Origin: Robertmurraya sp. FSL R5-0851
GTDB taxonomy: Bacteria > Bacillota > Bacilli > Bacillales > Cytobacillaceae
NCBI RefSeq assembly: GCF_038002965.1
Contig: NZ_JBBOOE010000001.1
Coordinates: 1,965,001-2,029,000, forward strand
Length of the DNA: 64,000 bases
Direction of reading: 5' to 3'
The notes below the pieces were generated by a model, which was not told where the DNA came from, made no database searches, and worked only from the letters and a program-made list of their open reading frames with translations. Positions 1-64,000 of this stretch are shown here, in pieces; the first letter of the stretch is position 1; every line of letters begins with the position of its first letter. The translations under genes were made by a program, and so were the position numbers.

Positions 1-462
1 TCCATCTTCAAGAAGGGTTAAGGCATGCTCTCCAATCGCACGACATAGTTCTTCGTCTTCATTACGGATTTCATGTGCTTCTTTTATTAAAGATGCTTTG
101 ATCTCGCTAATTGGTTGAGTTTGCTGTTGTTTGACAAGCTCGTCCAAACGATTTAATGCCCAGAATAGATTGACTGCTGTTGGTCTAGATGAAGCTAAAT
201 AATCTAAATGCTTTTTAAACACTTGATAAAAAGAATCAAAGCTGTCTTCCGGTGCATCTTTTACGGCTAATACCAGTCCGTATGCGGCTGCAATTCCGAT
301 CGCCGGTGCTCCTCTTACCTTTAGTTGTTTAATGGCATCCCATGTATCTTCGACGGATTCAATTTCAATAAATTCAGTAATATGTGGAAGTTTCGTTTGA
401 TCTAAGATATGCAAACGACCTTGGTCGTCAAAAGTAACGGATTGAATAAAGTTAGTAGTCAT
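1..462 (-). CDS. mtnA: S-methyl-5-thioribose-1-phosphate isomerase, N-terminal part (cut by window edge)
   Basis: This is the first 154 codons of MtnA, which isomerises methylthioribose-1-phosphate to the ribulose form in the cytosolic methionine salvage pathway. The start is the ATG at 462-460, preceded by GAGGAG. The fragment holds the family signature VRGAPAIGIAAAYG near residues 50-65, typical of the IF2B-like isomerases that include MtnA. The gene runs off the left edge, so the catalytic Cys and Asp of the C-terminal half cannot be checked. It points away from acnA's promoter and follows the acnA terminator in the same direction. The identity is recognised from the N-terminal motif only; a related IF2B-type sugar isomerase is the main alternative. 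Confidence 0.85.
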   Translation of the reverse strand, partial: MTTNFIQSVTFDDQGRLHILDQTKLPHITEFIEIESVEDTWDAIKQLKVRGAPAIGIAAAYGLVLAVKDAPEDSFDSFYQVFKKHLDYLASSRPTAVNLFWALNRLDELVKQQQTQPISEIKASLIKEAHEIRNEDEELCRAIGEHALTLLEDG

Positions 463-544
463 CTTTTGCTCCTCATAATGTTGTAATTGGTTGCTATTAT
501 ATTTTAACAATATTCTGTATTTGAGCAAACATTTTTTATAAAAA

Positions 545-578
545 AACCGTACAGCCACTAAACGGCTGTACGGTCTTT
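545..578 (-). terminator. acnA intrinsic terminator
   Basis: An 11-bp stem (ACCGTACAGCC with GGCTGTACGGT, 546-574) with a short loop is followed on the minus strand by a T run. It lies just after the acnA stop and separates acnA from mtnA. Confidence 0.85.
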
Positions 579-582
579 TGTA

Positions 583-3291
583 TTAGTTTTGTAGCTTATC
601 ACGAAGAACCATTGGAAGGATTCCACCGTGACGGTAGTAATCAATTTCTACTTCTGAGTCGAAACGAACAAGAACTTCGAATTCTTTCTTGCTTCCGTCT
701 TCAGCAGTAGCCGTAACCTTTAATAGGTCACGTGGTCTTACGTTTTCGTCCACTTGAACGTCAATTGTTTCTTTACCAGTTAGGCCAAGTGTATCAGCGT
801 TTTCTCCATCCTTGAATTGAAGTGGAAGAACACCCATTAATACAAGGTTTGAACGGTGAATACGCTCAAAGCTCTCAGCTAAAACCGTTTTGATTCCAAG
901 AAGGTTTGTACCTTTTGCTGCCCAGTCACGTGAAGAACCCATTCCATAGTCCTTACCTGCTAGAACAATTAGGCCTGTTCCATCTTGCTTATACTTCATA
1001 CATGCATCATAGATAGATGTTACTTCGCCAGTTGGCCAGTAAGTTGTAAATCCACCTTCTGTACCAGGAGCCACTTGGTTACGGATACGGATGTTTGCGA
1101 ATGTTCCGCGCATCATTACTTCGTGGTTACCACGACGAGATCCGTAAGAGTTGAAATCACGAATTTCTACTCCGTTTTCAAGTAGGTATTTTCCAGCAGG
1201 TGTGTTTTTACCAATAGCACCAGCAGGAGAAATATGGTCAGTTGTAACTGAATCTCCGAACTTCGCTACTACTTTTAATCCAGCTAGAGGTTTTACTTCT
1301 TCTGGATCTGGCTTTAAGCCTTCGAAGAACGGTGGGTTTTGGATATATGTTGAAGTATTATCAAACGTATATAAAGAGTCATTGCTAGTTTGGATTTCAT
1401 TCCAACGAGCGTTATCATCAAATACATTTTCATATTCTCTTCTGAATAGTTCAGGTGTAACGGTTTGCTTTACTACTTCATTTACTTCTGCAGTAGTTGG
1501 CCAAATGTCCTTAAAGAATACATCGTTTCCGTTACGATCTTTTCCAATTGCCTCGTTTTGAAGATCGATATCTACTGTACCAGCAAGTGCATAAGCAACA
1601 ACTAGTGGTGGTGATGCTAAGTAGTTACCTTTTACTAGTGGATGAATACGTCCTTCAAAGTTACGGTTACCAGAAAGAACAGATGTAATTAGCAGGTCAT
1701 TTTCTGCCACTGCTTTTTCAATTTCATCCTTAAGGGGTCCTGAGTTACCGATACATGTTGTACATCCGTACCCTACTAGATTGAAGCCTAATTGATCAAG
1801 ATAAGGAAGTAAGCCAGAATCTGAAAGATAACCTGTTACAACCTTTGATCCAGGTGCTAAAGATGTTTTAACGAATTTAGGTACTTCCATACCAAGTTCA
1901 ACAGCTTTTTTCGCCACTAAGCCAGCCCCTACTAATACGTATGGGTTAGAAGTATTTGTACAGCTTGTTATCGCAGCGATTGCTACAGCGCCCGTCTTCA
2001 TTACAGTCGTATCGCCATTGTCAAAAGTAACGGTAACTTCTTTGTCTTTTTCAGACTCTGTTAAACCGAAACCTTGGTTGCCTTGAGGAGCAGTAATCGC
2101 TTCATTGAATTCTTTTTTCATTTGAGATAGTGGAATTAAGTCTTGTGGACGCTTTGGACCAGAAAGGTTCGCTTCAATGTCAGCAAGATTAATTTCAACC
2201 ACATCTGTATAAACAGGATTTAATTCTGGATCGAAGAATAAACCGTTTGCTTGGCAATATGTTTCAACAAGCTTGATTTGCTCTTCAGAACGTCCAGTTA
2301 AACGCATATATTCTAGTGCTTCTCCATCAACTGGGAAGAAACCACAAGTTGCGCCGTACTCAGGAGCCATATTAGCAACCGTTGCACGGTCAGCTAATGG
2401 TAGTGACACCACACCTGGTCCAAAGAATTCAACGAACTTGTTAACTACGCCTTGCTTACGAAGAACTTGTGTTACTTTTAAGGCAAGGTCTGTAGCTGTT
2501 GCACCGTTTGGAAGTTCTCCAATTAATTTAACTCCAACTACTTCAGGAACTGGGAAGTATGAAGGTTGACCAAGCATTCCTGCTTCTGCTTCAATACCAC
2601 CTACACCCCATCCAAGAACACCAATACCGTTGATCATCGTCGTGTGTGAATCTGTTCCTACTAATGTGTCTGGGAACGCTTCAACTTCACCATCGGCATT
2701 TTCGTTTGTTAAAACTACTCCTGCTAAAAACTCAAGGTTTACTTGGTGAACGATACCTGTAGCAGGTGGAACTGCACGGTAGTTATCAAATGCTTTTTGA
2801 GCCCAGCTAAGGAACTGATAACGCTCAGTGTTTCGTTCAAATTCAAGATCCATATTTGCTTGAAGTGCATCAGCTGTTCCGTATTTATCAACCTGTACAG
2901 AGTGGTCAATTACTAGGTCAACTGGTTTTTCAGGGTTAATCTTGTTTGGATCTCCACCTAAATCAGCCATTGCTTTTCTTAATGAAGCTAAGTCAACAAC
3001 TGCTGGTACTCCAGTGAAATCTTGAAGAATAACACGTGAAGGCTTGAAAGGTACATCTACTTCTTTCACTTCACTTGTTCCCCATTTTGCTAAGTTTTCA
3101 ACATGCTCTTTTGTAATAACACGGCCATCATACTGACGAAGTACTGACTCTAGCAATACTTTAATAGAATATGGCAGGTTAGAAACTTTCCCAATTCCTG
3201 CTTCTTCTAAAGCTCCTAAATGATAGTAGTGATAGCGCTTCCCGTCGATTTCAAAGGACTTACGGGATTGGAATACATCTTGATTAGACAT
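583..3291 (-). CDS. acnA: Aconitate hydratase (aconitase A)
   Basis: Aconitase interconverts citrate and isocitrate in the TCA cycle through a [4Fe-4S] cluster. The 902-residue product matches the Bacillus CitB/AcnA length (about 909). Two cluster-ligand stretches are visible: [10 protein letters not shown] and [10 protein letters not shown]. The C-terminal swivel domain carries [17 protein letters not shown] chose the ATG at 3291 (MSNQDVFQ) because a GGGGG ribosome site sits just upstream; an in-frame ATG at 3318 lacks one. Upstream lies a promoter with CcpC-type operator spacing (separate entry), so citrate-responsive repression is likely. The neighbourhood acnA-sspO-sspP-cotM is the Bacillus arrangement, here with selA added. 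In Bacillus the iron-free form also binds RNA; nothing here tests that. Confidence 0.97.
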
Positions 3292-3377
3292 ATGAATTAC
3301 CCCCATTACAATGTTCATATACCAATAGATTGATAGTAGAAAAGTGAATAAAATGAATTTTCTTCAGACTTTTCTTT

Positions 3378-3451
3378 CAATATTATCTTAATACAACCTT
3401 TTACATAAGTAAATAACAAGAAAGTTATTGTTTTTGATAAGTTGTGCTTAT
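3378..3451 (-). promoter_or_regulatory. acnA promoter with CcpC-type dyad and half-site
   Basis: Read on the minus strand, TTTACT (3413-3408) and TAAGAT (3390-3385) are separated by 17 bp, putting +1 near 3378. An ATAA-N7-TTAT dyad (3437-3451) is centred at about -66 and an ATAA half-site (3405-3408) lies at about -27 to -30. These are the positions known for the citrate-responsive LysR repressor CcpC on B. subtilis citB. A second dyad, AATAAC-N6-GTTATT (3412-3429), overlaps the -35. The rest of the 355-bp gap 3292-3646 holds the acnA leader and the sspO promoter region; nothing else was recognised. Confidence 0.6.
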
Positions 3452-3646
3452 GTTATTTTCTATTGCCTTGTTTAGTATCATTGAAATCATGAGTAAATGT
3501 TTGTGGTACTTATGATTCGAACTAAAGAGGCTTGAGGTAAAGCTATGGTGGAAAAATACTGTCCTTATTTTTACTCTAGGAGTTTTGAAAGCTTTATCGG
3601 TATGATCCATATCATTTTGGTGAAAATATCAGTGGAGGTGATAGAA

Positions 3647-3796
3647 ATGGCAAAAAGAAAGGCAAACCATGTAATCCCAACCACGAACGCGGCTAGCGCT
3701 CAAGGAGCTGGCGCAGGTTATAATGAGGAGTTTTCAAACGAACCGTTAACGGAAATGCAAAAGCAAAATAATAAAAAGAGAAAGAAAAATCAATAG
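3647..3796 (+). CDS. sspO: Small acid-soluble spore protein O
   Basis: The 49-residue basic protein begins [10 protein letters not shown] and ends NNKKRKKNQ, with the central motif QGAGAGY. These features match the minor SASP SspO (about 48 residues), a forespore protein made late in sporulation. The start is the ATG at 3647 after GGAGGTG; the longer in-frame upstream reading has no ribosome site and does not match the family. It is divergent from acnA, as in B. subtilis, where sspO and sspP lie together next to the aconitase gene. Here sspP follows 410 bp downstream, separated by a terminator and an opposing small gene. Expression is presumably forespore-specific (sigma G), inferred from the family. 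Confidence 0.93.
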
Positions 3797-3803
3797 AAGA
3801 AAA

Positions 3804-3832
3804 AAGCTGACTCGATTATCTCGGGTCAGCTT
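3804..3832. terminator. Shared terminator between sspO and the 86-residue gene
   Basis: An 8-bp stem AAGCTGAC/GTCAGCTT (3804-3811, 3825-3832) is flanked by an A-rich left side and a T-rich right side, so it can serve the converging genes from both directions. Confidence 0.75.
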
Positions 3833-3839
3833 ATCTATT

Positions 3840-4100
3840 TTACTCCGTCATATTTACTTCTGAAACCATTGATTGTAAATCTTGCTGAAATCTTTCCAGC
3901 TGCGCTCTTTGGGTTTCAGATGCCACCTCGAGTGCATTTTCTATTTGTGCATATGCTTCGTTAACCTCTTTTTTCAAGTGCTTTAACTGATGACCATAAC
4001 TAGCACTGTCTTGTACAATATCGTTATACAGCTCCTGCGCTTCATTTACGCCTTGCTGTGCAGCTAAAAATGCATGTTGTTTATCCTCTTTGTAAGGCAT
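3840..4100 (-). CDS. Small helical protein, possibly DUF2524/YtzC-like
   Basis: This 86-residue, Gln- and Glu-rich protein is predicted to be almost all helical, with heptad-like spacing throughout (LKHLKKEVNEAYAQIENAL, then AQLERFQQDLQSM), which suggests a short coiled-coil. The start is an ATG with GGAGAGG upstream. It sits between the two spore genes sspO and sspP on the opposite strand and shares a terminator with sspO. Its composition and length resemble the small Bacillus DUF2524 (YtzC) proteins, but I cannot confirm membership by eye. No signal peptide, membrane segment or catalytic motif is visible. Function unknown. Confidence 0.7.
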   Translation of the reverse strand: MPYKEDKQHAFLAAQQGVNEAQELYNDIVQDSASYGHQLKHLKKEVNEAYAQIENALEVASETQRAQLERFQQDLQSMVSEVNMTE

Positions 4101-4209
4101 GTAAGCCTCTCCTTTCTTTTTTGCTTGAGGTTAAATTGTGCAGGTAACGATAAAAATATTCGGTATAAAAAATCTTGCGCATTCCATCCTATCAATAGGA
4201 GGGATGAAA

Positions 4210-4356
4210 ATGAACAAAAATGACGGAAAAGACATGCGTAAAAATGCACCAAAAGGTCACAATAACGGTAGCCAACCTGAGCCACTAAGAGGTTCTAAAA
4301 AGGTGAAAAACCGTAACCATACGAGACAGAAGCATAACTCAGGACATGATATGTAA
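4210..4356 (+). CDS. sspP: Small acid-soluble spore protein P
   Basis: The 48-residue product begins [16 protein letters not shown] and ends [16 protein letters not shown], closely matching B. subtilis SspP (also 48 residues), a minor spore-core protein. I chose the second ATG (4210), which lies 6 bp after AGGAGGG; the ATG at 4204 abuts the ribosome site. The gene is followed by a strong hairpin that it shares with the converging selA. In B. subtilis sspP, sspO, cotM and citB are clustered, and the same genes are present here. Confidence 0.93.
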
Positions 4357-4365
4357 AAATTAAAG

Positions 4366-4394
4366 AGCTGTAGGTTACTTCCTACAGCTTTTTT
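4366..4394. terminator. Terminator of sspP, overlapping the selA 3' end
   Basis: A perfect 9-bp stem AGCTGTAGG/CCTACAGCT with a 6-nt loop is followed by TTTTTT on the plus strand. It overlaps the last codons of selA on the other strand. Confidence 0.8.
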
Positions 4395-5812
4395 GACATC
4401 ATCCTATCGATGGAAACTAGTGCATGAATCATCATATCCTCTTCCTCAACTGTCACCGTTCGTAAATCCAGTAGAAGTTCGTCCTTTTGAATCCGTCCCA
4501 CAATAGGAGGGGCATTTTCGGTTCGTAGACAGTTAGCAAGCGTTTCTGCGGACATGGACACACTTTTGATATGAACAATTACTGTAGGAAGCTCGACGTC
4601 TGGCATCGTCCCGCCCCCTACTTGGCTTGTTGCCTCTCTGCTAGTTGCTGTATAGCCACTTGATTGTTGCGTTAGCCGGTCGATAAACTGATCGGTTCGT
4701 ATTTGTAACTCTTTTTTTGTGGCTAGCAAATCTCGTACCACTGGAATGGTTTGAATCGCATCTTTTCCTTTACTATAATCTAGTAAAGTCCCCTCAAGGG
4801 CTGCTAATGTCATCTTATCTACACGCAACACACGAGCAAGTTGATGTTTTTTCAATTGATCAATTAAAACCTTCTTACCGGCAATAATTCCAGCTTGTGG
4901 TCCACCTAGTAGCTTATCTCCGCTAAAAGAAACAATGTCTACTCCTTGTTTAATTACATCAGAAACAACGGGCTCTTCTCCAATTTCGTGTTGACTAAAA
5001 TCGTAAAGTGCACCGCTACCTAAATCCTCGTAAAAAATTATAGACGGATGCTGATTGGCTAGATCCACCAAATCGGAGGTTTCAACTGACTTTGTAAATC
5101 CAATCACTTTAAAATTACTAGTATGTACCTTCATAATCATGGCTGTGTCTTCAGTAACAGCATGTTCAAAATCATACAAATGGGTTTTATTGGTCGTTCC
5201 CACTTCTACGAGCTTTGCCCCGCTTTCTTCCATAATAGATGAAATACGGAAGGAACCTCCTATTTCAACCAATTGTCCTCTAGATACAATCACTTCTTTT
5301 TGAAAGGCTAGTGCACGCAGAATGAGATATACAGCAGCAGCATTGTTGTTAACAACCATGGCCGCTTCAGCACCAGTTAATCGTTTAATCAGTTCTTCTA
5401 CATGAACATGTCTTGAGCCCCTTTCTCCTTCTGCTAACTTGTATTCGAGGTTAGAGTAGTTTTGGGCGGTTTGAATCACATGATCCATAGCGTTTTGGCT
5501 GAGGCGTGCTCTGCCAAGGTTTGTATGTAAAATGGTTCCAGTGGCATTGATGACCCTTTTAATCGTAAATTGATAAGCTTGTGCTAATTCATATTCTGTT
5601 TGTTGAAAGAGTTCCTCTAGAAATGGTTGAGAACCCGGAGTTTCTCCTTCCCAGCAACCATTAAGTAATTGCTCGCGAATGGTACTGACGATATTTTTAA
5701 GAATCGTACTCATTTCAGTTGTGTCAATTCCGTATGTTTGAGTGAGTGTAGAAAAACGAGCATCTCTTTGAAGCTCATGAATCGGTGGTATATATCGTAC
5801 AAACTCCTTCAA
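4382..5812 (-). CDS. selA: L-seryl-tRNA(Sec) selenium transferase
   Basis: SelA converts seryl-tRNA(Sec) to selenocysteyl-tRNA(Sec) using selenophosphate, the last step of Sec synthesis. The 476-residue product has the family length. The PLP-binding Lys lies in SFSGDKLLGGPQAG near residue 300, and the N-terminal tRNA-binding region and RVINATGTILHTNLGRA are also typical. The start is a TTG at 5812 preceded by GGAGGG. The gene lies between sspP and cotM, opposite to both, and breaks the usual spore-gene cluster. Its partners are selD and a SelW-like selenoprotein 1-3 kb away, and selB at the right end of the window. Together these make Sec decoding very likely; selC was not found here. Confidence 0.97.
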   Translation of the reverse strand: MKEFVRYIPPIHELQRDARFSTLTQTYGIDTTEMSTILKNIVSTIREQLLNGCWEGETPGSQPFLEELFQQTEYELAQAYQFTIKRVINATGTILHTNLGRARLSQNAMDHVIQTAQNYSNLEYKLAEGERGSRHVHVEELIKRLTGAEAAMVVNNNAAAVYLILRALAFQKEVIVSRGQLVEIGGSFRISSIMEESGAKLVEVGTTNKTHLYDFEHAVTEDTAMIMKVHTSNFKVIGFTKSVETSDLVDLANQHPSIIFYEDLGSGALYDFSQHEIGEEPVVSDVIKQGVDIVSFSGDKLLGGPQAGIIAGKKVLIDQLKKHQLARVLRVDKMTLAALEGTLLDYSKGKDAIQTIPVVRDLLATKKELQIRTDQFIDRLTQQSSGYTATSREATSQVGGGTMPDVELPTVIVHIKSVSMSAETLANCLRTENAPPIVGRIQKDELLLDLRTVTVEEEDMMIHALVSIDRMMSKKL

Positions 5813-5920
5813 ATGTAACCCTCCAGCCCTTATTTTGCCTGTTTAGTATAACATGTTTCACCGATAGAAAAAATTCTCATACGATAATAACAGTTATCAA
5901 TACATGAGAGGAACACAGCG

Positions 5921-6292
5921 ATGACATCTTCAAAAAAGAATTCTGACTCCCAGTCAATTGACAAATGGTTAGAAACCTTATTTTTGGACCCGCTTACAAC
6001 TTTTTTGGACGAAACTGCCTTTCGCATAGATATATTTGAATCAGGGACTCAGTTTATTATCGAAGCAGATATTCCTAACCCATCCACTGAAACAACCGTT
6101 TCCCTTCAGGAGAATATGGTTGTTATTTCTGTCAATTGTGGCGGAAAGATTCGAACAAGAAAGGTGGATTGGCCATTTGATGTGAGACAACATGAGGTTA
6201 GTGCATACCAAATCGATCAAGTACTAGAGATTACTATTGATAAGGAAAAAACGTTAGCGTCAGTAGATCGTCTAATAGAGATAAAGAGGTAG
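5921..6292 (+). CDS. cotM: Spore outer-coat protein CotM, Hsp20/alpha-crystallin type
   Basis: The 123-residue protein has a short N-terminal stretch and a degenerate alpha-crystallin fold from about residue 40 (FRIDIFESGTQFIIEADIP) to 110. It lacks the usual C-terminal I-x-I tail. Length and position beside sspO/sspP/aconitase match CotM, a sigma K-dependent coat protein that takes part in outer-coat assembly. The start is ATG 5921 after AGAGGAA. It is divergent from selA. The stop codon lies in the loop of its own terminator. The assignment rests on synteny plus fold; sequence identity to CotM is modest, and a generic Hsp20 is the alternative. Confidence 0.8.
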   Translation: MTSSKKNSDSQSIDKWLETLFLDPLTTFLDETAFRIDIFESGTQFIIEADIPNPSTETTVSLQENMVVISVNCGGKIRTRKVDWPFDVRQHEVSAYQIDQVLEITIDKEKTLASVDRLIEIKR

Positions 6293-6306
6293 CCTCTCTT
6301 TTTTTT
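6285..6306 (+). terminator. cotM terminator
   Basis: AGAGG-tag-CCTCT is followed by eight Ts. The cotM stop codon TAG is the hairpin loop. Confidence 0.7.
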
Positions 6307-6309
6307 AAG

Positions 6310-6470
6310 GCTCTTTTCAAAACATTATTGCTATCTACACACTTTTTCGGAAATAAACTATATGTTCAACATCCAATCTTGATTTTATCACCTTAGAAAA
6401 GAGCTACTCTCAAAATAAACCAATAGAACCAGCATTATACGGGGAAAAATCCGGCTTCTAGGATTTTTCC
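6310..6470. repeat. Intergenic inverted-repeat element with internal hairpin
   Basis: Between cotM and the SelW-like gene, GCTCTTTTC (6310-6318) is matched by GAAAAGAGC (6396-6404). A perfect 10-bp hairpin GGAAAAATCC/GGATTTTTCC with an 8-nt loop follows at 6443-6470. No ORF is present. The layout resembles a dispersed Bacillus intergenic repeat or a MITE remnant, but no second copy was seen in this window. Confidence 0.4.
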
Positions 6471-6510
6471 AAAACAACAAACTTTACGAAAACAGCCTTT
6501 TTTAAAATGA

Positions 6511-6536
6511 AAAGCCGCCTTTTACAAGACGGCTTT
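6511..6536 (-). terminator. Terminator after the SelW-like gene
   Basis: AAAGCCG (6511-6517) pairs with CGGCTTT (6530-6536), with further inner pairs, 11 bp past the stop. On the minus strand a T-rich stretch follows. Confidence 0.65.
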
Positions 6537-6546
6537 GTTGCTATAT

Positions 6547-6780
6547 TTAGCTTTCCATTTTAGCAATAATGTCTGGGCTTTTTGGAAATACGCCCGTTTC
6601 AGCTTTAGAATAAATCTTTTCTCCATTTACCGTAACTTCGAAAACCCCACCGGATGAAGGTATGAGCTCTAGTTTTGTAATGTCCTTACGGAAATGATTA
6701 AACAGGTCCTCCGCGAAACTCGCGGCTTTTGGTGCGTAGTTTCACATCATGCAAAATTCAACTTTTACCTCAAAAGACAT
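6547..6780 (-). CDS. SelW-like (Rdx family) selenoprotein, in-frame UGA = Sec13
   Basis: Read with UGA (6744-6742) as Sec, this is a 77-residue protein beginning MSFEVKVEFCMMU. It has the thioredoxin-like CxxU redox motif (Cys10, Sec13) of the SelT/SelW/SelH (Rdx) family and the family's downstream GGVFEVTVNG block. Translation ending at the UGA would give only 12 residues, so the gene is invisible to normal ORF calling. A GGAGG site precedes the ATG. A 6-bp hairpin with a GUU loop starts 16 nt after the UGA (separate entry). The protein is probably a cytosolic thiol/selenol oxidoreductase; its partners are unknown. It lies divergent from selD and near selA, which strongly supports recoding rather than a nonsense mutation. 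Confidence 0.93.
6711..6744 (-). promoter_or_regulatory. bSECIS element of the SelW-like gene
   Basis: After UGA (6744-6742) and 16 nt, CCGCGA-GUU-UCGCGG (6725-6711) forms a perfect 6-bp stem with a 3-nt loop starting in G. The loop begins 22 nt after the UGA, within the 16-37 nt range known for bacterial SECIS elements. SelB should bind it to deliver Sec-tRNA. Confidence 0.8.
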
Positions 6781-6960
6781 TTTCGCTTCCTCCATTTTCA
6801 GCAGAAAGATTTCACAAAACTTTCATTTCTTTGTGATAAAACTATTTTATTACAGGGTTACTAGTTTTTGCAAGGCTACGAAATCTCCTGTCGGAAAACG
6901 ACCAAAAAAGTGCTTTTCCCCCGATTAGGTTGTATACTATTTTATGGAGGTGAGTGATAA

Positions 6961-7998
6961 ATGAGCGAGTTAGAAAACGTACGACTAACTTCCCTTTCTA
7001 CAAAGGCTGGTTGAGGCTGTAAAATTGGTCCTGAGGACTTAGCGCAAGTTTTGCGCCTTTTACCTGAACAAAAAAGAACACCTGAGTTATTAGTGGGACA
7101 TGAAACGTCCGACGATGCAGGGGTGTATCAGTTAACCGATTCAATAGCCATCATTCAAACAATTGATTATTTTACACCAATTGTCGATGACCCATATATG
7201 TTTGGTCAAATTGCAGCTGCTAATGCGTTAAGTGACGTGTACGCCATGGGTGGAACACCGAAAACAGCATTAAATATTGTTGGATATCCTGTTAAGAAGC
7301 TTGGACCTGATATGTTAGCTGAAATTTTAAAAGGTGCAAGCGATAAGGTGGTTGAAGCTGGTGCATTAACAATTGGGGGTCACTCCATTGATGATCAAGA
7401 GCCGAAGTTTGGATTGTCTGTAACGGGTATTGTTGACCCTAACAAAATCTGGAAAAACATTGGTGCTCAGCCGGGTGATGTGCTTGTTTTAACGAAGCCA
7501 ATTGGTGTTGGAATTATGACAACAGGAATTAAGCGTTCGGTAGTAACGAAAGAACAAGAGGAACTTGTTACCTTGCTTATGGCGAAGTTGAACAAGGATG
7601 CATGCGAACACTTGCAGGAATTTTCTCCTCACGCCGTAACGGATGTAACAGGGTTTGGTTTACTTGGTCATGCTAGTGAAATGGCTCGAGGCAGTAGTGT
7701 GAGTCTTGAGATTGACCTTAATCGTGTTCCTGTTCTTGAAGGTACATATGAGTTAGCGGAGCAAGGAATTGTTCCTGGTGGGTCAAAATCTAATCACGAG
7801 TGGCTGAAAAAAGATATTGAATATAATAGTGATATTACTTTACAACAACAGCTCGTCCTATGTGATGCAATAACTTCAGGAGGCTTATTGATTGCTCTTC
7901 CTGAAGAAGAAGCAGAAAAGTATACCTCACTAGATTCCACGTATATCGTTATTGGTCGTGTAATTGAAAAGAAAGACAAGCTTATTTATGTAAAATAA
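6961..7998 (+). CDS. selD: Selenide, water dikinase, Sec-containing (in-frame UGA = Sec18)
   Basis: SelD makes selenophosphate from selenide and ATP, the selenium donor for SelA. A start at ATG 6961 after GGAGGTG gives 345 residues, the usual SelD length. UGA at 7012-7014 falls in STKAGUGCKI, exactly where the family has its catalytic Cys or Sec; Cys20 follows. Further motifs are the ATP/metal-binding TDSIAIIQTIDYFTPIVDDP and DVTGFGLLGHASEMA. A reading that starts after the UGA would lose the catalytic loop. A hairpin 27 nt after the UGA is the presumed SECIS. The gene has its own terminator (8007-8038) and is transcribed divergently from the SelW-like gene. Because SelD needs Sec for itself, its synthesis is self-dependent. 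Confidence 0.97.
7012..7056 (+). promoter_or_regulatory. UGA(Sec) and bSECIS element of selD
   Basis: UGA 7012-7014 is followed after 27 nt by GCGCAA-GUU-UUGCGC (7042-7056), a 6-bp stem with a 3-nt loop. The loop starts 33 nt after the UGA, within the bacterial SECIS range, and has the same GUU sequence as the SelW-like element. Confidence 0.75.
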
Positions 7999-8006
7999 TA
8001 TGCATA

Positions 8007-8038
8007 AAAAGGGTCTGACAACAACGTCAGACCCTTTT
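8007..8038. terminator. Bidirectional terminator between selD and tdh
   Basis: A 13-bp stem AAAAGGGTCTGAC/GTCAGACCCTTTT (8007-8019, 8026-8038) serves the converging selD and tdh genes. Confidence 0.88.
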
Positions 8039-8043
8039 CTACT

Positions 8044-8991
8044 TTAGATCATTTTCTTTCTTAGTTTTTCAAGCATATCAATCGTCATCGTTTCTAAATT
8101 ATACTTAGTTGTAAAGCCCCATTCTTCCTTTGCAGCCGTACAATCAATTGAATCTGGCCAGCTGTCAGCGATCCCTTGTCTAATGGGGTCTACATCATAT
8201 TTCATCGTGAAGTGTGGAATATGCTTTTTTATTTCAGCTGCTATTTCTTCCGGTGCAAAGCTCATAGCTGTCACATTAAAGGAATTTCGATGGATAAGCT
8301 GGGATGAATCCGCTTCCATCAAATCAACAATAGCATTCAAAGCATCCGGCATGTACATCATATCCATGTACGTTCCTTCTTTTATATAAGAGGTATACTG
8401 TCCGAATTTTAGAGCCTTGTAATAGATTTCTACAGCATAATCAGTCGTGCCTCCACCGGGTGCTGTTACGTAAGAAATTAATCCAGGAAAACGGAGACCT
8501 CTCGTATCAACTCCGTAACGATGATAGTAATAATCAGATAATAGCTCACCCACTACCTTATTAACACCGTACATAGTCGTTGGACGATGTATGGTGTCTT
8601 GAGGAGTATTAACTTTCGGAGTCGTTGGACCAAAAGCTCCTATTGAGCTCGGAGTGAAAAACTGACTTTTGGTCTCGCGAGCGGTTTCTAAAGCATTCAT
8701 TAAGCCGCCCATATTTAAATTCCAAGCAAACACAGGGTTTGCTTCTGCTGTTGCTGAAAGAAGCGCGGCCATATGAATAACGGTATCTGTTTTGTGCTTC
8801 TTCGCAACATCAAGCATTCTAGCTCCGTCTGTCACATCTACAATCTCAAAAGGTCCAGCTAAGGCTGCTTCGCTCTCGTTCTTACGAATATCAGTTGCCA
8901 CCACATTGTCGGCACCGTATAATTCTCTTAATTTAACGGTTAACTCTGAACCGATTTGCCCTAATGCCCCCGTTATCAAAATGCGTTTCAT
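8044..8991 (-). CDS. tdh: L-threonine 3-dehydrogenase, short-chain (epimerase-like) type
   Basis: The enzyme oxidises L-threonine with NAD+ to 2-amino-3-ketobutyrate. The 315-residue extended-SDR protein begins with the Rossmann motif GALGQIGS and has the catalytic pair in YGVNK near residue 145. Blocks such as [11 protein letters not shown] and the Tyr/Met-rich [13 protein letters not shown] are typical of epimerase-like threonine dehydrogenases rather than UDP-glucose epimerases. The start is an ATG after GGAGGAG. The gene follows kbl with only 19 bp between them, so the product is handed to glycine C-acetyltransferase. The direct neighbour is what decides between Tdh and another NAD-dependent epimerase. 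Confidence 0.9.
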
Positions 8992-9010
8992 GTTTCTCCT
9001 CCAATTATGC

Positions 9011-10207
9011 TTACTCAGTGATGATTCCTAGCTCTTTCCCTACTCTTTCATAGATGACAAGCGCTTGATCTAGCATCTCCTTTGTATGAGCTGCGGAAGG
9101 CATATTTCTTACTCTTCCCGTCCCTTTTGGTACCGTTGGGAAGACAATCGATTTGGCGTACACACCCTCTTTATACAGACGCTTGCTAAATTCCTGAGTT
9201 TTTACTTCCTCACCGATGATACATGGAGTAATTGGTGTTTCACTGTTTCCGATATTAAAACCTAATTTGACAAGACCTGCTTTTAAATAATTTGCATTTT
9301 CCCAAAGCTTTTCGTTCAGTTCCGAGCTTTCCGTTAACAATTCGACAGCACGAATACTTGCAGCCACATCAGCCGGAGTTAAAGAGGTGGAGAATAAAAA
9401 CGGTCTACTGCGAACCTTCAACCAGTCGATTAAATCTTTCTTCCCTGCCACATATCCGCCGACGACTCCAATGGCTTTTGATAAAGTTCCGATTTGAAGA
9501 TCTACTTTGTCGGATAGTCCAAAGTGTTTAACCGTTCCTGCACCCTTTCCAAGTACACCAGAACCGTGCGCATCATCAACGTACGTAATTAAATCAAACT
9601 CTTCTGCAATTTGAACGATTTCAGGCAGCTTGGCAATGTCACCATCCATGGAAAATACCCCGTCCGTAATTACCATTACTTTATTGTAGAGTCCTGACTC
9701 TGTTGCATCCTTTGCTTTTGCATGAAGATCATCCATGTCTGAATGATTGTAACGAATGATTTTTGCTCGTGATAAGCGGCATCCATCGATAATGGAAGCA
9801 TGGTTTAATTCATCAGAAAGAATCGCATCGTTTTTATCCATAATTCCCGAGATAGCAGCCATATTACAATTAAAGCCTGATTGGTAGGCGATGGCAGCTT
9901 CTGTTTGCTTAAATTGAGCTAATTTCTCCTCAAGTTCTAAGTGAAGCTTTAACGTTCCGTTGATTGTCCGGACAGCTCCCGCTCCTACTCCAAACTGTTG
10001 AATGGCTTCTGTTGCAGCTTCTTTTAGACGAGAATCAGTTGCAAGTCCCAAATAGTTATTAGAGGAAAGATTCACGAGCTCTTCCCCGTTAATTATAATC
10101 ATGGGACCGTTCGCACTTTCTAGTGGGTCGATGACGTTATAAAGACCCTTCCCCTTTAAATCTTCGAGATTTTCAGCTAAAAACGTGGCTAACTTCTTAC
10201 TTGACAT
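9011..10207 (-). CDS. kbl: Glycine C-acetyltransferase (2-amino-3-ketobutyrate CoA ligase)
   Basis: Kbl cleaves 2-amino-3-ketobutyrate with CoA to glycine and acetyl-CoA. The 398-residue product has the family length. The PLP Lys lies in [16 protein letters not shown] near residue 245, and [15 protein letters not shown] and [12 protein letters not shown] mark the alpha-oxoamine synthase family. I chose the ATG at 10207 (MSSKKLATF), which is 9 bp after AGGGGG; the longer reading lacks a ribosome site. It is the first gene of the kbl-tdh operon. Its leader holds a 10-bp inverted repeat that could be a regulatory site. BioF and 5-aminolevulinate synthase are relatives, but the tdh partner settles the role. 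Confidence 0.93.
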
Positions 10208-10549
10208 TCCATTCATCCCCCTTGCAATGTTGTTTCGGAATAAACAACTGTCCACTGGAAAAAGACAGTTGTTATGTAGTTGAATCGTTGAAATATAAAG
10301 GTTTTTATAGTTATTACTTTAGCATATTTTTATACGTTGTGCATAGTGCGTGGACAAATTTCGCCTGAGTTATCTACTCGAAATTGATAATGTATTCCTA
10401 TTACAATAAATCAGTAGTGTAAAACTTAAAATTTTAGTATGATTAGAAAATGAGGTTTTTTATGATTACTTAAATAACGTGAGGAAAATGTATTAGTCAG
10501 GATTGTTATTCTACATAAAAAATATTTATTAAGATTTGGGGGAACTAAA
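10208..10549. promoter_or_regulatory. Divergent kbl / phnD-like intergenic region with inverted repeat
   Basis: This 342-bp AT-rich spacer separates two divergent operons. AACAACTGTC (10243-10252) is matched perfectly by GACAGTTGTT (10264-10273) with 11 bp between, 36-66 bp upstream of the kbl start. It could be an operator or a leader hairpin for kbl-tdh. The phnD-like gene has a clear GGGGG ribosome site. No Pho box, riboswitch or convincing promoter pair was recognised. Confidence 0.5.
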
Positions 10550-11437
10550 ATGAAAAGATTAGTCACTTTTTTTGCGTTTGTTTTACTGCTTGGTCTTCTA
10601 AGCGGTTGTGCGGAGGAGAATAAAGAGACATCTGAACAAGAAGAGACAACAAAGCAAACACTTAAAATTGGTGCGATTCCTGACCAAGATGTTTCGGTTC
10701 TAAGTCGAAGCATGGGCGAAGTGGCAGAATATCTTTCTAATGAGACAGGTTTAGAGGTTGAGTATGTCCCATCCGTAGACTATGCAGCGCTAGTAACGGC
10801 CTTTGAAAGAGGAGAAATTCAATTAGCTTGGTTTGGTGGTTTAACAGGTGTTCAAGCAAGAAGCCTGGTTCCTGACGCGGAAGCTATCGCTCAAAGACCT
10901 CGTGATGAAGAATTCAAATCTGTTTTTATCGCTCAAAAAGAACTTGGATTAACATCGTTAAGTGATTTAAAAGGAAAAAGCTTTACTTTTGGTAGCGAAA
11001 GCTCCACTTCTGGGCATTTAATGCCTCGATATTATTTAATGGAAGAAGGCATTGATGCCGACCAAGATTTTAACGGCAAACCATCTTACTCAGGCTCTCA
11101 CGATAAAACTTATAAGCTAGTAGAATCAGGTGCTTATCAAACGGGTGCTTTAAACGTAGCTGTTTGGGAAGCAGCAGTTGCTGAAGGAAAAGTCGATACA
11201 AACAAGGTGGATGTATTTTATACGACCCCTGCCTACTACGATTATCACTGGACAATTAATACACTTGAAGGATACGATTCTGACGTCAAGCAAAAAATAA
11301 CAGATGCCCTCCTTTCTATGGGTAGTGACCAGCAAACGATTTTGGATCTTTTCCAAACGGATAAGTTTATTGCAACAAAAAATGAAAACTACGAAGCCAT
11401 TGAAAAAGTGGCCAAACAAATCGGTATTATTAAATAG
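10550..11437 (+). CDS. PhnD-family ABC transporter lipoprotein, candidate selenium-oxyanion binder
   Basis: The 295-residue protein has a lipoprotein signal peptide ending LLSGC (Cys at about residue 20), so it is anchored outside the membrane. The mature part is a PhnD-type type-2 periplasmic-binding fold: TLKIGAIPDQDVSVL, VEYVPSVDYAALVTAFERGEIQLAWFGGLTGVQAR and a C-terminal NENYEAIEKVAKQIGII. It forms an operon with an ATPase (10 bp downstream) and a fused permease. The family includes phosphonate and phosphite binders, but there is a PhnD clade associated with selenium genes and annotated as putative selenate binding, whose wording I recall as similar. No C-P lyase genes are present, while selA, selD and a selenoprotein lie 2.5-6 kb away. 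Ligand inferred, not shown. Confidence 0.75.
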   Translation: MKRLVTFFAFVLLLGLLSGCAEENKETSEQEETTKQTLKIGAIPDQDVSVLSRSMGEVAEYLSNETGLEVEYVPSVDYAALVTAFERGEIQLAWFGGLTGVQARSLVPDAEAIAQRPRDEEFKSVFIAQKELGLTSLSDLKGKSFTFGSESSTSGHLMPRYYLMEEGIDADQDFNGKPSYSGSHDKTYKLVESGAYQTGALNVAVWEAAVAEGKVDTNKVDVFYTTPAYYDYHWTINTLEGYDSDVKQKITDALLSMGSDQQTILDLFQTDKFIATKNENYEAIEKVAKQIGIIK

Positions 11438-11447
11438 AGGTGTAGAT

Positions 11448-12206
11448 GTGGAGACCAGTCAAAACATCATCGAATTAAACGATGTATCAGTCTCTTTTGA
11501 CGGGAAGATAGCCTTATCTTCCCTTTCTTTATTGATTAAAAAGGGTGAACGAATTGCCTTAATTGGCCCGAGTGGTGCGGGAAAAAGCACGCTTTTAAAT
11601 GTACTATCTTTGTCAAATGTCAGTGGAACGGGCAACATCATGATTGATGGGCAACCTCCTTCCTTTTATCGTAACCGCAAAGTACGTGCCAAAAAAATTG
11701 GTGTGATTCGTCAGCAGTTCGATTTAGTAAATGCCCTCCCTGTTATACATAACGTTTTAGCTGGGAAACTAGCGGACTGGAGTTTATTTAGATCTGTTCT
11801 TTCCCTAGTGATTCCTCAAGAAAAGATAATGGCCGAACAAGCACTCTCACGAGTAGGTTTGGGTCACAAAATTCTTGAGCAAACCGGCTCATTGTCTGGT
11901 GGTGAGCAGCAGCGTGTGGCATTTGCCAGATTGCTCGTGCAACAGCCTGAAATTATACTAGCAGATGAACCGGTGGCCTCTCTCGATCCTGCTCGAGCCG
12001 AAGATGTGTTAGGCATATTGACAAAGCTTGTTCAAGAAGAAAATCAAACACTGATTACAAGCCTTCATTCCGTCGATTATGCAAAAAAGTACTTTACTAG
12101 AGTCATTGGACTAAGAGAAGGTGGAATGGTTTTCGATCTTCCTGTTGACCAATTAACAGATCGTCACCTCAAAGAGTTATACAAATTGAGGGAGACGAGC
12201 GAATGA
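11448..12206 (+). CDS. PhnC-family ABC transporter ATPase
   Basis: This is the 252-residue ATP-binding subunit of the PhnDCE-type importer. Walker A is GPSGAGKST, the signature is LSGGEQQRVAFARLL, Walker B is IILADEPVASLD and the H-loop is in ITSLHSVDYA. The start is GTG 11448, 6 bp after TAGAGGTG; a much longer reading overlaps the preceding gene and is not supported. The last 4 bp overlap the permease start (ATGA), indicating translational coupling. It acts at the inner face of the membrane with the fused permease below. Confidence 0.88.
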   Translation: METSQNIIELNDVSVSFDGKIALSSLSLLIKKGERIALIGPSGAGKSTLLNVLSLSNVSGTGNIMIDGQPPSFYRNRKVRAKKIGVIRQQFDLVNALPVIHNVLAGKLADWSLFRSVLSLVIPQEKIMAEQALSRVGLGHKILEQTGSLSGGEQQRVAFARLLVQQPEIILADEPVASLDPARAEDVLGILTKLVQEENQTLITSLHSVDYAKKYFTRVIGLREGGMVFDLPVDQLTDRHLKELYKLRETSE

Positions 12207-13822
12207 AACAGAGTCTCCGATTTCAACAAAAAAACCTTCTCACTATTATTTTAGTCCTTGTGTTTTTATGGAGCTTACATGTGATTGATTGGAAGGAGCC
12301 ACTTCTTCATCCGGGTGGAGGTGCCACCTTCCTCCAGATCATTGAGGCGATAATACACCCTGATCTTTCCCCAGAGATTCTTCTTCTTGCCCTTAATTCT
12401 GCTTGGTTGACGATTACCTATGCAGTGGCAGGAATGACAATTGCCATCGTGATTGCTGTTGTTTTTGGGGTTCTGGCTTCAGGTGTATTACAAAGCTCTC
12501 AGAAGCCTTTTTCTTCATTGAGTAAAAGCTTTTTTCGAGCAATTCTTGGTTTCCTTCGTGCTATTCATGAGCTGGTTTGGGCATTGCTGTTTGTAGCTGC
12601 TTTCGGTTTAACGCCTTACTCTGCTATTTTGGCTATCGCCATTCCTTATGGAGGCATTCTAGGGAGAATCTTCGCTGATATGCTGTCAGATGTAAATAAT
12701 GAACCGATACAATCGTTACAGTCAACAGGTGCGTCTAGGTGGCAACTGTTATTTTACGGCTATATTCCACTGGTAAAAGCAAATATGATTTCATATACCA
12801 TGTACCGTTTTGAATGTGCGGTTCGTTCCTCTGCGGTCATGAGCTTTGTTGGCTTAGGGGGACTTGGATATCAGATCCAGCTTTCATTGGATGATCTAAA
12901 TTACGAAGAAGTGTGGACGTTTGTATTATTTTTGATGGCCATTGTAATCGTCATAGATGGATGGAGCAGTCAATGGCGTTCTCGTTTAGCGAAACGCTCG
13001 TCACGCTTTTCCCTGCTATCATTTTTCATATCCTTTGCCTTAGTAGTTGGATCATGGATGTATTTGTATGTAGTCGAGCATGCCTCTTTATTCACTTTGT
13101 TTACAGACGAAAATGGTCAGTATGCGAAAAAGTTCTTCTTAAGCTTACTTGGAGTTGGCGAAGAGTCTCCGGCCTTTTTTTCGGCTCAAAGCTGGCTTCC
13201 TATTCTGCAGCTGACTTATGATACGCTCATGATGAGTATTATGGCTATTGGGATAGCAACGATCGTTATGCTGATCACAGTTGTACCTGCTGCCCGTAAC
13301 GTAGCGAATGGAAAGCTAACGATGAGTCGTTCCCCTTTTCATTGGGTATCTTTCCTACTCATACGCTCGTCCTATATTTTGAGTAGAGCGGTACCGGAAC
13401 TGATTTGGGCTATGATGATCATCTTTATTTTCCAGCCGGGTATTCTTCCTGGGGCTGTTGCACTAGCCCTTCATAACTTTGGTATACTTGGAAAGCTATG
13501 TGCTGAAGTTATTGAAGATCTTGATGAAAGGCCTATTCGGCATCTTTCTTCTTCAGGTGCGAGTCACGCACAAATCTTATTGTATGGTGTTCTTCCCTCC
13601 GTTCTTCCGAAGTTTTTAAGCTTTATCCTCTATCGTTGGGAAGTAATCATGAGAACAACGATTGTTGTAGGTTTTGTTGGAGCGGGAGGGCTTGGTCAGC
13701 AGTTCAAGCTTAGCATGAGTTATTTCCATTATTCAGATATCACATTGATTATTTTTTGTTATTTATTGCTTGTTTGGTTGGCGGACTTTTTATCTGAGCT
13801 TTCTCGTAAAATAGCCAAATGA
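12203..13822 (+). CDS. Fused PhnE-PhnE-type ABC permease
   Basis: The 539-residue membrane protein is two PhnE-like permease domains in tandem (about residues 1-265 and 270-539). Each half has around six membrane segments and an ATPase-contact loop: STGASRWQLLFYGYIPLVKANMI in the first, SSGASHAQILLYGVLPSVLPKFL in the second. Each half also repeats the FVGxGGLGxQ block. Most PhnE systems use separate homodimeric or paired subunits, so this is a gene fusion. It is the third gene of the importer operon and overlaps the ATPase gene by 4 bp. Substrate is probably a small oxyanion; see the binding protein entry for the selenium hypothesis. Confidence 0.88.
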   Translation: MKQSLRFQQKNLLTIILVLVFLWSLHVIDWKEPLLHPGGGATFLQIIEAIIHPDLSPEILLLALNSAWLTITYAVAGMTIAIVIAVVFGVLASGVLQSSQKPFSSLSKSFFRAILGFLRAIHELVWALLFVAAFGLTPYSAILAIAIPYGGILGRIFADMLSDVNNEPIQSLQSTGASRWQLLFYGYIPLVKANMISYTMYRFECAVRSSAVMSFVGLGGLGYQIQLSLDDLNYEEVWTFVLFLMAIVIVIDGWSSQWRSRLAKRSSRFSLLSFFISFALVVGSWMYLYVVEHASLFTLFTDENGQYAKKFFLSLLGVGEESPAFFSAQSWLPILQLTYDTLMMSIMAIGIATIVMLITVVPAARNVANGKLTMSRSPFHWVSFLLIRSSYILSRAVPELIWAMMIIFIFQPGILPGAVALALHNFGILGKLCAEVIEDLDERPIRHLSSSGASHAQILLYGVLPSVLPKFLSFILYRWEVIMRTTIVVGFVGAGGLGQQFKLSMSYFHYSDITLIIFCYLLLVWLADFLSELSRKIAK

Positions 13823-13831
13823 TAGAAACTT

Positions 13832-13862
13832 GAGTACCTCTTTTTTAGGCGGTGCTCTTTCT
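13832..13862 (+). terminator. Weak terminator after the importer operon
   Basis: GAGTACC (13832-13838) pairs with GGTGCTC (13851-13857), one G-U pair, followed by TTTCTTT, 10 bp after the permease stop. Confidence 0.5.
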
Positions 13863-13972
13863 TTATGCCAATAATAGCAAACATTAACATTCATTAGGAA
13901 AAGCGAGTATGTTTTTTCATAAATTTACAAACAATACCATTATCGATACTTTCGAAATGGAGGATTAGTATA

Positions 13973-14773
13973 GTGAGAAAATTAAGTGCGCTTATCTTCT
14001 TCGGTCTTATTTTTTCGCAATGGGGAATTCTGAACGCCCATGCTGCTGTGACGGATACGGAGGTTAATGAAATATTATCAGACTACGATTTATCAAGAGA
14101 AGAACTTGATGTGATTTTGTCCGAGTATGGTACAACGGTTGAGGAACATGAGTCAAAGCAAGAATTAGCAGATGCGGTGGATTTTTATTTAAATCACCTC
14201 TCAGTATTAAAGGATCTAGAAGAATTTCTAGCGTCGATTGGCATTTCAGAGGAAGAAGCTGATCAACTGTTTGCACACCTCGAGAAAATCGATTCAGATG
14301 ATATGCAACATCAAATGGTGACCATCGATACAAGAATAGAGGAAATCATGATGGCTTCTGATTCAGAGTTTACAGATGCTGAAAAAGAGGAGCTTTCCTC
14401 CCTGTTTGCTAAGATGATGGACGCCATGCAGGTAGTTCCGACTTTTTATTTAGTCGACTCTGCTGGAGCTCAAACAGCTATATCATATGAAGAGCTATTA
14501 CAGGCGAATGAATTTACAAGTGACGGTCTCCTTGTACAACTGCATAGTTTAAGTGGTGAGCTGCTCGCAGATGTTGAGCTAACCCATGCCATGCTTTCAG
14601 GGGATTTTGTTTTGAGTGCTTTTGAAAAAGTCGCAGATGTTGGGGAACTAGTGGCACAGCTTCCTGATACAGCAAGCTTTTATGGAACGGGAATCCTGCT
14701 GGGTCTCATTCTAGCCTTTTCTGGACTGGGTCTTTTCTTGATACGAAAGAAAACCCTATCGGCAATAAAATAA
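13973..14773 (+). CDS. Acidic surface protein with LPDTA sorting signal
   Basis: The 266-residue protein has an N-terminal signal peptide (about residues 1-25, ending HAHAA), a strongly acidic helical body rich in Glu and Asp, and a C-terminal sorting signal: LPDTA near residue 230, a hydrophobic span and a short tail RKKTLSAIK. This layout matches the Bacillaceae family of processed acidic surface proteins that are paired with a class D sortase recognising LPxTA. The start is GTG 13973 after TGGAGG. The sortase gene begins in the stop codon of this gene (1-bp overlap), so the two are co-translated and the protein is very likely its substrate. The role of the anchored protein is unknown; it has no catalytic motif that I can see. 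Confidence 0.87.
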   Translation: MRKLSALIFFGLIFSQWGILNAHAAVTDTEVNEILSDYDLSREELDVILSEYGTTVEEHESKQELADAVDFYLNHLSVLKDLEEFLASIGISEEEADQLFAHLEKIDSDDMQHQMVTIDTRIEEIMMASDSEFTDAEKEELSSLFAKMMDAMQVVPTFYLVDSAGAQTAISYEELLQANEFTSDGLLVQLHSLSGELLADVELTHAMLSGDFVLSAFEKVADVGELVAQLPDTASFYGTGILLGLILAFSGLGLFLIRKKTLSAIK

Positions 14774-15384
14774 TGAAGATAAACATGCTAGCAGCAGGCT
14801 TGCTCCTCATTGGGGTTAGTCTTGCTGCTGTCAACATGTATTATTACTTAGAAGGAACTCTTTCCATCCAACAAGTTAAAATGGACTCGCCTCTGCCTGT
14901 TAAAGTAACAGAAGCTTCTTCTGACAAACAGTGGCCACTGTACGACGTGAAACCATCTGTAGGTGAGAAATTTGCTGAACTGTACATTCCTCGATTAGAG
15001 CAAGTGTTTCCTATTTATGAGGGTACCGGAACAGAAGTATTGCGTACCGGAGTTGGACATTATATCCGAAGTGCTTTGCCGGGTGAAGAAAATCATACGA
15101 TTTTATCAGGTCATCGAGATACTGTATTTAGAGGCTTGCGTCATTTGAAGGAAGACGATGAACTGGTCGTAACAACACCAGAAGGAGCTTTCACCTATAA
15201 AATCTATCGCATACGAATTGTAACAGCGGACGATCATTCTGTTATGGCGCCAAAGCCAAGGGCAACTTTGACGTTGACAACCTGTTACCCCTTCTATTTT
15301 TTAGGCAATGCACCTGAACGCTATATTATTAGTGCCAAGCTCATAAATAAACAGCGCGTGATTACTTGGAATCCTTCTAGGTAA
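14773..15384 (+). CDS. Class D sortase
   Basis: The 203-residue transpeptidase has one N-terminal membrane segment (about residues 5-25) and an extracellular sortase domain. Catalytic residues are visible: His in ILSGHRDTVFRGL, Cys in LTLTTCYPF and the expected Arg in APERYIISA. The TLTTCYPF signature fits class D rather than class A sortases. It overlaps by 1 bp the gene for the LPDTA surface protein, its probable dedicated substrate. A terminator begins within its last codons. It may cut the substrate to release it or to attach it to the wall; the family name 'processed' leaves both open. Confidence 0.93.
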   Translation: MKINMLAAGLLLIGVSLAAVNMYYYLEGTLSIQQVKMDSPLPVKVTEASSDKQWPLYDVKPSVGEKFAELYIPRLEQVFPIYEGTGTEVLRTGVGHYIRSALPGEENHTILSGHRDTVFRGLRHLKEDDELVVTTPEGAFTYKIYRIRIVTADDHSVMAPKPRATLTLTTCYPFYFLGNAPERYIISAKLINKQRVITWNPSR

Positions 15385-15397
15385 TCACGCTTTTTTT
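15356..15397 (+). terminator. Terminator of the sortase operon
   Basis: A 10-bp stem GCGTGATTAC/GTAATCACGC (15356-15365, 15381-15390) is followed by seven Ts. The stem overlaps the sortase stop codon. Confidence 0.88.
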
Positions 15398-15461
15398 GGA
15401 ATGAGGACAAGATTCTCCCTATATAATCTAAAGTTAACATAAGTTGAAGGGAGAATGGCCA

Positions 15462-16112
15462 TTGGCTTATTATTGGGGTGTAGACTCTTCTGCAGAAGTA
15501 ACGGAGGACCTGTATAGTTTTGTGGAAAATGAATTTGGGAAGCCATCCTATTGGGGAAGATATGTAGCACCCATTCAAGGAAAAGAAGTAGCTGGGCTCA
15601 CGAGAGAAGAAGTCCGTTTTATTCGTAGTAGGGGCATAAAGCTGTTACCGATATTAAGTAATTTTCGTGAAGCGGTTGGGTATCGAGAAGGAAAAGTTGT
15701 GGCACAAAATGCAATTTATCATGCAAGACGATTAAGTATTCCAAAAGGCAAAGTGGTATTTGGGAATATTGAGAAGTTTTTTAAAGTAGATGAAGAATGG
15801 ATTAGAGGCTTTGTTGATGCCATGGAACCGAGCGGCTACAAGGCTGGCTTATACCACGACCCCGTTCATGGAGAGTTTACCAAGGCGTATTGTGCCGCTG
15901 TTGCTAAGGATAATAAAGTGGCCAATCAACTCATTTTGTGGAGTGCAGAGCCCGGGCCGGGTCCGACAAAAGCAAGAAGCGCTCCTAACTTCCGTCCGAA
16001 AAAGCCGTCATGTAAGGCCAATGTATGGGGCTGGCAATATGGCCGCGATGCACGACAGTGTCCAATTGATACGAATTTATTTAATAGCCGCCTGTATGAA
16101 TTGCTTTGGTGA
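15462..16112 (+). CDS. DUF1906 glycoside-hydrolase-like TIM-barrel protein
   Basis: The 216-residue protein begins LAYYWGVDSSAEVTEDLYSFV and matches the DUF1906 (Rv2525c-like) domain, a TIM barrel related to lysozyme-type GH25 hydrolases. Visible features are GVDSS at the first strand, KLLPILSNF, and the C-terminal ANVWGWQYGRDARQCPIDTNLF, typical of GH25-like folds. The TTG at 15462 is chosen because GAAGGGAG lies 8 bp before it; the in-frame TTG at 15444 has no ribosome site. No signal peptide is present, so the protein is either cytosolic or spore-associated. Substrate unknown. It is a single gene with its own terminator. Confidence 0.82.
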   Translation: MAYYWGVDSSAEVTEDLYSFVENEFGKPSYWGRYVAPIQGKEVAGLTREEVRFIRSRGIKLLPILSNFREAVGYREGKVVAQNAIYHARRLSIPKGKVVFGNIEKFFKVDEEWIRGFVDAMEPSGYKAGLYHDPVHGEFTKAYCAAVAKDNKVANQLILWSAEPGPGPTKARSAPNFRPKKPSCKANVWGWQYGRDARQCPIDTNLFNSRLYELLW

Positions 16113-16118
16113 CGATAG

Positions 16119-16154
16119 AAAAGCACTTGAGAATATTTAGCTCAAGCGCTTTTT
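16119..16154 (+). terminator. Terminator of the DUF1906 gene
   Basis: AAAAGCACTTGAG pairs with CTCAAGCGCTTTTT around an AT-rich loop, 7 bp after the stop. On the other strand it covers the stop of the zinc-ribbon ORF. Confidence 0.8.
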
Positions 16155-16373
16155 ATTTTGCCGAAAGTGAATCTTTGCTCGAGTATCATTATCTTGTTCC
16201 CCGAACTCATCTTCCCCACCTATCGTTAGTTGTGAGGTACACTGTGGGCACCGTATAGCCTTAGCAGGAATATTAGACAAACAGAAGGGACATTCCTTTA
16301 CCGGGATGAATGGTTGTCCCCTCCCTTTTGCCCGCTTGTACCAATATATGAAAGAGGGGTGTGGTTCATTCAT
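16137..16373 (-). CDS. Short zinc-ribbon ORF, perhaps a remnant
   Basis: This reading frame of about 78 residues contains one clear zinc-ribbon, CPFCLSNIPAKAIRCPQC (two CxxC pairs), followed by an acidic tail. The block resembles zinc-ribbon tails of some bacterial MscL channels, but no membrane segment is present. No ribosome site precedes either candidate ATG (16373 or 16400), and the ORF lies between the ppiB terminator and another hairpin that contains its stop codon. It could be a truncated gene remnant or a poorly expressed small protein. Identity not established. Confidence 0.4.
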   Translation of the reverse strand: MNEPHPSFIYWYKRAKGRGQPFIPVKECPFCLSNIPAKAIRCPQCTSQLTIGGEDEFGEQDNDTRAKIHFRQNKKRLS

Positions 16374-16397
16374 TAGAACGGTGTGTGGTTTGGGCAA

Positions 16398-16421
16398 CAA
16401 AAAAAGAGCCCAAATGGACTC
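16398..16421 (-). terminator. ppiB terminator
   Basis: On the minus strand GAGTCC-attt-GGGCTC is followed by eight Ts, about 10 bp after the ppiB stop. Confidence 0.82.
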
Positions 16422-16431
16422 TTCCTTTGTA

Positions 16432-16872
16432 TTATTCAGCGTCGAATACGCGAACTTCTTTCATTGTGTCGCCGTTTCTCATCGCTTTTACAGCACTAAT
16501 TCCTGAAGTTACTTTACCGAAAACAGTGTGAACTCCGTTTAAGTGTGGTTGTGGCTCATGAACGATAAAGAATTGGCTTCCACCAGTATCTTTTCCAGCA
16601 TGTGCCATAGAAAGGCTACCTTCTTCATGCTTGTGAGGGTTTCCTACTGTTTCACATTTGATAGAATAACCAGGGCCGCCTGCTCCAGTTCCAGTTGGGT
16701 CTCCACCTTGGCTTACGAAACCAGGAATAACACGGTGGAAAGTAACTCCATCGTAGAAACCTTCATTTGCTAATTTTTCAAAGTTTTCAACTGTACCAGG
16801 TGCTTCGTTTGGGAATAAGTCGAATTCTACCTTTTCCCCATTCTCCATTGCTATATATCCTTTTTTAGCCAT
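16432..16872 (-). CDS. ppiB: Peptidyl-prolyl cis-trans isomerase (cyclophilin B)
   Basis: The 146-residue cytosolic cyclophilin catalyses proline isomerisation during protein folding. Active-site blocks are present: [15 protein letters not shown] and [19 protein letters not shown], plus [11 protein letters not shown]. Length matches B. subtilis PpiB (143). The ATG follows a GGAGATG ribosome site. It is monocistronic with a strong terminator. The long membrane protein gene upstream is transcribed in the same direction but lies 80 bp away. Confidence 0.95.
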
Positions 16873-16951
16873 TGTGAGAACATCTCCTTCTTATGTAAAA
16901 TCAGTTTATATCATATCACTACTCTAGTAGAAAAAACAAACATTACAATTT

Positions 16952-19900
16952 TTATTTCCACGTCTTTAGTCGCAACAGAACCTTTCTTCTGATCTCTTCT
17001 AGCTTCGGTATCTCTCCTTTTGCCCGCTTTTGTTTATTCCATTCGTTATAGCTAGCCACTGAGATTAACAAGGATCCGGCTAGTAGCAAGTATGCCCACC
17101 ATGGGAGATTGCCCCAATATGGTCTTGTTTGTAAGACGACATTGAGTAGCAGGACACCTGAGCCTACAAAGAAATACGATTTGATTCGAAGTATCGTTCC
17201 AGTCAATATCGACAGAAGTGAAAGTGTACCGACGATAATCGCATCATATACAGTATTGCTCTGTAAACCATCTTGAACGAGTAATAATGCAACTCCGATC
17301 AATATTCCCCATTGAATTCTTTGAATCAGTGTAGAATATGCACCCTTCAAACAACGCTCCAAATAAATTCCTAATACGATGAAAGGTAAAACATATAACT
17401 CCCTCTCGAACAAGGCAGGGATCGTGAGTAGATCAAGCACTTGATAATAAGGCTCTAGTAAATAACTACCTGCTAAAAATTTTGGAATCCAAGCTAGCTT
17501 TGGACTAACCCGCGGTTGCTGCATCCACAAAAATATACATATTAGGATACCAGGCAAGATTCCCAAAAGAATCCCTACTGGTTCCACCGTATACAGGAAT
17601 AATACATACAGAAAAGCTGTGACCGTATAGGCATCACAATAGCGAAATGGCATGTGAGCATTTAACAAGGTTAGTCCTTTATAAATCTTTTTACCCGCAA
17701 AAAGAGACAATAAACCGAGACCGGCGAAAAGAACCATTGTACCCTCCGTATCAAGTAAGGTTGAAACATAGGAAAACTGAATGCTCCCTGCTAGCATAAC
17801 CATTAATGGAAGTATGACAAGGAAATCCCATTTTTGTTGATGTAAAAGGAACAAGACTCCCACGCCATAAAGCAGCAGACAAAGATACATGGATCCTCCA
17901 AATGGATACGATGTTAGCATGGAGAGCATTCCGATCATTGAAAATGGAATAAGAAAAAGGGTGGATCTCTCCTTCCATACTTTAGTGCTAACTCCCCACC
18001 AAATCGCTAAAACGATACTTGTCACGAAAAACGAGTATTCACTCCAGCCTGATTCAATAAGATATAAACTGATAGCAACAAATAAACTTATATAACAGCC
18101 GTAAAGGAGGGTTTTTAGGATCCATTCTTTGCTAACAAGCTTAACACTCAAACCATACAGTAAAGTCGCAATCACAAAGCTCCATATGCCATCATTATTA
18201 AAAGCAAAGAATGTTAATAGCAAGGCTGCTGGTAAATAAACATGAGCTGTATATAAGAAACTGGTAGACAGTTCCATTTCGTGTCTTCGTAATACATAGC
18301 TTACTATGATTAAAATCGCTCCACCGATTACCCATTGCTCCTCCTCTAGCCATAAAGGAAAACGAGAGCTTTCATGAATCGCATAAACAAGAGTGATATA
18401 GGAAATGAGCGAACAAAGAGTCACATAATAGGTGACGGTCTTCTGCTTTGTCTGTTGATAAAGAAGATATGAGATAGCCATTCCACCAGAGAGAATAAAG
18501 ACTCTGATAAAATCATTAACTGGCAAACTAAATGAATAAAGAATTCCTATCAAATAGAAGGCTTGTGATATAAAAAAGGCTGGTCTCTTTGTCTTCTCGA
18601 TCAAGAGAAGAAGTACGCTTCCTGCGATAAAATTAAGGGCAGGCCCCACTTCTTCCTTACTCCAGTCGAACCATTCCTTACCTTCCTCAAACATGGCAGC
18701 TGTACTTAACCCATAACAAATAGGAATGACCCAAGTAATCATTTCCAGATAAAACGAGCGTTCCTCCACTTTTCTTCCAAGGATAAAGCATAGAGCTAAT
18801 AACCCAAACATCACGCCTGTTTCCCACCAATCATACATGAGCCAAGACGGAAGAAGTGGTAAAACCATGACCCCCATCCCCACATCTCTAGAGCTTTGGC
18901 GAATGAGCGATGGTACCGTAACACCAAAAACAACGAAGAGGAAGAACCCGATAAAAAACAATGGCAGAAAGGAATCAAACAGAGCAACCTTATTTACAAG
19001 CATCATTAATTCAAATAAAGCCGCAACTAAAAAACTTGAAGTTACATACGTAAACCACTGCTTTTTTTCAGAAAGAGCTAAGTAATAAAAATTACCGGCA
19101 AGAATCAAATAAGAAATCATCATCACCATTGTGGGATCTCCTAAGTTGACGAGGAAGGCTTTGGCGGATATATATACAAATGCAATAAGCGATACCACCG
19201 CACTTGTCAGTGAGAAGATTTTCTTCCAATCCACTCCTCCTTGTAAAAATAGAGGCATGCCTAGTAGAAACGACCCTACCAATGCATACATGATTGGTCC
19301 AACTGTTAGAAGAATCGAGTTCTCGACAAGCTGATACAATCCATAAACCAAAAATAAAGTAAAAACAAAATGATAGTTTTTGTGGCCAGTCACAAACACC
19401 ATTGATAAATATAAAACGGCAGTAAATATAATGTTCATTCCATAGAAGACAGGATGATCAAATAGGAGTAACATAAAAGCCGTCGTCAGTACTAAGCTTG
19501 CTTGGAAAAATGGAAGAACCTCTTTCGTAAACCATGTAAAAGAAGGTTTCTTTTTCATATAAAAATGGACGAGTAACAAGCCTGCATGGTACAAAATCAT
19601 TCCGAAATAAAAACCATCTCTTTGGATAGGAAGTGCCGTCAGAAAAAATGCCGTGCCGATTGTTGTAGCAACTCCCGCAAACCAAACAAATAGACGAGAA
19701 GAAATCTTTTTAGCTAATAATAGATAAATGGGTACAAGTATGTAGCCGCTTAGCATTCCTAGAAAGTATCTTCCCTCTCCTGTAAAAGAGAAATAAGAGC
19801 CTAATAACTGAAACCAGCCCAGAGATAACAGGAAAATGGGTAAAAATAGGCTTCCTAAGACAGTAAAAGCAAACGCTGTTTGGTTGATGTGAAGGATTCT

Positions 19901-20314
19901 TTTTGATATATAAGCCATTCCATAGAATAAACATGCAACCAGACCGATGGAACTAGCTTTCATCCAACTAGACATGGTCTCCCAGTTGCTTGTCGCTACA
20001 TACAATCCACCAATCAGTAACAAAATGACCCCTAAGTTAAGCAACCAAGTGATATTTCTTTCACGTAATTGCTCAGGAGTTTTCTTTTTGTTTTCTCGTA
20101 CGACTTTCTTTTTTTCTGGTTTGGCATTCACTATGTTAACAGGTGTCGTCTCTTTTTCTTTTAACGTTTCTTTATGGATGCTTATATAGTTGAACTTTTC
20201 GTATGCTTCGTATACCTTGTCGTAGATCGCATATGAAATATGTTGCTCTTTTTTTAGCAAATAAAGTTCTTCTCTGAAGATCTGTTTCCTTTGCTCTTTT
20301 GTAACAGAATCCAT
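16952..20314 (-). CDS. Very large polytopic membrane protein (SCO7613/DUF2157-like)
   Basis: The 1120-residue protein starts with about 95 hydrophilic residues, including a Lys-rich linker, and then carries some 30 hydrophobic segments to the C-terminus, which ends in a short basic tail. The segment RERNITWLLNLGVILLLIGGLYVATSNWETMSSWMKA resembles the start of DUF2157-type and SCO7613-type membrane proteins found in Bacillus. The start is ATG 20314 after AAAGGAGG. No catalytic motif is visible; function unknown. The gene stands alone, with ppiB downstream. Confidence 0.8.
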   Translation of the reverse strand: MDSVTKEQRKQIFREELYLLKKEQHISYAIYDKVYEAYEKFNYISIHKETLKEKETTPVNIVNAKPEKKKVVRENKKKTPEQLRERNITWLLNLGVILLLIGGLYVATSNWETMSSWMKASSIGLVACLFYGMAYISKRILHINQTAFAFTVLGSLFLPIFLLSLGWFQLLGSYFSFTGEGRYFLGMLSGYILVPIYLLLAKKISSRLFVWFAGVATTIGTAFFLTALPIQRDGFYFGMILYHAGLLLVHFYMKKKPSFTWFTKEVLPFFQASLVLTTAFMLLLFDHPVFYGMNIIFTAVLYLSMVFVTGHKNYHFVFTLFLVYGLYQLVENSILLTVGPIMYALVGSFLLGMPLFLQGGVDWKKIFSLTSAVVSLIAFVYISAKAFLVNLGDPTMVMMISYLILAGNFYYLALSEKKQWFTYVTSSFLVAALFELMMLVNKVALFDSFLPLFFIGFFLFVVFGVTVPSLIRQSSRDVGMGVMVLPLLPSWLMYDWWETGVMFGLLALCFILGRKVEERSFYLEMITWVIPICYGLSTAAMFEEGKEWFDWSKEEVGPALNFIAGSVLLLLIEKTKRPAFFISQAFYLIGILYSFSLPVNDFIRVFILSGGMAISYLLYQQTKQKTVTYYVTLCSLISYITLVYAIHESSRFPLWLEEEQWVIGGAILIIVSYVLRRHEMELSTSFLYTAHVYLPAALLLTFFAFNNDGIWSFVIATLLYGLSVKLVSKEWILKTLLYGCYISLFVAISLYLIESGWSEYSFFVTSIVLAIWWGVSTKVWKERSTLFLIPFSMIGMLSMLTSYPFGGSMYLCLLLYGVGVLFLLHQQKWDFLVILPLMVMLAGSIQFSYVSTLLDTEGTMVLFAGLGLLSLFAGKKIYKGLTLLNAHMPFRYCDAYTVTAFLYVLFLYTVEPVGILLGILPGILICIFLWMQQPRVSPKLAWIPKFLAGSYLLEPYYQVLDLLTIPALFERELYVLPFIVLGIYLERCLKGAYSTLIQRIQWGILIGVALLLVQDGLQSNTVYDAIIVGTLSLLSILTGTILRIKSYFFVGSGVLLLNVVLQTRPYWGNLPWWAYLLLAGSLLISVASYNEWNKQKRAKGEIPKLEEIRRKVLLRLKTWK

Positions 20315-20475
20315 TGTTATATCCTCCTTTTCGTGTAATTTTACACAATTATACTATTTTCACCATATTATATCTACCAATATTATGAAAAATTCGCATG
20401 ATTTTATTTAAAGGATTTTTCGTTTCGTCTATCGAAATACTAATAAGAACTGTTTTAATTAAAGGAGAATGAGTG

Positions 20476-21849
20476 ATGAACAAAGAGATTTTTGATTATT
20501 TAGCTTCCAACCGAAGCAAGCATTTAGAAGAGCTTACCAAGTATTTGGCTATACCAAGTATTAGCTCCCTTCCTGAGCATAAACAAGATGTGAAAAGTGC
20601 AGCAAAATGGACGGCAAAAGCGCTACAGGATGCTGGAATGGAAAACGTAAAAGTATATGAAACGAAGGGCCATCCTGTTGTGTATGGTGATTGGTTAAAG
20701 CAAGAAGGAAAGCCAACTGTACTCGTATATGGCCATTATGATGTTCAGCCGGTTGATCCGCTTGAACTTTGGGATACTCCCCCATTTGAAGCCAATATTC
20801 GTGACCACAAAATTTACGCTCGAGGGGCAAGCGATGATAAAGGTCAAGTGTTTATGCATATAAAAGCAGTGGAGGCGATCTTACGAACAACTGGAAGCCT
20901 TCCTGTGAATTTCAAGTTTTGTATCGAAGGAGAAGAAGAAATTGGAAGTCCTACTCTTCCTCAGTTTGTTGAAGAGAATAAGAAGTTGTTGGCTGCTGAT
21001 GTGATAGTGATTTCAGACACCGGCATGCAAGGGCCTGGAAAACCTGCCATTTGTTATGGACTACGCGGTTTATGCGGACTTCAGATCGATGTAACTGGTG
21101 CAAATAGTGATCTTCATTCAGGACTTTACGGAGGTGCGGTGCAGAATTCGATTCATGCATTAGTAGAGATTGTGAATTCCTTCCACAGTCCTGACGGAAA
21201 AGTGTTAGTTGAAGGTTTCTATGATAGTGTTCAAGAGATTACACCAGAAGAACGAGAAGCATTTGCAGCACTTGGTGACATAGACGAGGAACTAAAGGAA
21301 CAATTAGGAGTTTCTGAACTGCATGGAGAACCTGGATTTACCGCCCGAGAACGTACCTACGTGCGACCTACCTTAGAAGTGAACGGCATTTACGGAGGCT
21401 TTCAAGGAGAGGGCATAAAAACGGTCATTCCTGCTAAGGCCTCTGCGAAAATTACCTGTCGTTTGGTTCCTAATCAAGATCCAGCTGAAATTGCCGATCT
21501 TTTAACCAAGCATATTTACGCGAATGTACCCGCGGGTGTGACGGTAAATGTGTCCTTATTTGATCAAGGTCATCCGTATGTGACTCCTCTCGAGCATCCA
21601 GCCATCCAAGCAGCTGGCAGGGCATACGAAGCCATTTACAGAGTTCCTACTGCTTATACTCGTGGAGGTGGGTCGATTCCAATCGTTGCCGCTTTTGATC
21701 AATTATTAGGACTACCAGTGGTCTTGATGGGCTTTGGATTATCTACGGAAAACTTCCACGCTCCGAACGAGCATTTCCACCTTGAGAACTTTGACAAAGG
21801 ACTTGAGACACTGTGCACGTACTGGTATGAGCTTGCAGAATCGTTATAA
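20476..21849 (+). CDS. M20-family dipeptidase
   Basis: The 457-residue metallopeptidase carries the M20 zinc-site blocks in order: VYGHYDVQPVDP near residue 85, YARGASDDKGQ near 115 with the bridging Asp, and EGEEEIGSP near 150. A dimerisation/lid domain lies between about 200 and 370. The long insert and the GGGSIPIV block near 395 fit the CNDP-like dipeptidases rather than ArgE or DapE. The start is ATG 20476, 8 bp after AAAGGAG. It converges with helD through a shared terminator. It probably cleaves dipeptides in the cytosol; exact substrate unknown. Confidence 0.88.
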   Translation: MNKEIFDYLASNRSKHLEELTKYLAIPSISSLPEHKQDVKSAAKWTAKALQDAGMENVKVYETKGHPVVYGDWLKQEGKPTVLVYGHYDVQPVDPLELWDTPPFEANIRDHKIYARGASDDKGQVFMHIKAVEAILRTTGSLPVNFKFCIEGEEEIGSPTLPQFVEENKKLLAADVIVISDTGMQGPGKPAICYGLRGLCGLQIDVTGANSDLHSGLYGGAVQNSIHALVEIVNSFHSPDGKVLVEGFYDSVQEITPEEREAFAALGDIDEELKEQLGVSELHGEPGFTARERTYVRPTLEVNGIYGGFQGEGIKTVIPAKASAKITCRLVPNQDPAEIADLLTKHIYANVPAGVTVNVSLFDQGHPYVTPLEHPAIQAAGRAYEAIYRVPTAYTRGGGSIPIVAAFDQLLGLPVVLMGFGLSTENFHAPNEHFHLENFDKGLETLCTYWYELAESL

Positions 21850-21860
21850 CAATCGAAAAA

Positions 21861-21888
21861 ACAGGCAGCCTATTTGTGGGCTGCCTGT
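21861..21888. terminator. Bidirectional terminator between the M20 gene and helD
   Basis: A 10-bp GC-rich stem ACAGGCAGCC/GGCTGCCTGT is flanked by A and T runs. The helD stop lies inside it. Confidence 0.87.
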
Positions 21889-24158
21889 AGTTTTTCCATA
21901 CTATTTTTTAAAAGCATAGACGGTTCTCCTAGGGACAGTATGTGAAGCTCGTGCATCGCTCTTGTACAAGCGGTATAAAAGAGTCTTCGTTCGTTTTCTC
22001 TAAAGTACGTATGTTGAGACGCATCGTGAATAATAACTGCATCAAACTCGATGCCCTTTGCCAAATACGCTGGGATAACGGTAATCCCTTTTTCAAAGGA
22101 GACGGTTCCCTTTTCTACCAGGTGAACATCGCGACCGGTTTTTAAGGAAGCATAGACCGTTGCACTTTCTTTCGCTGTTTTACAAATAACTGCAATCGTT
22201 TCATGCCCTGCCTCAACCAGTTGGTCAAGAAGGCTTTGTAACCCCTGTTTATGACTTTCCTTCTTCTTGTAAATCGTTAGAGTTGGTTTCTCTCCATCCC
22301 TGTTAAATGGTTCGATCATTTCGCCGTTTGGCAATAAACCTTTTGTAAATTCAACAATCGGTCTGGTTGAGCGATAGCTCTTTGTTAAAGTAATCGTTTC
22401 TTTATCTTTCACTTCTTCTCCTAGCAAAATGGAGCTTGTGTCATCTGTATGTGCATAAATCCCTTGATTGATATCACCAAGTAAGGTGATTTTGCTTACG
22501 GGAAACAATTCACGAATATACGCAAATTGAAATGGTGAATAGTCCTGTGCCTCATCAATAAAGACATGCTTAATGGAAAGCCTTGATTTGCTCCCCTCGA
22601 TCTTCTCTTTTAAATAGACAAATGGGGTCGCATCTTCATAGGTTAAAAATCCCTCTTCTAATTGCCTTAAGCTTAGTCCAACGACCTCTTCCCATTCTCC
22701 AGACAAAGTGAAGAATAGGTTTCGGTATATTTCTTCATAATTAATGAACTGATATCTTTTAATTTTTTTGATGAGAGGTTTAAAGTATCTAGCAACGACT
22801 ACACTTGATAAAAATTTCTCTTCTACATCAAAATCTTGAAATCCGTCATTCTCTTTTTTCTGAATTTTTTTGAAGCTTTCCAAATAATCTTCTTTATCTA
22901 GAAACTGAATTTCTTCCTTTACCCAGTCTTTCTTTGCTTCTGCGCGTTTGTGTCTACGAATTTCTTTTAATAACCATTCTTTTAGGTCTTCCATCCGACT
23001 TGGGATACTTGCTTGTTTATCTAGACGATAAAACTTTTCTGTTATGTCTTCAGCTGACAAAAGAACTTTCCCTTTGAAAACGATCGGGTGAAACTGAAGG
23101 CCGGAATGGTTTAATTTTTGAATATAGTCATCAAGAATATTTTTATAATCAAGACTCGACTTTAACTTAATACTCTTCATTCGTAGCTCGTACGAACTGA
23201 TTTGCTCAGAGGACAGAAGGCTTTCTAATTGCATAAAAGAATCCTCGAGCTCAAGCCTTGCACCTACTCTTGATGAAAGAAATTCTAAAAACGTACTTTG
23301 CTGCATGTTCTCTTCACCAAGCTCTGGTAAAACCGTGGACACATAGCTATTGAATAATGGATTAGGTGAAAACAGCATAATGTTTTGAGAGGTGATTTTC
23401 CCGCGATATCGGTAAAGTAAATAGGCTACACGCTGTAAGGCTGCGGATGTTTTTCCACTTCCAGCAACACCTTGAACAATTAATAGTTTGCTTTTTTCAT
23501 CTCGAATGATTCGATTTTGTTCTTTTTGAATCGTTGCAACAATACTTTTCATTTGTGAATTCGCATTATTTCCTAATACTTCCTGTAACATTTCGTCGCC
23601 AATTGTAATCCCGGTATCGAACATACCTTGAATCACGCTATGGCGAATTAGAAATTGACGCTTTAACTCAATGACTCCTTCAATCGTCCCCTCTGGAGTA
23701 GTATATTTTGCCTCTCCGGGGGAGTAATCATAATAAAGGCTGGATATGGGTGCTCTCCAATCAAATATCAGAAAGTTTTCATCTTTTTCATCCATCAATG
23801 AACTAATTCCTATGTAAATAGATTCGGTAGATGGTTCGTTATTTTCTAAAAAGTCTACGCGACCAAAATAAGGCGAATTTTTTAACCGAAACAAGGTATT
23901 GATTTGTTTATCGAGCTGACTTTGGCTTCTTTCCCTTTCCAATAGAAGCTGGGCTTGTTGTTTGATGCTTGAGAAGGTTTCTGCTAAATCATCTGCTTCA
24001 TCCGTATTCACTGTTACGTCATTCCAGAAGTTTTGCCTAATTTCGAGTGCATCTCCACCGACTTTCTCAAGATGCTTAAAGATTTTGTTTGATTTATGAT
24101 TAATTATTTTTATGATCTCATTAACTCTTTTCTGCTCAAGTTCTCGTTCCCTTTCCAC
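21870..24158 (-). CDS. helD: RNA polymerase recycling ATPase HelD
   Basis: The 762-residue UvrD-like ATPase matches the length of B. subtilis HelD (774), which binds RNA polymerase and frees stalled complexes. It opens with a charged coiled-coil, then Walker A VQGVAGSGKTSAALQRVAYLL near residue 220, the Walker B block HVFIDEAQDYSPFQ, KSYRSTRP, and GIEFDAVIIHDASQ with YTACTRAMHELHIL at the end. I place the start at GTG 24158, 8 bp after GGAGGGGG; the TTG at 24176 has no ribosome site. Related Rep/UvrD helicases differ in their N-terminal coiled-coil. It is a single gene. Confidence 0.92.
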   Translation of the reverse strand: MERERELEQKRVNEIIKIINHKSNKIFKHLEKVGGDALEIRQNFWNDVTVNTDEADDLAETFSSIKQQAQLLLERERSQSQLDKQINTLFRLKNSPYFGRVDFLENNEPSTESIYIGISSLMDEKDENFLIFDWRAPISSLYYDYSPGEAKYTTPEGTIEGVIELKRQFLIRHSVIQGMFDTGITIGDEMLQEVLGNNANSQMKSIVATIQKEQNRIIRDEKSKLLIVQGVAGSGKTSAALQRVAYLLYRYRGKITSQNIMLFSPNPLFNSYVSTVLPELGEENMQQSTFLEFLSSRVGARLELEDSFMQLESLLSSEQISSYELRMKSIKLKSSLDYKNILDDYIQKLNHSGLQFHPIVFKGKVLLSAEDITEKFYRLDKQASIPSRMEDLKEWLLKEIRRHKRAEAKKDWVKEEIQFLDKEDYLESFKKIQKKENDGFQDFDVEEKFLSSVVVARYFKPLIKKIKRYQFINYEEIYRNLFFTLSGEWEEVVGLSLRQLEEGFLTYEDATPFVYLKEKIEGSKSRLSIKHVFIDEAQDYSPFQFAYIRELFPVSKITLLGDINQGIYAHTDDTSSILLGEEVKDKETITLTKSYRSTRPIVEFTKGLLPNGEMIEPFNRDGEKPTLTIYKKKESHKQGLQSLLDQLVEAGHETIAVICKTAKESATVYASLKTGRDVHLVEKGTVSFEKGITVIPAYLAKGIEFDAVIIHDASQHTYFRENERRLFYTACTRAMHELHILSLGEPSMLLKNSMEKLQAAHK

Positions 24159-24299
24159 AAGCGATTCCCCCTCCAACTATCTGCATGCAGTATTTCTTAT
24201 GAAAGAAAATAGTCACCCTCGGATGAAGATGACTTGTTAACTTATTTTTCGACTTCTTTTTGTTAGTATAGACCGAAAAGAGTCATTCTAGAACAATGG

Positions 24300-25541
24300 T
24301 TAGTTAGACGGAATAAGCGTATTTTGCTTGAATTTTTCTTTTTTCATGAAAACGTAAAGCGCTAAGAAAAGAAAAGCATTAAGTCCACGCAATATAGTTG
24401 CTGTTGTCATGGCCATGTCCATAGATGTGGTTTCAAGTAAATATACCCCAAACTGAGGAGCAATAAAAGCTACAAATGCTAATAACACATTGTAATGTGA
24501 GATGCATAAGCTTCGATTGTCTTCTTTTGTGACTTCTAGCAGTTGATTAAATAAAATCAAGACCGTGCCTGAGACGAAAAAACCGGACAACCCGTTCACA
24601 ATTAATAAGTATACGAGATTGGTAGACAAAACGTTTAAAATGGGGGCAGTTGCCATTCCAACCGAGACAAGAATCATCATTTTCGCATTGCTATGCTTGT
24701 CTGCCATTCTTCCCCACCATTTAAAGCTGACAATTTGTGCGACTTGATTGGCAACAGCAAATAAGCTAATCCATAGACCTGTTGCCATGGCATATTTTAT
24801 CTGGTAAATGCTAAAAAGTGACCAGGCCATTTGCCAGGCAAAATTAAAGAATAATCCACAAACTAAGAAATATAAAAATGGCTTGTGCTTATACACATGA
24901 AATCCGAGTCCTTTGCTTTTTGTGACAACTTTCTTTTCTAGCTTGGGCTCCTTATGTTTAAATAAATAATACACTTCCACTAAACCAAATAAAAAGGCCA
25001 GAAAAAATAATACTTGATATGGCAATGGATTGGAAGGATGAAAATACTGTAATGATAGTCCGATAATAAACGTTGAAATCATCCCTACAATTGTTAAAAT
25101 ACGATTGCGGTTACTAAAGAAATTACTTCTCCGTGACTCTGGAATCAAATCTCCGATAAAAGATTGCCAGCTTACGAGAGCAAACGAGCCTGGGAAATTC
25201 ATTAAGCCAACTAGTATGACAAAAACCCAGCTTTTATAGTCACCTGGAATATATATGACAAATGTCATTAATATAAGAAATAATCTAGTAAAGAGAATGG
25301 ATAAGGCGGTAAACTTCTTTTTCTCATTTAATCGCCCTAATAGGATAGAGCCTGCAACCATCGCAAACATACCGATAAATTGAGGAAGGGAATTCATAAG
25401 GCCGATCTGATAATTGCTTGCACCTAAGGCGCTGATAGCAAATAAAGTGAAGTAATTATTCGTAATGTTTGTGACGATCGTTGAAGCGATTCCATTTTGA
25501 ATGCTAAGCTTTTCATTATACTCATATGAAGAAGGTTTCAT
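24300..25541 (-). CDS. MFS transporter
   Basis: The 413-residue protein has 12 predicted membrane segments in two halves, joined by a charged loop (FKHKEPKLEKKVVTKSKG) near residue 210. The loop between segments 2 and 3 carries GRLNEKKK, the usual MFS signature region. The substrate cannot be read from the sequence; it is not close to any drug or sugar transporter that I recognise. The next gene in the same direction encodes a Gfo/Idh/MocA oxidoreductase, but its promoter lies beyond a terminator, so a shared role is only possible. Confidence 0.8.
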   Translation of the reverse strand: MKPSSYEYNEKLSIQNGIASTIVTNITNNYFTLFAISALGASNYQIGLMNSLPQFIGMFAMVAGSILLGRLNEKKKFTALSILFTRLFLILMTFVIYIPGDYKSWVFVILVGLMNFPGSFALVSWQSFIGDLIPESRRSNFFSNRNRILTIVGMISTFIIGLSLQYFHPSNPLPYQVLFFLAFLFGLVEVYYLFKHKEPKLEKKVVTKSKGLGFHVYKHKPFLYFLVCGLFFNFAWQMAWSLFSIYQIKYAMATGLWISLFAVANQVAQIVSFKWWGRMADKHSNAKMMILVSVGMATAPILNVLSTNLVYLLIVNGLSGFFVSGTVLILFNQLLEVTKEDNRSLCISHYNVLLAFVAFIAPQFGVYLLETTSMDMAMTTATILRGLNAFLFLALYVFMKKEKFKQNTLIPSN

Positions 25542-25636
25542 ACACTCAGCTTCTTTCTTTTTCCATTTTCACTATTCAAAAGTTATCATACTCCCAATCG
25601 GTTTCTCCCTGCAATAGGAATCTTTCGAATACCGAA

Positions 25637-25662
25637 AAAAGACACCCTGCAAGGTGTCTTTT
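25637..25662 (-). terminator. Terminator after the Gfo/Idh/MocA gene
   Basis: AAGACACC/GGTGTCTT (25639-25646, 25653-25660) with a 6-nt loop is followed on the minus strand by a T run. Confidence 0.82.
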
Positions 25663-25665
25663 GTG

Positions 25666-26619
25666 CTATTTTTTTAACATTTTTTCTAACACTTGTTGGA
25701 CTTGGTAGCCTTGTTCGAATGTTACTATTTTAGCTTCTTTTCCTTCAATAGCATTAAGAATCTCCATAACAATATCATGCTGCTCGGTTCTTTCAATCGG
25801 CAGAACGGATGTCTGTTTATCTGGGGAACTCATACAAAGTTGGCTCCAATTTGTTAAATCAAGCGTCCCCTTCTCTCCAAACACTTTAAACGAGAGATGT
25901 TCCTTCTGGCCAATTCCGCTTACTCCGTTAAATAATACGGTTACGCCGTTTTGTAGCTTCATATGTGTGACAAATGCAGTTTCACACAAAGACTCGTTTT
26001 CAGGATAATCGACAAAAGATGTTACGTCATGTAGTTCACCTAGCATATCGTGAATCATGTGAATATAGTGTGGTGCAACTTCCCTTATAAAGCCGCCTTG
26101 CTCTCGGCTAGAAATCCAATTATTTTTCTGCCAGGCACGTGGCCACTCGGTAAAATGTAAATGAACCTCTACCCTTTTTACCTCTCCGATTTCCCCAGTT
26201 AACACTTTATCTTTAAATAATTGATATACATTTGTATACACCATTGGAAAATTCATCGCATGTGTAACCCGAGCTTCTCTTGCTGCTTCCATCATTTCGA
26301 TGGCTTCATTTAATGAATTGGCTAAAGGCTTTTCACATAAAACATGCTTTTTTTGTTTTAAAACGTATAAAACAATTTCATGATGATATTTGGGAGGGAC
26401 AGCAATATATACCAAATCAATCTCATTTTTCTGTAACATGTCTATATAATCCGTGTGGAGAGAAACGTCTTCCAATTCTTCTTTGAGCGCTTGTAATTTT
26501 TCAGCATTCTGATCACAAACAGCAACAAGCTCTACACCTGAATGGTACTGGAACTTTCGCAGTACACGTTCTCCAATTGCACCAATTCCAATCATCGCTA
26601 CCTTTACTTCTTTTTTCAT
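25666..26619 (-). CDS. Gfo/Idh/MocA family oxidoreductase
   Basis: The 317-residue NAD(P)-dependent enzyme begins with the Rossmann motif MIGIGAIGERV, and carries the conserved CEKPLANSLNEAIEM block near residue 95, whose Lys is catalytic in this family. The C-terminal half is the usual substrate domain, with APHYIHMIHDMLGE near residue 180. The start is ATG 26619 directly after GGGGGG. The family oxidises sugars, inositols and related alcohols; the substrate here is not readable. It has its own terminator and lies upstream of an MFS gene. Confidence 0.87.
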   Translation of the reverse strand: MKKEVKVAMIGIGAIGERVLRKFQYHSGVELVAVCDQNAEKLQALKEELEDVSLHTDYIDMLQKNEIDLVYIAVPPKYHHEIVLYVLKQKKHVLCEKPLANSLNEAIEMMEAAREARVTHAMNFPMVYTNVYQLFKDKVLTGEIGEVKRVEVHLHFTEWPRAWQKNNWISSREQGGFIREVAPHYIHMIHDMLGELHDVTSFVDYPENESLCETAFVTHMKLQNGVTVLFNGVSGIGQKEHLSFKVFGEKGTLDLTNWSQLCMSSPDKQTSVLPIERTEQHDIVMEILNAIEGKEAKIVTFEQGYQVQQVLEKMLKK

Positions 26620-26730
26620 GTCGCCCCCCCATTCTTTAAACATTATATTCATTATAGCTTCTCTTTTTGATTTTTGAAATTTTGATTTTTCTTTCTATAC
26701 GAGTAGACGATACAACAGGTTTGTCCTGTT

Positions 26731-26760
26731 ACAAAAAAAGCGAACTTGAAGTCCGCTTCC
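26731..26760 (-). terminator. Terminator of the 78-residue gene
   Basis: AAGCGGACTT and AAGTTCGCTT form a stem with one mismatch; seven Ts follow on the minus strand. Confidence 0.78.
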
Positions 26761-26764
26761 TTTT

Positions 26765-27001
26765 TTATACATTATGTAAAACCATATACAACCTTTTATT
26801 TCTTTGTTCTCTCTCTTCCTCTGAAGAAAGATCGTATTTTTTTAACAAATGAAACACATCATTTAAGATGTCCTGAGTATGTTCATGGGTGAAAAATGCT
26901 TCAAAAGAAGAAATCATGTCTAAAGGTAAATACTCTTTTTGCGATTCGTATTTGTTTCGAACGTCTTCAACGGGATGATTAAGTTTGCATTTGTTTTCCA
27001 A
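26765..27001 (-). CDS. Small hypothetical protein (78 residues)
   Basis: The protein is charged and mostly helical, with no signal peptide or membrane segment. It starts at TTG 27001, 8 bp after GGAGG, and is followed by a clear terminator, so it is a real gene. One CxxxxH arrangement near the N-terminus (CKLNH) is too short to call a metal site. I do not recognise the family. It is divergent from the YczE-like membrane protein gene, with 117 bp between them. Confidence 0.7.
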   Translation of the reverse strand: MENKCKLNHPVEDVRNKYESQKEYLPLDMISSFEAFFTHEHTQDILNDVFHLLKKYDLSSEEEREQRNKRLYMVLHNV

Positions 27002-27118
27002 AATAACTACCTCCAGTATTTATGCCTACTCTATAACATTTATCGTACAATTGGCAAGTTGTATGTTCATTCTTTGTGTGGAGATAATAGTCTGTATTAG
27101 TTCAAAAAGGAGCAGCTT

Positions 27119-27730
27119 ATGAAGAACAGAATGGTATTTTTTCTTATCGGAATCCTGATACTTACCTTCGGTGTGTGCCTGATTATTCAAGCAGGTCTTG
27201 GTGCAGGGGCATGGGATGCACTGGCGATTGGAGAAGCACGTGTATTTGGCCTTAGCATGGGTACATGTGTATTAATTAATGGTATTATCCTAATTATTAT
27301 TAATTCCATTCTTCAAAAGAAGAAGCCAGAATATTTAGCAGGTTTAACGATTTTATCGATTGGTTTATTAATTGACTTTTGGTTTTTTGTTTTATTTAAT
27401 CACTATCATCCAGGTTCACTTTTATTGAAGGTCATCTCGCTTATTTTCGGGATTCTCATATTGGGTCTTGGAATATCGATTTATCTACAAGCCAAGCTAC
27501 CATCAAGTCCCATGGATGTATTAATGGTTGCGATTCATGAGCGCTTTGGTTTGTCACTTGGGTTAGCGAGGGTGATCGCCGAGGGTTCAGCATTTATTCT
27601 TGCCCTTCTATTCAAGGGAGAAATTGGAGTAGGGACGATTATTGTCACGTTAACTCTCGGGTATGTGGTTCAGCATTTGCACCCATATTTTGAACAACTT
27701 TATAAGAAAAAAATGAGAGCTCACAGCTGA
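27119..27730 (+). CDS. YczE/YitT-type integral membrane protein
   Basis: The 203-residue protein has five hydrophobic segments and two internal repeats of a glycine motif: LGAGAWDALAIG near residue 28 and KLPSSPMDVLMVAI near 125. This duplication is typical of the YczE family of Bacillus membrane proteins, whose role is poorly defined (YczE affects surfactin production in B. subtilis). The start is ATG 27119 after AAAGGAGC. It is monocistronic and converges with a histidine kinase gene through a shared terminator. Confidence 0.82.
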   Translation: MKNRMVFFLIGILILTFGVCLIIQAGLGAGAWDALAIGEARVFGLSMGTCVLINGIILIIINSILQKKKPEYLAGLTILSIGLLIDFWFFVLFNHYHPGSLLLKVISLIFGILILGLGISIYLQAKLPSSPMDVLMVAIHERFGLSLGLARVIAEGSAFILALLFKGEIGVGTIIVTLTLGYVVQHLHPYFEQLYKKKMRAHS

Positions 27731-27746
27731 TGAGTTCTCATTTTTT
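27711..27746. terminator. Bidirectional terminator, YczE-like gene and histidine kinase gene
   Basis: ATGAGAGCTCA pairs with TGAGTTCTCAT (one mismatch) and is followed by TTTTTT; it contains the stop of the YczE-like gene. Confidence 0.72.
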
Positions 27747-27748
27747 AG

Positions 27749-29140
27749 TTATGCCTCTTTTTCAACATATGGAAACGAAATAGTAACCGTCGTTCCCTCT
27801 CCTTCTTTACTCTCAAAGCTAATAGAACCATCATGATTTTCTATGATATTGTAGCTAGTCATCAACCCTAATCCTGTTCCTTTTTCCTTTGTAGAGTAGA
27901 AGGGTTCTCCAATAAGTTTGATCCGTTCATCTGGCATTCCACATCCGTTGTCATTGATATGTACACAAAGTACCTCTCCCCCTTCTTCAAGGTTCACCAT
28001 GATTCGTCCCTTTTCCTCGATGGCGTCTAGGGCATTTTGTAACACGTTGTAGAATACTTGTTTTAGGGAGTTGCTATCGCCATTAATTTTTTTATTTGAT
28101 TCTCCATTTTTTTGAAAAAGAATTTCCTTGTTGGCTAAAAATGCCTGTGGTGTGAAAATCTGAATCACCTGTTCTAAAAGTTCATTTACACAAATCGCTT
28201 CCTTCTTTCTTTCCGTTGGTTTTGCAAGAGATAGAAATTCAGAAAGAATGGATTCAATCCGACTGATTTCATTTAATATGATAGCTGAATAATGAGATGA
28301 AACCTCTGCCCCTGAGTTCAGTAACTGAATAAACCCTTTGATGGGGGTTAAAGGGTTACGAATTTCGTGGGCAACGGCAGCAGCCATTTGGCCCACAACA
28401 GCTAATTTTTCCGACTTTCTTAGGAGCTCGTCGGTCTCCTTCCTTTTTTGAATATTACGTGTGACGGTAATAAATTGCGACATGGAATGGCATTCATCAT
28501 CAATGACTTTTTTTATAGCTGTTTCCATCCATATATACGAACCATTTTTCTTTTTTGCTCGAAAAGCAATCGTTTGTTCTTCTAGCGTAACGAAGTCTTG
28601 GTCCTCAGGATGAACGAGTTTCGGTGAATAACAGCCAATTAGTTCTTCAGGCTCGTAACCAAGCTCTCCTTTGATGGACGGACTAATATACAGAATGTGA
28701 CCATGAGAGTCATGTAGACAAATAATATCAGAGCTGTTTTCTGCGAGCAGTCGATATTTTTGTTCGCTTTGTCTTAATCCCTCATAAACTTTAGTGAATT
28801 CAGTTAAATCATAAATTTGTGCGAGGAAGAACTTTTTCTTTGTTTTTTGGTCTCGGATCGTACAAACCTTTAATCTGCCTGTTTTGATTTGTCCATTTTT
28901 ATGAATATAGCGCTTAACCATTTCGTATTCTTTGATAATCCCATTATGTAACCTTTGAAATTGACGAAAATCCTGTAGAAAATCATCGGGATGTGAAATA
29001 CTTTCAATCGTTAGCGAATCACACTCTTCTTTGGTATAACCAAGAAACTGGAAAAATGCGTTGTTCATTTCAATGTATGTTAAATCAGGTTCTATGACCA
29101 CCTGTGGGAGTGTCGATTGATGAAAAATGTCTCTGAACAT
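27749..29140 (-). CDS. Soluble PAS-domain sensor histidine kinase
   Basis: The 463-residue kinase has two PAS domains (about residues 5-110 and 125-235), a HisKA domain with the phospho-acceptor His in VAHEIRNPLTPIKGF near 255, and a HATPase domain with N, G1 and G2 boxes (NALDAIEEKG, DNGCGMPDE, GTGLGLMTSYNII). It has no membrane segment, so the sensor is cytosolic. That plan resembles the sporulation kinases KinA and KinE, which feed the Spo0 phosphorelay. I put the start at ATG 29140, 5 bp after GGAGGG; an upstream TTG has no ribosome site. No response regulator is adjacent, which also fits an orphan phosphorelay kinase. Confidence 0.88.
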   Translation of the reverse strand: MFRDIFHQSTLPQVVIEPDLTYIEMNNAFFQFLGYTKEECDSLTIESISHPDDFLQDFRQFQRLHNGIIKEYEMVKRYIHKNGQIKTGRLKVCTIRDQKTKKKFFLAQIYDLTEFTKVYEGLRQSEQKYRLLAENSSDIICLHDSHGHILYISPSIKGELGYEPEELIGCYSPKLVHPEDQDFVTLEEQTIAFRAKKKNGSYIWMETAIKKVIDDECHSMSQFITVTRNIQKRKETDELLRKSEKLAVVGQMAAAVAHEIRNPLTPIKGFIQLLNSGAEVSSHYSAIILNEISRIESILSEFLSLAKPTERKKEAICVNELLEQVIQIFTPQAFLANKEILFQKNGESNKKINGDSNSLKQVFYNVLQNALDAIEEKGRIMVNLEEGGEVLCVHINDNGCGMPDERIKLIGEPFYSTKEKGTGLGLMTSYNIIENHDGSISFESKEGEGTTVTISFPYVEKEA

Positions 29141-29259
29141 CATTTCCCTCCTTTGTTTACTGTTTTTATCTATATCCAAATTTATCCTTTTGTAAAACTC
29201 GCCGCTGTATTTTTTTAGGTATGAATGCTACTATTTAGTTTAAAAAGGAGGAATCATGC

Positions 29260-30312
29260 ATGACATACATAGATAAGAATGAAACACTAGATTTATTAAC
29301 CGAGTTAGTCTCCATTCCAAGTCCTTCAGGCAACACAAATGATGTGATTACCTTTGTAGAGAAGTTTTTAGAGGAAATTGGAGTGGAAACAAAAAGAAAT
29401 CGCAAAGGAGGCTTACTAGCTACAATTAAGGGGCGTGTAGATAGTCATCACAGAATGCTGACTGCACATGTGGACACATTAGGGGCAATGGTGAAGGAAA
29501 TAAAGTCAAACGGTCGTTTGAAGATCGATTTAATTGGTGGCTTTCAATATAACACCATTGAGGGTGAGTATTGCCAAATTGAAACAAGTAGTGGAAAGAG
29601 ATTTACGGGAACCATTTTAATGCGACAAACGTCTGTTCACGTTTACAAGGATGCAGGTAAAGCGGAAAGAAATCAAGAAAATATGGAAGTCCGAATAGAT
29701 GAGGTTGTGAAAAATAAAGAGGAGGTTAAGAAACTAGGCATTGAGGTGGGAGATTTTGTATCCTTCGACCCTCGCGTGGAGCGAACAGAAAGTGGCTTTA
29801 TCAAGTCACGGCATCTTGATGATAAAGCAAGTGTAGCTATTTTATTACAATTGATAAAAACGATTAAGCAACAATCGATTGAACTTCCATATACAACACA
29901 TTTTCTCATATCTAATAATGAAGAAATCGGTTATGGTGGCAACTCCAATATCACACCCGAAACCATCGAGTATTTGGCAGTAGATATGGGTGCCATGGGC
30001 GATGGTCAATCAACAGATGAATATACGGTTTCGATTTGTGTAAAGGATGCAAGCGGTCCGTACCATTATGAACTTCGAAAACATTTGGTACGTTTAGCTG
30101 AAGAAAATAATATTGAATATAAGCTCGATATTTACCCATATTACGGTTCAGATGCTTCTGCTGCGATTCGGTCTGGGCACGATATCGTCCATGGGTTAAT
30201 CGGGCCAGGCATCGATTCTTCTCATGCGTTTGAGCGTACTCATGAGTCTTCCATTGAGAATACTGGAAAGCTTTTGTATCATTATATTCAATCTCAAATG
30301 GTGCAATCATAA
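29260..30312 (+). CDS. M42-family aminopeptidase (YsdC/YtoP type)
   Basis: The 350-residue metallopeptidase has the di-zinc M42 motifs: TAHVDTLGAMV near residue 67, HLDDKASVA near 190, the catalytic SNNEEIGYGG near 220, VDMGAMGDG near 240, and GIDSSHAFERTH near 325. M42 enzymes form tetrahedral dodecamers and trim peptides from the N-terminus; some are annotated as cellulase or FrvX by mistake. The start is ATG 29260 after AAGGAGG. Substrate preference (glutamyl or broad) cannot be read. The short ORF below may be its neighbour in the same unit. Confidence 0.9.
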   Translation: MTYIDKNETLDLLTELVSIPSPSGNTNDVITFVEKFLEEIGVETKRNRKGGLLATIKGRVDSHHRMLTAHVDTLGAMVKEIKSNGRLKIDLIGGFQYNTIEGEYCQIETSSGKRFTGTILMRQTSVHVYKDAGKAERNQENMEVRIDEVVKNKEEVKKLGIEVGDFVSFDPRVERTESGFIKSRHLDDKASVAILLQLIKTIKQQSIELPYTTHFLISNNEEIGYGGNSNITPETIEYLAVDMGAMGDGQSTDEYTVSICVKDASGPYHYELRKHLVRLAEENNIEYKLDIYPYYGSDASAAIRSGHDIVHGLIGPGIDSSHAFERTHESSIENTGKLLYHYIQSQMVQS

Positions 30313-30384
30313 GTAGCAAGCTCTCACCTTCTTATCAGAATAGATGTCTACTAAATGAACATACTATCCTTTGAGGTGAGTCAC

Positions 30385-30558
30385 TTGAAAGAAGAAGAGA
30401 TGACAAGTAGTGAATCGGAAATAAGAAGAGCAAGCAAACGAGGTGCGGTTGAAGATATCATACATGTGGCATCAGCTGAAGATGGTCATGATCTGCGTGT
30501 CTCCAACCGGTTTGGAGCCAACTTAAAACAAGAAATCAACGATAGCGAAAACATGTAG
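30385..30558 (+). CDS. Small hypothetical protein (57 residues)
   Basis: A TTG start at 30385, 4 bp after GAGGTGAG, gives a charged, hydrophilic 57-residue protein with no membrane segment, ending ANLKQEINDSENM. It lies 72 bp after the M42 peptidase gene on the same strand and ends before a strong hairpin. The composition and size recall small Bacillus proteins of the sporulation stage, but I do not recognise a family. Translation is supported by the ribosome site only. Confidence 0.5.
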   Translation: MKEEEMTSSESEIRRASKRGAVEDIIHVASAEDGHDLRVSNRFGANLKQEINDSENM

Positions 30559-30591
30559 TTTCAGAGCGAAATAGGCCTGTGAATAAATAAA

Positions 30592-30641
30592 AACCCGTCC
30601 ACCCAGTTATGATGATCATGAACTATGTGGACAGGTTCTTT
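30592..30641. terminator. Bidirectional terminator next to the NlpC/P60 gene
   Basis: AACCCGTCCAC (30592-30602) pairs with GTGGACAGGTT (30627-30637), one mismatch, with A and T runs on the two flanks. Confidence 0.8.
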
Positions 30642-30654
30642 TGCTTTTACAGTT

Positions 30655-31428
30655 TTAAAAAGTAGTACGTGCTCCTAGGTAACGTGATTTCCAGTAAGTG
30701 TTGTTCATATCAGAAATCGTTACGCCTTGAGAAGAACTTGCATGGATAAACTGATTGTTCCCAAGATAAATACCTGCATGAGACGGACCTGCTTTATACG
30801 TTGTAAAGAAAACTAAGTCCCCTACTCTTGGTGCAGATACAGACTTGGTTGCTCCCCAAATGGTCTCCACTGTTCGAGGAATAGAAACGCCTACTTTTGC
30901 AAATACATAATTTAAATAACCGCTACAATCGAATCCAGATGGTGTGCTCCCGCCCCAAACATAAGGAACACCGATATACTTTTTAGATTCAGCAATTAAA
31001 GAATTAATCGTTGAAGTTGAAGTTGTTGTTGGCGCTGGTGCTGTCCCAGATAGTTTTAATACTTGTCCAACATACAATGTATTGGTTGTTAATTTGTTTA
31101 AAGATTTTAACTGATCAACAGTCATTCCATTTCTTGTTGAAATTCCCCAAAGTGTTTCACCAGCTTTTACTGTGTACGTAGATGAAGAAGTTGTTGTGTG
31201 TGTGTGTGGTGCAAGTAATGTTAATGTTTGTCCAACATATATGCTAGAAGTAGAAAGCTTGTTCCACTCCATAATTTGCGAGACTGATAGATTATTGTTT
31301 AATGCAATTCGATAGAGAGTATCTCCAGAAGAAACTTTATGTGTTTTTTCATGTGCACTCGCTGTAGCGTTGAAGGATGTGAAAAGTAAACCTGCTGTTA
31401 CTGCGGCTGCAAATAGTTGTTTTTTCAT
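30655..31428 (-). CDS. Secreted LysM-NlpC/P60 cell-wall endopeptidase
   Basis: The 257-residue secreted enzyme has a signal peptide (about 1-25, ending ASAHE), two LysM peptidoglycan-binding repeats (about 28-72 and 84-128), a Thr/Ser-rich linker and a C-terminal NlpC/P60 domain. Its catalytic Cys is in GFDCSGYLNYVF near residue 165 and the His in PSHAGIYLGN near 218. The layout matches LytE/CwlS-type DL-endopeptidases, which cut stem peptides during cell separation and growth. The ATG follows AGGAGGG. Two insertion sequences now sit only about 15 bp upstream, in the leader, so the gene is cut off from its original promoter. Confidence 0.92.
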   Translation of the reverse strand: MKKQLFAAAVTAGLLFTSFNATASAHEKTHKVSSGDTLYRIALNNNLSVSQIMEWNKLSTSSIYVGQTLTLLAPHTHTTTSSSTYTVKAGETLWGISTRNGMTVDQLKSLNKLTTNTLYVGQVLKLSGTAPAPTTTSTSTINSLIAESKKYIGVPYVWGGSTPSGFDCSGYLNYVFAKVGVSIPRTVETIWGATKSVSAPRVGDLVFFTTYKAGPSHAGIYLGNNQFIHASSSQGVTISDMNNTYWKSRYLGARTTF

Positions 31429-31443
31429 GTATTCCCTCCTGTT

Positions 31444-31451
31444 AGCTCTTG
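31444..31451. repeat. 8-bp target-site duplication, left copy
   Basis: AGCTCTTG here is repeated exactly at 35141-35148 on the far side of the tandem insertion sequences. Confidence 0.8.
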
Positions 31452-31593
31452 CGTATTGTCAAAACTTTTATAGTAAATAGGTTATTAAATCCTATCTAAG
31501 AGGGCTTTATAAGCAAAAAAATTGCCACCCCCTGAATTCTAAGGATAATTGAGGTTACGACACTCTCAACAACCTAGAAAAGGAAGTGACAAT

Positions 31594-33033
31594 TTGTACC
31601 CTCAAATTATAACCTATTTATTAACTTTTATAAACTATCAAGAACAACTCATTCGAACATTGCTTACTTTATTGATTGGTAAGAGTATGTTTGATAAGCC
31701 TACTGAACAGCCCGTAAATAAACCATATCGAAAACTTCAAGTGGACGACCTTCCGGTCATTGAAGTTCTGGAACAGCTTGATTATCGAGTTCTTCTTAGT
31801 GAATATCTAGAGAAGAACGGGAAACCACTTAAACCTGTTCAAAGGCGTAAGAATGCAAAAGTTTCCGTACCTAAAGCCATGAACTGTCCAAAGTGTGGTG
31901 CTCCATCGGATTATCTTTATGCCAACAATGGAGATAAAGGTCAGTATCAATGCAAGGTGTGTACAGAACTTTTCAGTGAAAAGAACCGTTACTCTAAGGA
32001 GGCCATCCTGAAGTGTCCTCATTGTTCCAAGACTCTCGAGAAAATAAAAGAAAGAAAAGATTTTCACGTGTTTAAGTGCAAGAACAATGACTGTTTTTAT
32101 TATCAAAAGAAGCTCAATGGGATGACTTCAAAAGAAAAGAAAAGGTTCAAAAAGGACCCTCAAGCATTTAAATTGAGATACATTTTCCGTCAGTTTTATA
32201 TCGATTTCCAGCCGTTATCCAAGGAATCACCAGAACTGCCGGCCGTGGACTTATCAAAGATTTATGCATCCCCACATACATTAGGATTGATCCTAACCTA
32301 TCATGTAAACTATGGCCTTTCGGCCCGTAAAACAGCTGCGATTATGCAGGACGTACACGGAGTGATGATTTCACATCAGACTGTATTGAACTACGAAAAT
32401 AGCGTAGCTTTATTACTTAAACCTTATGTGGATCACTATCCCTATGAACTTTCAGACCAATTCTGCGGTGATGAAACGTATATCAGAGTAAACGGTCGAT
32501 GGCATTATTTATTTTTCTTTTTTGACGCCGTGAAAAAGATTATTCTTTCGTATCCGGTGTCGCCTAATCGAGACACAGCAACAGCCATTCGAGCAATTGA
32601 TGAGGTCTTAATCAAGATGAAAGAGATTCCAGAAAATCTGACCTTTGTGGTAGACGGGAATCCAATCTATCTTTTAGCCCAACATTTCTTCGCTCAACAT
32701 GGGATTTCATTCGATGTGAAGCAGGTCATTGGATTAACCAATGAGGACCCTGTTTCGACCGAATATAGACCACTGAAACAAATAATTGAGAGACTTAACC
32801 GCACCTTTAAGGGCAATTATCGCTCCACTCATGGATTCGGCTCTGAACATGGTTCCATTTCATACGTCACCTTATTTACGGCCTACTTTAACTTTTTGCG
32901 TCCGCATGCCGCCTTAGAAGGAAAAGTGCCCGTAGTGAATCCAGAACTCAAGGGGCTTCCAACAATGCCAGCACGTTGGACAAAGCTCATTGGATTAGCA
33001 CAACAATGGATAGTAGAGCAAAGACAAGCCTAA
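31594..33033 (+). CDS. DDE transposase with N-terminal zinc ribbons (IS copy 1)
   Basis: The 479-residue transposase carries two zinc ribbons (CPKCGAPSDYLYANNG…CKVC near residue 100 and CPHCSKTLEK…CKNNDC near 140) and a C-terminal DDE core. The core acids are in CGDETYIRVNGRWHYLF near residue 290, FVVDGNPIYLL near 350, and the Glu in IIERLNRTFKGNYR near 405. The start is TTG 31594 after AGGAAG; the in-frame ATG at 31549 has no ribosome site. The gene is intact. It is closely similar to, but clearly diverged from, the second copy. Confidence 0.85.
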   Translation: MYPQIITYLLTFINYQEQLIRTLLTLLIGKSMFDKPTEQPVNKPYRKLQVDDLPVIEVLEQLDYRVLLSEYLEKNGKPLKPVQRRKNAKVSVPKAMNCPKCGAPSDYLYANNGDKGQYQCKVCTELFSEKNRYSKEAILKCPHCSKTLEKIKERKDFHVFKCKNNDCFYYQKKLNGMTSKEKKRFKKDPQAFKLRYIFRQFYIDFQPLSKESPELPAVDLSKIYASPHTLGLILTYHVNYGLSARKTAAIMQDVHGVMISHQTVLNYENSVALLLKPYVDHYPYELSDQFCGDETYIRVNGRWHYLFFFFDAVKKIILSYPVSPNRDTATAIRAIDEVLIKMKEIPENLTFVVDGNPIYLLAQHFFAQHGISFDVKQVIGLTNEDPVSTEYRPLKQIIERLNRTFKGNYRSTHGFGSEHGSISYVTLFTAYFNFLRPHAALEGKVPVVNPELKGLPTMPARWTKLIGLAQQWIVEQRQA

Positions 33034-33066
33034 CTTTTTGTTTAGCTGAGCCCTTAAGCTAATTCA

Positions 33067-33216
33067 GCAATCGGCGGAGCGAACTCTTGACAAACCGAAC
33101 TTGCCAATGGTTTAAAATGGAAACAACCAAGGGCTTATTTGGTATGCCTTCTTTTGTTCCCTTCGCCCTTGTTAAACAATCCTCAAACCATTGGCGTGTT
33201 TGTCAAGAGCGATTGC
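33067..33216 (+). other. Structured tail of IS copy 1 (nested inverted repeats)
   Basis: GCAATCG, CTCTTGACAAAC, GCCAATGGTTT and AACCAAGGGC are matched in reverse order by GCCCTTGTT, AAACCATTGGC, GTTTGTCAAGAG and CGATTGC. They form a long interrupted stem of about 150 nt between the transposase stop and the right end. The second IS copy has the same structure. Confidence 0.75.
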
Positions 33217-33447
33217 GGCGCATCTCCATCCAGTAAATAGGAGAGAAACTAACCCTTTAGGTAGTTTTCATAAATCTTTTGACACTACCGATTCTACCGT
33301 ATTGTCAAAACTTTTATATTAAAAAAGTTAATAATCCTTGATATAAAGGGGTTTAAATGCAAAAAACTTGCCACCCCCATAGTTTTAGGATAAAAGTGAG
33401 GTTACGACACCGAACACTTAATCCCTAAAAGCTAGGAAGTGACAAGT

Positions 33448-34884
33448 TTGTACCCTCAATTATTAACTTATTTAATGGAATTTATCAAGTATCAAGATCA
33501 GGTAATTCGAACATTACTTACCCTGCTTATTGGGAAGGGCATGTTTGAAAAGCCTGAAGAAACTCCTGTAAATAAACCTTACCGTAAACTTCAGGTGGAT
33601 GATCTTCCGATCATCGAAGCGCTCCAGAAACATGATTATCGTATTCTTCTTACAGAATATCTGGAGAAGAACGGTAAGCATTTAAAACCTGTTCAAAGGC
33701 GTTCTAATGTAAAGACAGCGGTGTCTACATCAATGAGTTGCCCAAAGTGCGGTGCTCCATCGGATTATCTCTATGCCAATAATGGAGGCAAAGGACAGTA
33801 TCAATGTAAGGTGTGTACTTGTGTTTTTAACGAAAAGAGCCGCTATTTGAAAGAGGCTATTTTGAAGTGTCCTCATTGTTCTAAAACACTTGAGAAAGTC
33901 AAGGCGCGAAAAGACTTTGACGTGTATAAGTGCAAGAATAATGACTGTTCCTATTACCAAAGAAAACTGAATGGTATGTCTTCAAAAGAGAAGAAACAGT
34001 TTAAAAAGGACCCTCAAGCCTTTAAGATTAGATACATTTACCGACAGTTTCGAATTGATTTTCAGCCATTGTCTAAGTCTACTCCACAGAAGCCAAAGGT
34101 AGATTTATCAAGGTTATATGTTTCGCCACATACATTAGGGCTCATTTTAACCTACCATGTTAACTATGGCCTTTCGGCCCGTAAAACAGCAGCACTGATG
34201 AAAGATGTTCACGGGGTATCTATATCGCATCAAAGCATTTTAAATTACGAGAATGCAGTAGCCCTTACACTTAAGCCTTACGTAGATTACTACCCGTATG
34301 AACTTTCTGACCAGTTCTGCGGGGACGAAACCTATATCAGGGTGAACGGCCGTTGGCATTACTTGTTTTTCTTCTTTGATGCGGTGAAAAAGATTATTCT
34401 CTCTTACCCAGTGTCACCAAATCGGGATACAGCTACGGCGATCCGTGCGATTGATGATGTCTTAGTGAAGATGAAGGATATTCCTAAAGACCTTACGTTT
34501 GTGGTGGACGGCAATCCGATTTATCTTTTAGCTCAACACTTTTTTGCCCAACACGATATTCAGTTCGATATTAAGCAGGTTATCGGGCTTACCAATGAAG
34601 ATCCTGTATCAACGGAGTATCGACCACTAAAGCAAGTAATTGAAAGACTCAATCGCACATTTAAGGGTAATTATCGCTCAACACACGGGTTCGGATCTGA
34701 ACACGGCTCTGTTTCTTTCGTCACATTGTTTGTGGCTTACTTTAACTTTTTAAGGCCTCACTCTGCATTAGAAGGTAAGGTGCCCGTGCTTAATCCGGAG
34801 TTATCACAGCTCCCGAATATGCCAGCACGATGGTCTAAACTTATTGGTTTAGCACAAGAATGGATCATTGAGCAATCAGCCTAA
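33448..34884 (+). CDS. DDE transposase with N-terminal zinc ribbons (IS copy 2)
   Basis: The 478-residue paralogue of the copy-1 transposase has the same two zinc ribbons and the same DDE core (CGDETYIRVNGRW, FVVDGNPIYLL, VIERLNRTFKGNYR). Most residues agree, but substitutions are scattered along the whole length and synonymous changes are frequent, so the copies diverged before they came to lie side by side. The start is TTG 33448 after AGGAAG, equivalent to copy 1; a GTG at 33439 is also in frame. The gene is intact. Confidence 0.85.
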   Translation: MYPQLLTYLMEFIKYQDQVIRTLLTLLIGKGMFEKPEETPVNKPYRKLQVDDLPIIEALQKHDYRILLTEYLEKNGKHLKPVQRRSNVKTAVSTSMSCPKCGAPSDYLYANNGGKGQYQCKVCTCVFNEKSRYLKEAILKCPHCSKTLEKVKARKDFDVYKCKNNDCSYYQRKLNGMSSKEKKQFKKDPQAFKIRYIYRQFRIDFQPLSKSTPQKPKVDLSRLYVSPHTLGLILTYHVNYGLSARKTAALMKDVHGVSISHQSILNYENAVALTLKPYVDYYPYELSDQFCGDETYIRVNGRWHYLFFFFDAVKKIILSYPVSPNRDTATAIRAIDDVLVKMKDIPKDLTFVVDGNPIYLLAQHFFAQHDIQFDIKQVIGLTNEDPVSTEYRPLKQVIERLNRTFKGNYRSTHGFGSEHGSVSFVTLFVAYFNFLRPHSALEGKVPVLNPELSQLPNMPARWSKLIGLAQEWIIEQSA

Positions 34885-34917
34885 CTTTTTTGTTTAGCAG
34901 AGCCCTTGAGTAAATCA

Positions 34918-35067
34918 GCAATCGGCGAAGCGAACTCTTGACAAACCGAACTTGCCAATGGTTTAAAATGGAAAAAACCAAGGGCTATTTGGCATGCCTT
35001 CTTTTTGTCCCCTTCGCCCTTGATAAGGGAATCTCAAACCATTGGCGTGTTTGTCAAGAGCGATTGC
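34918..35067 (+). other. Structured tail of IS copy 2 (nested inverted repeats)
   Basis: The counterpart of 33067-33216: outer arms CTCTTGACAAAC/GTTTGTCAAGAG (34935-35060), inner arms GCCAATGGTTT/AAACCATTGGC. Loop sequences differ between the copies while the arms are kept. A short ORF that crosses it is not a gene. Confidence 0.75.
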
Positions 35068-35140
35068 GGGTACTTCCAATACAAAAAAGAGAGAAAAACA
35101 AACCCTCAGGTTACTTTTTCATAGAAGTTTTGACACTACC

Positions 35141-35148
35141 AGCTCTTG
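35141..35148. repeat. 8-bp target-site duplication, right copy
   Basis: AGCTCTTG, identical to 31444-31451. Confidence 0.8.
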
Positions 35149-35569
35149 TTGTTACCTTAATGATAGTTGGTATTTTACTAGAAAGGTATAACTAATAATT
35201 GGAGGAAATGTTTTTTACAACCATGTATGGAATTATTAATATATCTTAGAAAAAAGAGCCTTTAATATTTCATGTATATTACAGCATGAAATCCACTGCT
35301 GCTTTTGTTTGTGATAGAAATATTACAGCTATATTACAAGATTGAAATTTTTCTGGAAAACTTTTTTAATTTTGGTCAATCTTACTATTAAAAATGGTTG
35401 CATGAATGATAATCAAGTTTCCAATAAAATAATTATTGAAATAATTTTCTGAAAACAAGTCTTGACATTATTAATAAATCACTAATAAGGGTTTTTAATT
35501 ATGTTGCTGATATATTATAATGAAAGACAAATGATATTTAAAACAGTTACATAGAAAGGCTGATTCTGG
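35149..35569. other. AT-rich region: displaced NlpC/P60 upstream DNA and glnS leader
   Basis: By the duplicated target site, the left part of this 421-bp stretch was once upstream of the NlpC/P60 gene. A small hairpin TTTCATG/CATGAAA lies at about 35268-35291. Near glnS a TTGACA (35462-35467) and a TATAAT (35516-35521) are present, but not at promoter spacing from each other. No T-box or other riboswitch was recognised. Confidence 0.45.
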
Positions 35570-37225
35570 TTGGAAACTTCAAATTTTATTAAGACAATTA
35601 TTAAGGAGGATATAGAATCGGGAAAACATAAAGAGATTATTACCCGCTTCCCTCCTGAACCAAACGGATACTTACATATTGGTCATGCAAAATCAATTGT
35701 GATTAACTTTGGTTTAGCAGATGAGTTTAATGGACGTACAAATCTACGCTTTGATGATACTAACCCATTGAAAGAAGATCAAGAGTACGTTGATTCTATT
35801 AAGGAAGATGTAAAGTGGCTTGGTTTTGAATGGGAAGAGCTTCGATTTGCTTCAGACTACTTCGAAGAAATGTATGATAGAGCCGTATTATTAATTAATA
35901 AGGGACTTGCCTATGTGGATGATTTAACCGCAGATGAGATTCGGGAATATCGTGGAACTCTTACGGAGCCTGGGAAAGAAAGTCCATTTAGAACTCGCTC
36001 AATTGAAGAGAATCTTGATTTATTTGCTCGTATGCGTAAGGGTGAATTTGAGAACGGTCAGAAGGTGCTTCGTGCAAAAATTGACATGAGTTCACCTAAT
36101 ATTAACCTTCGCGATCCAGTTATTTATCGTGTTTCTCATGCAAGTCATCATAATACGGGTGACAAATGGTGTATCTACCCTATGTACGCTTTTGCACACC
36201 CGTTAGAGGATGCAATTGAAGGTGTAACCCACTCATTATGTACAACGGAGTTTGAGGATCAACGTCCGCTGTATAATTGGGTTGTTGAGCAATGTGAAAT
36301 GGAGAGTCAGCCACAACAAATCGAGTTTGGTCGACTAGGGCTTACGAATACTGTAATGAGTAAGAGAAAACTAAAACAGCTTGTTGACGAAGGTTTTGTA
36401 GATGGTTGGGACGATCCTCGGATGCCAACGATATCTGGATTACGAAGAAAAGGTTATACTCCAGAAGCGATTCGTGAGTTTGTAAAAGAAACAGGTATTT
36501 CAAAAGGGTCAGGTGTGGTAGATTCTGCTATGCTTGAACATTTTGTTCGTGAAGATCTAAAGTTGAAAGCACCAAGAACGATGGGCGTACTTCGACCGTT
36601 AAAAGTTGTTATTACGAATTATCCTGAAGGCCAAGTAGAGATGCTTGATGCGGAGATCAATCCGGAGAATCCTGAAATGGGCATCAGACAAATCCCGTTC
36701 TCTAGAGAAATATATATTGAGCAAGATGACTTTATGGAAAATCCTCCAAGTAAATACTTCCGCCTCTTCCCTGGTAATGAAGTGAGACTTAAGCACGCTT
36801 ACTTTATTAAATGTGAAGAAGTCATCAAGGATGAGGATGGCAATGTTGTTGAAATCCACTGTTCGTATGACCCGGAAACAAAGAGCGGAACGGGCTTTAC
36901 GGGAAGAAAGGTTAAGGGTACTCTACATTGGGTGGAAGTATCACAAGCGATTCCAGCAGAATTCCGTTTGTATGAGCCTCTGATCTTAGACAACACGGCC
37001 GAGGATGAAGAAGAGTCAGAAAACAAAACATTCCTTGATAACGTTAATGAAAATTCATTGCAAAAAATTAACGGATTTATCGAACCAAATATGTCTGATA
37101 TCAAGGCACATGATAAATACCAATTTTTCCGTCATGGCTATTTTAATGTAGATCCAAAGGATTCCAAGCCATCTCAAATTGTATTTAATCAGATCGTTTC
37201 GTTAAAGAGTTCTTTTAAATTATAA
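35570..37225 (+). CDS. glnS: Glutaminyl-tRNA synthetase
   Basis: GlnRS charges tRNA(Gln) directly with glutamine. The 551-residue protein matches E. coli GlnRS in length (554) and domain order: a class I catalytic domain with [15 protein letters not shown] near residue 30 and [10 protein letters not shown] near 265, then the two beta-barrel anticodon domains (about 340-551). The start is TTG 35570 with AGAAAGG upstream at a somewhat long spacing. Most Bacillus make Gln-tRNA(Gln) by the GatCAB amidotransferase route and lack this enzyme, so the gene was probably acquired. It stands alone, beside two insertion sequences, and ends in a terminator shared with ltaS. Confidence 0.95.
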
Positions 37226-37261
37226 AAACATATGGTCAATCTGCTTTTGGGATTGACCATA

Positions 37262-37298
37262 AAAAAACTGTAAGGGAATATATCCCCTACAGTTTTTT
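37262..37298. terminator. Bidirectional terminator between glnS and ltaS
   Basis: AAAAACTGTA…GGG pairs with CCC…TACAGTTTTT around an AATATAT loop. It overlaps the ltaS stop codon. A second hairpin, GGTCAATC/GGATTGACC, lies just before it. Confidence 0.85.
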
Positions 37299-39288
37299 AT
37301 TGGCTTACTTCTTCATTGGCTGGTACTTCAGACTCTTCAGTTTCATCGGTTTCTATTTCAGTTTCTGTTTTTGTCTCAGCCTCAGCCTTGTTTGTATAGT
37401 CATATTCATTAGGATTTACTGGTGTAAAACCATCCGGTGTGTAGAAACGAAGCAAGTCTTTATTTACAATTACGTCAGATGTACGGAGCTTTTCTTCTGT
37501 TTGCTCCTTCATACGAGTGATCTCTTCTGTTTCCTCTATGCGCTCTCCAGTTGCTGTATTGTAGAGTCTACCATCAATATAAGTAACAGATTCGCTAATG
37601 AAGTTCCCATTACGGAATGGTACAACAGAATCATGCTGTGGTGAAAATAAATCAGTACCAAGCTGTACATATTCCTTCGTACTTACACCAAGTAAGTGTA
37701 GAACAGTTGGCATTAAGTCAATTTGGCCACCGTATTGATGCATGGTTCCACCTTCAACACCCGGAATGTGTATGAAAAGTGGTACTCTTTGAAGTTGTGC
37801 ACTTTCAAATTCATTTACCTCTTTATCAAGAACAATCGACATGGCTTTATTATGGTTTTCTGAAATGCCATAATGGTCACCATACATAACGATCATTGAA
37901 TTTTCATATAAACCACTTTCCTTCAGATACGTAAAAAATTCGCTTAAAGCTTCATCTAAATAACGTGCGGTTTGGAAATAGTTATCAACCGAAGTGTCTC
38001 CAGTTGTATGCTTTTCGATGGTTGCTTCCTCTTGATCCATTGGATACGGGAAGTGGTTCGATAAAGTAATAAATTTAGCATAGAAAGGCTGCGGTACTGA
38101 TTCTAGCAATGAAACAGATTCCTCGAAGAACGGTTTATCTTTAAGGCCGTAGTTAAGGACATCTTCTTCTTTTGCATTGTAATAGCTTAAATCATAAAAC
38201 TTATCGAAGCCCAGTCGTTTATAAATTTCATCACGGTTCCAGAATGTACGATTGTTACCATGGAACACCGCTGATGTATAACCTTGTTGTCCAAGAATAG
38301 CAGGTGCTGCTTGGTAAGTGTTACGTCCTCTTGTTGAGAATGCAGATCCTTGTGGTAATCCATATAATGAGTTTTCTAACATAAATTCAGCATCAGCTGT
38401 TTTCCCTTGACCAGTCTGATGGAAGAAATTATCAAAATAAAACGTATTGGAATCTCTTGTTAAAGAATTCATAAACGGAGTAACTTCTTGTCCGTTTAAT
38501 TGGTAATCAATTAGGAAATTTTGAACAGACTCTAAATGAATATAGATCACGTTCTTCCCTTTTGCTACCCCAAATAGTTCTGGGTTTGGCTCAGCGTATA
38601 GCGCTCTTGTGAAGTTTTGCACTTCCGTAATATCGTCCGTGTCTGCCATTGCACGTTGAGCAGATACACCTGTGCTTTGAATCGCGTCATAAATGGTAAA
38701 GTTGTACATACCTAAATATTTAACAATATAATTACGGTCAAATGTTCTTGTTAATAGCTGAGGACGATCTGTCTCAGCAAGTCCAAGATTGACTGCGAAG
38801 AAACCAAGACCAGTAAGAAATACTAGAGCAAGTTGTCGTCCTTTTAATTTTCCAACCATCGGTGTTACTCGCTTAGTTAGTAACAGTGTAAACAAAATGA
38901 TTGTGTCTAGGAAATACAATGAATCCGTTGGTCGAATTAAAGCTAAAATACTTCCTCCAAGATCTGATGCGTTACCTGTTTGAGTTAAGGTTGGCAACGT
39001 AATGAAATCGGAGAAAAAGCGGTAATACACAATATTAGCAAACAATAAGAAAGTAAGAAGGAAATTAACTGTCACTAGCATTTTTAGTGATCTTTTCCCT
39101 TTAAAAAATAAAGCAAGTCCTAGAAAAAGAATGGCAGAACTAATTGGGTTAATAAATAACAAAAACTTCTGTATTCCATTATCAAGATCTAAATTAAATT
39201 CAAATCGATATGCTCCGTAAGTCTTAATCCACAAAAGAATAATTGCCACAAAATAAAACTGTATGTGCGTTAATTTTTTGTTAAGCAT
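37297..39288 (-). CDS. ltaS: Lipoteichoic acid synthase family protein
   Basis: The 663-residue enzyme polymerises glycerol phosphate from phosphatidylglycerol onto the lipoteichoic acid anchor. Five N-terminal membrane segments (about residues 5-175) precede a linker and an extracellular sulfatase-type domain from about 240. The catalytic Thr is in GQGKTADAEF near residue 300, and the metal-binding YGDHYG lies near 475. The C-terminus ends in an unusual Glu/Thr-rich acidic tail of about 35 residues. Bacillus species often have several paralogues (LtaS, YqgS, YfnI, YvgJ); which one this is cannot be decided here. It is monocistronic. Confidence 0.92.
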   Translation of the reverse strand: MLNKKLTHIQFYFVAIILLWIKTYGAYRFEFNLDLDNGIQKFLLFINPISSAILFLGLALFFKGKRSLKMLVTVNFLLTFLLFANIVYYRFFSDFITLPTLTQTGNASDLGGSILALIRPTDSLYFLDTIILFTLLLTKRVTPMVGKLKGRQLALVFLTGLGFFAVNLGLAETDRPQLLTRTFDRNYIVKYLGMYNFTIYDAIQSTGVSAQRAMADTDDITEVQNFTRALYAEPNPELFGVAKGKNVIYIHLESVQNFLIDYQLNGQEVTPFMNSLTRDSNTFYFDNFFHQTGQGKTADAEFMLENSLYGLPQGSAFSTRGRNTYQAAPAILGQQGYTSAVFHGNNRTFWNRDEIYKRLGFDKFYDLSYYNAKEEDVLNYGLKDKPFFEESVSLLESVPQPFYAKFITLSNHFPYPMDQEEATIEKHTTGDTSVDNYFQTARYLDEALSEFFTYLKESGLYENSMIVMYGDHYGISENHNKAMSIVLDKEVNEFESAQLQRVPLFIHIPGVEGGTMHQYGGQIDLMPTVLHLLGVSTKEYVQLGTDLFSPQHDSVVPFRNGNFISESVTYIDGRLYNTATGERIEETEEITRMKEQTEEKLRTSDVIVNKDLLRFYTPDGFTPVNPNEYDYTNKAEAETKTETEIETDETEESEVPANEEVSQ

Positions 39289-39526
39289 ATTTAATCACCT
39301 CTTCATCATTAAAACCTTAACTATAATAGCTCATTTTTAGTAATTTTCAATATCTTAAATAGTAGCGAGTAACAAACAATAGTGTACAACATAGTTATTA
39401 ACAAATTGTGACGACTCTTGTCTTTTCTTAAAAAATATTTAATATTCTCTTTAAAAATGCCAATGATTTTTAGCATTCTGTTTACAAAAACAGATTATAC
39501 CATAAAAAAAAGGAGTAAGGCACCCC

Positions 39527-40156
39527 TTACTCACAATTATTGTTGATCTTTTTGTAAATTTTTTGGAAGCGCTTTTCTCTCTCTTCCGTACGAAATATCG
39601 GATCCTCTACAAGCAGAGAGAGCAATTTTCTTCTTTTATCTGTGTCATTTACACTCTCTTGAATATAGGAGCGCTTTTCCATTAGGAACTCTACATAATC
39701 CTCATAATCTTTACTATAAATGGCCTCTAGATCTTTTTTTATTTTTTTCGATAAGCTGGGACTTGCACCAGAGGTCGTAACTGCAATGGCAAGCCGTCCT
39801 CTCCTAACGACAGAAGGTACGATTACGTTAGAAGAGGAATAATCATCAGCAAAGTTGATGAGTTGAGAGGGACTGACCCCTTTCCGTAGTTCACTACTTA
39901 CATGTGGATCATTGGTGGCAGAGATAATATAGAAAGCATCCTCAATATCACTTAGTTCAAACGATTTTTGAATCCAATGAACTAATCCACTGTTTACGTA
40001 GGGAAAAATGGACTCCATGAGAGTGGGACTTATGATCGTAATGACTGCTTCTGATTGCAATAATCCTTCCAGTTTACGAGCAGCAATTCGTCCCCCGCCA
40101 ATAATACATACCTTTTTGTATTTTAGATTTATAAAGACAGGATATAAGTTTTCCAT
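39527..40156 (-). CDS. sirC: Precorrin-2 dehydrogenase / sirohydrochlorin ferrochelatase-like protein
   Basis: The 209-residue protein oxidises precorrin-2 to sirohydrochlorin with NAD+ on the way to siroheme, the prosthetic group of NirB. It opens with YPVFINLKYKKVCIIGGGRIAARKLEGLL, the NAD-binding motif typical of SirC/CysG-N, and ends in the small dimerisation domain. Length fits the dehydrogenase-only type (YlnF/SirC), so iron insertion may need another protein. It is the last gene of the unit nirB-nirD-sumT/hemD-sirC, 18 bp after its neighbour. Confidence 0.88.
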   Translation of the reverse strand: MENLYPVFINLKYKKVCIIGGGRIAARKLEGLLQSEAVITIISPTLMESIFPYVNSGLVHWIQKSFELSDIEDAFYIISATNDPHVSSELRKGVSPSQLINFADDYSSSNVIVPSVVRRGRLAIAVTTSGASPSLSKKIKKDLEAIYSKDYEDYVEFLMEKRSYIQESVNDTDKRRKLLSLLVEDPIFRTEEREKRFQKIYKKINNNCE

Positions 40157-40174
40157 TTCATCACCGTTTGCTTT

Positions 40175-41644
40175 TTAGGAATCAGACTTTTTTGCTAGAG
40201 ATAATAGAAGCGACGGGATAGTTGCTTCTTTTGTTTGTTCTGCCCCTAGTATTTCGTGTGCTAGTAGTGCATTCATTGTTTGATTACCAAAGCAGTATAT
40301 CTCTAGTTCTTTTAACATATCTGTTGTAAGAGAATCAGTTTTCTCAAGTGCTTTTATCAATATTGGTACAGAAGCGGAACTTGGAAAGATTACTGTATTA
40401 AGCTTAGAGTCGTCAAGCATACGCTTAAAAATAGGCAGATACGTTTCATCCACTTCTTTTATAGATGTTGTAAAGGTTTCAAAATTCCCAAAATTCAAGA
40501 CGTTTTGACTAGTTTCTTCTATATTATTACTACTTCCAATGAGGAGGATAGTCCCTCCTTTTCTTAATTTCTCAGTTGGTTCAGCGAGCAGCCCTTTATT
40601 CAATAGTTGATTTACTGATTTCTGCGACATACCGTACAAATCAGCTTGGATTGAACGAATGTCTATTTTCTCTTCTATTAATATTTGAAAGAACTCTTCT
40701 ACGCTCTCAGGTGAGGTAAATATAATGGAAGAATACATTGAGAGCTTAGATAGTATGAGACGATCTGGTGTTATTTTTACACGTTTCCATTTAGGAAATT
40801 CAATCACGTCAGCACCTTGTTCTTCTAATGCCTTTGCTAGATTACTCGTGTTCAGCCCTGTTCTTGGAAGCAATATCTGGCGACCAAATAATGGTTTTTT
40901 CTCAAACCAGCTGATTTTTTCTCTAAGAGAAGCGATATTTCCAACCAACGTAATGGCTGGATTCGTAAACTTTTCTTCCTCCACACGCTGAACGATCGTT
41001 TCAAGTGTACCTTCCAGTGTTTTTTGACGTCCAAATGTTCCCCACTGAATGAGCGTGACTGGTGTTGATGAGGGTTTCCCATGTGAAAGTAAATTCGTAC
41101 ATATATGCGAAAGATTGCCTACACCCATGTAAAAAGCAATTGTATCGATCCCTTTTGCAAGTCCTTCCCAGTTGAGTGTAGATTTCCCGTCCTTTGATTT
41201 ATCATGAGCCGTAACAATGGCAAATGATTCTCCATATTCTCGGTGGGTTACTGGAATACCAGCATAGAGAGGGGCTGCAATTCCGGAAGTGATTCCTGGA
41301 ATCAATTCAAACGAAAGACCATTTTTAGCTAAAGCCTCTGCTTCTTCACCTACGCGTCCGAACACTCCAGGGTCTCCACCCTTTAATCGAACGACGATTT
41401 TTCCTGCAGCTGTTTTCTCTACAAGTAGCTCGTTTATTTTTTCCTGCCTGAGGGTATGACGATCAGGAAGCTTCCCACAGTAGATAAACTCACAATTTGG
41501 CGGTGCAAAATCCAGAAGCTTTGGGTTTGCAAGTCGGTCATAAAGAATAACCTCCGCTCTTTGAATGGCTTCTAGGCCTTTTACTGTAATGAGTCCGATA
41601 TCCCCTGGTCCTGCTCCAACTAAATATGCTTTTCCTGTTGTCAT
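40175..41644 (-). CDS. Fused uroporphyrinogen-III C-methyltransferase and uroporphyrinogen-III synthase
   Basis: The 489-residue protein combines two enzymes. Residues 1-245 are SUMT (CobA/NasF): AYLVGAGPGDIGLITVKG, VRLKGGDPGVFGR and the YAGIPVTHR region. From about 255 to the end is a HemD-like domain (GRQILLPRTGLNTSNLAKALEEQGA) that closes the tetrapyrrole ring. HemD is poorly conserved, so activity of the second half is inferred from position and fold. The fusion makes precorrin-2 directly from the hydroxymethylbilane stage. It sits between nirD and sirC in the nitrite-reductase unit and starts at an ATG with GGGGAGGAAG upstream. Confidence 0.9.
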   Translation of the reverse strand: MTTGKAYLVGAGPGDIGLITVKGLEAIQRAEVILYDRLANPKLLDFAPPNCEFIYCGKLPDRHTLRQEKINELLVEKTAAGKIVVRLKGGDPGVFGRVGEEAEALAKNGLSFELIPGITSGIAAPLYAGIPVTHREYGESFAIVTAHDKSKDGKSTLNWEGLAKGIDTIAFYMGVGNLSHICTNLLSHGKPSSTPVTLIQWGTFGRQKTLEGTLETIVQRVEEEKFTNPAITLVGNIASLREKISWFEKKPLFGRQILLPRTGLNTSNLAKALEEQGADVIEFPKWKRVKITPDRLILSKLSMYSSIIFTSPESVEEFFQILIEEKIDIRSIQADLYGMSQKSVNQLLNKGLLAEPTEKLRKGGTILLIGSSNNIEETSQNVLNFGNFETFTTSIKEVDETYLPIFKRMLDDSKLNTVIFPSSASVPILIKALEKTDSLTTDMLKELEIYCFGNQTMNALLAHEILGAEQTKEATIPSLLLSLAKKSDS

Positions 41645-41666
41645 ACAAACTTCCTCCCCTAGGCAA

Positions 41667-41688
41667 ATGGGGGCGAAGTCGCCCCCAT
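41667..41688 (-). other. Intercistronic GC-rich hairpin between nirD and sumT
   Basis: A perfect 10-bp stem, ATGGGGGCGA/TCGCCCCCAT with a 2-nt gap, lies directly after the nirD stop and before the next ribosome site. No T run follows, so it is more likely to stabilise the upstream mRNA or damp downstream expression than to terminate fully. Confidence 0.7.
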
Positions 41689-41691
41689 CCT

Positions 41692-42012
41692 TTATATTAG
41701 TAATAAAATGCGATTATCTTCAACTTCTACTTCATACGTTTTTACTTGTCCTTCGTCTGGTGCTTGGACCTTCCCATCATTCAAAGAGATTTTCCAGTCA
41801 TAAAGTGGACAGTATACATAGCTTCCACTTACTAAGCCATCAGCCAAAGTGCCTCCTTTTGGATGAGGACTTTTGTTTTCAACCGCTTTAACTTCTCCAG
41901 TTGATAGTTTAAATAGGACTATTTCTTTTTCGCCAAGTCGGATCACTTTTCCTGCTTGATGTGCTAATGTTTGATAATTTCCGACATCAACCTTTGTTAA
42001 TGTTTGTGGCAT
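41692..42012 (-). CDS. nirD: Nitrite reductase small subunit
   Basis: This 106-residue Rieske-like protein is the small subunit of NAD(P)H nitrite reductase. The fold is recognisable (NKSPHPKGGTLADGLV, YVYCPLYDWKISL), but the Cys of the first cluster-binding pair and the His of the second are replaced (SPH, YDW), as in other NirD proteins that do not bind a [2Fe-2S] cluster. I favour the ATG at 42012, which gives the common NirD length; readings from 42051 are possible and a GAGGAAAGG lies between them. It follows nirB by 76 bp. Confidence 0.87.
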   Translation of the reverse strand: MPQTLTKVDVGNYQTLAHQAGKVIRLGEKEIVLFKLSTGEVKAVENKSPHPKGGTLADGLVSGSYVYCPLYDWKISLNDGKVQAPDEGQVKTYEVEVEDNRILLLI

Positions 42013-42088
42013 ATCAATCACCAAAACCTTTCCTCTAATTTTACCCATCATTTTCGTCTTCGTAAATATTAAATTTCCACTTACGATA

Positions 42089-44524
42089 CTAGACTAAAAC
42101 TTCTGGAAATTCCTCTGTTTTGTAGTATTTTTCACGAATTTGTTGATTTTTCAGTGCTTCATTCCAAGGCTCTGTGTATCTAGTTAATGAACGATCCAGT
42201 TTCGCAGTTAATTCTTTTCTAACTTCAGCATTCTGCAGTACTTCTTTTACATGTTCTAGGCCCACACGTTCAATCCATGTTGATGTACGCTCTAGGTAAT
42301 TGGCGGTCTCACGGTAGTACTGAATATAAGCACTAATCATATCCATTACGTCTTCTTCAGTCTTTAACGTGCAGAGTAGGTCACCGGCACGAAGATCGGT
42401 TCCTCCGTTACCGCCTACATACAATTCAAAACCGCCATCAATTCCGACAATTCCCATATCTTTAATTCCTGCTTCAGCACAGTTACGTGGACATCCTGAT
42501 ACGCCCATCTTAAATTTATGTGGAGTGTCTAAACGTTCAAATTTCTTCTCAAGGTCAATTCCTAGTTGCATGGTATCTTGTGTACCATAACGGCAGAATT
42601 GAGATCCTACACATGTTTTTACTGTACGTAATGTTTTTCCGTAGGCATAACCAGAAGGCATTCCTAGGTCTTCCCAAACATTTGTCAGATCTTCTTTTTT
42701 CACACCTAGTAATGCGATACGCTGTCCACCAGTAAGCTTAACAAGCGGTATATTGTATTTCTCGGTAACCTCAGCAATTTTCTTTAAGTCCTCAGCATTT
42801 GTTACACCACCGTACATTCTTGGAACAACAGAGTATGTGCCGTCTTTTTGAATGTTCGCGTGCATTTTCTCGTTAACAAGTCGAGAGTCACGTTCATCGT
42901 GGTATTCTTCAGGGTGAAGCATACCTAGATAGTAGTTAAGAGCAGGACGACATTTGCTGCAGCCTTCCTCGTTGTTCCAGCCAAGAACATTCATGACTTC
43001 TTTCGTACTCATCATGCCTTTTTCTTTAATTTCAGCAACTACCTCGTCACGGCTTAAAGTTGTACAACCACAGAGAGTCTTTTTATTAGCTTTTGTGGCA
43101 TCAAATGAATCACCCAATGTATAAGCAAGAATTTCACCAACAATACCTTTACATCGACCGCAAGAACGACCTGCGTTTGTACAGCTAGATACTTGATCAA
43201 CCGTTGTAAGCCCTTTTGTTTGAATGGCTTCCACTATGGTTCCCTTTGAGACGCCGTTACATCCACACACAATCTCTGTATCTGGCATAGAGTCAACGCT
43301 CATGTCTGCTTGACCCCCGCCACAGCAACCAGAGTCTAAGATACTTGCGCTTGTTTTCCCACTAACATCTTCTTTATCAACAAGCATGCGGAACAATTTT
43401 GTACTATCCTTTGTGTCACCGTATAGAACAATCCCCACTACTCGATTGTCTCTTATTAGTATTTTTTTATAAATGCCTTCAAATTCATTGTGTACTTTAA
43501 TTGCTTTTGTTGATTTATCATCAATTATTTCACCCGCAGAATAAAGGTCAACATCAGAAACCTTCAGCTGGGTCCCTGTTACAGATCCTTCATATGGTGA
43601 AACCTCTAAACCGAGTATTCTCTGTGCTAAAACCTTCCCTTGTTCATAGAGAGGGGCGACCATTCCATACGTGATTTCTCTATGTTCTGCACATTCCCCA
43701 ACCGCATATACATTAGGTGTATTTGTTTCCATCAAGTCATTGACAACAATCCCACGGTTTACATTAATGCCAGCTTCTTTTGCAAGCTGTGTATTTGGTT
43801 TAATTCCGACCGCCATAACGACTAGATCTGTTTCGATTTCTGTTCCGTCGCTAAATCGAAGACCTGTAACTCGGTCATCTCCAAGAATTACACTCGTTTG
43901 TTTTTCAAAAAGGAACTTCATCCCTTGCGCTTCAAGTTCTTCTTTCAGCATAATTGCAGCTGTCTCATCTAGCTGTCTTTCCATGAGGTGTGGCATCAAA
44001 TGAACCACATGAACGTCCATTCCTAGGTCAATTAAACCTCTTGCAGCTTCTAGACCAAGAAGACCTCCACCGATAACTACCGCTTTTTTATGTGTACGAG
44101 CTACTTCCATCATATTTTCACAATCTTGAATATCACGGAAGCCCGTTACTCCTTGTTTATCCGCACCGGGTACCGGTAGGATGAAAGAGCTTGAACCTGT
44201 TGCAATAATTAGTTCATCGTAAGCAACGATTCTTCCCGTAGAAGAAACGACTGTCTTTAATTGTGGATTGATCTTTGCTACCGCTTCATTTGTATATAAA
44301 GTGATATTATTTTCACGGTACCATTCCCATTCATTTAGAAAGATCTCATCTACCGTTGTTTTTCCTTGCAATACATTTGATAATTGAATTCGGTTGTAGT
44401 TTGGATATGGTTCGTTTCCAAAGATTGTTATATGAAAAGCATCGGGCGTTAGTTTTAGAATTTCCTCGATTACTCTTACTCCTGCCATCCCGTTACCAAT
44501 AAGAACTAAATGTTTTTTTTCCAT
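42089..44524 (-). CDS. nirB: Nitrite reductase [NAD(P)H] large subunit
   Basis: NirB reduces nitrite to ammonium with NAD(P)H in the cytosol. The 811-residue product has the FAD/NAD domain at the front (IGNGMAGVRVIEEIL, VIGGGLLGLEAARGL), two BFD-type [2Fe-2S] regions (CGCNGVSKG…CGRCKG near residue 425 and CGCTTLSRDEV…CSKC near 500), and the siroheme/[4Fe-4S] domain with CVGSQFCRYG and GCPRNCAEAG near 640 and 680. It is the first gene of a unit with nirD, SUMT-HemD and SirC, which supply siroheme. The promoter carries two TGTGA-N6-TCACA sites (separate entry), pointing to oxygen control. No nitrate reductase or transporter is in the window. Confidence 0.95.
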   Translation of the reverse strand: MEKKHLVLIGNGMAGVRVIEEILKLTPDAFHITIFGNEPYPNYNRIQLSNVLQGKTTVDEIFLNEWEWYRENNITLYTNEAVAKINPQLKTVVSSTGRIVAYDELIIATGSSSFILPVPGADKQGVTGFRDIQDCENMMEVARTHKKAVVIGGGLLGLEAARGLIDLGMDVHVVHLMPHLMERQLDETAAIMLKEELEAQGMKFLFEKQTSVILGDDRVTGLRFSDGTEIETDLVVMAVGIKPNTQLAKEAGINVNRGIVVNDLMETNTPNVYAVGECAEHREITYGMVAPLYEQGKVLAQRILGLEVSPYEGSVTGTQLKVSDVDLYSAGEIIDDKSTKAIKVHNEFEGIYKKILIRDNRVVGIVLYGDTKDSTKLFRMLVDKEDVSGKTSASILDSGCCGGGQADMSVDSMPDTEIVCGCNGVSKGTIVEAIQTKGLTTVDQVSSCTNAGRSCGRCKGIVGEILAYTLGDSFDATKANKKTLCGCTTLSRDEVVAEIKEKGMMSTKEVMNVLGWNNEEGCSKCRPALNYYLGMLHPEEYHDERDSRLVNEKMHANIQKDGTYSVVPRMYGGVTNAEDLKKIAEVTEKYNIPLVKLTGGQRIALLGVKKEDLTNVWEDLGMPSGYAYGKTLRTVKTCVGSQFCRYGTQDTMQLGIDLEKKFERLDTPHKFKMGVSGCPRNCAEAGIKDMGIVGIDGGFELYVGGNGGTDLRAGDLLCTLKTEEDVMDMISAYIQYYRETANYLERTSTWIERVGLEHVKEVLQNAEVRKELTAKLDRSLTRYTEPWNEALKNQQIREKYYKTEEFPEVLV

Positions 44525-44580
44525 TTTGTTTTGTCCTCCCCAGCCTGAGCTTTATGCTCGTTATTTCACAATCAATTTGA

Positions 44581-44659
44581 TAGCTCTATTTTAACTTCTT
44601 TTATGTTGAAAACTTGTGAAGTTTGTCACACTTTCGTGAACTATGTGAATGTATTCACA
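44581..44659 (-). promoter_or_regulatory. nirB promoter with two Fnr/Crp-type palindromes
   Basis: TGTGAAGTTTGTCACA (44615-44630) and TGTGAATGTATTCACA (44644-44659) both match TGTGA-N6-TCACA exactly. Read on the minus strand, TAAAAT (44593-44588) is a good -10; placing +1 at 44581 centres the first site at -41.5 and the second at -70.5. The -41.5 position is that of a class II Fnr activator site. Rex has a related consensus and is an alternative. Confidence 0.72.
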
Positions 44660-44687
44660 TTTTGTTCAAAGTTTTGAAGCTTTCAGA

Positions 44688-44721
44688 ATGAAAAAAAGCT
44701 GGTGCATGATTGCACCAGCTT
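44688..44721 (-). terminator. Terminator of the TPR/dynamin-like gene
   Basis: An 11-bp perfect stem AAGCTGGTGCA/TGCACCAGCTT with a 4-nt loop is followed on the minus strand by a T run. Confidence 0.88.
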
Positions 44722-44730
44722 GAAAACTAA

Positions 44731-47439
44731 TTATACTTCTTGTTTGACTTTAGGACTTCCAGTAAACAGGTATTCGTATTGCTTATAACGGACCGTGAAT
44801 AGCTTAATTGGATCCTCAAAAGCAGTTGGATTTTGCTGAAGCTTTGCTAAAGATAGCTCAAATTGATTAATCTTTTCTACTAAGTCTTCTGCTGTGTGAG
44901 TTAACTCATCCTTAGGTTTTTGGAAGAACGATTCTAAATCTTTTTGTATGGCCATTGCAAAAAAATGATAAGGCGCAAAAAACTGTTTACTTACGTGTTT
45001 TGCTACTTCGGAATAATCTTCCGTTTCTACATAGCGCTTGTATTTTTGCTGCAGCATCGCTTTATTTTGACCGATGCCAGCCAAAAGCTTCCCTGCTCCC
45101 TTAAGCAACAATTGTGTTGGATTATGTTTTAACATAATGTTGATGTGCTCTAATTGAACACCACTTGTTAACCGTCCAGTGTCTCTTCTCCAGTCGTGAA
45201 GTAATTGATCATCTACAGGGAACTGGAATTTTTCAATTCCGTATAAGCCATTAAAGCTTGTAGCCATTTCATCTAAATAAGCACGAATCTGCTGTAGTTC
45301 CTCTTTTGTAAGACCAATCCATTTTTGAAGAGAAGAGTAGAGCTTTGGAAGGGTAGTGTTTTGTAAATATTCCTCCATGCGCCTATTCATTTCTTCGTTT
45401 AATTGAAGATGAATAGTAGCAAGATTGCTTTGATCGGTAATAGATTCTGCTGTTGATTTTAGAACACTTGGTATGTCAGCTTCTACTTCTGCTGAAAGCT
45501 CCTGCAAGATCGAAATATAATTCTGCTTCAGCCTTTCTCCAACTTCCTGTTCTAGATCACCAAGTTGCATGGAAGCTCCACTAACCTTAGCTAACATTTC
45601 CTTATTCCACTGAATCACATCGATTAATTTTTCTTCTTTATCAGCTCGTTTTGCTAGTAGATAGTGTAGTGTTTCTTTAATAAAGTAAAGCTCTTTTCTT
45701 GTTCTTCTTTCGTTGGATCTCTCACTGTTTACTTCGGCTAAAACATGACTCCAGTCCACCGCTTGAGAAGTCGTGTACGGATAAATCTCAGCATTAGGGA
45801 ATATTGGATTCAGGTTTTTCTTGACGGTTTCCATATAATAAGAAACGCCAGTCTCTTCTTCAGCTACCTTTGGGATTGGAAGGATAAAAATGAACGTATG
45901 ATCGTTAGCTTGTTGGTTCATTTGTCTTATCACATTCATTTCCATTTCGTTTAATGGATTTTCCTCATTTAAAACATAAATAATGCTATCAGCCATGTGT
46001 AAATTAACAGATAGTGAGCTTCTTTCTTGAACTGTTCCACGATACGGTGGAATGGACATTAATGAAGTGTTCTCCGCTTTTAACAGTTCAAAAGGTCCTT
46101 TAGAATGGATGTAATGATCAGTTGACCCGATTTCCGAAGGACTATCTACTTGTTTGGATTCAACGGAATTGACTTCTATTAATTCAGGTTCAGGCAAGTA
46201 GCTATATAATGCTAATTTGGAAGACAATTGGCTTACTTGTTCATGTCCAAGCACATCACTTAAAATCGTTGTTTGTAGCTTGCTTGTTCCTGTAAACAAA
46301 GTAATGGTGCTTTGCTTATTTTGTAAATTCTCCATAATCCATTTCAGCTTATTGCTTACTTGCATATCTTCTTCTTCAGCCCAAGTAACGATACTTGAGA
46401 ACAATTGTTTAGTTTGGTGCACATCAATTAATCCATTTAATGAAGAATTTGTTAGTGCATGATTAGCCACCGAAACCGTATCTTCATCGATCGTACCTGG
46501 GAAAACTTCATTCCACGCCAGTACTGCACAAGCAGTATAGACAAAATGATTTGATTCTGCGAAACGCATCCAATTTTTTAGCAATAATGGAATGATTTCT
46601 TGAATCTCATTCAAGGTATACTTTCCACTTAAAAATAACTGAAAAGTTTTTAAGTATTGTTGAGATAGAAGCTTCCAGGATAACTGTTCAGGAAGCTCTG
46701 ATTGTAGTAGTAATGAATTAAGCTCGCGTACCCAATTAAGTAGCTCTGATTGTTCTTCGTAATTTTCCCAAAGCTTAAAAACAATCTTCTCAAAACGAAT
46801 ACGATCAAGGCGTAACATGAATGATAAAAATGGAATATACTCTTCAGGTTTAAAAATGGTGGTTCGTTGTTCATCGCAATATTTTTTAATGATATCGATC
46901 CATTCTGGAGAGTTGGTGCGCATAAATTCTTTCATGGCAAGATGAATTGCATTAGCCCAATCTTCAATTTCTTCAAAGAAGAGACGGGCAAGTTCAGTGA
47001 CTCCAGGATAATCAGGGTGGTTGTTAATGGTTTCGCTAATAATAGACGTGGCTTCATGGGTACGACCGTCTTTTACGTAAAGTCTAAATAGCTGTAAAGA
47101 AACTTCTGTATGAAGTACAATCGATTCTGTACTTACTCTTTTATAGATTTCCTCTGCAGTTGAGTATTGCTCTAACTCCAAGTAAGCATCTGCGATATTC
47201 TTTTTGGCCCATGGTGCTAACTCATTTTGAATACTTTCCCACTTAAAGATCGCTGCTTCAAAGTCTTTGTATAGGAAATACACTTCCCCTTGTGCGAATC
47301 GAATGGGTGTTAAGTCGGGAACGTCCTTTTGTTGCTCCCTATAATATGCTTCCCCTAGTGAACGTACGGGAAAATCCGTTTCTTGTTCAATTAGGGTTTG
47401 ATAATATTTTTTCTGAACGAATTGCTTCTCTGATGTCAT
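44731..47439 (-). CDS. TPR protein with degenerate dynamin-like GTPase domain
   Basis: The 902-residue protein has TPR-like helical repeats at the front (about residues 40-230), a helical middle, then a dynamin-like region from about 385. There FTGTSKLQTTILSDVLG stands where a P-loop should be but lacks the GKS/T, and DSIIYVLNEENPLNEMEMNVI followed by HTFIFILPIPK matches the strand after the switch regions of dynamin-like proteins. Two long predicted coiled-coils fill the C-terminal third. The fold is inferred; nucleotide binding looks lost. I start it at ATG 47439, 7 bp after GGAGG. It is monocistronic. The combination suggests a membrane or scaffold role; its function is unknown. Confidence 0.72.
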   Translation of the reverse strand: MTSEKQFVQKKYYQTLIEQETDFPVRSLGEAYYREQQKDVPDLTPIRFAQGEVYFLYKDFEAAIFKWESIQNELAPWAKKNIADAYLELEQYSTAEEIYKRVSTESIVLHTEVSLQLFRLYVKDGRTHEATSIISETINNHPDYPGVTELARLFFEEIEDWANAIHLAMKEFMRTNSPEWIDIIKKYCDEQRTTIFKPEEYIPFLSFMLRLDRIRFEKIVFKLWENYEEQSELLNWVRELNSLLLQSELPEQLSWKLLSQQYLKTFQLFLSGKYTLNEIQEIIPLLLKNWMRFAESNHFVYTACAVLAWNEVFPGTIDEDTVSVANHALTNSSLNGLIDVHQTKQLFSSIVTWAEEEDMQVSNKLKWIMENLQNKQSTITLFTGTSKLQTTILSDVLGHEQVSQLSSKLALYSYLPEPELIEVNSVESKQVDSPSEIGSTDHYIHSKGPFELLKAENTSLMSIPPYRGTVQERSSLSVNLHMADSIIYVLNEENPLNEMEMNVIRQMNQQANDHTFIFILPIPKVAEEETGVSYYMETVKKNLNPIFPNAEIYPYTTSQAVDWSHVLAEVNSERSNERRTRKELYFIKETLHYLLAKRADKEEKLIDVIQWNKEMLAKVSGASMQLGDLEQEVGERLKQNYISILQELSAEVEADIPSVLKSTAESITDQSNLATIHLQLNEEMNRRMEEYLQNTTLPKLYSSLQKWIGLTKEELQQIRAYLDEMATSFNGLYGIEKFQFPVDDQLLHDWRRDTGRLTSGVQLEHINIMLKHNPTQLLLKGAGKLLAGIGQNKAMLQQKYKRYVETEDYSEVAKHVSKQFFAPYHFFAMAIQKDLESFFQKPKDELTHTAEDLVEKINQFELSLAKLQQNPTAFEDPIKLFTVRYKQYEYLFTGSPKVKQEV

Positions 47440-47595
47440 AATAATTCCTCCATATTTTTTCTCCCCATTCATTTTAATAACCGATAGAGTAAAATATGCT
47501 AAGATGCTATGTAACTCTTCATTGATTCTGTTTATTATAATATGATTCTACATAATTCGGAGAAAAATATCTTTTTATGTCGTAAAATGAACAAA

Positions 47596-47650
47596 AACAC
47601 CTAGCTCAAAGGAACTAGATGTTATATCCAACTCAACCACGATGGTGGTT
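47596..47650 (-). terminator. Terminator of the pyrimidine/beta-alanine gene block
   Basis: Two hairpins follow the hydrolase stop on the minus strand: CAACCAC/GTGGTTG, then AACATCTAG/CTAGGTGTT with a following TTTTTG. Confidence 0.75.
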
Positions 47651-47655
47651 GTGTC

Positions 47656-48903
47656 TCACCCTTTGTAGTTGATGACGGTGTGGTAGAGGAGCTCGGTTCC
47701 GAGTGAGATATCCTCAATTGTTGAAAATTCCTTAGGATTATGGCTGATTCCGTCCTTGCATCTCACAAAAATCATGCCGTATTCGCAAACGTATGACATG
47801 GAAAGAGAATCGTGAAAAGGACCACTCATTAATTCAATTGGATTTAGGCCGATCACTTCACTTTGTTGCCTCATGATATTCATTAATCTTTCAGAGCAAT
47901 ACCTTGGTTCGCTATTGGTATCCTCCGAAATGGTATAGCGTAAACCATGAGTATCCGCTATTTCTTTGATTTGATTTCTTAGGTTAGCTTCAAGCACATG
48001 TCTTCGATTAATATCAATATCACGTAAATCGACAGTAAAGGTTACTTTCTCAGGGATTATATTTCGAGAGTCTGGGAATACTTGTAGACTTCCGACAGTT
48101 CCGACGGTTGGCGCATTTGGATCCTGGCTAGCCAGCTCGTTTAGTGCGACAATTACTTTCGCAGCACCAACTAGCGCGTCTTGTCGCATGGACATCGGAA
48201 CGGATCCAGCATGACCGGCAAAACCTTCGAACTCAACAGAAAGCCAAAGTGGTCCAGATATACCTGTCACAATTCCAACAGGAACCCCCTTTGCTTCTAA
48301 AATAGGACCCTGTTCAATGTGAAGTTCTAAGAAGGCACCAATCACCCCTTCCTTATACTGTGAATCCTTAAATTTAGTTGGATCACAGCCGAATTCGATT
48401 AGTGCTTCTCTTCTTGATACTCCATTTTTGTCCTTCCTCGCAAGCTCTCCCTCTTCTAGCTTGCCAAGTATTCCTCTGACACCAAATAAACCTTTGTTAA
48501 ATCGGCATCCTTCCTCATCACAAAAGGCAACTACTTCGATGGGAGTATCAGGGACTATGTTTTTTTCTATCATCGTTTGGATAACTTCTAGGGCACCCAA
48601 TACGCCAATTACTCCATCAAATCTTCCTCCATAAGGCTGTGAGTCGATGTGAGAGCCTACCATTAATATAGGTGCATTAGAATTCTTCCCTTCTAGTCTA
48701 CCAATTAAGTTTCCAAAATGGTCAATTCTTGCTTTTAAACCGGCATCCTCCATCCACCTTTTAACTGTCTCAACTGCTTGCTTATCTTCTGTAGAGAGTG
48801 CTAAGCGGCAAACACCTGTATCGGAAATCTTTCCAATCTCCGCTAGCTCATGTATTCTTTTTTCAAGTCGCTCTTTATTGATAGAAAGTGTTCGTAGTGT
48901 CAT
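47656..48903 (-). CDS. M20-family carbamoylase (HyuC / beta-ureidopropionase-like)
   Basis: The 415-residue zinc hydrolase belongs to the hydantoinase/carbamoylase branch of M20: MVGSHIDSQPYGGRFDGVIGVLGALE near residue 80 and FCDEEGCRF near 127 hold the metal ligands, and LHIEQGPILEAKGVPVGIV near 193 is typical of N-carbamoyl amino acid hydrolases and allantoate amidohydrolases. It is the last gene of the block that degrades pyrimidines and beta-alanine. It could hydrolyse N-carbamoyl-beta-alanine, but a nitrilase-type enzyme at the other end of the block is the more usual candidate. Substrate therefore open: N-carbamoyl-beta-alanine, an N-carbamoyl-L-amino acid or allantoate. Confidence 0.85.
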   Translation of the reverse strand: MTLRTLSINKERLEKRIHELAEIGKISDTGVCRLALSTEDKQAVETVKRWMEDAGLKARIDHFGNLIGRLEGKNSNAPILMVGSHIDSQPYGGRFDGVIGVLGALEVIQTMIEKNIVPDTPIEVVAFCDEEGCRFNKGLFGVRGILGKLEEGELARKDKNGVSRREALIEFGCDPTKFKDSQYKEGVIGAFLELHIEQGPILEAKGVPVGIVTGISGPLWLSVEFEGFAGHAGSVPMSMRQDALVGAAKVIVALNELASQDPNAPTVGTVGSLQVFPDSRNIIPEKVTFTVDLRDIDINRRHVLEANLRNQIKEIADTHGLRYTISEDTNSEPRYCSERLMNIMRQQSEVIGLNPIELMSGPFHDSLSMSYVCEYGMIFVRCKDGISHNPKEFSTIEDISLGTELLYHTVINYKG

Positions 48904-48922
48904 CTATATCCCTCCTTCCCCT

Positions 48923-50026
48923 TTAAATGGTTGAAACGTACGGAAGATTATGTGCCATAGCAACTCCTTCGTAAACGACCTTCCCATCAATGACATTTAA
49001 CCCTTTAAATAATGACTTGTTTTCAGCAAATGCTATTTTATAGCCTTTGTCAGCTATTTCGATAATATATGGAACCGTGACATTTGTTAGCGCAATGGTT
49101 GACGTTCTTGGAACAGCCCCAGGCATATTTCCAACTGCATAATGGACGACACCATGCTTTATATAGGTTGGATCGGCATGGGTGGTCACATGTGTAGCCG
49201 TTTCAAAAATTCCTCCCTGGTCAATGGCCACATCAACAATGACAGAGCCTTCCTCCATGAGTCGAACCATTTCTTCTGTTACTAGTTTAGGAGCTTTCAT
49301 GCCAGGAAGAAGAACCGCACCAATTACTAAGTCCGAATCCGCAACCGCTTGGGCGATCGTATATGGATTCGACATAAGTGTCGTTATAGATGAGCCAAAG
49401 ATATCGTCTAATTCTCTTAATCTTGCTGCACTAACATCAAGGATCGATACCTTCGCACCAAGACCAATAGCAATTTTCGCTGCATTGGTTCCAACAACCC
49501 CTCCACCGATAATCGTAACCTTCCCACGATTTACACCAGGAACACCACCGAGGAGGATCCCTTTTCCACCCTTACTTTTTTCTAAATAGGTGGCCCCAAT
49601 TTGAGCAGCCATTCTTCCTGCTACCTCGCTCATTGGTGTTAATAATGGCAAACTGCGATCGGGCAATTGAACAGTTTCATAGGAGATGGCGACTACCTTT
49701 TTCTGAATGAGTGCTTCTGTTAACGTAAAATTGGCAGCTAAGTGCAAATAGGTGAATAAAATTAATCCTTCATAAAAATAAGCATATTCACTTGGAATGG
49801 GTTCTTTTACTTTTATGACTATTTCGCATGCCCAAGCTTCAGCGGCCGTTTCAACAATACACGCTCCCGCTTCTATATACTCTTCATCAATGAAACCTGA
49901 AGCCAATCCGGCTCCCTTTTCTACGAAAACATGATGACCTTTTGTGCTTAATTGTAGGACGCCAGCAGGTGTAAGAGCAACGCGGTTCTCTTGGCTTTTG
50001 ATCTCTTTTGGTACTCCGATTTTCAT
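48923..50026 (-). CDS. ald: Alanine dehydrogenase
   Basis: Ald converts L-alanine and NAD+ to pyruvate, ammonium and NADH. The 367-residue product has the family length and motifs: [23 protein letters not shown] at the start, [11 protein letters not shown], and the NAD-binding [22 protein letters not shown] near residue 170. It is 47 bp downstream of the beta-alanine aminotransferase. The pairing makes sense: the transaminase consumes pyruvate and makes alanine, and Ald returns the pyruvate while releasing ammonium. In B. subtilis ald is activated by a PucR-family protein (AdeR); a PucR-type regulator is encoded in this block too. Confidence 0.95.
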
Positions 50027-50073
50027 AGCATTCTTCCTTTCTAGTCATTTGGAAAACGCACGATGCTCTATGT

Positions 50074-51432
50074 TTATTTGACGAGCTCCTCTAGTTCAGA
50101 CGTGACGGTTGTAAATAAGAAGTCGAGTTCTTCTTCTTTAATGGATAATGGGGGAGATAGGGTCAGAACGTTATTAAATCCAGCTACGGTTGCTCCGTTC
50201 TTCCCAATTATAAGTCCTTTTTTCTTACAGCCAGCAATCACTTGGTTCACCAAACCTACATCTAATGGTTCCTTAGTAGCTTTATCCTTTACGAGTTCAA
50301 TTCCTATTAGTAACCCTTTTCCACGAACGTCCCCTACGAACGGATGGTTCAGTAATCTTGTATTTAATCTCTCTTTGAGTTGTTCTCCTAAATTTTTAGA
50401 ACGATCAAATAGTTTCTCTGTTTCCATGATCTCTAGGTTTTTTAATGCAAGAGCACAAGCAGCCGGATTGCCACCGAATGTATTAACATGGCGGAAGTAT
50501 TCGTATTCTTCACTACCTTTAAAAGCTTCATAGATTTCCTTTTTGACAGCTGTTGCTGATAATGGAAGATAGGCGCTTGTGATCCCCTTTGCCATCGTAA
50601 CTATATCAGGCTGCACTCCATAATTCATGAAGCCGAATGCTTTCCCTGTACGACCAAATCCACATATTACTTCGTCAACAATTAATAGTGCTCCGTGTTT
50701 TTCACACGCTTCCTTCACGCCCATCATATAGTTATCAGGCGGAATGAGTATCCCTCCTCCGGTAATGATCGGCTCCATGATAACTCCAGCAATCGTTTCG
50801 CTAAGCTCCCATGTCATCACTCGCTCAATATCTTTGACAGAGTCGAGTTCTGAGGCTGGACTGTCCAATTGATCATTTGATCGATAAGAATCAGGTGGTG
50901 ACACATGAACGAAACCAGGAGCTAGTGGTTCATATTTATACTTTCTCTGTGCCTGCCCCGTTGCAGCAAGAGACCCCATTGTGTTTCCATGGTAGGCTCG
51001 ATAACGAGAAATGAATTTATATCGTGAGTGGTTCCCCATTTGCTGATGATATTGTCTTGCTATTTTAAATGCGGTTTCATTCGCTTCTGAACCGCTGTTC
51101 GAAAAAAAGATCACGTATTCGTCGCCCAAAAGTTCATTAAGCTTTTCAGCTAATTGAATCGCAGGGGTATGGCTTTGGGTGAGTGGGAAATAAGCCATTT
51201 TCTTTAGCTGCTCACACGCAGCATCAGCAAGCTCTGTCCGACCATATCCTACATTGACACACCAAAGGCCAGCCATTCCATCCAAAAAACGATTTCCTTC
51301 ATGATCCGTTACCCAAGCGCCTTCTGCTTTTTCAGCAATCATCGTACCGTTTGGATTGTAAGGTTTCATGGAATGCCATACAAAGTCTTTATCTTTTGTT
51401 AGAAAATCTTCTCCTTGTTTCATTTGAGCCAT
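50074..51432 (-). CDS. Class III aminotransferase, probable beta-alanine--pyruvate transaminase
   Basis: The 452-residue PLP enzyme probably moves the amino group of beta-alanine to pyruvate, giving malonate semialdehyde and alanine. PLP Lys is in MAKGITSAYLPLSATAV near residue 290, the cofactor Asp in IVDEVICGFGRTG near 255, and FSNSGSEANETAFKIAR lies near 110. The substrate is inferred from the genes on either side: an acylating semialdehyde dehydrogenase before it and alanine dehydrogenase after it. The family also uses gamma-aminobutyrate, putrescine and taurine. The start is an ATG with AAAGGGG upstream. Confidence 0.87.
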   Translation of the reverse strand: MAQMKQGEDFLTKDKDFVWHSMKPYNPNGTMIAEKAEGAWVTDHEGNRFLDGMAGLWCVNVGYGRTELADAACEQLKKMAYFPLTQSHTPAIQLAEKLNELLGDEYVIFFSNSGSEANETAFKIARQYHQQMGNHSRYKFISRYRAYHGNTMGSLAATGQAQRKYKYEPLAPGFVHVSPPDSYRSNDQLDSPASELDSVKDIERVMTWELSETIAGVIMEPIITGGGILIPPDNYMMGVKEACEKHGALLIVDEVICGFGRTGKAFGFMNYGVQPDIVTMAKGITSAYLPLSATAVKKEIYEAFKGSEEYEYFRHVNTFGGNPAACALALKNLEIMETEKLFDRSKNLGEQLKERLNTRLLNHPFVGDVRGKGLLIGIELVKDKATKEPLDVGLVNQVIAGCKKKGLIIGKNGATVAGFNNVLTLSPPLSIKEEELDFLFTTVTSELEELVK

Positions 51433-51464
51433 CGCAAATTCCCCTTTCTCACCCAGTTATGTTT

Positions 51465-52931
51465 TTAATAGTCAAAACGGGATGTAATCATTTTCTTTTT
51501 TGTAAAGAAATTGACGCCATCCTTTCCATTTACATGTAAATCGCCATAAAAGGAGTCCTTCCAGCCAGAGAATGGGAAAAAGGCCATAGTTGCAGGTACA
51601 CCAACATTGATTCCTAGCATGCCAGCGTCTGCTTCTTCTCGGAATTGACGAATAGCAGCTGCATCCTTTGTATAAATGGTTGCTCCATTACCGTATCGGG
51701 ACTTGCTAATAAATGATAACGCTTCATCTAGATCTTTTGCCCGTAATAGGCTTAAAACTGGGGCAAATATTTCATCTTTTGCTATCTTCATATCAGGAGA
51801 AACATGGTCGAAAATCGTTGGTCCAAGAAAACTACCTTCCTTATGCAATTCCATCTCTGGTCGCCCGTCACGAACGAGAGTGGCCCCTTCTTTTACACCG
51901 ATATCGATGTACTGTAACACCTTCTCGCGGTGAGAATCACGGATAACTGGTGTTAGTAATACTTCCTCATTCAGCCCATTTCCGATCAGTAATTCGTCTG
52001 CCTTCTGTTTAAGTGCAGCTACAAATTGTTCTCCATCCCCAACAACAACGACTGCACTACATGCCATACATCGTTGGCCTGCGCTTCCAAAAGCAGAGCT
52101 AATGATATGTGAAACTGCTTTTTCAATATTGGCATCAGGCATGACGACATGATGGTTTTTAGCACCGGATAATGCCTGCACTCTTTTTCCATGCGCAGCT
52201 GCACGCTCGTATACATACTTTGCAACCGGTTGTGACCCAACGAAGGAAATCGCCTTTACATCCTCATGTTCGATCAGCCCATTTACGACATCATGTGCAC
52301 CATGAACAATATTGAGCACTCCTTTGGGAGCTCCGGCTTGAGTAAATAGCTCAACTAGTTCACTTGCTAAAAGAGGCGTTCGTTCCGACGGTTTTAGTAC
52401 AAAGGTGTTTCCACAGGCGATCGCAAGTGGGAACATCCATAGGGGAACCATCATTGGGAAGTTAAAAGGTGTAATTCCACCGATTACCCCTAACGGATAG
52501 CGATACATTTCGGAATCAATATCTTCTGCAATATTAGATAAAGTTTCACCCATCATCAGCGTAGGAGCGCCCGCGGCAAACTCGACGCATTCAATTCCAC
52601 GTTGAACCTCTCCATAGGCTTCCTTATACGCTTTGCCATTTTCTTTTACGACTAACCGGGCGAGCTTTTCATGATTTTCTGTTAATAAATAATGGTATTT
52701 ATATAGAATCCTTGCTCTTTTTGGCACGGGAGTGTTTTTCCACGTTTGAAATGCAATGGTTGCTGCTTTTACTGCTTGATCAACGTCCTCTTTTGAAGAA
52801 AGGGGAACGGTTGCAATCAACTCTGAGGTTGCAGGATTAAGCACTTCCAATGAATCTGAACTATAAGACTCAACCCATTCTCCGTTAATATAGTTTTTCA
52901 ACTTTACCGTATGCTTTTTGATTACTGTCAT
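51465..52931 (-). CDS. mmsA: CoA-acylating (methyl)malonate-semialdehyde dehydrogenase
   Basis: The 488-residue aldehyde dehydrogenase converts malonate semialdehyde or methylmalonate semialdehyde with CoA and NAD+ to acetyl-CoA or propionyl-CoA and CO2. The catalytic Cys is in [16 protein letters not shown] near residue 285 (MmsA signature), and [18 protein letters not shown] is also characteristic of this branch. In Bacillus the related IolA serves inositol breakdown, but no iol genes are present here; the aminotransferase 32 bp downstream points to beta-alanine. Beta-aminoisobutyrate from thymine would be handled by the same enzyme. The ATG follows AAGGGGG. Confidence 0.93.
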
Positions 52932-53037
52932 TCGTGCATCCCCCTTATAAATAAATAGTTATCTTCTAGTATTATTATCAAGGATATGCTCCCCTTGTGA
53001 CATTAGACGTTTTGTGAAAAAAAGCTTGTGTTAAACT

Positions 53038-54687
53038 TTACATTTTGCCTTCTTTGGGGACTAACTGACGTCCTCCTTTCTCTTTCTTCAACTGGGAAGT
53101 AAGAAGGAATTCGTGAGACAAAATCATGAACTCAATGGCAAGCCTTTTTTCATGATGTAAAAAATCATCCCCAAGAAGCTTTTCTAATTTTTCAATACGA
53201 TGGTAGAGCGTTTGACGAACGATAAATAAGCGCTTAGCGGTTTCCTGTTTGGACCCGTTACAGGCTAGATATGTTTTTAATGTTTCTAATAACTTTCCAT
53301 TGTACATCTCGTCATAGGTTAGAACGGGTTCGAGATACTCCATGACAATTTCTTGTAGATTAACATGTTTATTTAATAACGAAATAAGGCGGAAAATATG
53401 CAGATCATCATAAAAATGACATTGAGAAGGTACGGTTAACCGGTCTTGGATGCGGATCGTTTCTAAGGAGGTTAAATAGCTTTCATGAACATGGGCTAAT
53501 TGTGGGACAAATTTACCTATAGCAAGTACAAATGGGGTTGTTTGCTTAGACATTCTTAAATCTGATTTTTCTAATCGTTGAATCCCTTCCTTCATCCGGA
53601 CCTTCCACGTTGAAGCGTTTCGTTCGTTAATGAAGATAAAAGTAATCGTATGCTTCTTCTCAATGGAAAAGAGTGTAAATCCTTGAGGTTCAAAAAAAGC
53701 ACGAACGTATAAATTGAAATAGGTAATATCAAGCGTGGAAAAGTCTGAGATTGATTCTAACTTAAATTGACAAACAACTGCCCCCTTCGGCTTAATTTTG
53801 GGGAAATGATAGCCCAAATAGTCATGAATAGCATCTTCGCTATGTTCCCCATCGAGCCAAGCTGTAAGCCATTCAGATTCCTCAATCCTTTTTTTCTCTT
53901 CTACATATAGTTGTCTCAAAAGGAGCTGCGCCAGTGCGGTTGCGGTTCGATCGAGTATTAAGTGATCAAATTCTGTAAGAGTGCGGTTTTCCGCAAGAAG
54001 ATATAATTCTGCATATGTATCTCCTAAAATATGAATGGGGATTTTTGTTATCGTTTGAGGGGCGAAATCGGCACCTTGATTAATCTCATCATGAATCAGT
54101 TGAATAAATTTCTTTTTTTCACTTGTTTTTACATCTGGTGAAAATTGCATTTCTTGATTGTTAAAGACAATCACTACTTGAATCTGTAAGTATTCCTTTG
54201 TAAACTGAAGGATTTCCTTTGTATGGCCGAACGTAAGTAGTTTTTTGTTTAGTTCCTGTGTGTAGCTTTCAAGCTCCGATATCATTTGATATTGTCGATT
54301 GATAAGGATGGAATGAATATCTTGTGTGATTTCAACGAACGGTACTTCATTGTGAAAAATGAGTAAGGGAAATTGGTGCAGGTTACAAAGATCAATCACT
54401 TCATTTGGTATATGCGTGGTGTATGTACCTAGTTCAATGCATAATCCGGAAGCATGTACTTCAATTAATTGCTCCACAACAGATAAAAATAACTCCTTGT
54501 TATCATGTAGTAAGGCACAAGTGGATAAAATAAATTCTCCTCCACGCAAAAGCTTGCGAATATTTGTTACCTCTACAATATGTACCCACTTGACTGGTCG
54601 AATAAGTCCCTCTTCACCTGCGAGAATCTCAATTTCTTCAAAATGTTTTCTTTGTAATAAATCTCCTACTGTAATATATGATTTCAA
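53038..54687 (-). CDS. PucR-family transcriptional regulator
   Basis: The 549-residue regulator has the PucR N-terminal domain (ITVGDLLQRKHFEEIEILAGEEGLIRPVKWVHIVEV, about residues 3-125), a GGDEF-like central region and the C-terminal helix-turn-helix CNGSKQETAKRLFIVRQTLYHRIEKLEKLLG near 490. PucR proteins control purine, pyrimidine or amino-acid use, usually as activators. I start it at TTG 54687, 7 bp after GAAGGGGG; an ATG at 54711 lies upstream of that site. It is separated by a terminator from the permease unit above and lies 106 bp upstream of mmsA. It probably controls the surrounding catabolic genes; the effector is unknown. Confidence 0.9.
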   Translation of the reverse strand: MKSYITVGDLLQRKHFEEIEILAGEEGLIRPVKWVHIVEVTNIRKLLRGGEFILSTCALLHDNKELFLSVVEQLIEVHASGLCIELGTYTTHIPNEVIDLCNLHQFPLLIFHNEVPFVEITQDIHSILINRQYQMISELESYTQELNKKLLTFGHTKEILQFTKEYLQIQVVIVFNNQEMQFSPDVKTSEKKKFIQLIHDEINQGADFAPQTITKIPIHILGDTYAELYLLAENRTLTEFDHLILDRTATALAQLLLRQLYVEEKKRIEESEWLTAWLDGEHSEDAIHDYLGYHFPKIKPKGAVVCQFKLESISDFSTLDITYFNLYVRAFFEPQGFTLFSIEKKHTITFIFINERNASTWKVRMKEGIQRLEKSDLRMSKQTTPFVLAIGKFVPQLAHVHESYLTSLETIRIQDRLTVPSQCHFYDDLHIFRLISLLNKHVNLQEIVMEYLEPVLTYDEMYNGKLLETLKTYLACNGSKQETAKRLFIVRQTLYHRIEKLEKLLGDDFLHHEKRLAIEFMILSHEFLLTSQLKKEKGGRQLVPKEGKM

Positions 54688-54715
54688 GAAACAGCCCCCT
54701 TCCCACTTCAATTGT

Positions 54716-54758
54716 AAAAACGTGAGTCACTCAGACATTGTCTGTGTGACTCGCGTTT
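54716..54758 (-). terminator. Terminator after the 75-residue gene
   Basis: A long stem, ACGCGAGTCAC with GTGACTCACGT and inner ACAGAC/GTCTG, is followed on the minus strand by TTTTTAC. It separates the catabolic unit from the PucR-type gene. Confidence 0.83.
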
Positions 54759-54761
54759 GTG

Positions 54762-54989
54762 TTAAGCTCCTTTTTGCTGTTTTAGTTTTATGATCATTAC
54801 AGAGAAATACTTACGCCCTTCAGCTGTAGCTACATGTAAGGTGACGGTTTCTTTTTCATCAGATTGTTCGTTCATAAAGTCAACAAAAGATCCGCTTAAT
54901 GTTTCTGTGACACTTTTTATCGTAAATCCTTTTTGAATGAAAAAATCAATCTTATCTCTTTCCTGAAGATATTGTTGGTATTCGGACAT
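54762..54989 (-). CDS. Small protein of the pyrimidine block (75 residues)
   Basis: The protein is soluble, with a helical N-terminal half (MSEYQQYLQERDKIDFFIQKGF) and a beta-rich C-terminal half (ETVTLHVATAEGRKYFSVMIIKL). It begins at an ATG after AGGGGGA and lies 14 bp after the NCS1 permease gene, so the two are co-transcribed; a terminator follows. I do not recognise the family. Position suggests a role with the permease or pathway, for example a small regulator, but no motif supports it. Confidence 0.7.
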   Translation of the reverse strand: MSEYQQYLQERDKIDFFIQKGFTIKSVTETLSGSFVDFMNEQSDEKETVTLHVATAEGRKYFSVMIIKLKQQKGA

Positions 54990-55003
54990 AAGGTGTCCCC
55001 CTT

Positions 55004-56476
55004 TTATACTTGTGTGTTAATTGGCTCTGTGACAAGAACAGATTCTTTTCCTGCTTCTATATCCCAGTCACGTCCGACGGAGATACCGAGGTATTTTTCA
55101 TCGCTAGGATCCACGAGCTCAGCTTGCTCATATTTTTGAAACCACCAATACTTGGCTAAGAAATAGTAAATAATGGCCCCTACCAAGAATCCAACAATAA
55201 AGGAGTACGTTGATAAATAGTATGCTGCTGCGCCTCCAATGATCCATGAAATCATTCCAGCAAGATTGACACCATTCATATATTTGAATTGCCCATCTGC
55301 CTCGTATAGGTCTGTCACGTTTACTCTTCTTTTACGAATCACATAATAATCGGTAAATAAAATACCAACGATGGCTGATAAAATCCCACCAATCACGAGT
55401 AGAGCTGGAACAATTACTCCAAATAAGCTCCATGGCTGAACAACAATTCCAATGACACCGGCGATGATTACTCCAACCCAGAACGGAACTTTCGGACCGC
55501 CAACATTGGAAAAAATCGTCGCCGCTGGAATAACATTTGCAGATGTATTGGTTGACCATTGTGCTAGAACGATCATAAGGAGAAGAATACCTAGAATAAA
55601 GCCAGTAGCTGCTTCCTGTAGAGCAACGACCGGATCATAATTTAATACAGCAATATAGGACACTGCACCGATAATGACCATAAACGTGTTTGTAATTGGC
55701 ATGGCAATGATATTCCCAAAAATTTGAGCTTTGTTTCGTTTAAACCAATTTCTTTCGTTTTTTGGAGCCTTGATAAAACGAGATAAGGAAGGCATATCTG
55801 CGGCAAGAGTTGCCCAAAAGCCCATATTTGCCATAACAACAACCATAAATGCGGTTAAGGCAGCACCACCAGTAACCGGACTTTCCACCCAAGTCCAAAC
55901 GTCTCTTCCTTGCTCAATCGCTTTGTCAGAAAGGGATGTATACATCCAGGCAGAGATAATAATGATGATCGGAGCGGCAAGGTCAGCGAACCGTTCAATT
56001 GCTTTAATTCCTAAGGCGGTGTTTACTAGTTGAACGGTAGCAAACAACACGAAGCAAATAAACCAATTATCAAATTGAAAAAGTGCATTTAGTATTCCGT
56101 TCATTGCAGTTGCACCAAAATACGTATTAATACCAAACCAACAAGCAGCGGTTACTCCACGAACGATGGAAGGGATATGAGTACCGATCGTTCCAAAAGG
56201 GGCTCTCATATAGACTGGGAAGGATAATCCATGTTCGATTCCGATGTCTCCAATTATTGTCATAAAGATTCCGATTGCGACTGAACCAATGATCGTTGCT
56301 ACAATTACCCAGCCAAGAGGAAGACTCTGTACACCAGAGCCACCAATCGCAAATGCTGCTAAAACGACTGCCATCCCTACCCAAATAATTGAAAAACCTA
56401 ATGATCCAATTTTCTTATCGCTGTGGGAAATGGGAAGTAAATCTGGAGACTTTAAATAACCACTACTTTTTTTCAT
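55004..56476 (-). CDS. NCS1-family nucleobase permease
   Basis: The 490-residue transporter has about 12 membrane segments and the NCS1 signature near the first helices (SDKKIGSLGFSIIWVGMAVVLAAF, APFGTIGTHIPSIVRG). The family imports uracil, cytosine, allantoin, hydantoins and thiamine. Its position between the dihydropyrimidinase gene and a PucR-type regulator makes uracil/thymine or dihydropyrimidine the likely cargo. The ATG follows AGGAGTG. A striking AT-rich hairpin separates it from hydA. Allantoin cannot be excluded, since an M20 carbamoylase is also present. Confidence 0.9.
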   Translation of the reverse strand: MKKSSGYLKSPDLLPISHSDKKIGSLGFSIIWVGMAVVLAAFAIGGSGVQSLPLGWVIVATIIGSVAIGIFMTIIGDIGIEHGLSFPVYMRAPFGTIGTHIPSIVRGVTAACWFGINTYFGATAMNGILNALFQFDNWFICFVLFATVQLVNTALGIKAIERFADLAAPIIIIISAWMYTSLSDKAIEQGRDVWTWVESPVTGGAALTAFMVVVMANMGFWATLAADMPSLSRFIKAPKNERNWFKRNKAQIFGNIIAMPITNTFMVIIGAVSYIAVLNYDPVVALQEAATGFILGILLLMIVLAQWSTNTSANVIPAATIFSNVGGPKVPFWVGVIIAGVIGIVVQPWSLFGVIVPALLVIGGILSAIVGILFTDYYVIRKRRVNVTDLYEADGQFKYMNGVNLAGMISWIIGGAAAYYLSTYSFIVGFLVGAIIYYFLAKYWWFQKYEQAELVDPSDEKYLGISVGRDWDIEAGKESVLVTEPINTQV

Positions 56477-56508
56477 TAAACCACTCCTTTTCTAGTTTTT
56501 AATATATA

Positions 56509-56541
56509 AAATTTTCTGATAATGGAATTATCAGAAAATTT
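56509..56541 (-). other. Perfect 15-bp hairpin between hydA and the permease gene
   Basis: AAATTTTCTGATAAT and ATTATCAGAAAATTT are separated by only 3 bp, 29 bp after the hydA stop. No long T run follows on the minus strand. It may trim the transcript, stabilise the hydA mRNA or act as an operator. Confidence 0.75.
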
Positions 56542-56569
56542 ATATCCCTTCCCATTTGCATTTTTTGAT

Positions 56570-57985
56570 TTAAATTGGTACGGAATTGTTTTCCGTTTCA
56601 AGCGTTTTTCCGTACCTTGCTCGTTTAATGTATTTTCCTCCACCAATTGTTCCGACAAAAGCTTTGTCACGAATGACAAATTCTCCTCTAGAGAGAACCG
56701 ACACGGGTTCACCAATTACCTCCATTCCTTCAAAGGCATTGTAATCAACCGCCATATGGTGCGTTTTTGCTGAGATCGTGCGCTCAACATTCGGGTCAAA
56801 TATGACGATATCCGCATCTGTACCAACCGCAATAGTTCCCTTTTTCGGATAAAGACCAAAAAGCTTTGCAACCTTTGTAGATGTGATATCTACAAATTGG
56901 TTTAAAGAGATTCTTCCTTTTTTTACACCTTCAGAAAACAAGATGGATAATCGGTCTTCGATGATGGGACCTCCATTTGGAATTTTTGAAAAGTCACCCT
57001 TACCAAGACTTTTTTGGCCATCAAAATCAAAGGAGCATTGATCGGAACCTATCGTTTGCAGCTCACCTGTTTTGAGAGCATTCCATAATACATCTTGGTT
57101 CCATTTTTCACGCAATGGCGGTGACCACACGTATTTGGCTCCCTCGAAATTTGGTTTTTCAAGATAGGACTGATCAAGAACTAAGTATTGTGGACAGGTT
57201 TCTCCCCAAATATCAATACCTTTTGAACGAGCTTCTGCTATTTTCCTAGCTGCCTCTGCACAAGAAACATGCACGACGTACAGTTGTGAATCAGCTAGCC
57301 CTGTTAAAGTAGCCGCTCTTCCAGTTGCTTCCCCCTCGACCTCAGGTGGTCGGGTTAATGCATGGTAAATAGGGTCTGTCTGATTCAACTCAAGTGCTTT
57401 CTTTGTTAAGAAGTCAATCACATCCCCATTTTCGGCATGTACCATCACGAGTGCTCCATGCTCCTTCGCCGCTAATAAGGTACGGAATAAAGTCTCGTCA
57501 TCCGCCTGAAATACATTTTTGTATGCCATAAACACTTTAAAGGATGTGATTCCCTCTTCCTTCATGATTGTTGGTAGCTCTTCTAGTACTTGGTCATTAA
57601 TTTCACCGATCATTAGATGGAAGCTGTAGTCAATTACCGCTTTTTCTTTTGACTTATCGTGCCACACTTTGATGGAATTTTTTAATGGTTCCCCCTTATT
57701 GGTCAAACAAAAGTCGATAACGGTTGTCGTTCCACCAAAAGCTGCCGCGATTGTCCCTGTTTCGAAATCATCTTTTGTTACGGTGCCGCCAAATGGCATA
57801 TCTAGATGTGTATGAGGATCGATTCCACCGGGAAACACGAATTTTCCTGTTGCATCAATCACTTCTGCGTCGTTCGAAGGGAGGTTATGACCGATTTGAT
57901 GAATGGTTCCATTTTCAATGAGTATGTCAGCTTGATACGTATCTGTTGCTGTTACGACCGTTCCGTTTTTGATTACTTTTTTCAA
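56570..57985 (-). CDS. hydA: Dihydropyrimidinase (D-hydantoinase type)
   Basis: The enzyme opens the ring of dihydrouracil or dihydrothymine to the N-carbamoyl amino acid. The 471-residue amidohydrolase has the metal site GGIDPHTHLDMPFGGTVTKDDFETG near residue 55, the Lys that is carboxylated in ITSFKVFMAYKN near 150, and DQCSFDFDGQK with a later catalytic Asp near 315. Length fits bacterial hydantoinases/dihydropyrimidinases rather than dihydroorotase or allantoinase. The start is TTG 57985 after AAGGAGGAA. It is 22 bp after preA, whose product supplies its substrate. Confidence 0.93.
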   Translation of the reverse strand: MKKVIKNGTVVTATDTYQADILIENGTIHQIGHNLPSNDAEVIDATGKFVFPGGIDPHTHLDMPFGGTVTKDDFETGTIAAAFGGTTTVIDFCLTNKGEPLKNSIKVWHDKSKEKAVIDYSFHLMIGEINDQVLEELPTIMKEEGITSFKVFMAYKNVFQADDETLFRTLLAAKEHGALVMVHAENGDVIDFLTKKALELNQTDPIYHALTRPPEVEGEATGRAATLTGLADSQLYVVHVSCAEAARKIAEARSKGIDIWGETCPQYLVLDQSYLEKPNFEGAKYVWSPPLREKWNQDVLWNALKTGELQTIGSDQCSFDFDGQKSLGKGDFSKIPNGGPIIEDRLSILFSEGVKKGRISLNQFVDITSTKVAKLFGLYPKKGTIAVGTDADIVIFDPNVERTISAKTHHMAVDYNAFEGMEVIGEPVSVLSRGEFVIRDKAFVGTIGGGKYIKRARYGKTLETENNSVPI

Positions 57986-58007
57986 GTCTGTTTCCTCCTT
58001 TAATGAT

Positions 58008-59294
58008 CTATCTTTTTATAATGTCTGCATCACAAGCTATGGCACCTAGTGCTGCTTGCCTTTCGTTCCAAGTCATAGGTGGCAGCTCGTTTGGTAGTTC
58101 AACCATGTCAATTGCACCGTCAACAGGACAAACAATCGAGCATAAATTACAACCTACACAATCTTCTTCTCGTACTCGTAAGATACTTTCTCCATTTGCT
58201 CCTTTTAACATATCAATGCACTGGTGAGAAGTGTCCTCACACGCGATATGACATTTATTGCAATTGATACATACATCGTTATTAATTCTTGCAACGATTT
58301 TATAATTAAGGTCCAGATTTCCCCAATCAGAGTATTTTGGCACAGATTTCCCCACAATATCCATGACCGAAGCGATTCCTTTGTCATCTAAATAATTGTT
58401 TAAGCCTTCAATCATATCCTCAACAATTCGGAAGCCGTGATGCATGGCAGCTGTACACACTTGGACGCCTGTCGCTCCCATCAACAAAAATTCCACGGTA
58501 TCTCTCCAGTTTGAGATTCCACCAATTCCAGAAATCGGAACATTAATATGGGGATTTCTCGCACATTCACCGACCATATTTAAAGCAATCGGCTTTACTG
58601 CGGGTCCGCAATATCCGCCGTGCGCTCCTTTACCAGCAACATGAGGAATGGTGTTCCAAGTATCAATATCGACACCAGCTAAGCTATTGATGGTATTGAT
58701 CATACTGATGGCATCGGCACCACCCCTTGTTGCTGCCTCAGCTGTAACGGTGATATCGGTAATATTCGGCGTGAGCTTAACAATGACGGGTGTTTGGGCA
58801 ACTTCCTTTACCCAATACGTTTGTTTTTCGACTAGCTCAGGTACTTGGCCAGAGGCTGATCCCATTCCTCTTTCTGCCATTCCGTGCGGGCAACCAAAAT
58901 TGAGCTCTAACCCGTCTACACCTATTGCTTCTACCTTTTTGACAATCTCATGCCACTTTTCTTGTTTGGGCTCTACCATAAGAGAAGCAATGATTGCGTG
59001 ATTGGGGAATTTCTTTTTGGTTTCCGCGATTTCCTTCAGATTCACCTCAAGTGGTCGATCGGTGATCAGTTCAATATTGTTAAAGCCTGCCACTCTTTGC
59101 CCATTAAAGCTTACAGCAGCAAATCGAGATGAAACATTCAGAATCGGTTCTCCAAGCGTTTTCCAAACAGCGCCACCCCAACCCGCCTCAAAGGCTCTCT
59201 GCACTTGGTATCCAGAGTTTGTCGGGGGAGCTGAAGCGAGCCAGAAAGGATTCGGGGATTGAATCCCTGCCAAGTTGATACGTAAATCTGCCAT
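58008..59294 (-). CDS. preA: NAD-dependent dihydropyrimidine dehydrogenase, catalytic subunit PreA
   Basis: PreA with PreT reduces uracil and thymine. The 428-residue subunit has an FMN-binding barrel, with the active-site Cys in NFGCPHGMAERGMGSASGQ near residue 125, and a C-terminal pair of [4Fe-4S] motifs (CINCNKCHIAC near 330 and CVGCNLCSIVCPVDG near 370). Three ATGs stand in a row; I chose the third (59294), 7 bp after AAGGAGG. It is 32 bp after preT and starts the ring-opening part of the pathway with hydA. Dihydroorotate dehydrogenase is related but lacks the C-terminal clusters. Confidence 0.94.
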   Translation of the reverse strand: MADLRINLAGIQSPNPFWLASAPPTNSGYQVQRAFEAGWGGAVWKTLGEPILNVSSRFAAVSFNGQRVAGFNNIELITDRPLEVNLKEIAETKKKFPNHAIIASLMVEPKQEKWHEIVKKVEAIGVDGLELNFGCPHGMAERGMGSASGQVPELVEKQTYWVKEVAQTPVIVKLTPNITDITVTAEAATRGGADAISMINTINSLAGVDIDTWNTIPHVAGKGAHGGYCGPAVKPIALNMVGECARNPHINVPISGIGGISNWRDTVEFLLMGATGVQVCTAAMHHGFRIVEDMIEGLNNYLDDKGIASVMDIVGKSVPKYSDWGNLDLNYKIVARINNDVCINCNKCHIACEDTSHQCIDMLKGANGESILRVREEDCVGCNLCSIVCPVDGAIDMVELPNELPPMTWNERQAALGAIACDADIIKR

Positions 59295-59326
59295 CATCAT
59301 ACCTCCTTGAATTGAGTAGCCCTTGA

Positions 59327-60700
59327 TTAGGCGGTTTCAGATACGGTTTTGTTAATCATTTGGTGGATGGCGTGTGCAGTTTTCTTTCCTTGTTGTGCTG
59401 CGGAAACAACCATCGCTTCTCCTTGACCTTTTCCGAAAATAACATCTCCACAAGCAAATACTTTTTTGTTGGAGGTTTGGTATGTGTTTTCGTTAATAGT
59501 AACGACTCCACCATCATGCTCGAGGTTCATCTCCTCGATGAGATTTACGTATCTAGACTGGCCAATCGCTTTTATAACAGCATCCACTTCTAATTGAAAT
59601 TCAGATCCTTTTACCGGAACAGGCTTCCTTCGACCATCCTCACCTGCTTCGGTTAGTTCCATCTTAATACATTCGATGGCTTTTACATTCCCAAGCTCAT
59701 CTCCGATAATTCTGACGGGTGCGGTTAACCATCTGAACTCGACTCCATCCTGCTTAGCAAATTCATATTCAAAGTCATACGCAGTCATTTCCTCGAGAGT
59801 TCTTCTGTATAAGATCTTTACATTTTCAGCTCCGAGTCGAACAGAACAAGTCGCGCCGTCAATTGCCGTATTACCGGCGCCGATAACAACGACTTTTTTT
59901 CCAAGGAACTCATTAGTAATAGGACTTGTTTTCGTTTGTTTTACAAACTCAATCGCATCATATACTCCTTGTAAATCTTCACCCTCAATTCCTATATTAG
60001 GAACACTAGACATGCCAATCGCTAAAATAACCACATCATAGTTTTCTAGAATTTCTTGGACAGAGATGTCGATGCCAACCTTTGTGTTTGTCTTAATTTT
60101 CACATCGACACTTTCCACTTGTTCGACTTCCCAGAACGATACTTCCTTTGGCAGTCGGAACGAGACAATACCGTACGTATTCAATCCGCCAGCATGTTCA
60201 GCTGCTTCAAAAATGGTAACGTCATAGCCGAGGATACCGAGCTCTCTCGCAGCAGATAGTCCGGCAGGTCCACCACCGATTATGGCAACCCTAGTACCGT
60301 TTTTCTTACCAGCTTTAAAAAGAATTTGATTATTTTTCATAGCCCAATCGGTAGCATATCGTTGTAGGTTTCCAATCATAATTGGTTTAGTAGAATGGTT
60401 GAGTACACATGAGCCTTCACATAATTCTTCTGTTGGGCAGACACGGGAGCAGCTTGCGCCAATTGGATTGGCTGACATGATGGTGGTTGCGGAACCTTTT
60501 ATATTTCCTGAGGCTATTTTTTTAATGAAGGTTGGGATATCAATCCCTGTTGGACAGGCTGTAATACAAGGTGCATCATAGCAATAAAGGCAGCGATTTG
60601 CTTCCTCTACCGCCTCTCGATTGGAAAGTCCGGGATGGACCTCCTGAAAGTTAGCAGCTATATGATCGTAGGAAATTCTCGATTGTTTTACCGTACTCAA
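59327..60700 (-). CDS. preT: NAD-dependent dihydropyrimidine dehydrogenase, electron-transfer subunit PreT
   Basis: PreT passes electrons from NAD(P)H to PreA. The 457-residue GltD-like protein has N-terminal iron-sulfur motifs (CLYCYDAPCITACPTGIDIP and CSRVCPTEELCEGSC), then FAD-binding VAIIGGGPAGLSAAREL near residue 140 and NAD-binding VVVIGAGNTAIDGATCSVRLG near 270. Together with PreA it makes a split version of the fused animal enzyme. The start is a TTG (60700) after GAGGGGG. It is the second gene of the unit, 42 bp after the nitrilase-type gene. Confidence 0.94.
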   Translation of the reverse strand: MSTVKQSRISYDHIAANFQEVHPGLSNREAVEEANRCLYCYDAPCITACPTGIDIPTFIKKIASGNIKGSATTIMSANPIGASCSRVCPTEELCEGSCVLNHSTKPIMIGNLQRYATDWAMKNNQILFKAGKKNGTRVAIIGGGPAGLSAARELGILGYDVTIFEAAEHAGGLNTYGIVSFRLPKEVSFWEVEQVESVDVKIKTNTKVGIDISVQEILENYDVVILAIGMSSVPNIGIEGEDLQGVYDAIEFVKQTKTSPITNEFLGKKVVVIGAGNTAIDGATCSVRLGAENVKILYRRTLEEMTAYDFEYEFAKQDGVEFRWLTAPVRIIGDELGNVKAIECIKMELTEAGEDGRRKPVPVKGSEFQLEVDAVIKAIGQSRYVNLIEEMNLEHDGGVVTINENTYQTSNKKVFACGDVIFGKGQGEAMVVSAAQQGKKTAHAIHQMINKTVSETA

Positions 60701-60742
60701 ATGTAAATACCCCCTCTAAGCTTTTTGTTTTTTTCTTGCTAT

Positions 60743-61627
60743 CTAAATTGAGGTCATTTTCTCATACGTTTCCGGACGTCGATCACGGTAAAACTGCCAA
60801 ACATCTCTTACTTCTCGAATCATTTTTTTATCCATTACTCCAATGATTACTTCATCTTTGTCTCGGCTACCCATGGCCACAAAGCTTCCTCTTGGATCAA
60901 CGAGGTACGACTGGCCATAAAATTCGCCCATATTCCATGGACCTTCATAGCCAACCCGATTGATAGCGGCCACGTAATAACCGTTGGCAACTGCATGGGC
61001 AGGTTGCTCAAGCTTCCACAAGTATTCGGAGGTTCCAGAAACTGTGGCGGAAGGGTTAAACACAATCTCTGCTCCATTAAGTCCTAGTACTCGAGCACCT
61101 TCTGGAAAATGTCGGTCATAACAAATGTACACTCCGATTTTTGCAAATGCGGTATCAAATACGGGGTATCCTAAGTTTCCAGGCTTGAAATAGTATTTTT
61201 CCCAGAAGCCATAACCCTGATCACCTACAGCCACATGCGGGATATGGTGTTTGCGGTATTTTCCTAAATAAGCACCGTCCGCATCAATGACAGCTGCCGT
61301 ATTATAATAAGTGGCAATGCCCTCACGCTCATAGATTGGAAGAATAATTACGACTCCCAGTTCCTTCGCAAGTTCCTGAAATAGCTTTGTTGTGGGACCA
61401 TTAGGAATTTCCTCTGCCGCATCATACCATTTTGTATTTTGCTCAGAACAAAAGTAGGGTCCGTAAAAGATTTCTTGTAAACAAACAATTTGTGCCCCTT
61501 TTTCCTTTGCTTCACGAACGAGAGTGATATGTTTTTCGATGGCTTTTTGTTTATGAACCTCAACGGGCTCTTTTCCATCCACGTCGTTGCTTGCCTGAAT
61601 TAAACCAATGGTTACTTGATCTGCCAT
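60743..61627 (-). CDS. Nitrilase-family amidohydrolase, probable beta-ureidopropionase
   Basis: The 294-residue protein has the nitrilase Glu-Lys-Cys triad: CLQEIFYGPYF near residue 45, KYRKHHIPHV near 120, and VYICYDRHFPEGAR near 155. Members in this setting remove the carbamoyl group from N-carbamoyl-beta-alanine, giving beta-alanine, CO2 and ammonia. N-carbamoylputrescine amidase is close in sequence, but the pyrimidine genes make beta-ureidopropionase the better call. I start it at ATG 61627, 10 bp after AGGGGG; an ATG at 61651 has no ribosome site. It is the first gene of the block, behind a promoter with an operator-like palindrome. Confidence 0.87.
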   Translation of the reverse strand: MADQVTIGLIQASNDVDGKEPVEVHKQKAIEKHITLVREAKEKGAQIVCLQEIFYGPYFCSEQNTKWYDAAEEIPNGPTTKLFQELAKELGVVIILPIYEREGIATYYNTAAVIDADGAYLGKYRKHHIPHVAVGDQGYGFWEKYYFKPGNLGYPVFDTAFAKIGVYICYDRHFPEGARVLGLNGAEIVFNPSATVSGTSEYLWKLEQPAHAVANGYYVAAINRVGYEGPWNMGEFYGQSYLVDPRGSFVAMGSRDKDEVIIGVMDKKMIREVRDVWQFYRDRRPETYEKMTSI

Positions 61628-62027
61628 TCTCTTTATTCCCCCTAATCCCAAAAATACTTTTCTATTTTTCTTGAAATATAAAAACTAATAGCATAGGAGC
61701 ATGGATTCTTCATGTACATCTTGTACATTATATTTCTTGTAAATGGACAGTATCCCTCCTATTTTTATACTGAATGCAGAAAAATCTAAACTTTTAATTA
61801 ATTTTACAATTGCTTGTTTTCCATCGCATGATACATTATGTAAAATCCTTCTAGCCAATAGCTAGTCACTTTGTTAATTTTGACTGGAGTATGTGAGATA
61901 TTTTGACGAGTTGTTCTATAAAGGTAGTAGAGAATATTTTTTACAAGAAGAGTATTTGTCATAGTGGAATATGTTGTGTGAAATTATGTAACAAAAATTG
62001 AATTAAGCCCATTATAATACTTACAAC
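61628..62027 (-). promoter_or_regulatory. Upstream region of the pyrimidine block, with operator-like palindrome
   Basis: In this 400-bp AT-rich gap, a perfect palindrome ATGTACA-N3-TGTACAT (61712-61728) overlaps TATAAT (61732-61727 on the minus strand), so it would cover the -10 and start site. No good -35 is seen at the right spacing, which fits a regulated promoter. The remainder, toward the RsbR-like gene's 3' end, contains no gene, tRNA or riboswitch that I can recognise. Confidence 0.6.
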
Positions 62028-63008
62028 CTAGTGACTGAGAACTATTTTGTTAGATATCATTACGTCCTTTTTATTATCATATAAAAAACCACTTCCTTTT
62101 GAAGAAGTGGTTTTGAAACTGTCCATCTCAGGCAGACAAATACCTGTGATTTGTCCACGAAGGGTGTCTGTCACCAGCTTAGCGGTTGCGAGAGCTTTGG
62201 CGAGGGTGGACACGATTTTGACTTTATTAAAGTTTAGGCCCAGTTGGACTGACGTTTGGGCGATTTCTGGGCGCAACCCAGAAAGAACGGTATTCACACC
62301 GATTAAGTCAAGTGCTTCTATTAGCTGAAATAACTTGTGGGCAACCATTGTGTCGATCATTACGACCCCAGAAAGGTCAATAAACAACACGGTTATTCCT
62401 TTTGAGGAACATTGCAACAAAGTATTCTCTATAATAAACCTGGATCGATTTGTATCAATTTCCCCAGTTAATGGTAATAATGCAGCGTTATTATCGATAG
62501 CGATAACGGGAGAGGCTAATTCATTTATTAATTCCTGCTGTGCACGCAGGCGGCTCTCAGTATATTCATTTAATTCCTCAACAAATCGTAGCATCACAAG
62601 CTTAAAGGCTTTAATAATCATACGATTCCATACATTTATTGAGTGTCGGTCATATGTCCCCTCATGGATGGTCGCAAACTCTTGAAGAAAATCTAGATAC
62701 TGGTCTTGTACTCTAAAAAACTCTCGTAATGTAAAATGGTTAGGAGTTTGGAAATGTGGTTCATCCTTAACAATTTCTAGTATCCAATTTTGTATGTCTT
62801 GTGTGAATTGCTCTTCATCTTTAATAAATATTTCGCAAAGCTGTAAGTGAAAACGATAGTTTTGCTGTTTTAAGTTTTCAATGACTTCAGGATCCTTGGA
62901 AGAATACACTCCGGCAGGATCACTCTTATCCAAGGAAGCATACCAGTCTTCTGTTAGCTGCCAAGATTTATCAAGTAAAAACTTATGTAGCTCTTTATTT
63001 CTATGCAT
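62028..63008 (-). CDS. RsbR-like STAS-domain protein
   Basis: The 326-residue protein has an N-terminal helical sensor region (about 1-170, globin-like in the RsbR family) and a C-terminal STAS domain from about 178. The block LFIDLSGVVMIDTMVAHKLFQLIEAL near 215 contains the Ser/Thr positions that kinases modify in RsbR. Such proteins form stressosomes that control sigma B or another output. The last ~20 residues (KGSGFLYDNKKDVMIS…) look unlike the family, because the frame runs through a terminator-like hairpin before its stop. No RsbS or RsbT gene is adjacent. Confidence 0.87.
   Translation of the reverse strand: MHRNKELHKFLLDKSWQLTEDWYASLDKSDPAGVYSSKDPEVIENLKQQNYRFHLQLCEIFIKDEEQFTQDIQNWILEIVKDEPHFQTPNHFTLREFFRVQDQYLDFLQEFATIHEGTYDRHSINVWNRMIIKAFKLVMLRFVEELNEYTESRLRAQQELINELASPVIAIDNNAALLPLTGEIDTNRSRFIIENTLLQCSSKGITVLFIDLSGVVMIDTMVAHKLFQLIEALDLIGVNTVLSGLRPEIAQTSVQLGLNFNKVKIVSTLAKALATAKLVTDTLRGQITGICLPEMDSFKTTSSKGSGFLYDNKKDVMISNKIVLSH
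62085..62114 (-). terminator. Terminator-like hairpin inside the end of the RsbR-like ORF
   Basis: AAAACCACTTC/GAAGTGGTTTT with an 8-nt loop, then Ts, on the minus strand, lies about 60-90 bp before the ORF's stop codon. Confidence 0.65.
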
Positions 63009-63061
63009 TCATTTTCCCCCTATGTAATCGCGATCGTAGCAACATAAATATGATGCTACAT

Positions 63062-64000
63062 TTATAACCACACTCGCATGTTTTCAACTCGTTTTGTGAT
63101 TTGGTTCTCATCTAATCGCTCTAAAAAAGGAATCATGTATTTCCTTGATAATCCGAGTATTTCTTTTGCTTTCCCTACATCAAACTCTATATTCGTTTCA
63201 GCTTTAAGCCTATTCACTGCTTCTGTAAAAACCTCTCCATGATAGTAATAGGATTCGTCAAGAGAAATAATCATTTCTCGTTCGATCCAATATCTTTTAA
63301 CGTCCTCGACTAAGGCGTCTGGAATTCCCGCTCCTTTAATATATTCCTGTAAATATTTTACTTGAAGACCATCTCTTTTTAAATCATTTAATAGGTTGTC
63401 TGTTCGTTTCATCCAACTAGGCGGAACATGAGGAGTAAAAGAGGATAAGGAAACAAATTGTCCCTTTCTCTGAAACAGATTCGTAGCAGACCCTTGTTCA
63501 ATTACATATTCGACTAACGACTTCGGATACCATTTTTGTAAGCCTTGTAGGAGCTCGGCTTTATTGACCCCATTGCGTAGTGGGAACTGGTTATGGTAGT
63601 CATTTAAACGATCGAACAATTCTTCCTCAACATCCTTAATGATGGCTTGTAGGGTGTATTCCTTGCTAGAGTAGTGGATAAATTCTTCCCCAGCAAGAGC
63701 AAGAGAAACTTCCTCCTGATCGAGAGAGGTCCGCTTAATGAGTTCATCGATGGACAAACTCTTGGCCTCGATTAACGCGGCAGTTAAGCGTTCGGCCGGT
63801 GACCCTTCTTTCTTTTTCGCCAACTCTTCAATCGTTTGATGTCCGAAACGGTACTTCTCACCTTTAGGATCGATAACCCAGCCCCCGCCGATCGTTTCCT
63901 GTGGGCTAGGTCTGCGTAAAATAAAACGATCTCCACGCTTTGTGACGATTTCCTCCTCGAGTCTTAATTGACAAAGGATTTCCCCACTTTCAGCTTTCAG
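63062..64000 (-). CDS. selB: Selenocysteine-specific elongation factor, C-terminal part (cut by window edge)
   Basis: SelB brings selenocysteyl-tRNA(Sec) to UGA codons that carry a SECIS hairpin. This is the last 312 codons; the GTPase domain lies beyond the right edge. The fragment starts in domain III with RRPSPQETIGGGWVIDP, a SelB hallmark, and continues through the winged-helix repeats that bind SECIS RNA, ending RKYMIPFLERLDENQITKRVENMRVWL. Its targets in this window would be the hairpins in selD and the SelW-like gene. The RsbR-like gene follows 53 bp downstream in the same direction. selA is 57 kb away in this window. Confidence 0.95.
   Translation of the reverse strand: MKAESGEILCQLRLEEEIVTKRGDRFILRRPSPQETIGGGWVIDPKGEKYRFGHQTIEELAKKKEGSPAERLTAALIEAKSLSIDELIKRTSLDQEEVSLALAGEEFIHYSSKEYTLQAIIKDVEEELFDRLNDYHNQFPLRNGVNKAELLQGLQKWYPKSLVEYVIEQGSATNLFQRKGQFVSLSSFTPHVPPSWMKRTDNLLNDLKRDGLQVKYLQEYIKGAGIPDALVEDVKRYWIEREMIISLDESYYYHGEVFTEAVNRLKAETNIEFDVGKAKEILGLSRKYMIPFLERLDENQITKRVENMRVWL

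Follow-up and report, generated by a model that had tools for sequence, protein, structure and literature searches.

Several surveys list SelW-like proteins as a family of bacterial selenoproteins (PMC1088965, PMC1794560, PMC2398784, PMC13188914). SECIS elements of bacteria lie just downstream of the UGA codon, unlike those of eukaryotes, which sit in 3' UTRs (PMC1088965). Few or no Cys homologues of SelW-like proteins are reported from organisms that use selenocysteine (Sec), and three selenoproteins were counted for Bacillales in 2006 (both PMC1794560). Another survey, with more than 5200 organisms analysed, gives the SelW-like family in 35 organisms (PMC5029168). According to PMC13188914, the most widespread bacterial selenoprotein is Sec-type FdhA; the SelW-like reference accession in that work is AOH51717.1, a protein that might come from a Bacillus relative. 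Among the matches listed in a search of open papers on SelW or Sec in Bacillus or Bacillaceae, there was no paper on a selW gene or on its breadth in these bacteria.

Here we describe another member of this known family, encoded on a stretch of 64,000 nucleotides from Robertmurraya sp. FSL R5-0851 (contig NZ_JBBOOE010000001.1, positions 1,965,001 to 2,029,000; hereafter the window). The gene, called selW below, has the family (Rdx, PF10262), the CxxU motif, the UGA codon and a SECIS-like element just downstream in common with the bacterial SelW-like selenoproteins, and is set apart from those listed in that it was missed by ordinary ORF calling and adjoins selA and selD. New are this overlooked member itself, the covariation in its RNA and the breadth of such genes among Bacillus relatives.

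Gene structure and genomic context

The original prediction was of a hidden minus-strand frame of 77 codons with one UGA at codon 13, missed by standard ORF calling, encoding a CxxU motif (Cys10-Met-Met-Sec13) followed by a GGVFEV block, and located next to selD and selA. All of this was borne out (Table 1). Translation with TGA read as U gave exactly one in-frame UGA ahead of the TAA, motif and block were both present, and no such frame occurred among the ORFs of 60 aa or more that were called with table 11 for window positions 1-14000. The neighbours were recognised by their matches to TIGR00474 and TIGR00476. Cys10 is the sole Cys of the product. A second in-frame ATG at 6795 overlaps the GGAGGA of the gene. 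This ribosome binding site, the promoter-like match and the terminator-like hairpin suggest that selW may be transcribed on its own, divergently from selD. A small Hsp20-like gene (5921-6292) separates selW from selA and is encoded on the plus strand; Pfam gave no match for it at 1e-3.

The selD gene likewise contains an in-frame UGA; ordinary ORF calling places the start at TTG 7051, with loss of the UGA-bearing segment. A tRNA-Sec with anticodon UCA is encoded elsewhere in the genome, which thus holds selA, selB, selD and tRNA-Sec, the full set expected for a bacterial selenoprotein gene.

Table 1. Features of the selW locus and of the Sec machinery in the window
Feature	Position	Strand	Remarks
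selA, L-seryl-tRNA(Sec) selenium transferase	4382..5812	-	TIGR00474 4.2e-168, 559.9 bits vs cut-off 267.9
Intrinsic-terminator-like hairpin after selW	6511..6536	-	11 pairs and T-rich tail; consensus match only
selW-like gene	6547..6780	-	77 codons and TAA, UGA at codon 13; 234 bases
bSECIS-like hairpin of selW	6711..6725	-	CCGCG-AGUUU-CGCGG; 5 bp; loop starts 21 nt after UGA
In-frame UGA of selW (Sec13)	6742..6744	-	motif C10-M-M-U13
Shine-Dalgarno-like GGAGGA	6788..6793	-	ends 7 nt before ATG 6780; read from sequence
Promoter-like site upstream of selW	6844..6873	-	9/12 positions; consensus match only
selD	6961..7998	+	TIGR00476 1.6e-112 (scored from the TTG-7051 form); AIRS domains
In-frame UGA of selD	7012-7014	+	codon 18 (GUGCK)
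bSECIS-like hairpin of selD	7042..7056	+	GCGCA-AGUUU-UGCGC; AGUUU loop as in selW
selB, cut by the window end	63068..64000	-	genome C1:2028068-2029924; TIGR00475 368 bits vs cut-off 242.25

Family assignment and predicted fold

Protein searches were carried out with Cys in place of Sec. A search of the 77-residue product against Rdx-family proteins had been proposed as a check, and the product matched both Pfam Rdx (8.8e-21, 74.3 bits vs a cut-off of 22.6) and TIGR02174 (60.5 bits, cut-off 34.2). It also carries near its N terminus the CxxC/CxxU motif that marks members of the Rdx or SelT-SelW-SelH family. The best NCBIfam match was NF041051 SelTWH_Campy, where its 82 bits lay below the equivalog cut-off of 88, and selW was not filed as a member of that group. 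Rdx proteins of known structure were found by phmmer at 7.9e-12 to 4.8e-9; their identity to the selW product, from the structural comparison below, was 25-35%.

An AlphaFold model built from 50 aligned sequences, with Cys for Sec and with W at this position in nearly all aligned rows, predicted a thioredoxin-like fold (mean pLDDT 92.5). The best solved match of this model in Foldseek was 2fa8, a SelW-related protein (E 1.4e-8, TM 0.91), and the best chains (2fa8, 2obk, 2oka, 2p0g and 3dex), all Rdx structures that share the fold of the model, were found at E 1.4e-8 to 1.1e-7 and TM 0.86-0.92. All 21 matches shown at E <= 0.001 were chains of Rdx-family entries, with thioredoxins weaker and behind. 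Both alignments examined, those with 2fa8 and 3dex, show a Cys where selW has Sec. Mouse SelW, which carries CxxU, was matched with a Foldseek probability of 1.00 (2npb), but more weakly (E 4.4e-3, TM 0.67, 26% identity).

Conservation of the UGA codon

A contig scan for relatives yielded 291 loci, of which the best 80 were kept and aligned with the window (81 rows). These 80 include Robertmurraya, Cytobacillus, Neobacillus, Peribacillus, Mesobacillus and Fictibacillus, the closest two being from Robertmurraya korlensis (95 and 97%). Homologues lacking both Cys and Sec at position 13 had been named as what would speak against a selenoprotein; instead, codon 13 was TGA in 81/81 DNA loci (window and best 80 of 291), an agreement that is partly due to selection since the 80 loci were chosen as the most query-like. 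Cys10, Asn14, Pro17, Gly44, Gly45, Phe47 and Glu48 were invariant in all 81 rows.

In the stored DNA around the 80 loci (up to 6 kb on each side) we found selA at 78 and selD at 70, and further aconitase at 67, the Hsp20-like gene at 55 and selB at 18, with some loci cut by contig ends. The UGA of selD was TGA in the window and in all 70 related loci holding the gene (68 recognised by pattern, plus L092 and L097).

A bSECIS-like hairpin downstream of the UGA

If the T of the UGA is numbered 0, bases 19-23 of the selW hairpin pair with bases 29-33 and enclose a loop at 24-28, and the element satisfies the bSECIS constraints as printed in PMC13188914. Loop positions G25 and U28 were invariant in the 81 rows. 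Pair 20-32 was C-G in 57/81 rows, U-A in 22/81 and U-G in 2/81; its bases are the third positions of two alanine codons and, judged from the alignment, this is synonymous covariation beyond what selection on the protein explains. Pair 22-30 was CG in 79/81 rows, UA in one (L067, where two amino acids change together) and disrupted in another (L059). Among 74 distinct rows, pairing was kept in 99.7% of cells and two pairs had changed on both sides. Cells changed on both sides numbered 22 vs a shuffled mean of 6.6, a value reached by none of 500 shuffles, and sliding the hairpin by 1-3 columns left 20-59% paired. Because the shuffles are blind to kinship, the changes were placed in addition on a quick tree built from 78 SelA sequences. 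They numbered 9 and 8, and 6 independent pairs on supported branches comprised 5 to 6 concordant and 0 opposite cases, which is borderline in a sign test (0.03-0.06); six control site pairs showed no trend. In the selD hairpin, pair 35-39 was G-C instead of A-U in 8/81 rows, one of them doubtful.

Folding gave -9.3 kcal/mol for the selW hairpin as a 29-nt piece; a 61-nt piece around it preferred a different fold (-15.5 kcal/mol), and the shuffle z-scores were only -1.4 and -1.6. No Rfam match at gathering scores was obtained anywhere in the window. As an estimate of the chance level, 13 of the 2430 TGA triplets in the window (both strands) had a comparable hairpin downstream, with a loop motif that had been defined after seeing the selenoprotein-candidate elements. 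A long in-frame stretch followed at only two of these 13 sites, those of selW (6744; 64 codons) and selD (7012; 327 codons), and the other eleven had 0-25 codons. Such a hairpin was absent after all 17 TGAs at the ends of stop-to-stop frames with 100 codons or more, some of which are not genes.

Distribution in the order and phylum

An Rdx match was found in 165 of the 397 genomes of the order, each with one TGA. This count is independent of the choice of the best 80 loci and scores one TGA per match rather than the codon number. The original prediction had described SelW-like selenoproteins as not common in Bacillus, which is misleading in view of this share of the order, even though the B. 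subtilis control genome had no Rdx match. The 35 organisms of PMC5029168 are not directly comparable with our count because the sampling differs. In the phylum, 299 genomes gave 23 matches, 21 of them with one TGA, one with none (a 320-residue frame) and one partial.

The selB gene scored above its cut-off in 179 of the 397 genomes. Both selW and selB were present in 164 genomes, selW only in 1 (G203, an assembly of 480 contigs), selB only in 15 and neither in 217, an association with a Fisher probability of about 1e-92 when kinship is ignored. Sec-type FdhA was encoded in 6 of 35 chosen genomes with selB or SelW, namely in 5/20 with SelW and in 1/15 with selB and without SelW; the other 14 of these 15 lacked it at the threshold used. 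The selB region was fetched for 11 of these 15 genomes (L106-L116), and all 11 have a UGA-bearing selD.

Further UGA-containing genes in the genome

Searches of the Robertmurraya genome for other UGA genes showed that 3 of its 16 AhpC-TSA matches contain TGA. One (L117:1273-1833, plus strand; UGA 1447, genome C1 719946) is of the peroxiredoxin type (AhpC-TSA 1e-34) and has its UGA at the peroxidatic position (TPVU), with a GGUC-loop hairpin. Another (L118:958-1473, plus strand; UGA 1126, genome C1 2110125) resembles a lipoprotein of the peroxiredoxin/thioredoxin type (AhpC-TSA 3e-12) and has a UxxC motif (UTHC), with a GGUUC-loop hairpin of 6 bp. Both have the UGA at the active site and are candidate selenoproteins. 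The third, also of the AhpC-TSA type (L119; UGA 850, genome C1 2268349), has a tandem of TAG and UGA at the active site and an AGGUU-loop hairpin downstream, and looks like a decayed selenoprotein gene. Downstream of the UGA, these three genes, selW and selD share one type of hairpin, whose motif was set after seeing them. The three FdhA copies of the genome above E 1e-120 contained no TGA, and searches with PF02627 and PF00085 revealed no additional TGA gene. A selenoproteome made up of SelW, together with SelD, and nothing else was rejected at the level of prediction, since the two further candidate UGA genes indicate that SelW would not be the only client of the Sec machinery.

Decoding of the UGA codon

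From the sequence evidence, assignment to the Rdx family and decoding of the UGA as Sec appear almost certain, and selW is very probably a genuine SelW-like selenoprotein gene. The public entries of its relatives would at first sight allow other readings. Among 85 database proteins, W stood at the Sec position in 46 and Cys in one (P0052), and the motif was missing in 38, of which 37 had no more than 70 residues. So many short pieces without the motif would be expected if the gene were a pseudogene, or if codon 13 were a Cys codon misread in sequencing. Such an origin is improbable in the extreme, given a TGA at codon 13 of every aligned locus across many species, one TGA in each order genome with a match, and a protein that is conserved on either side of the UGA. 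The entries with W would in turn fit decoding of the UGA as tryptophan, or a read-through in which selenium plays no part. We consider this very improbable as well: TGA is an ordinary stop here and ends 2 of 10 window genes checked, the complete Sec machinery including tRNA-Sec(UCA) is present, the hairpin covaries, and Cys takes this position in P0052 as well as in 2fa8 and 3dex, the solved relatives whose alignments were examined. The W of the database entries apparently stems from gene callers that called the UGA tryptophan.

Possible function of the SelW-like protein

By analogy with its family, the selW product is most likely a thioredoxin-fold redox protein, with peroxide or mixed-disulfide repair as its most likely role. 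SelB carrying Sec-tRNA-Sec would bind the hairpin and insert Sec at UGA13, which would give a 77-residue protein with a predicted mass of about 8.6 kDa. As in related proteins, the Sec13 selenolate on the thioredoxin-like fold would then attack the substrate, and Cys10, the sole Cys present, would resolve it as a C10-U13 selenenylsulfide. Reduction of the latter might be achieved by a low-molecular thiol (bacillithiol) or by thioredoxin. We regard the C10-U13 redox cycle as reasonably probable and any named reductant as doubtful; bacillithiol is suggested only because it is in use in these bacteria.

The proximity of selW to selA and selD in most of the 80 loci, and the close tracking of selB by selW, could also mean that the product serves SelD or SelA as a selenium carrier or helper, which would account for the cluster, and has no general redox role. 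We consider this unlikely, since the machinery seems able to dispense with selW in the 15 of 179 selB genomes that lack it, where every selD fetched still bears its UGA, and clustering would also fit with co-transfer or with co-regulation of a main client. A SelW-like protein was present in 164/179 selB genomes, Sec-type FdhA in 6/35 genomes checked. As a tentative reading, this order of Bacillus relatives might have retained Sec decoding chiefly for the sake of its SelW-like protein, perhaps a redox protein that depends on bacillithiol and has a central place in their selenium use.

Ordinary gene calling misses selW, and the public entries of its relatives are in many cases fragments or show W in place of Sec. 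If the order-wide count holds, Sec decoding in these bacilli usually serves SelW-like proteins and not formate dehydrogenase, and they would then offer simple, culturable hosts for the study of bacterial SelW function.
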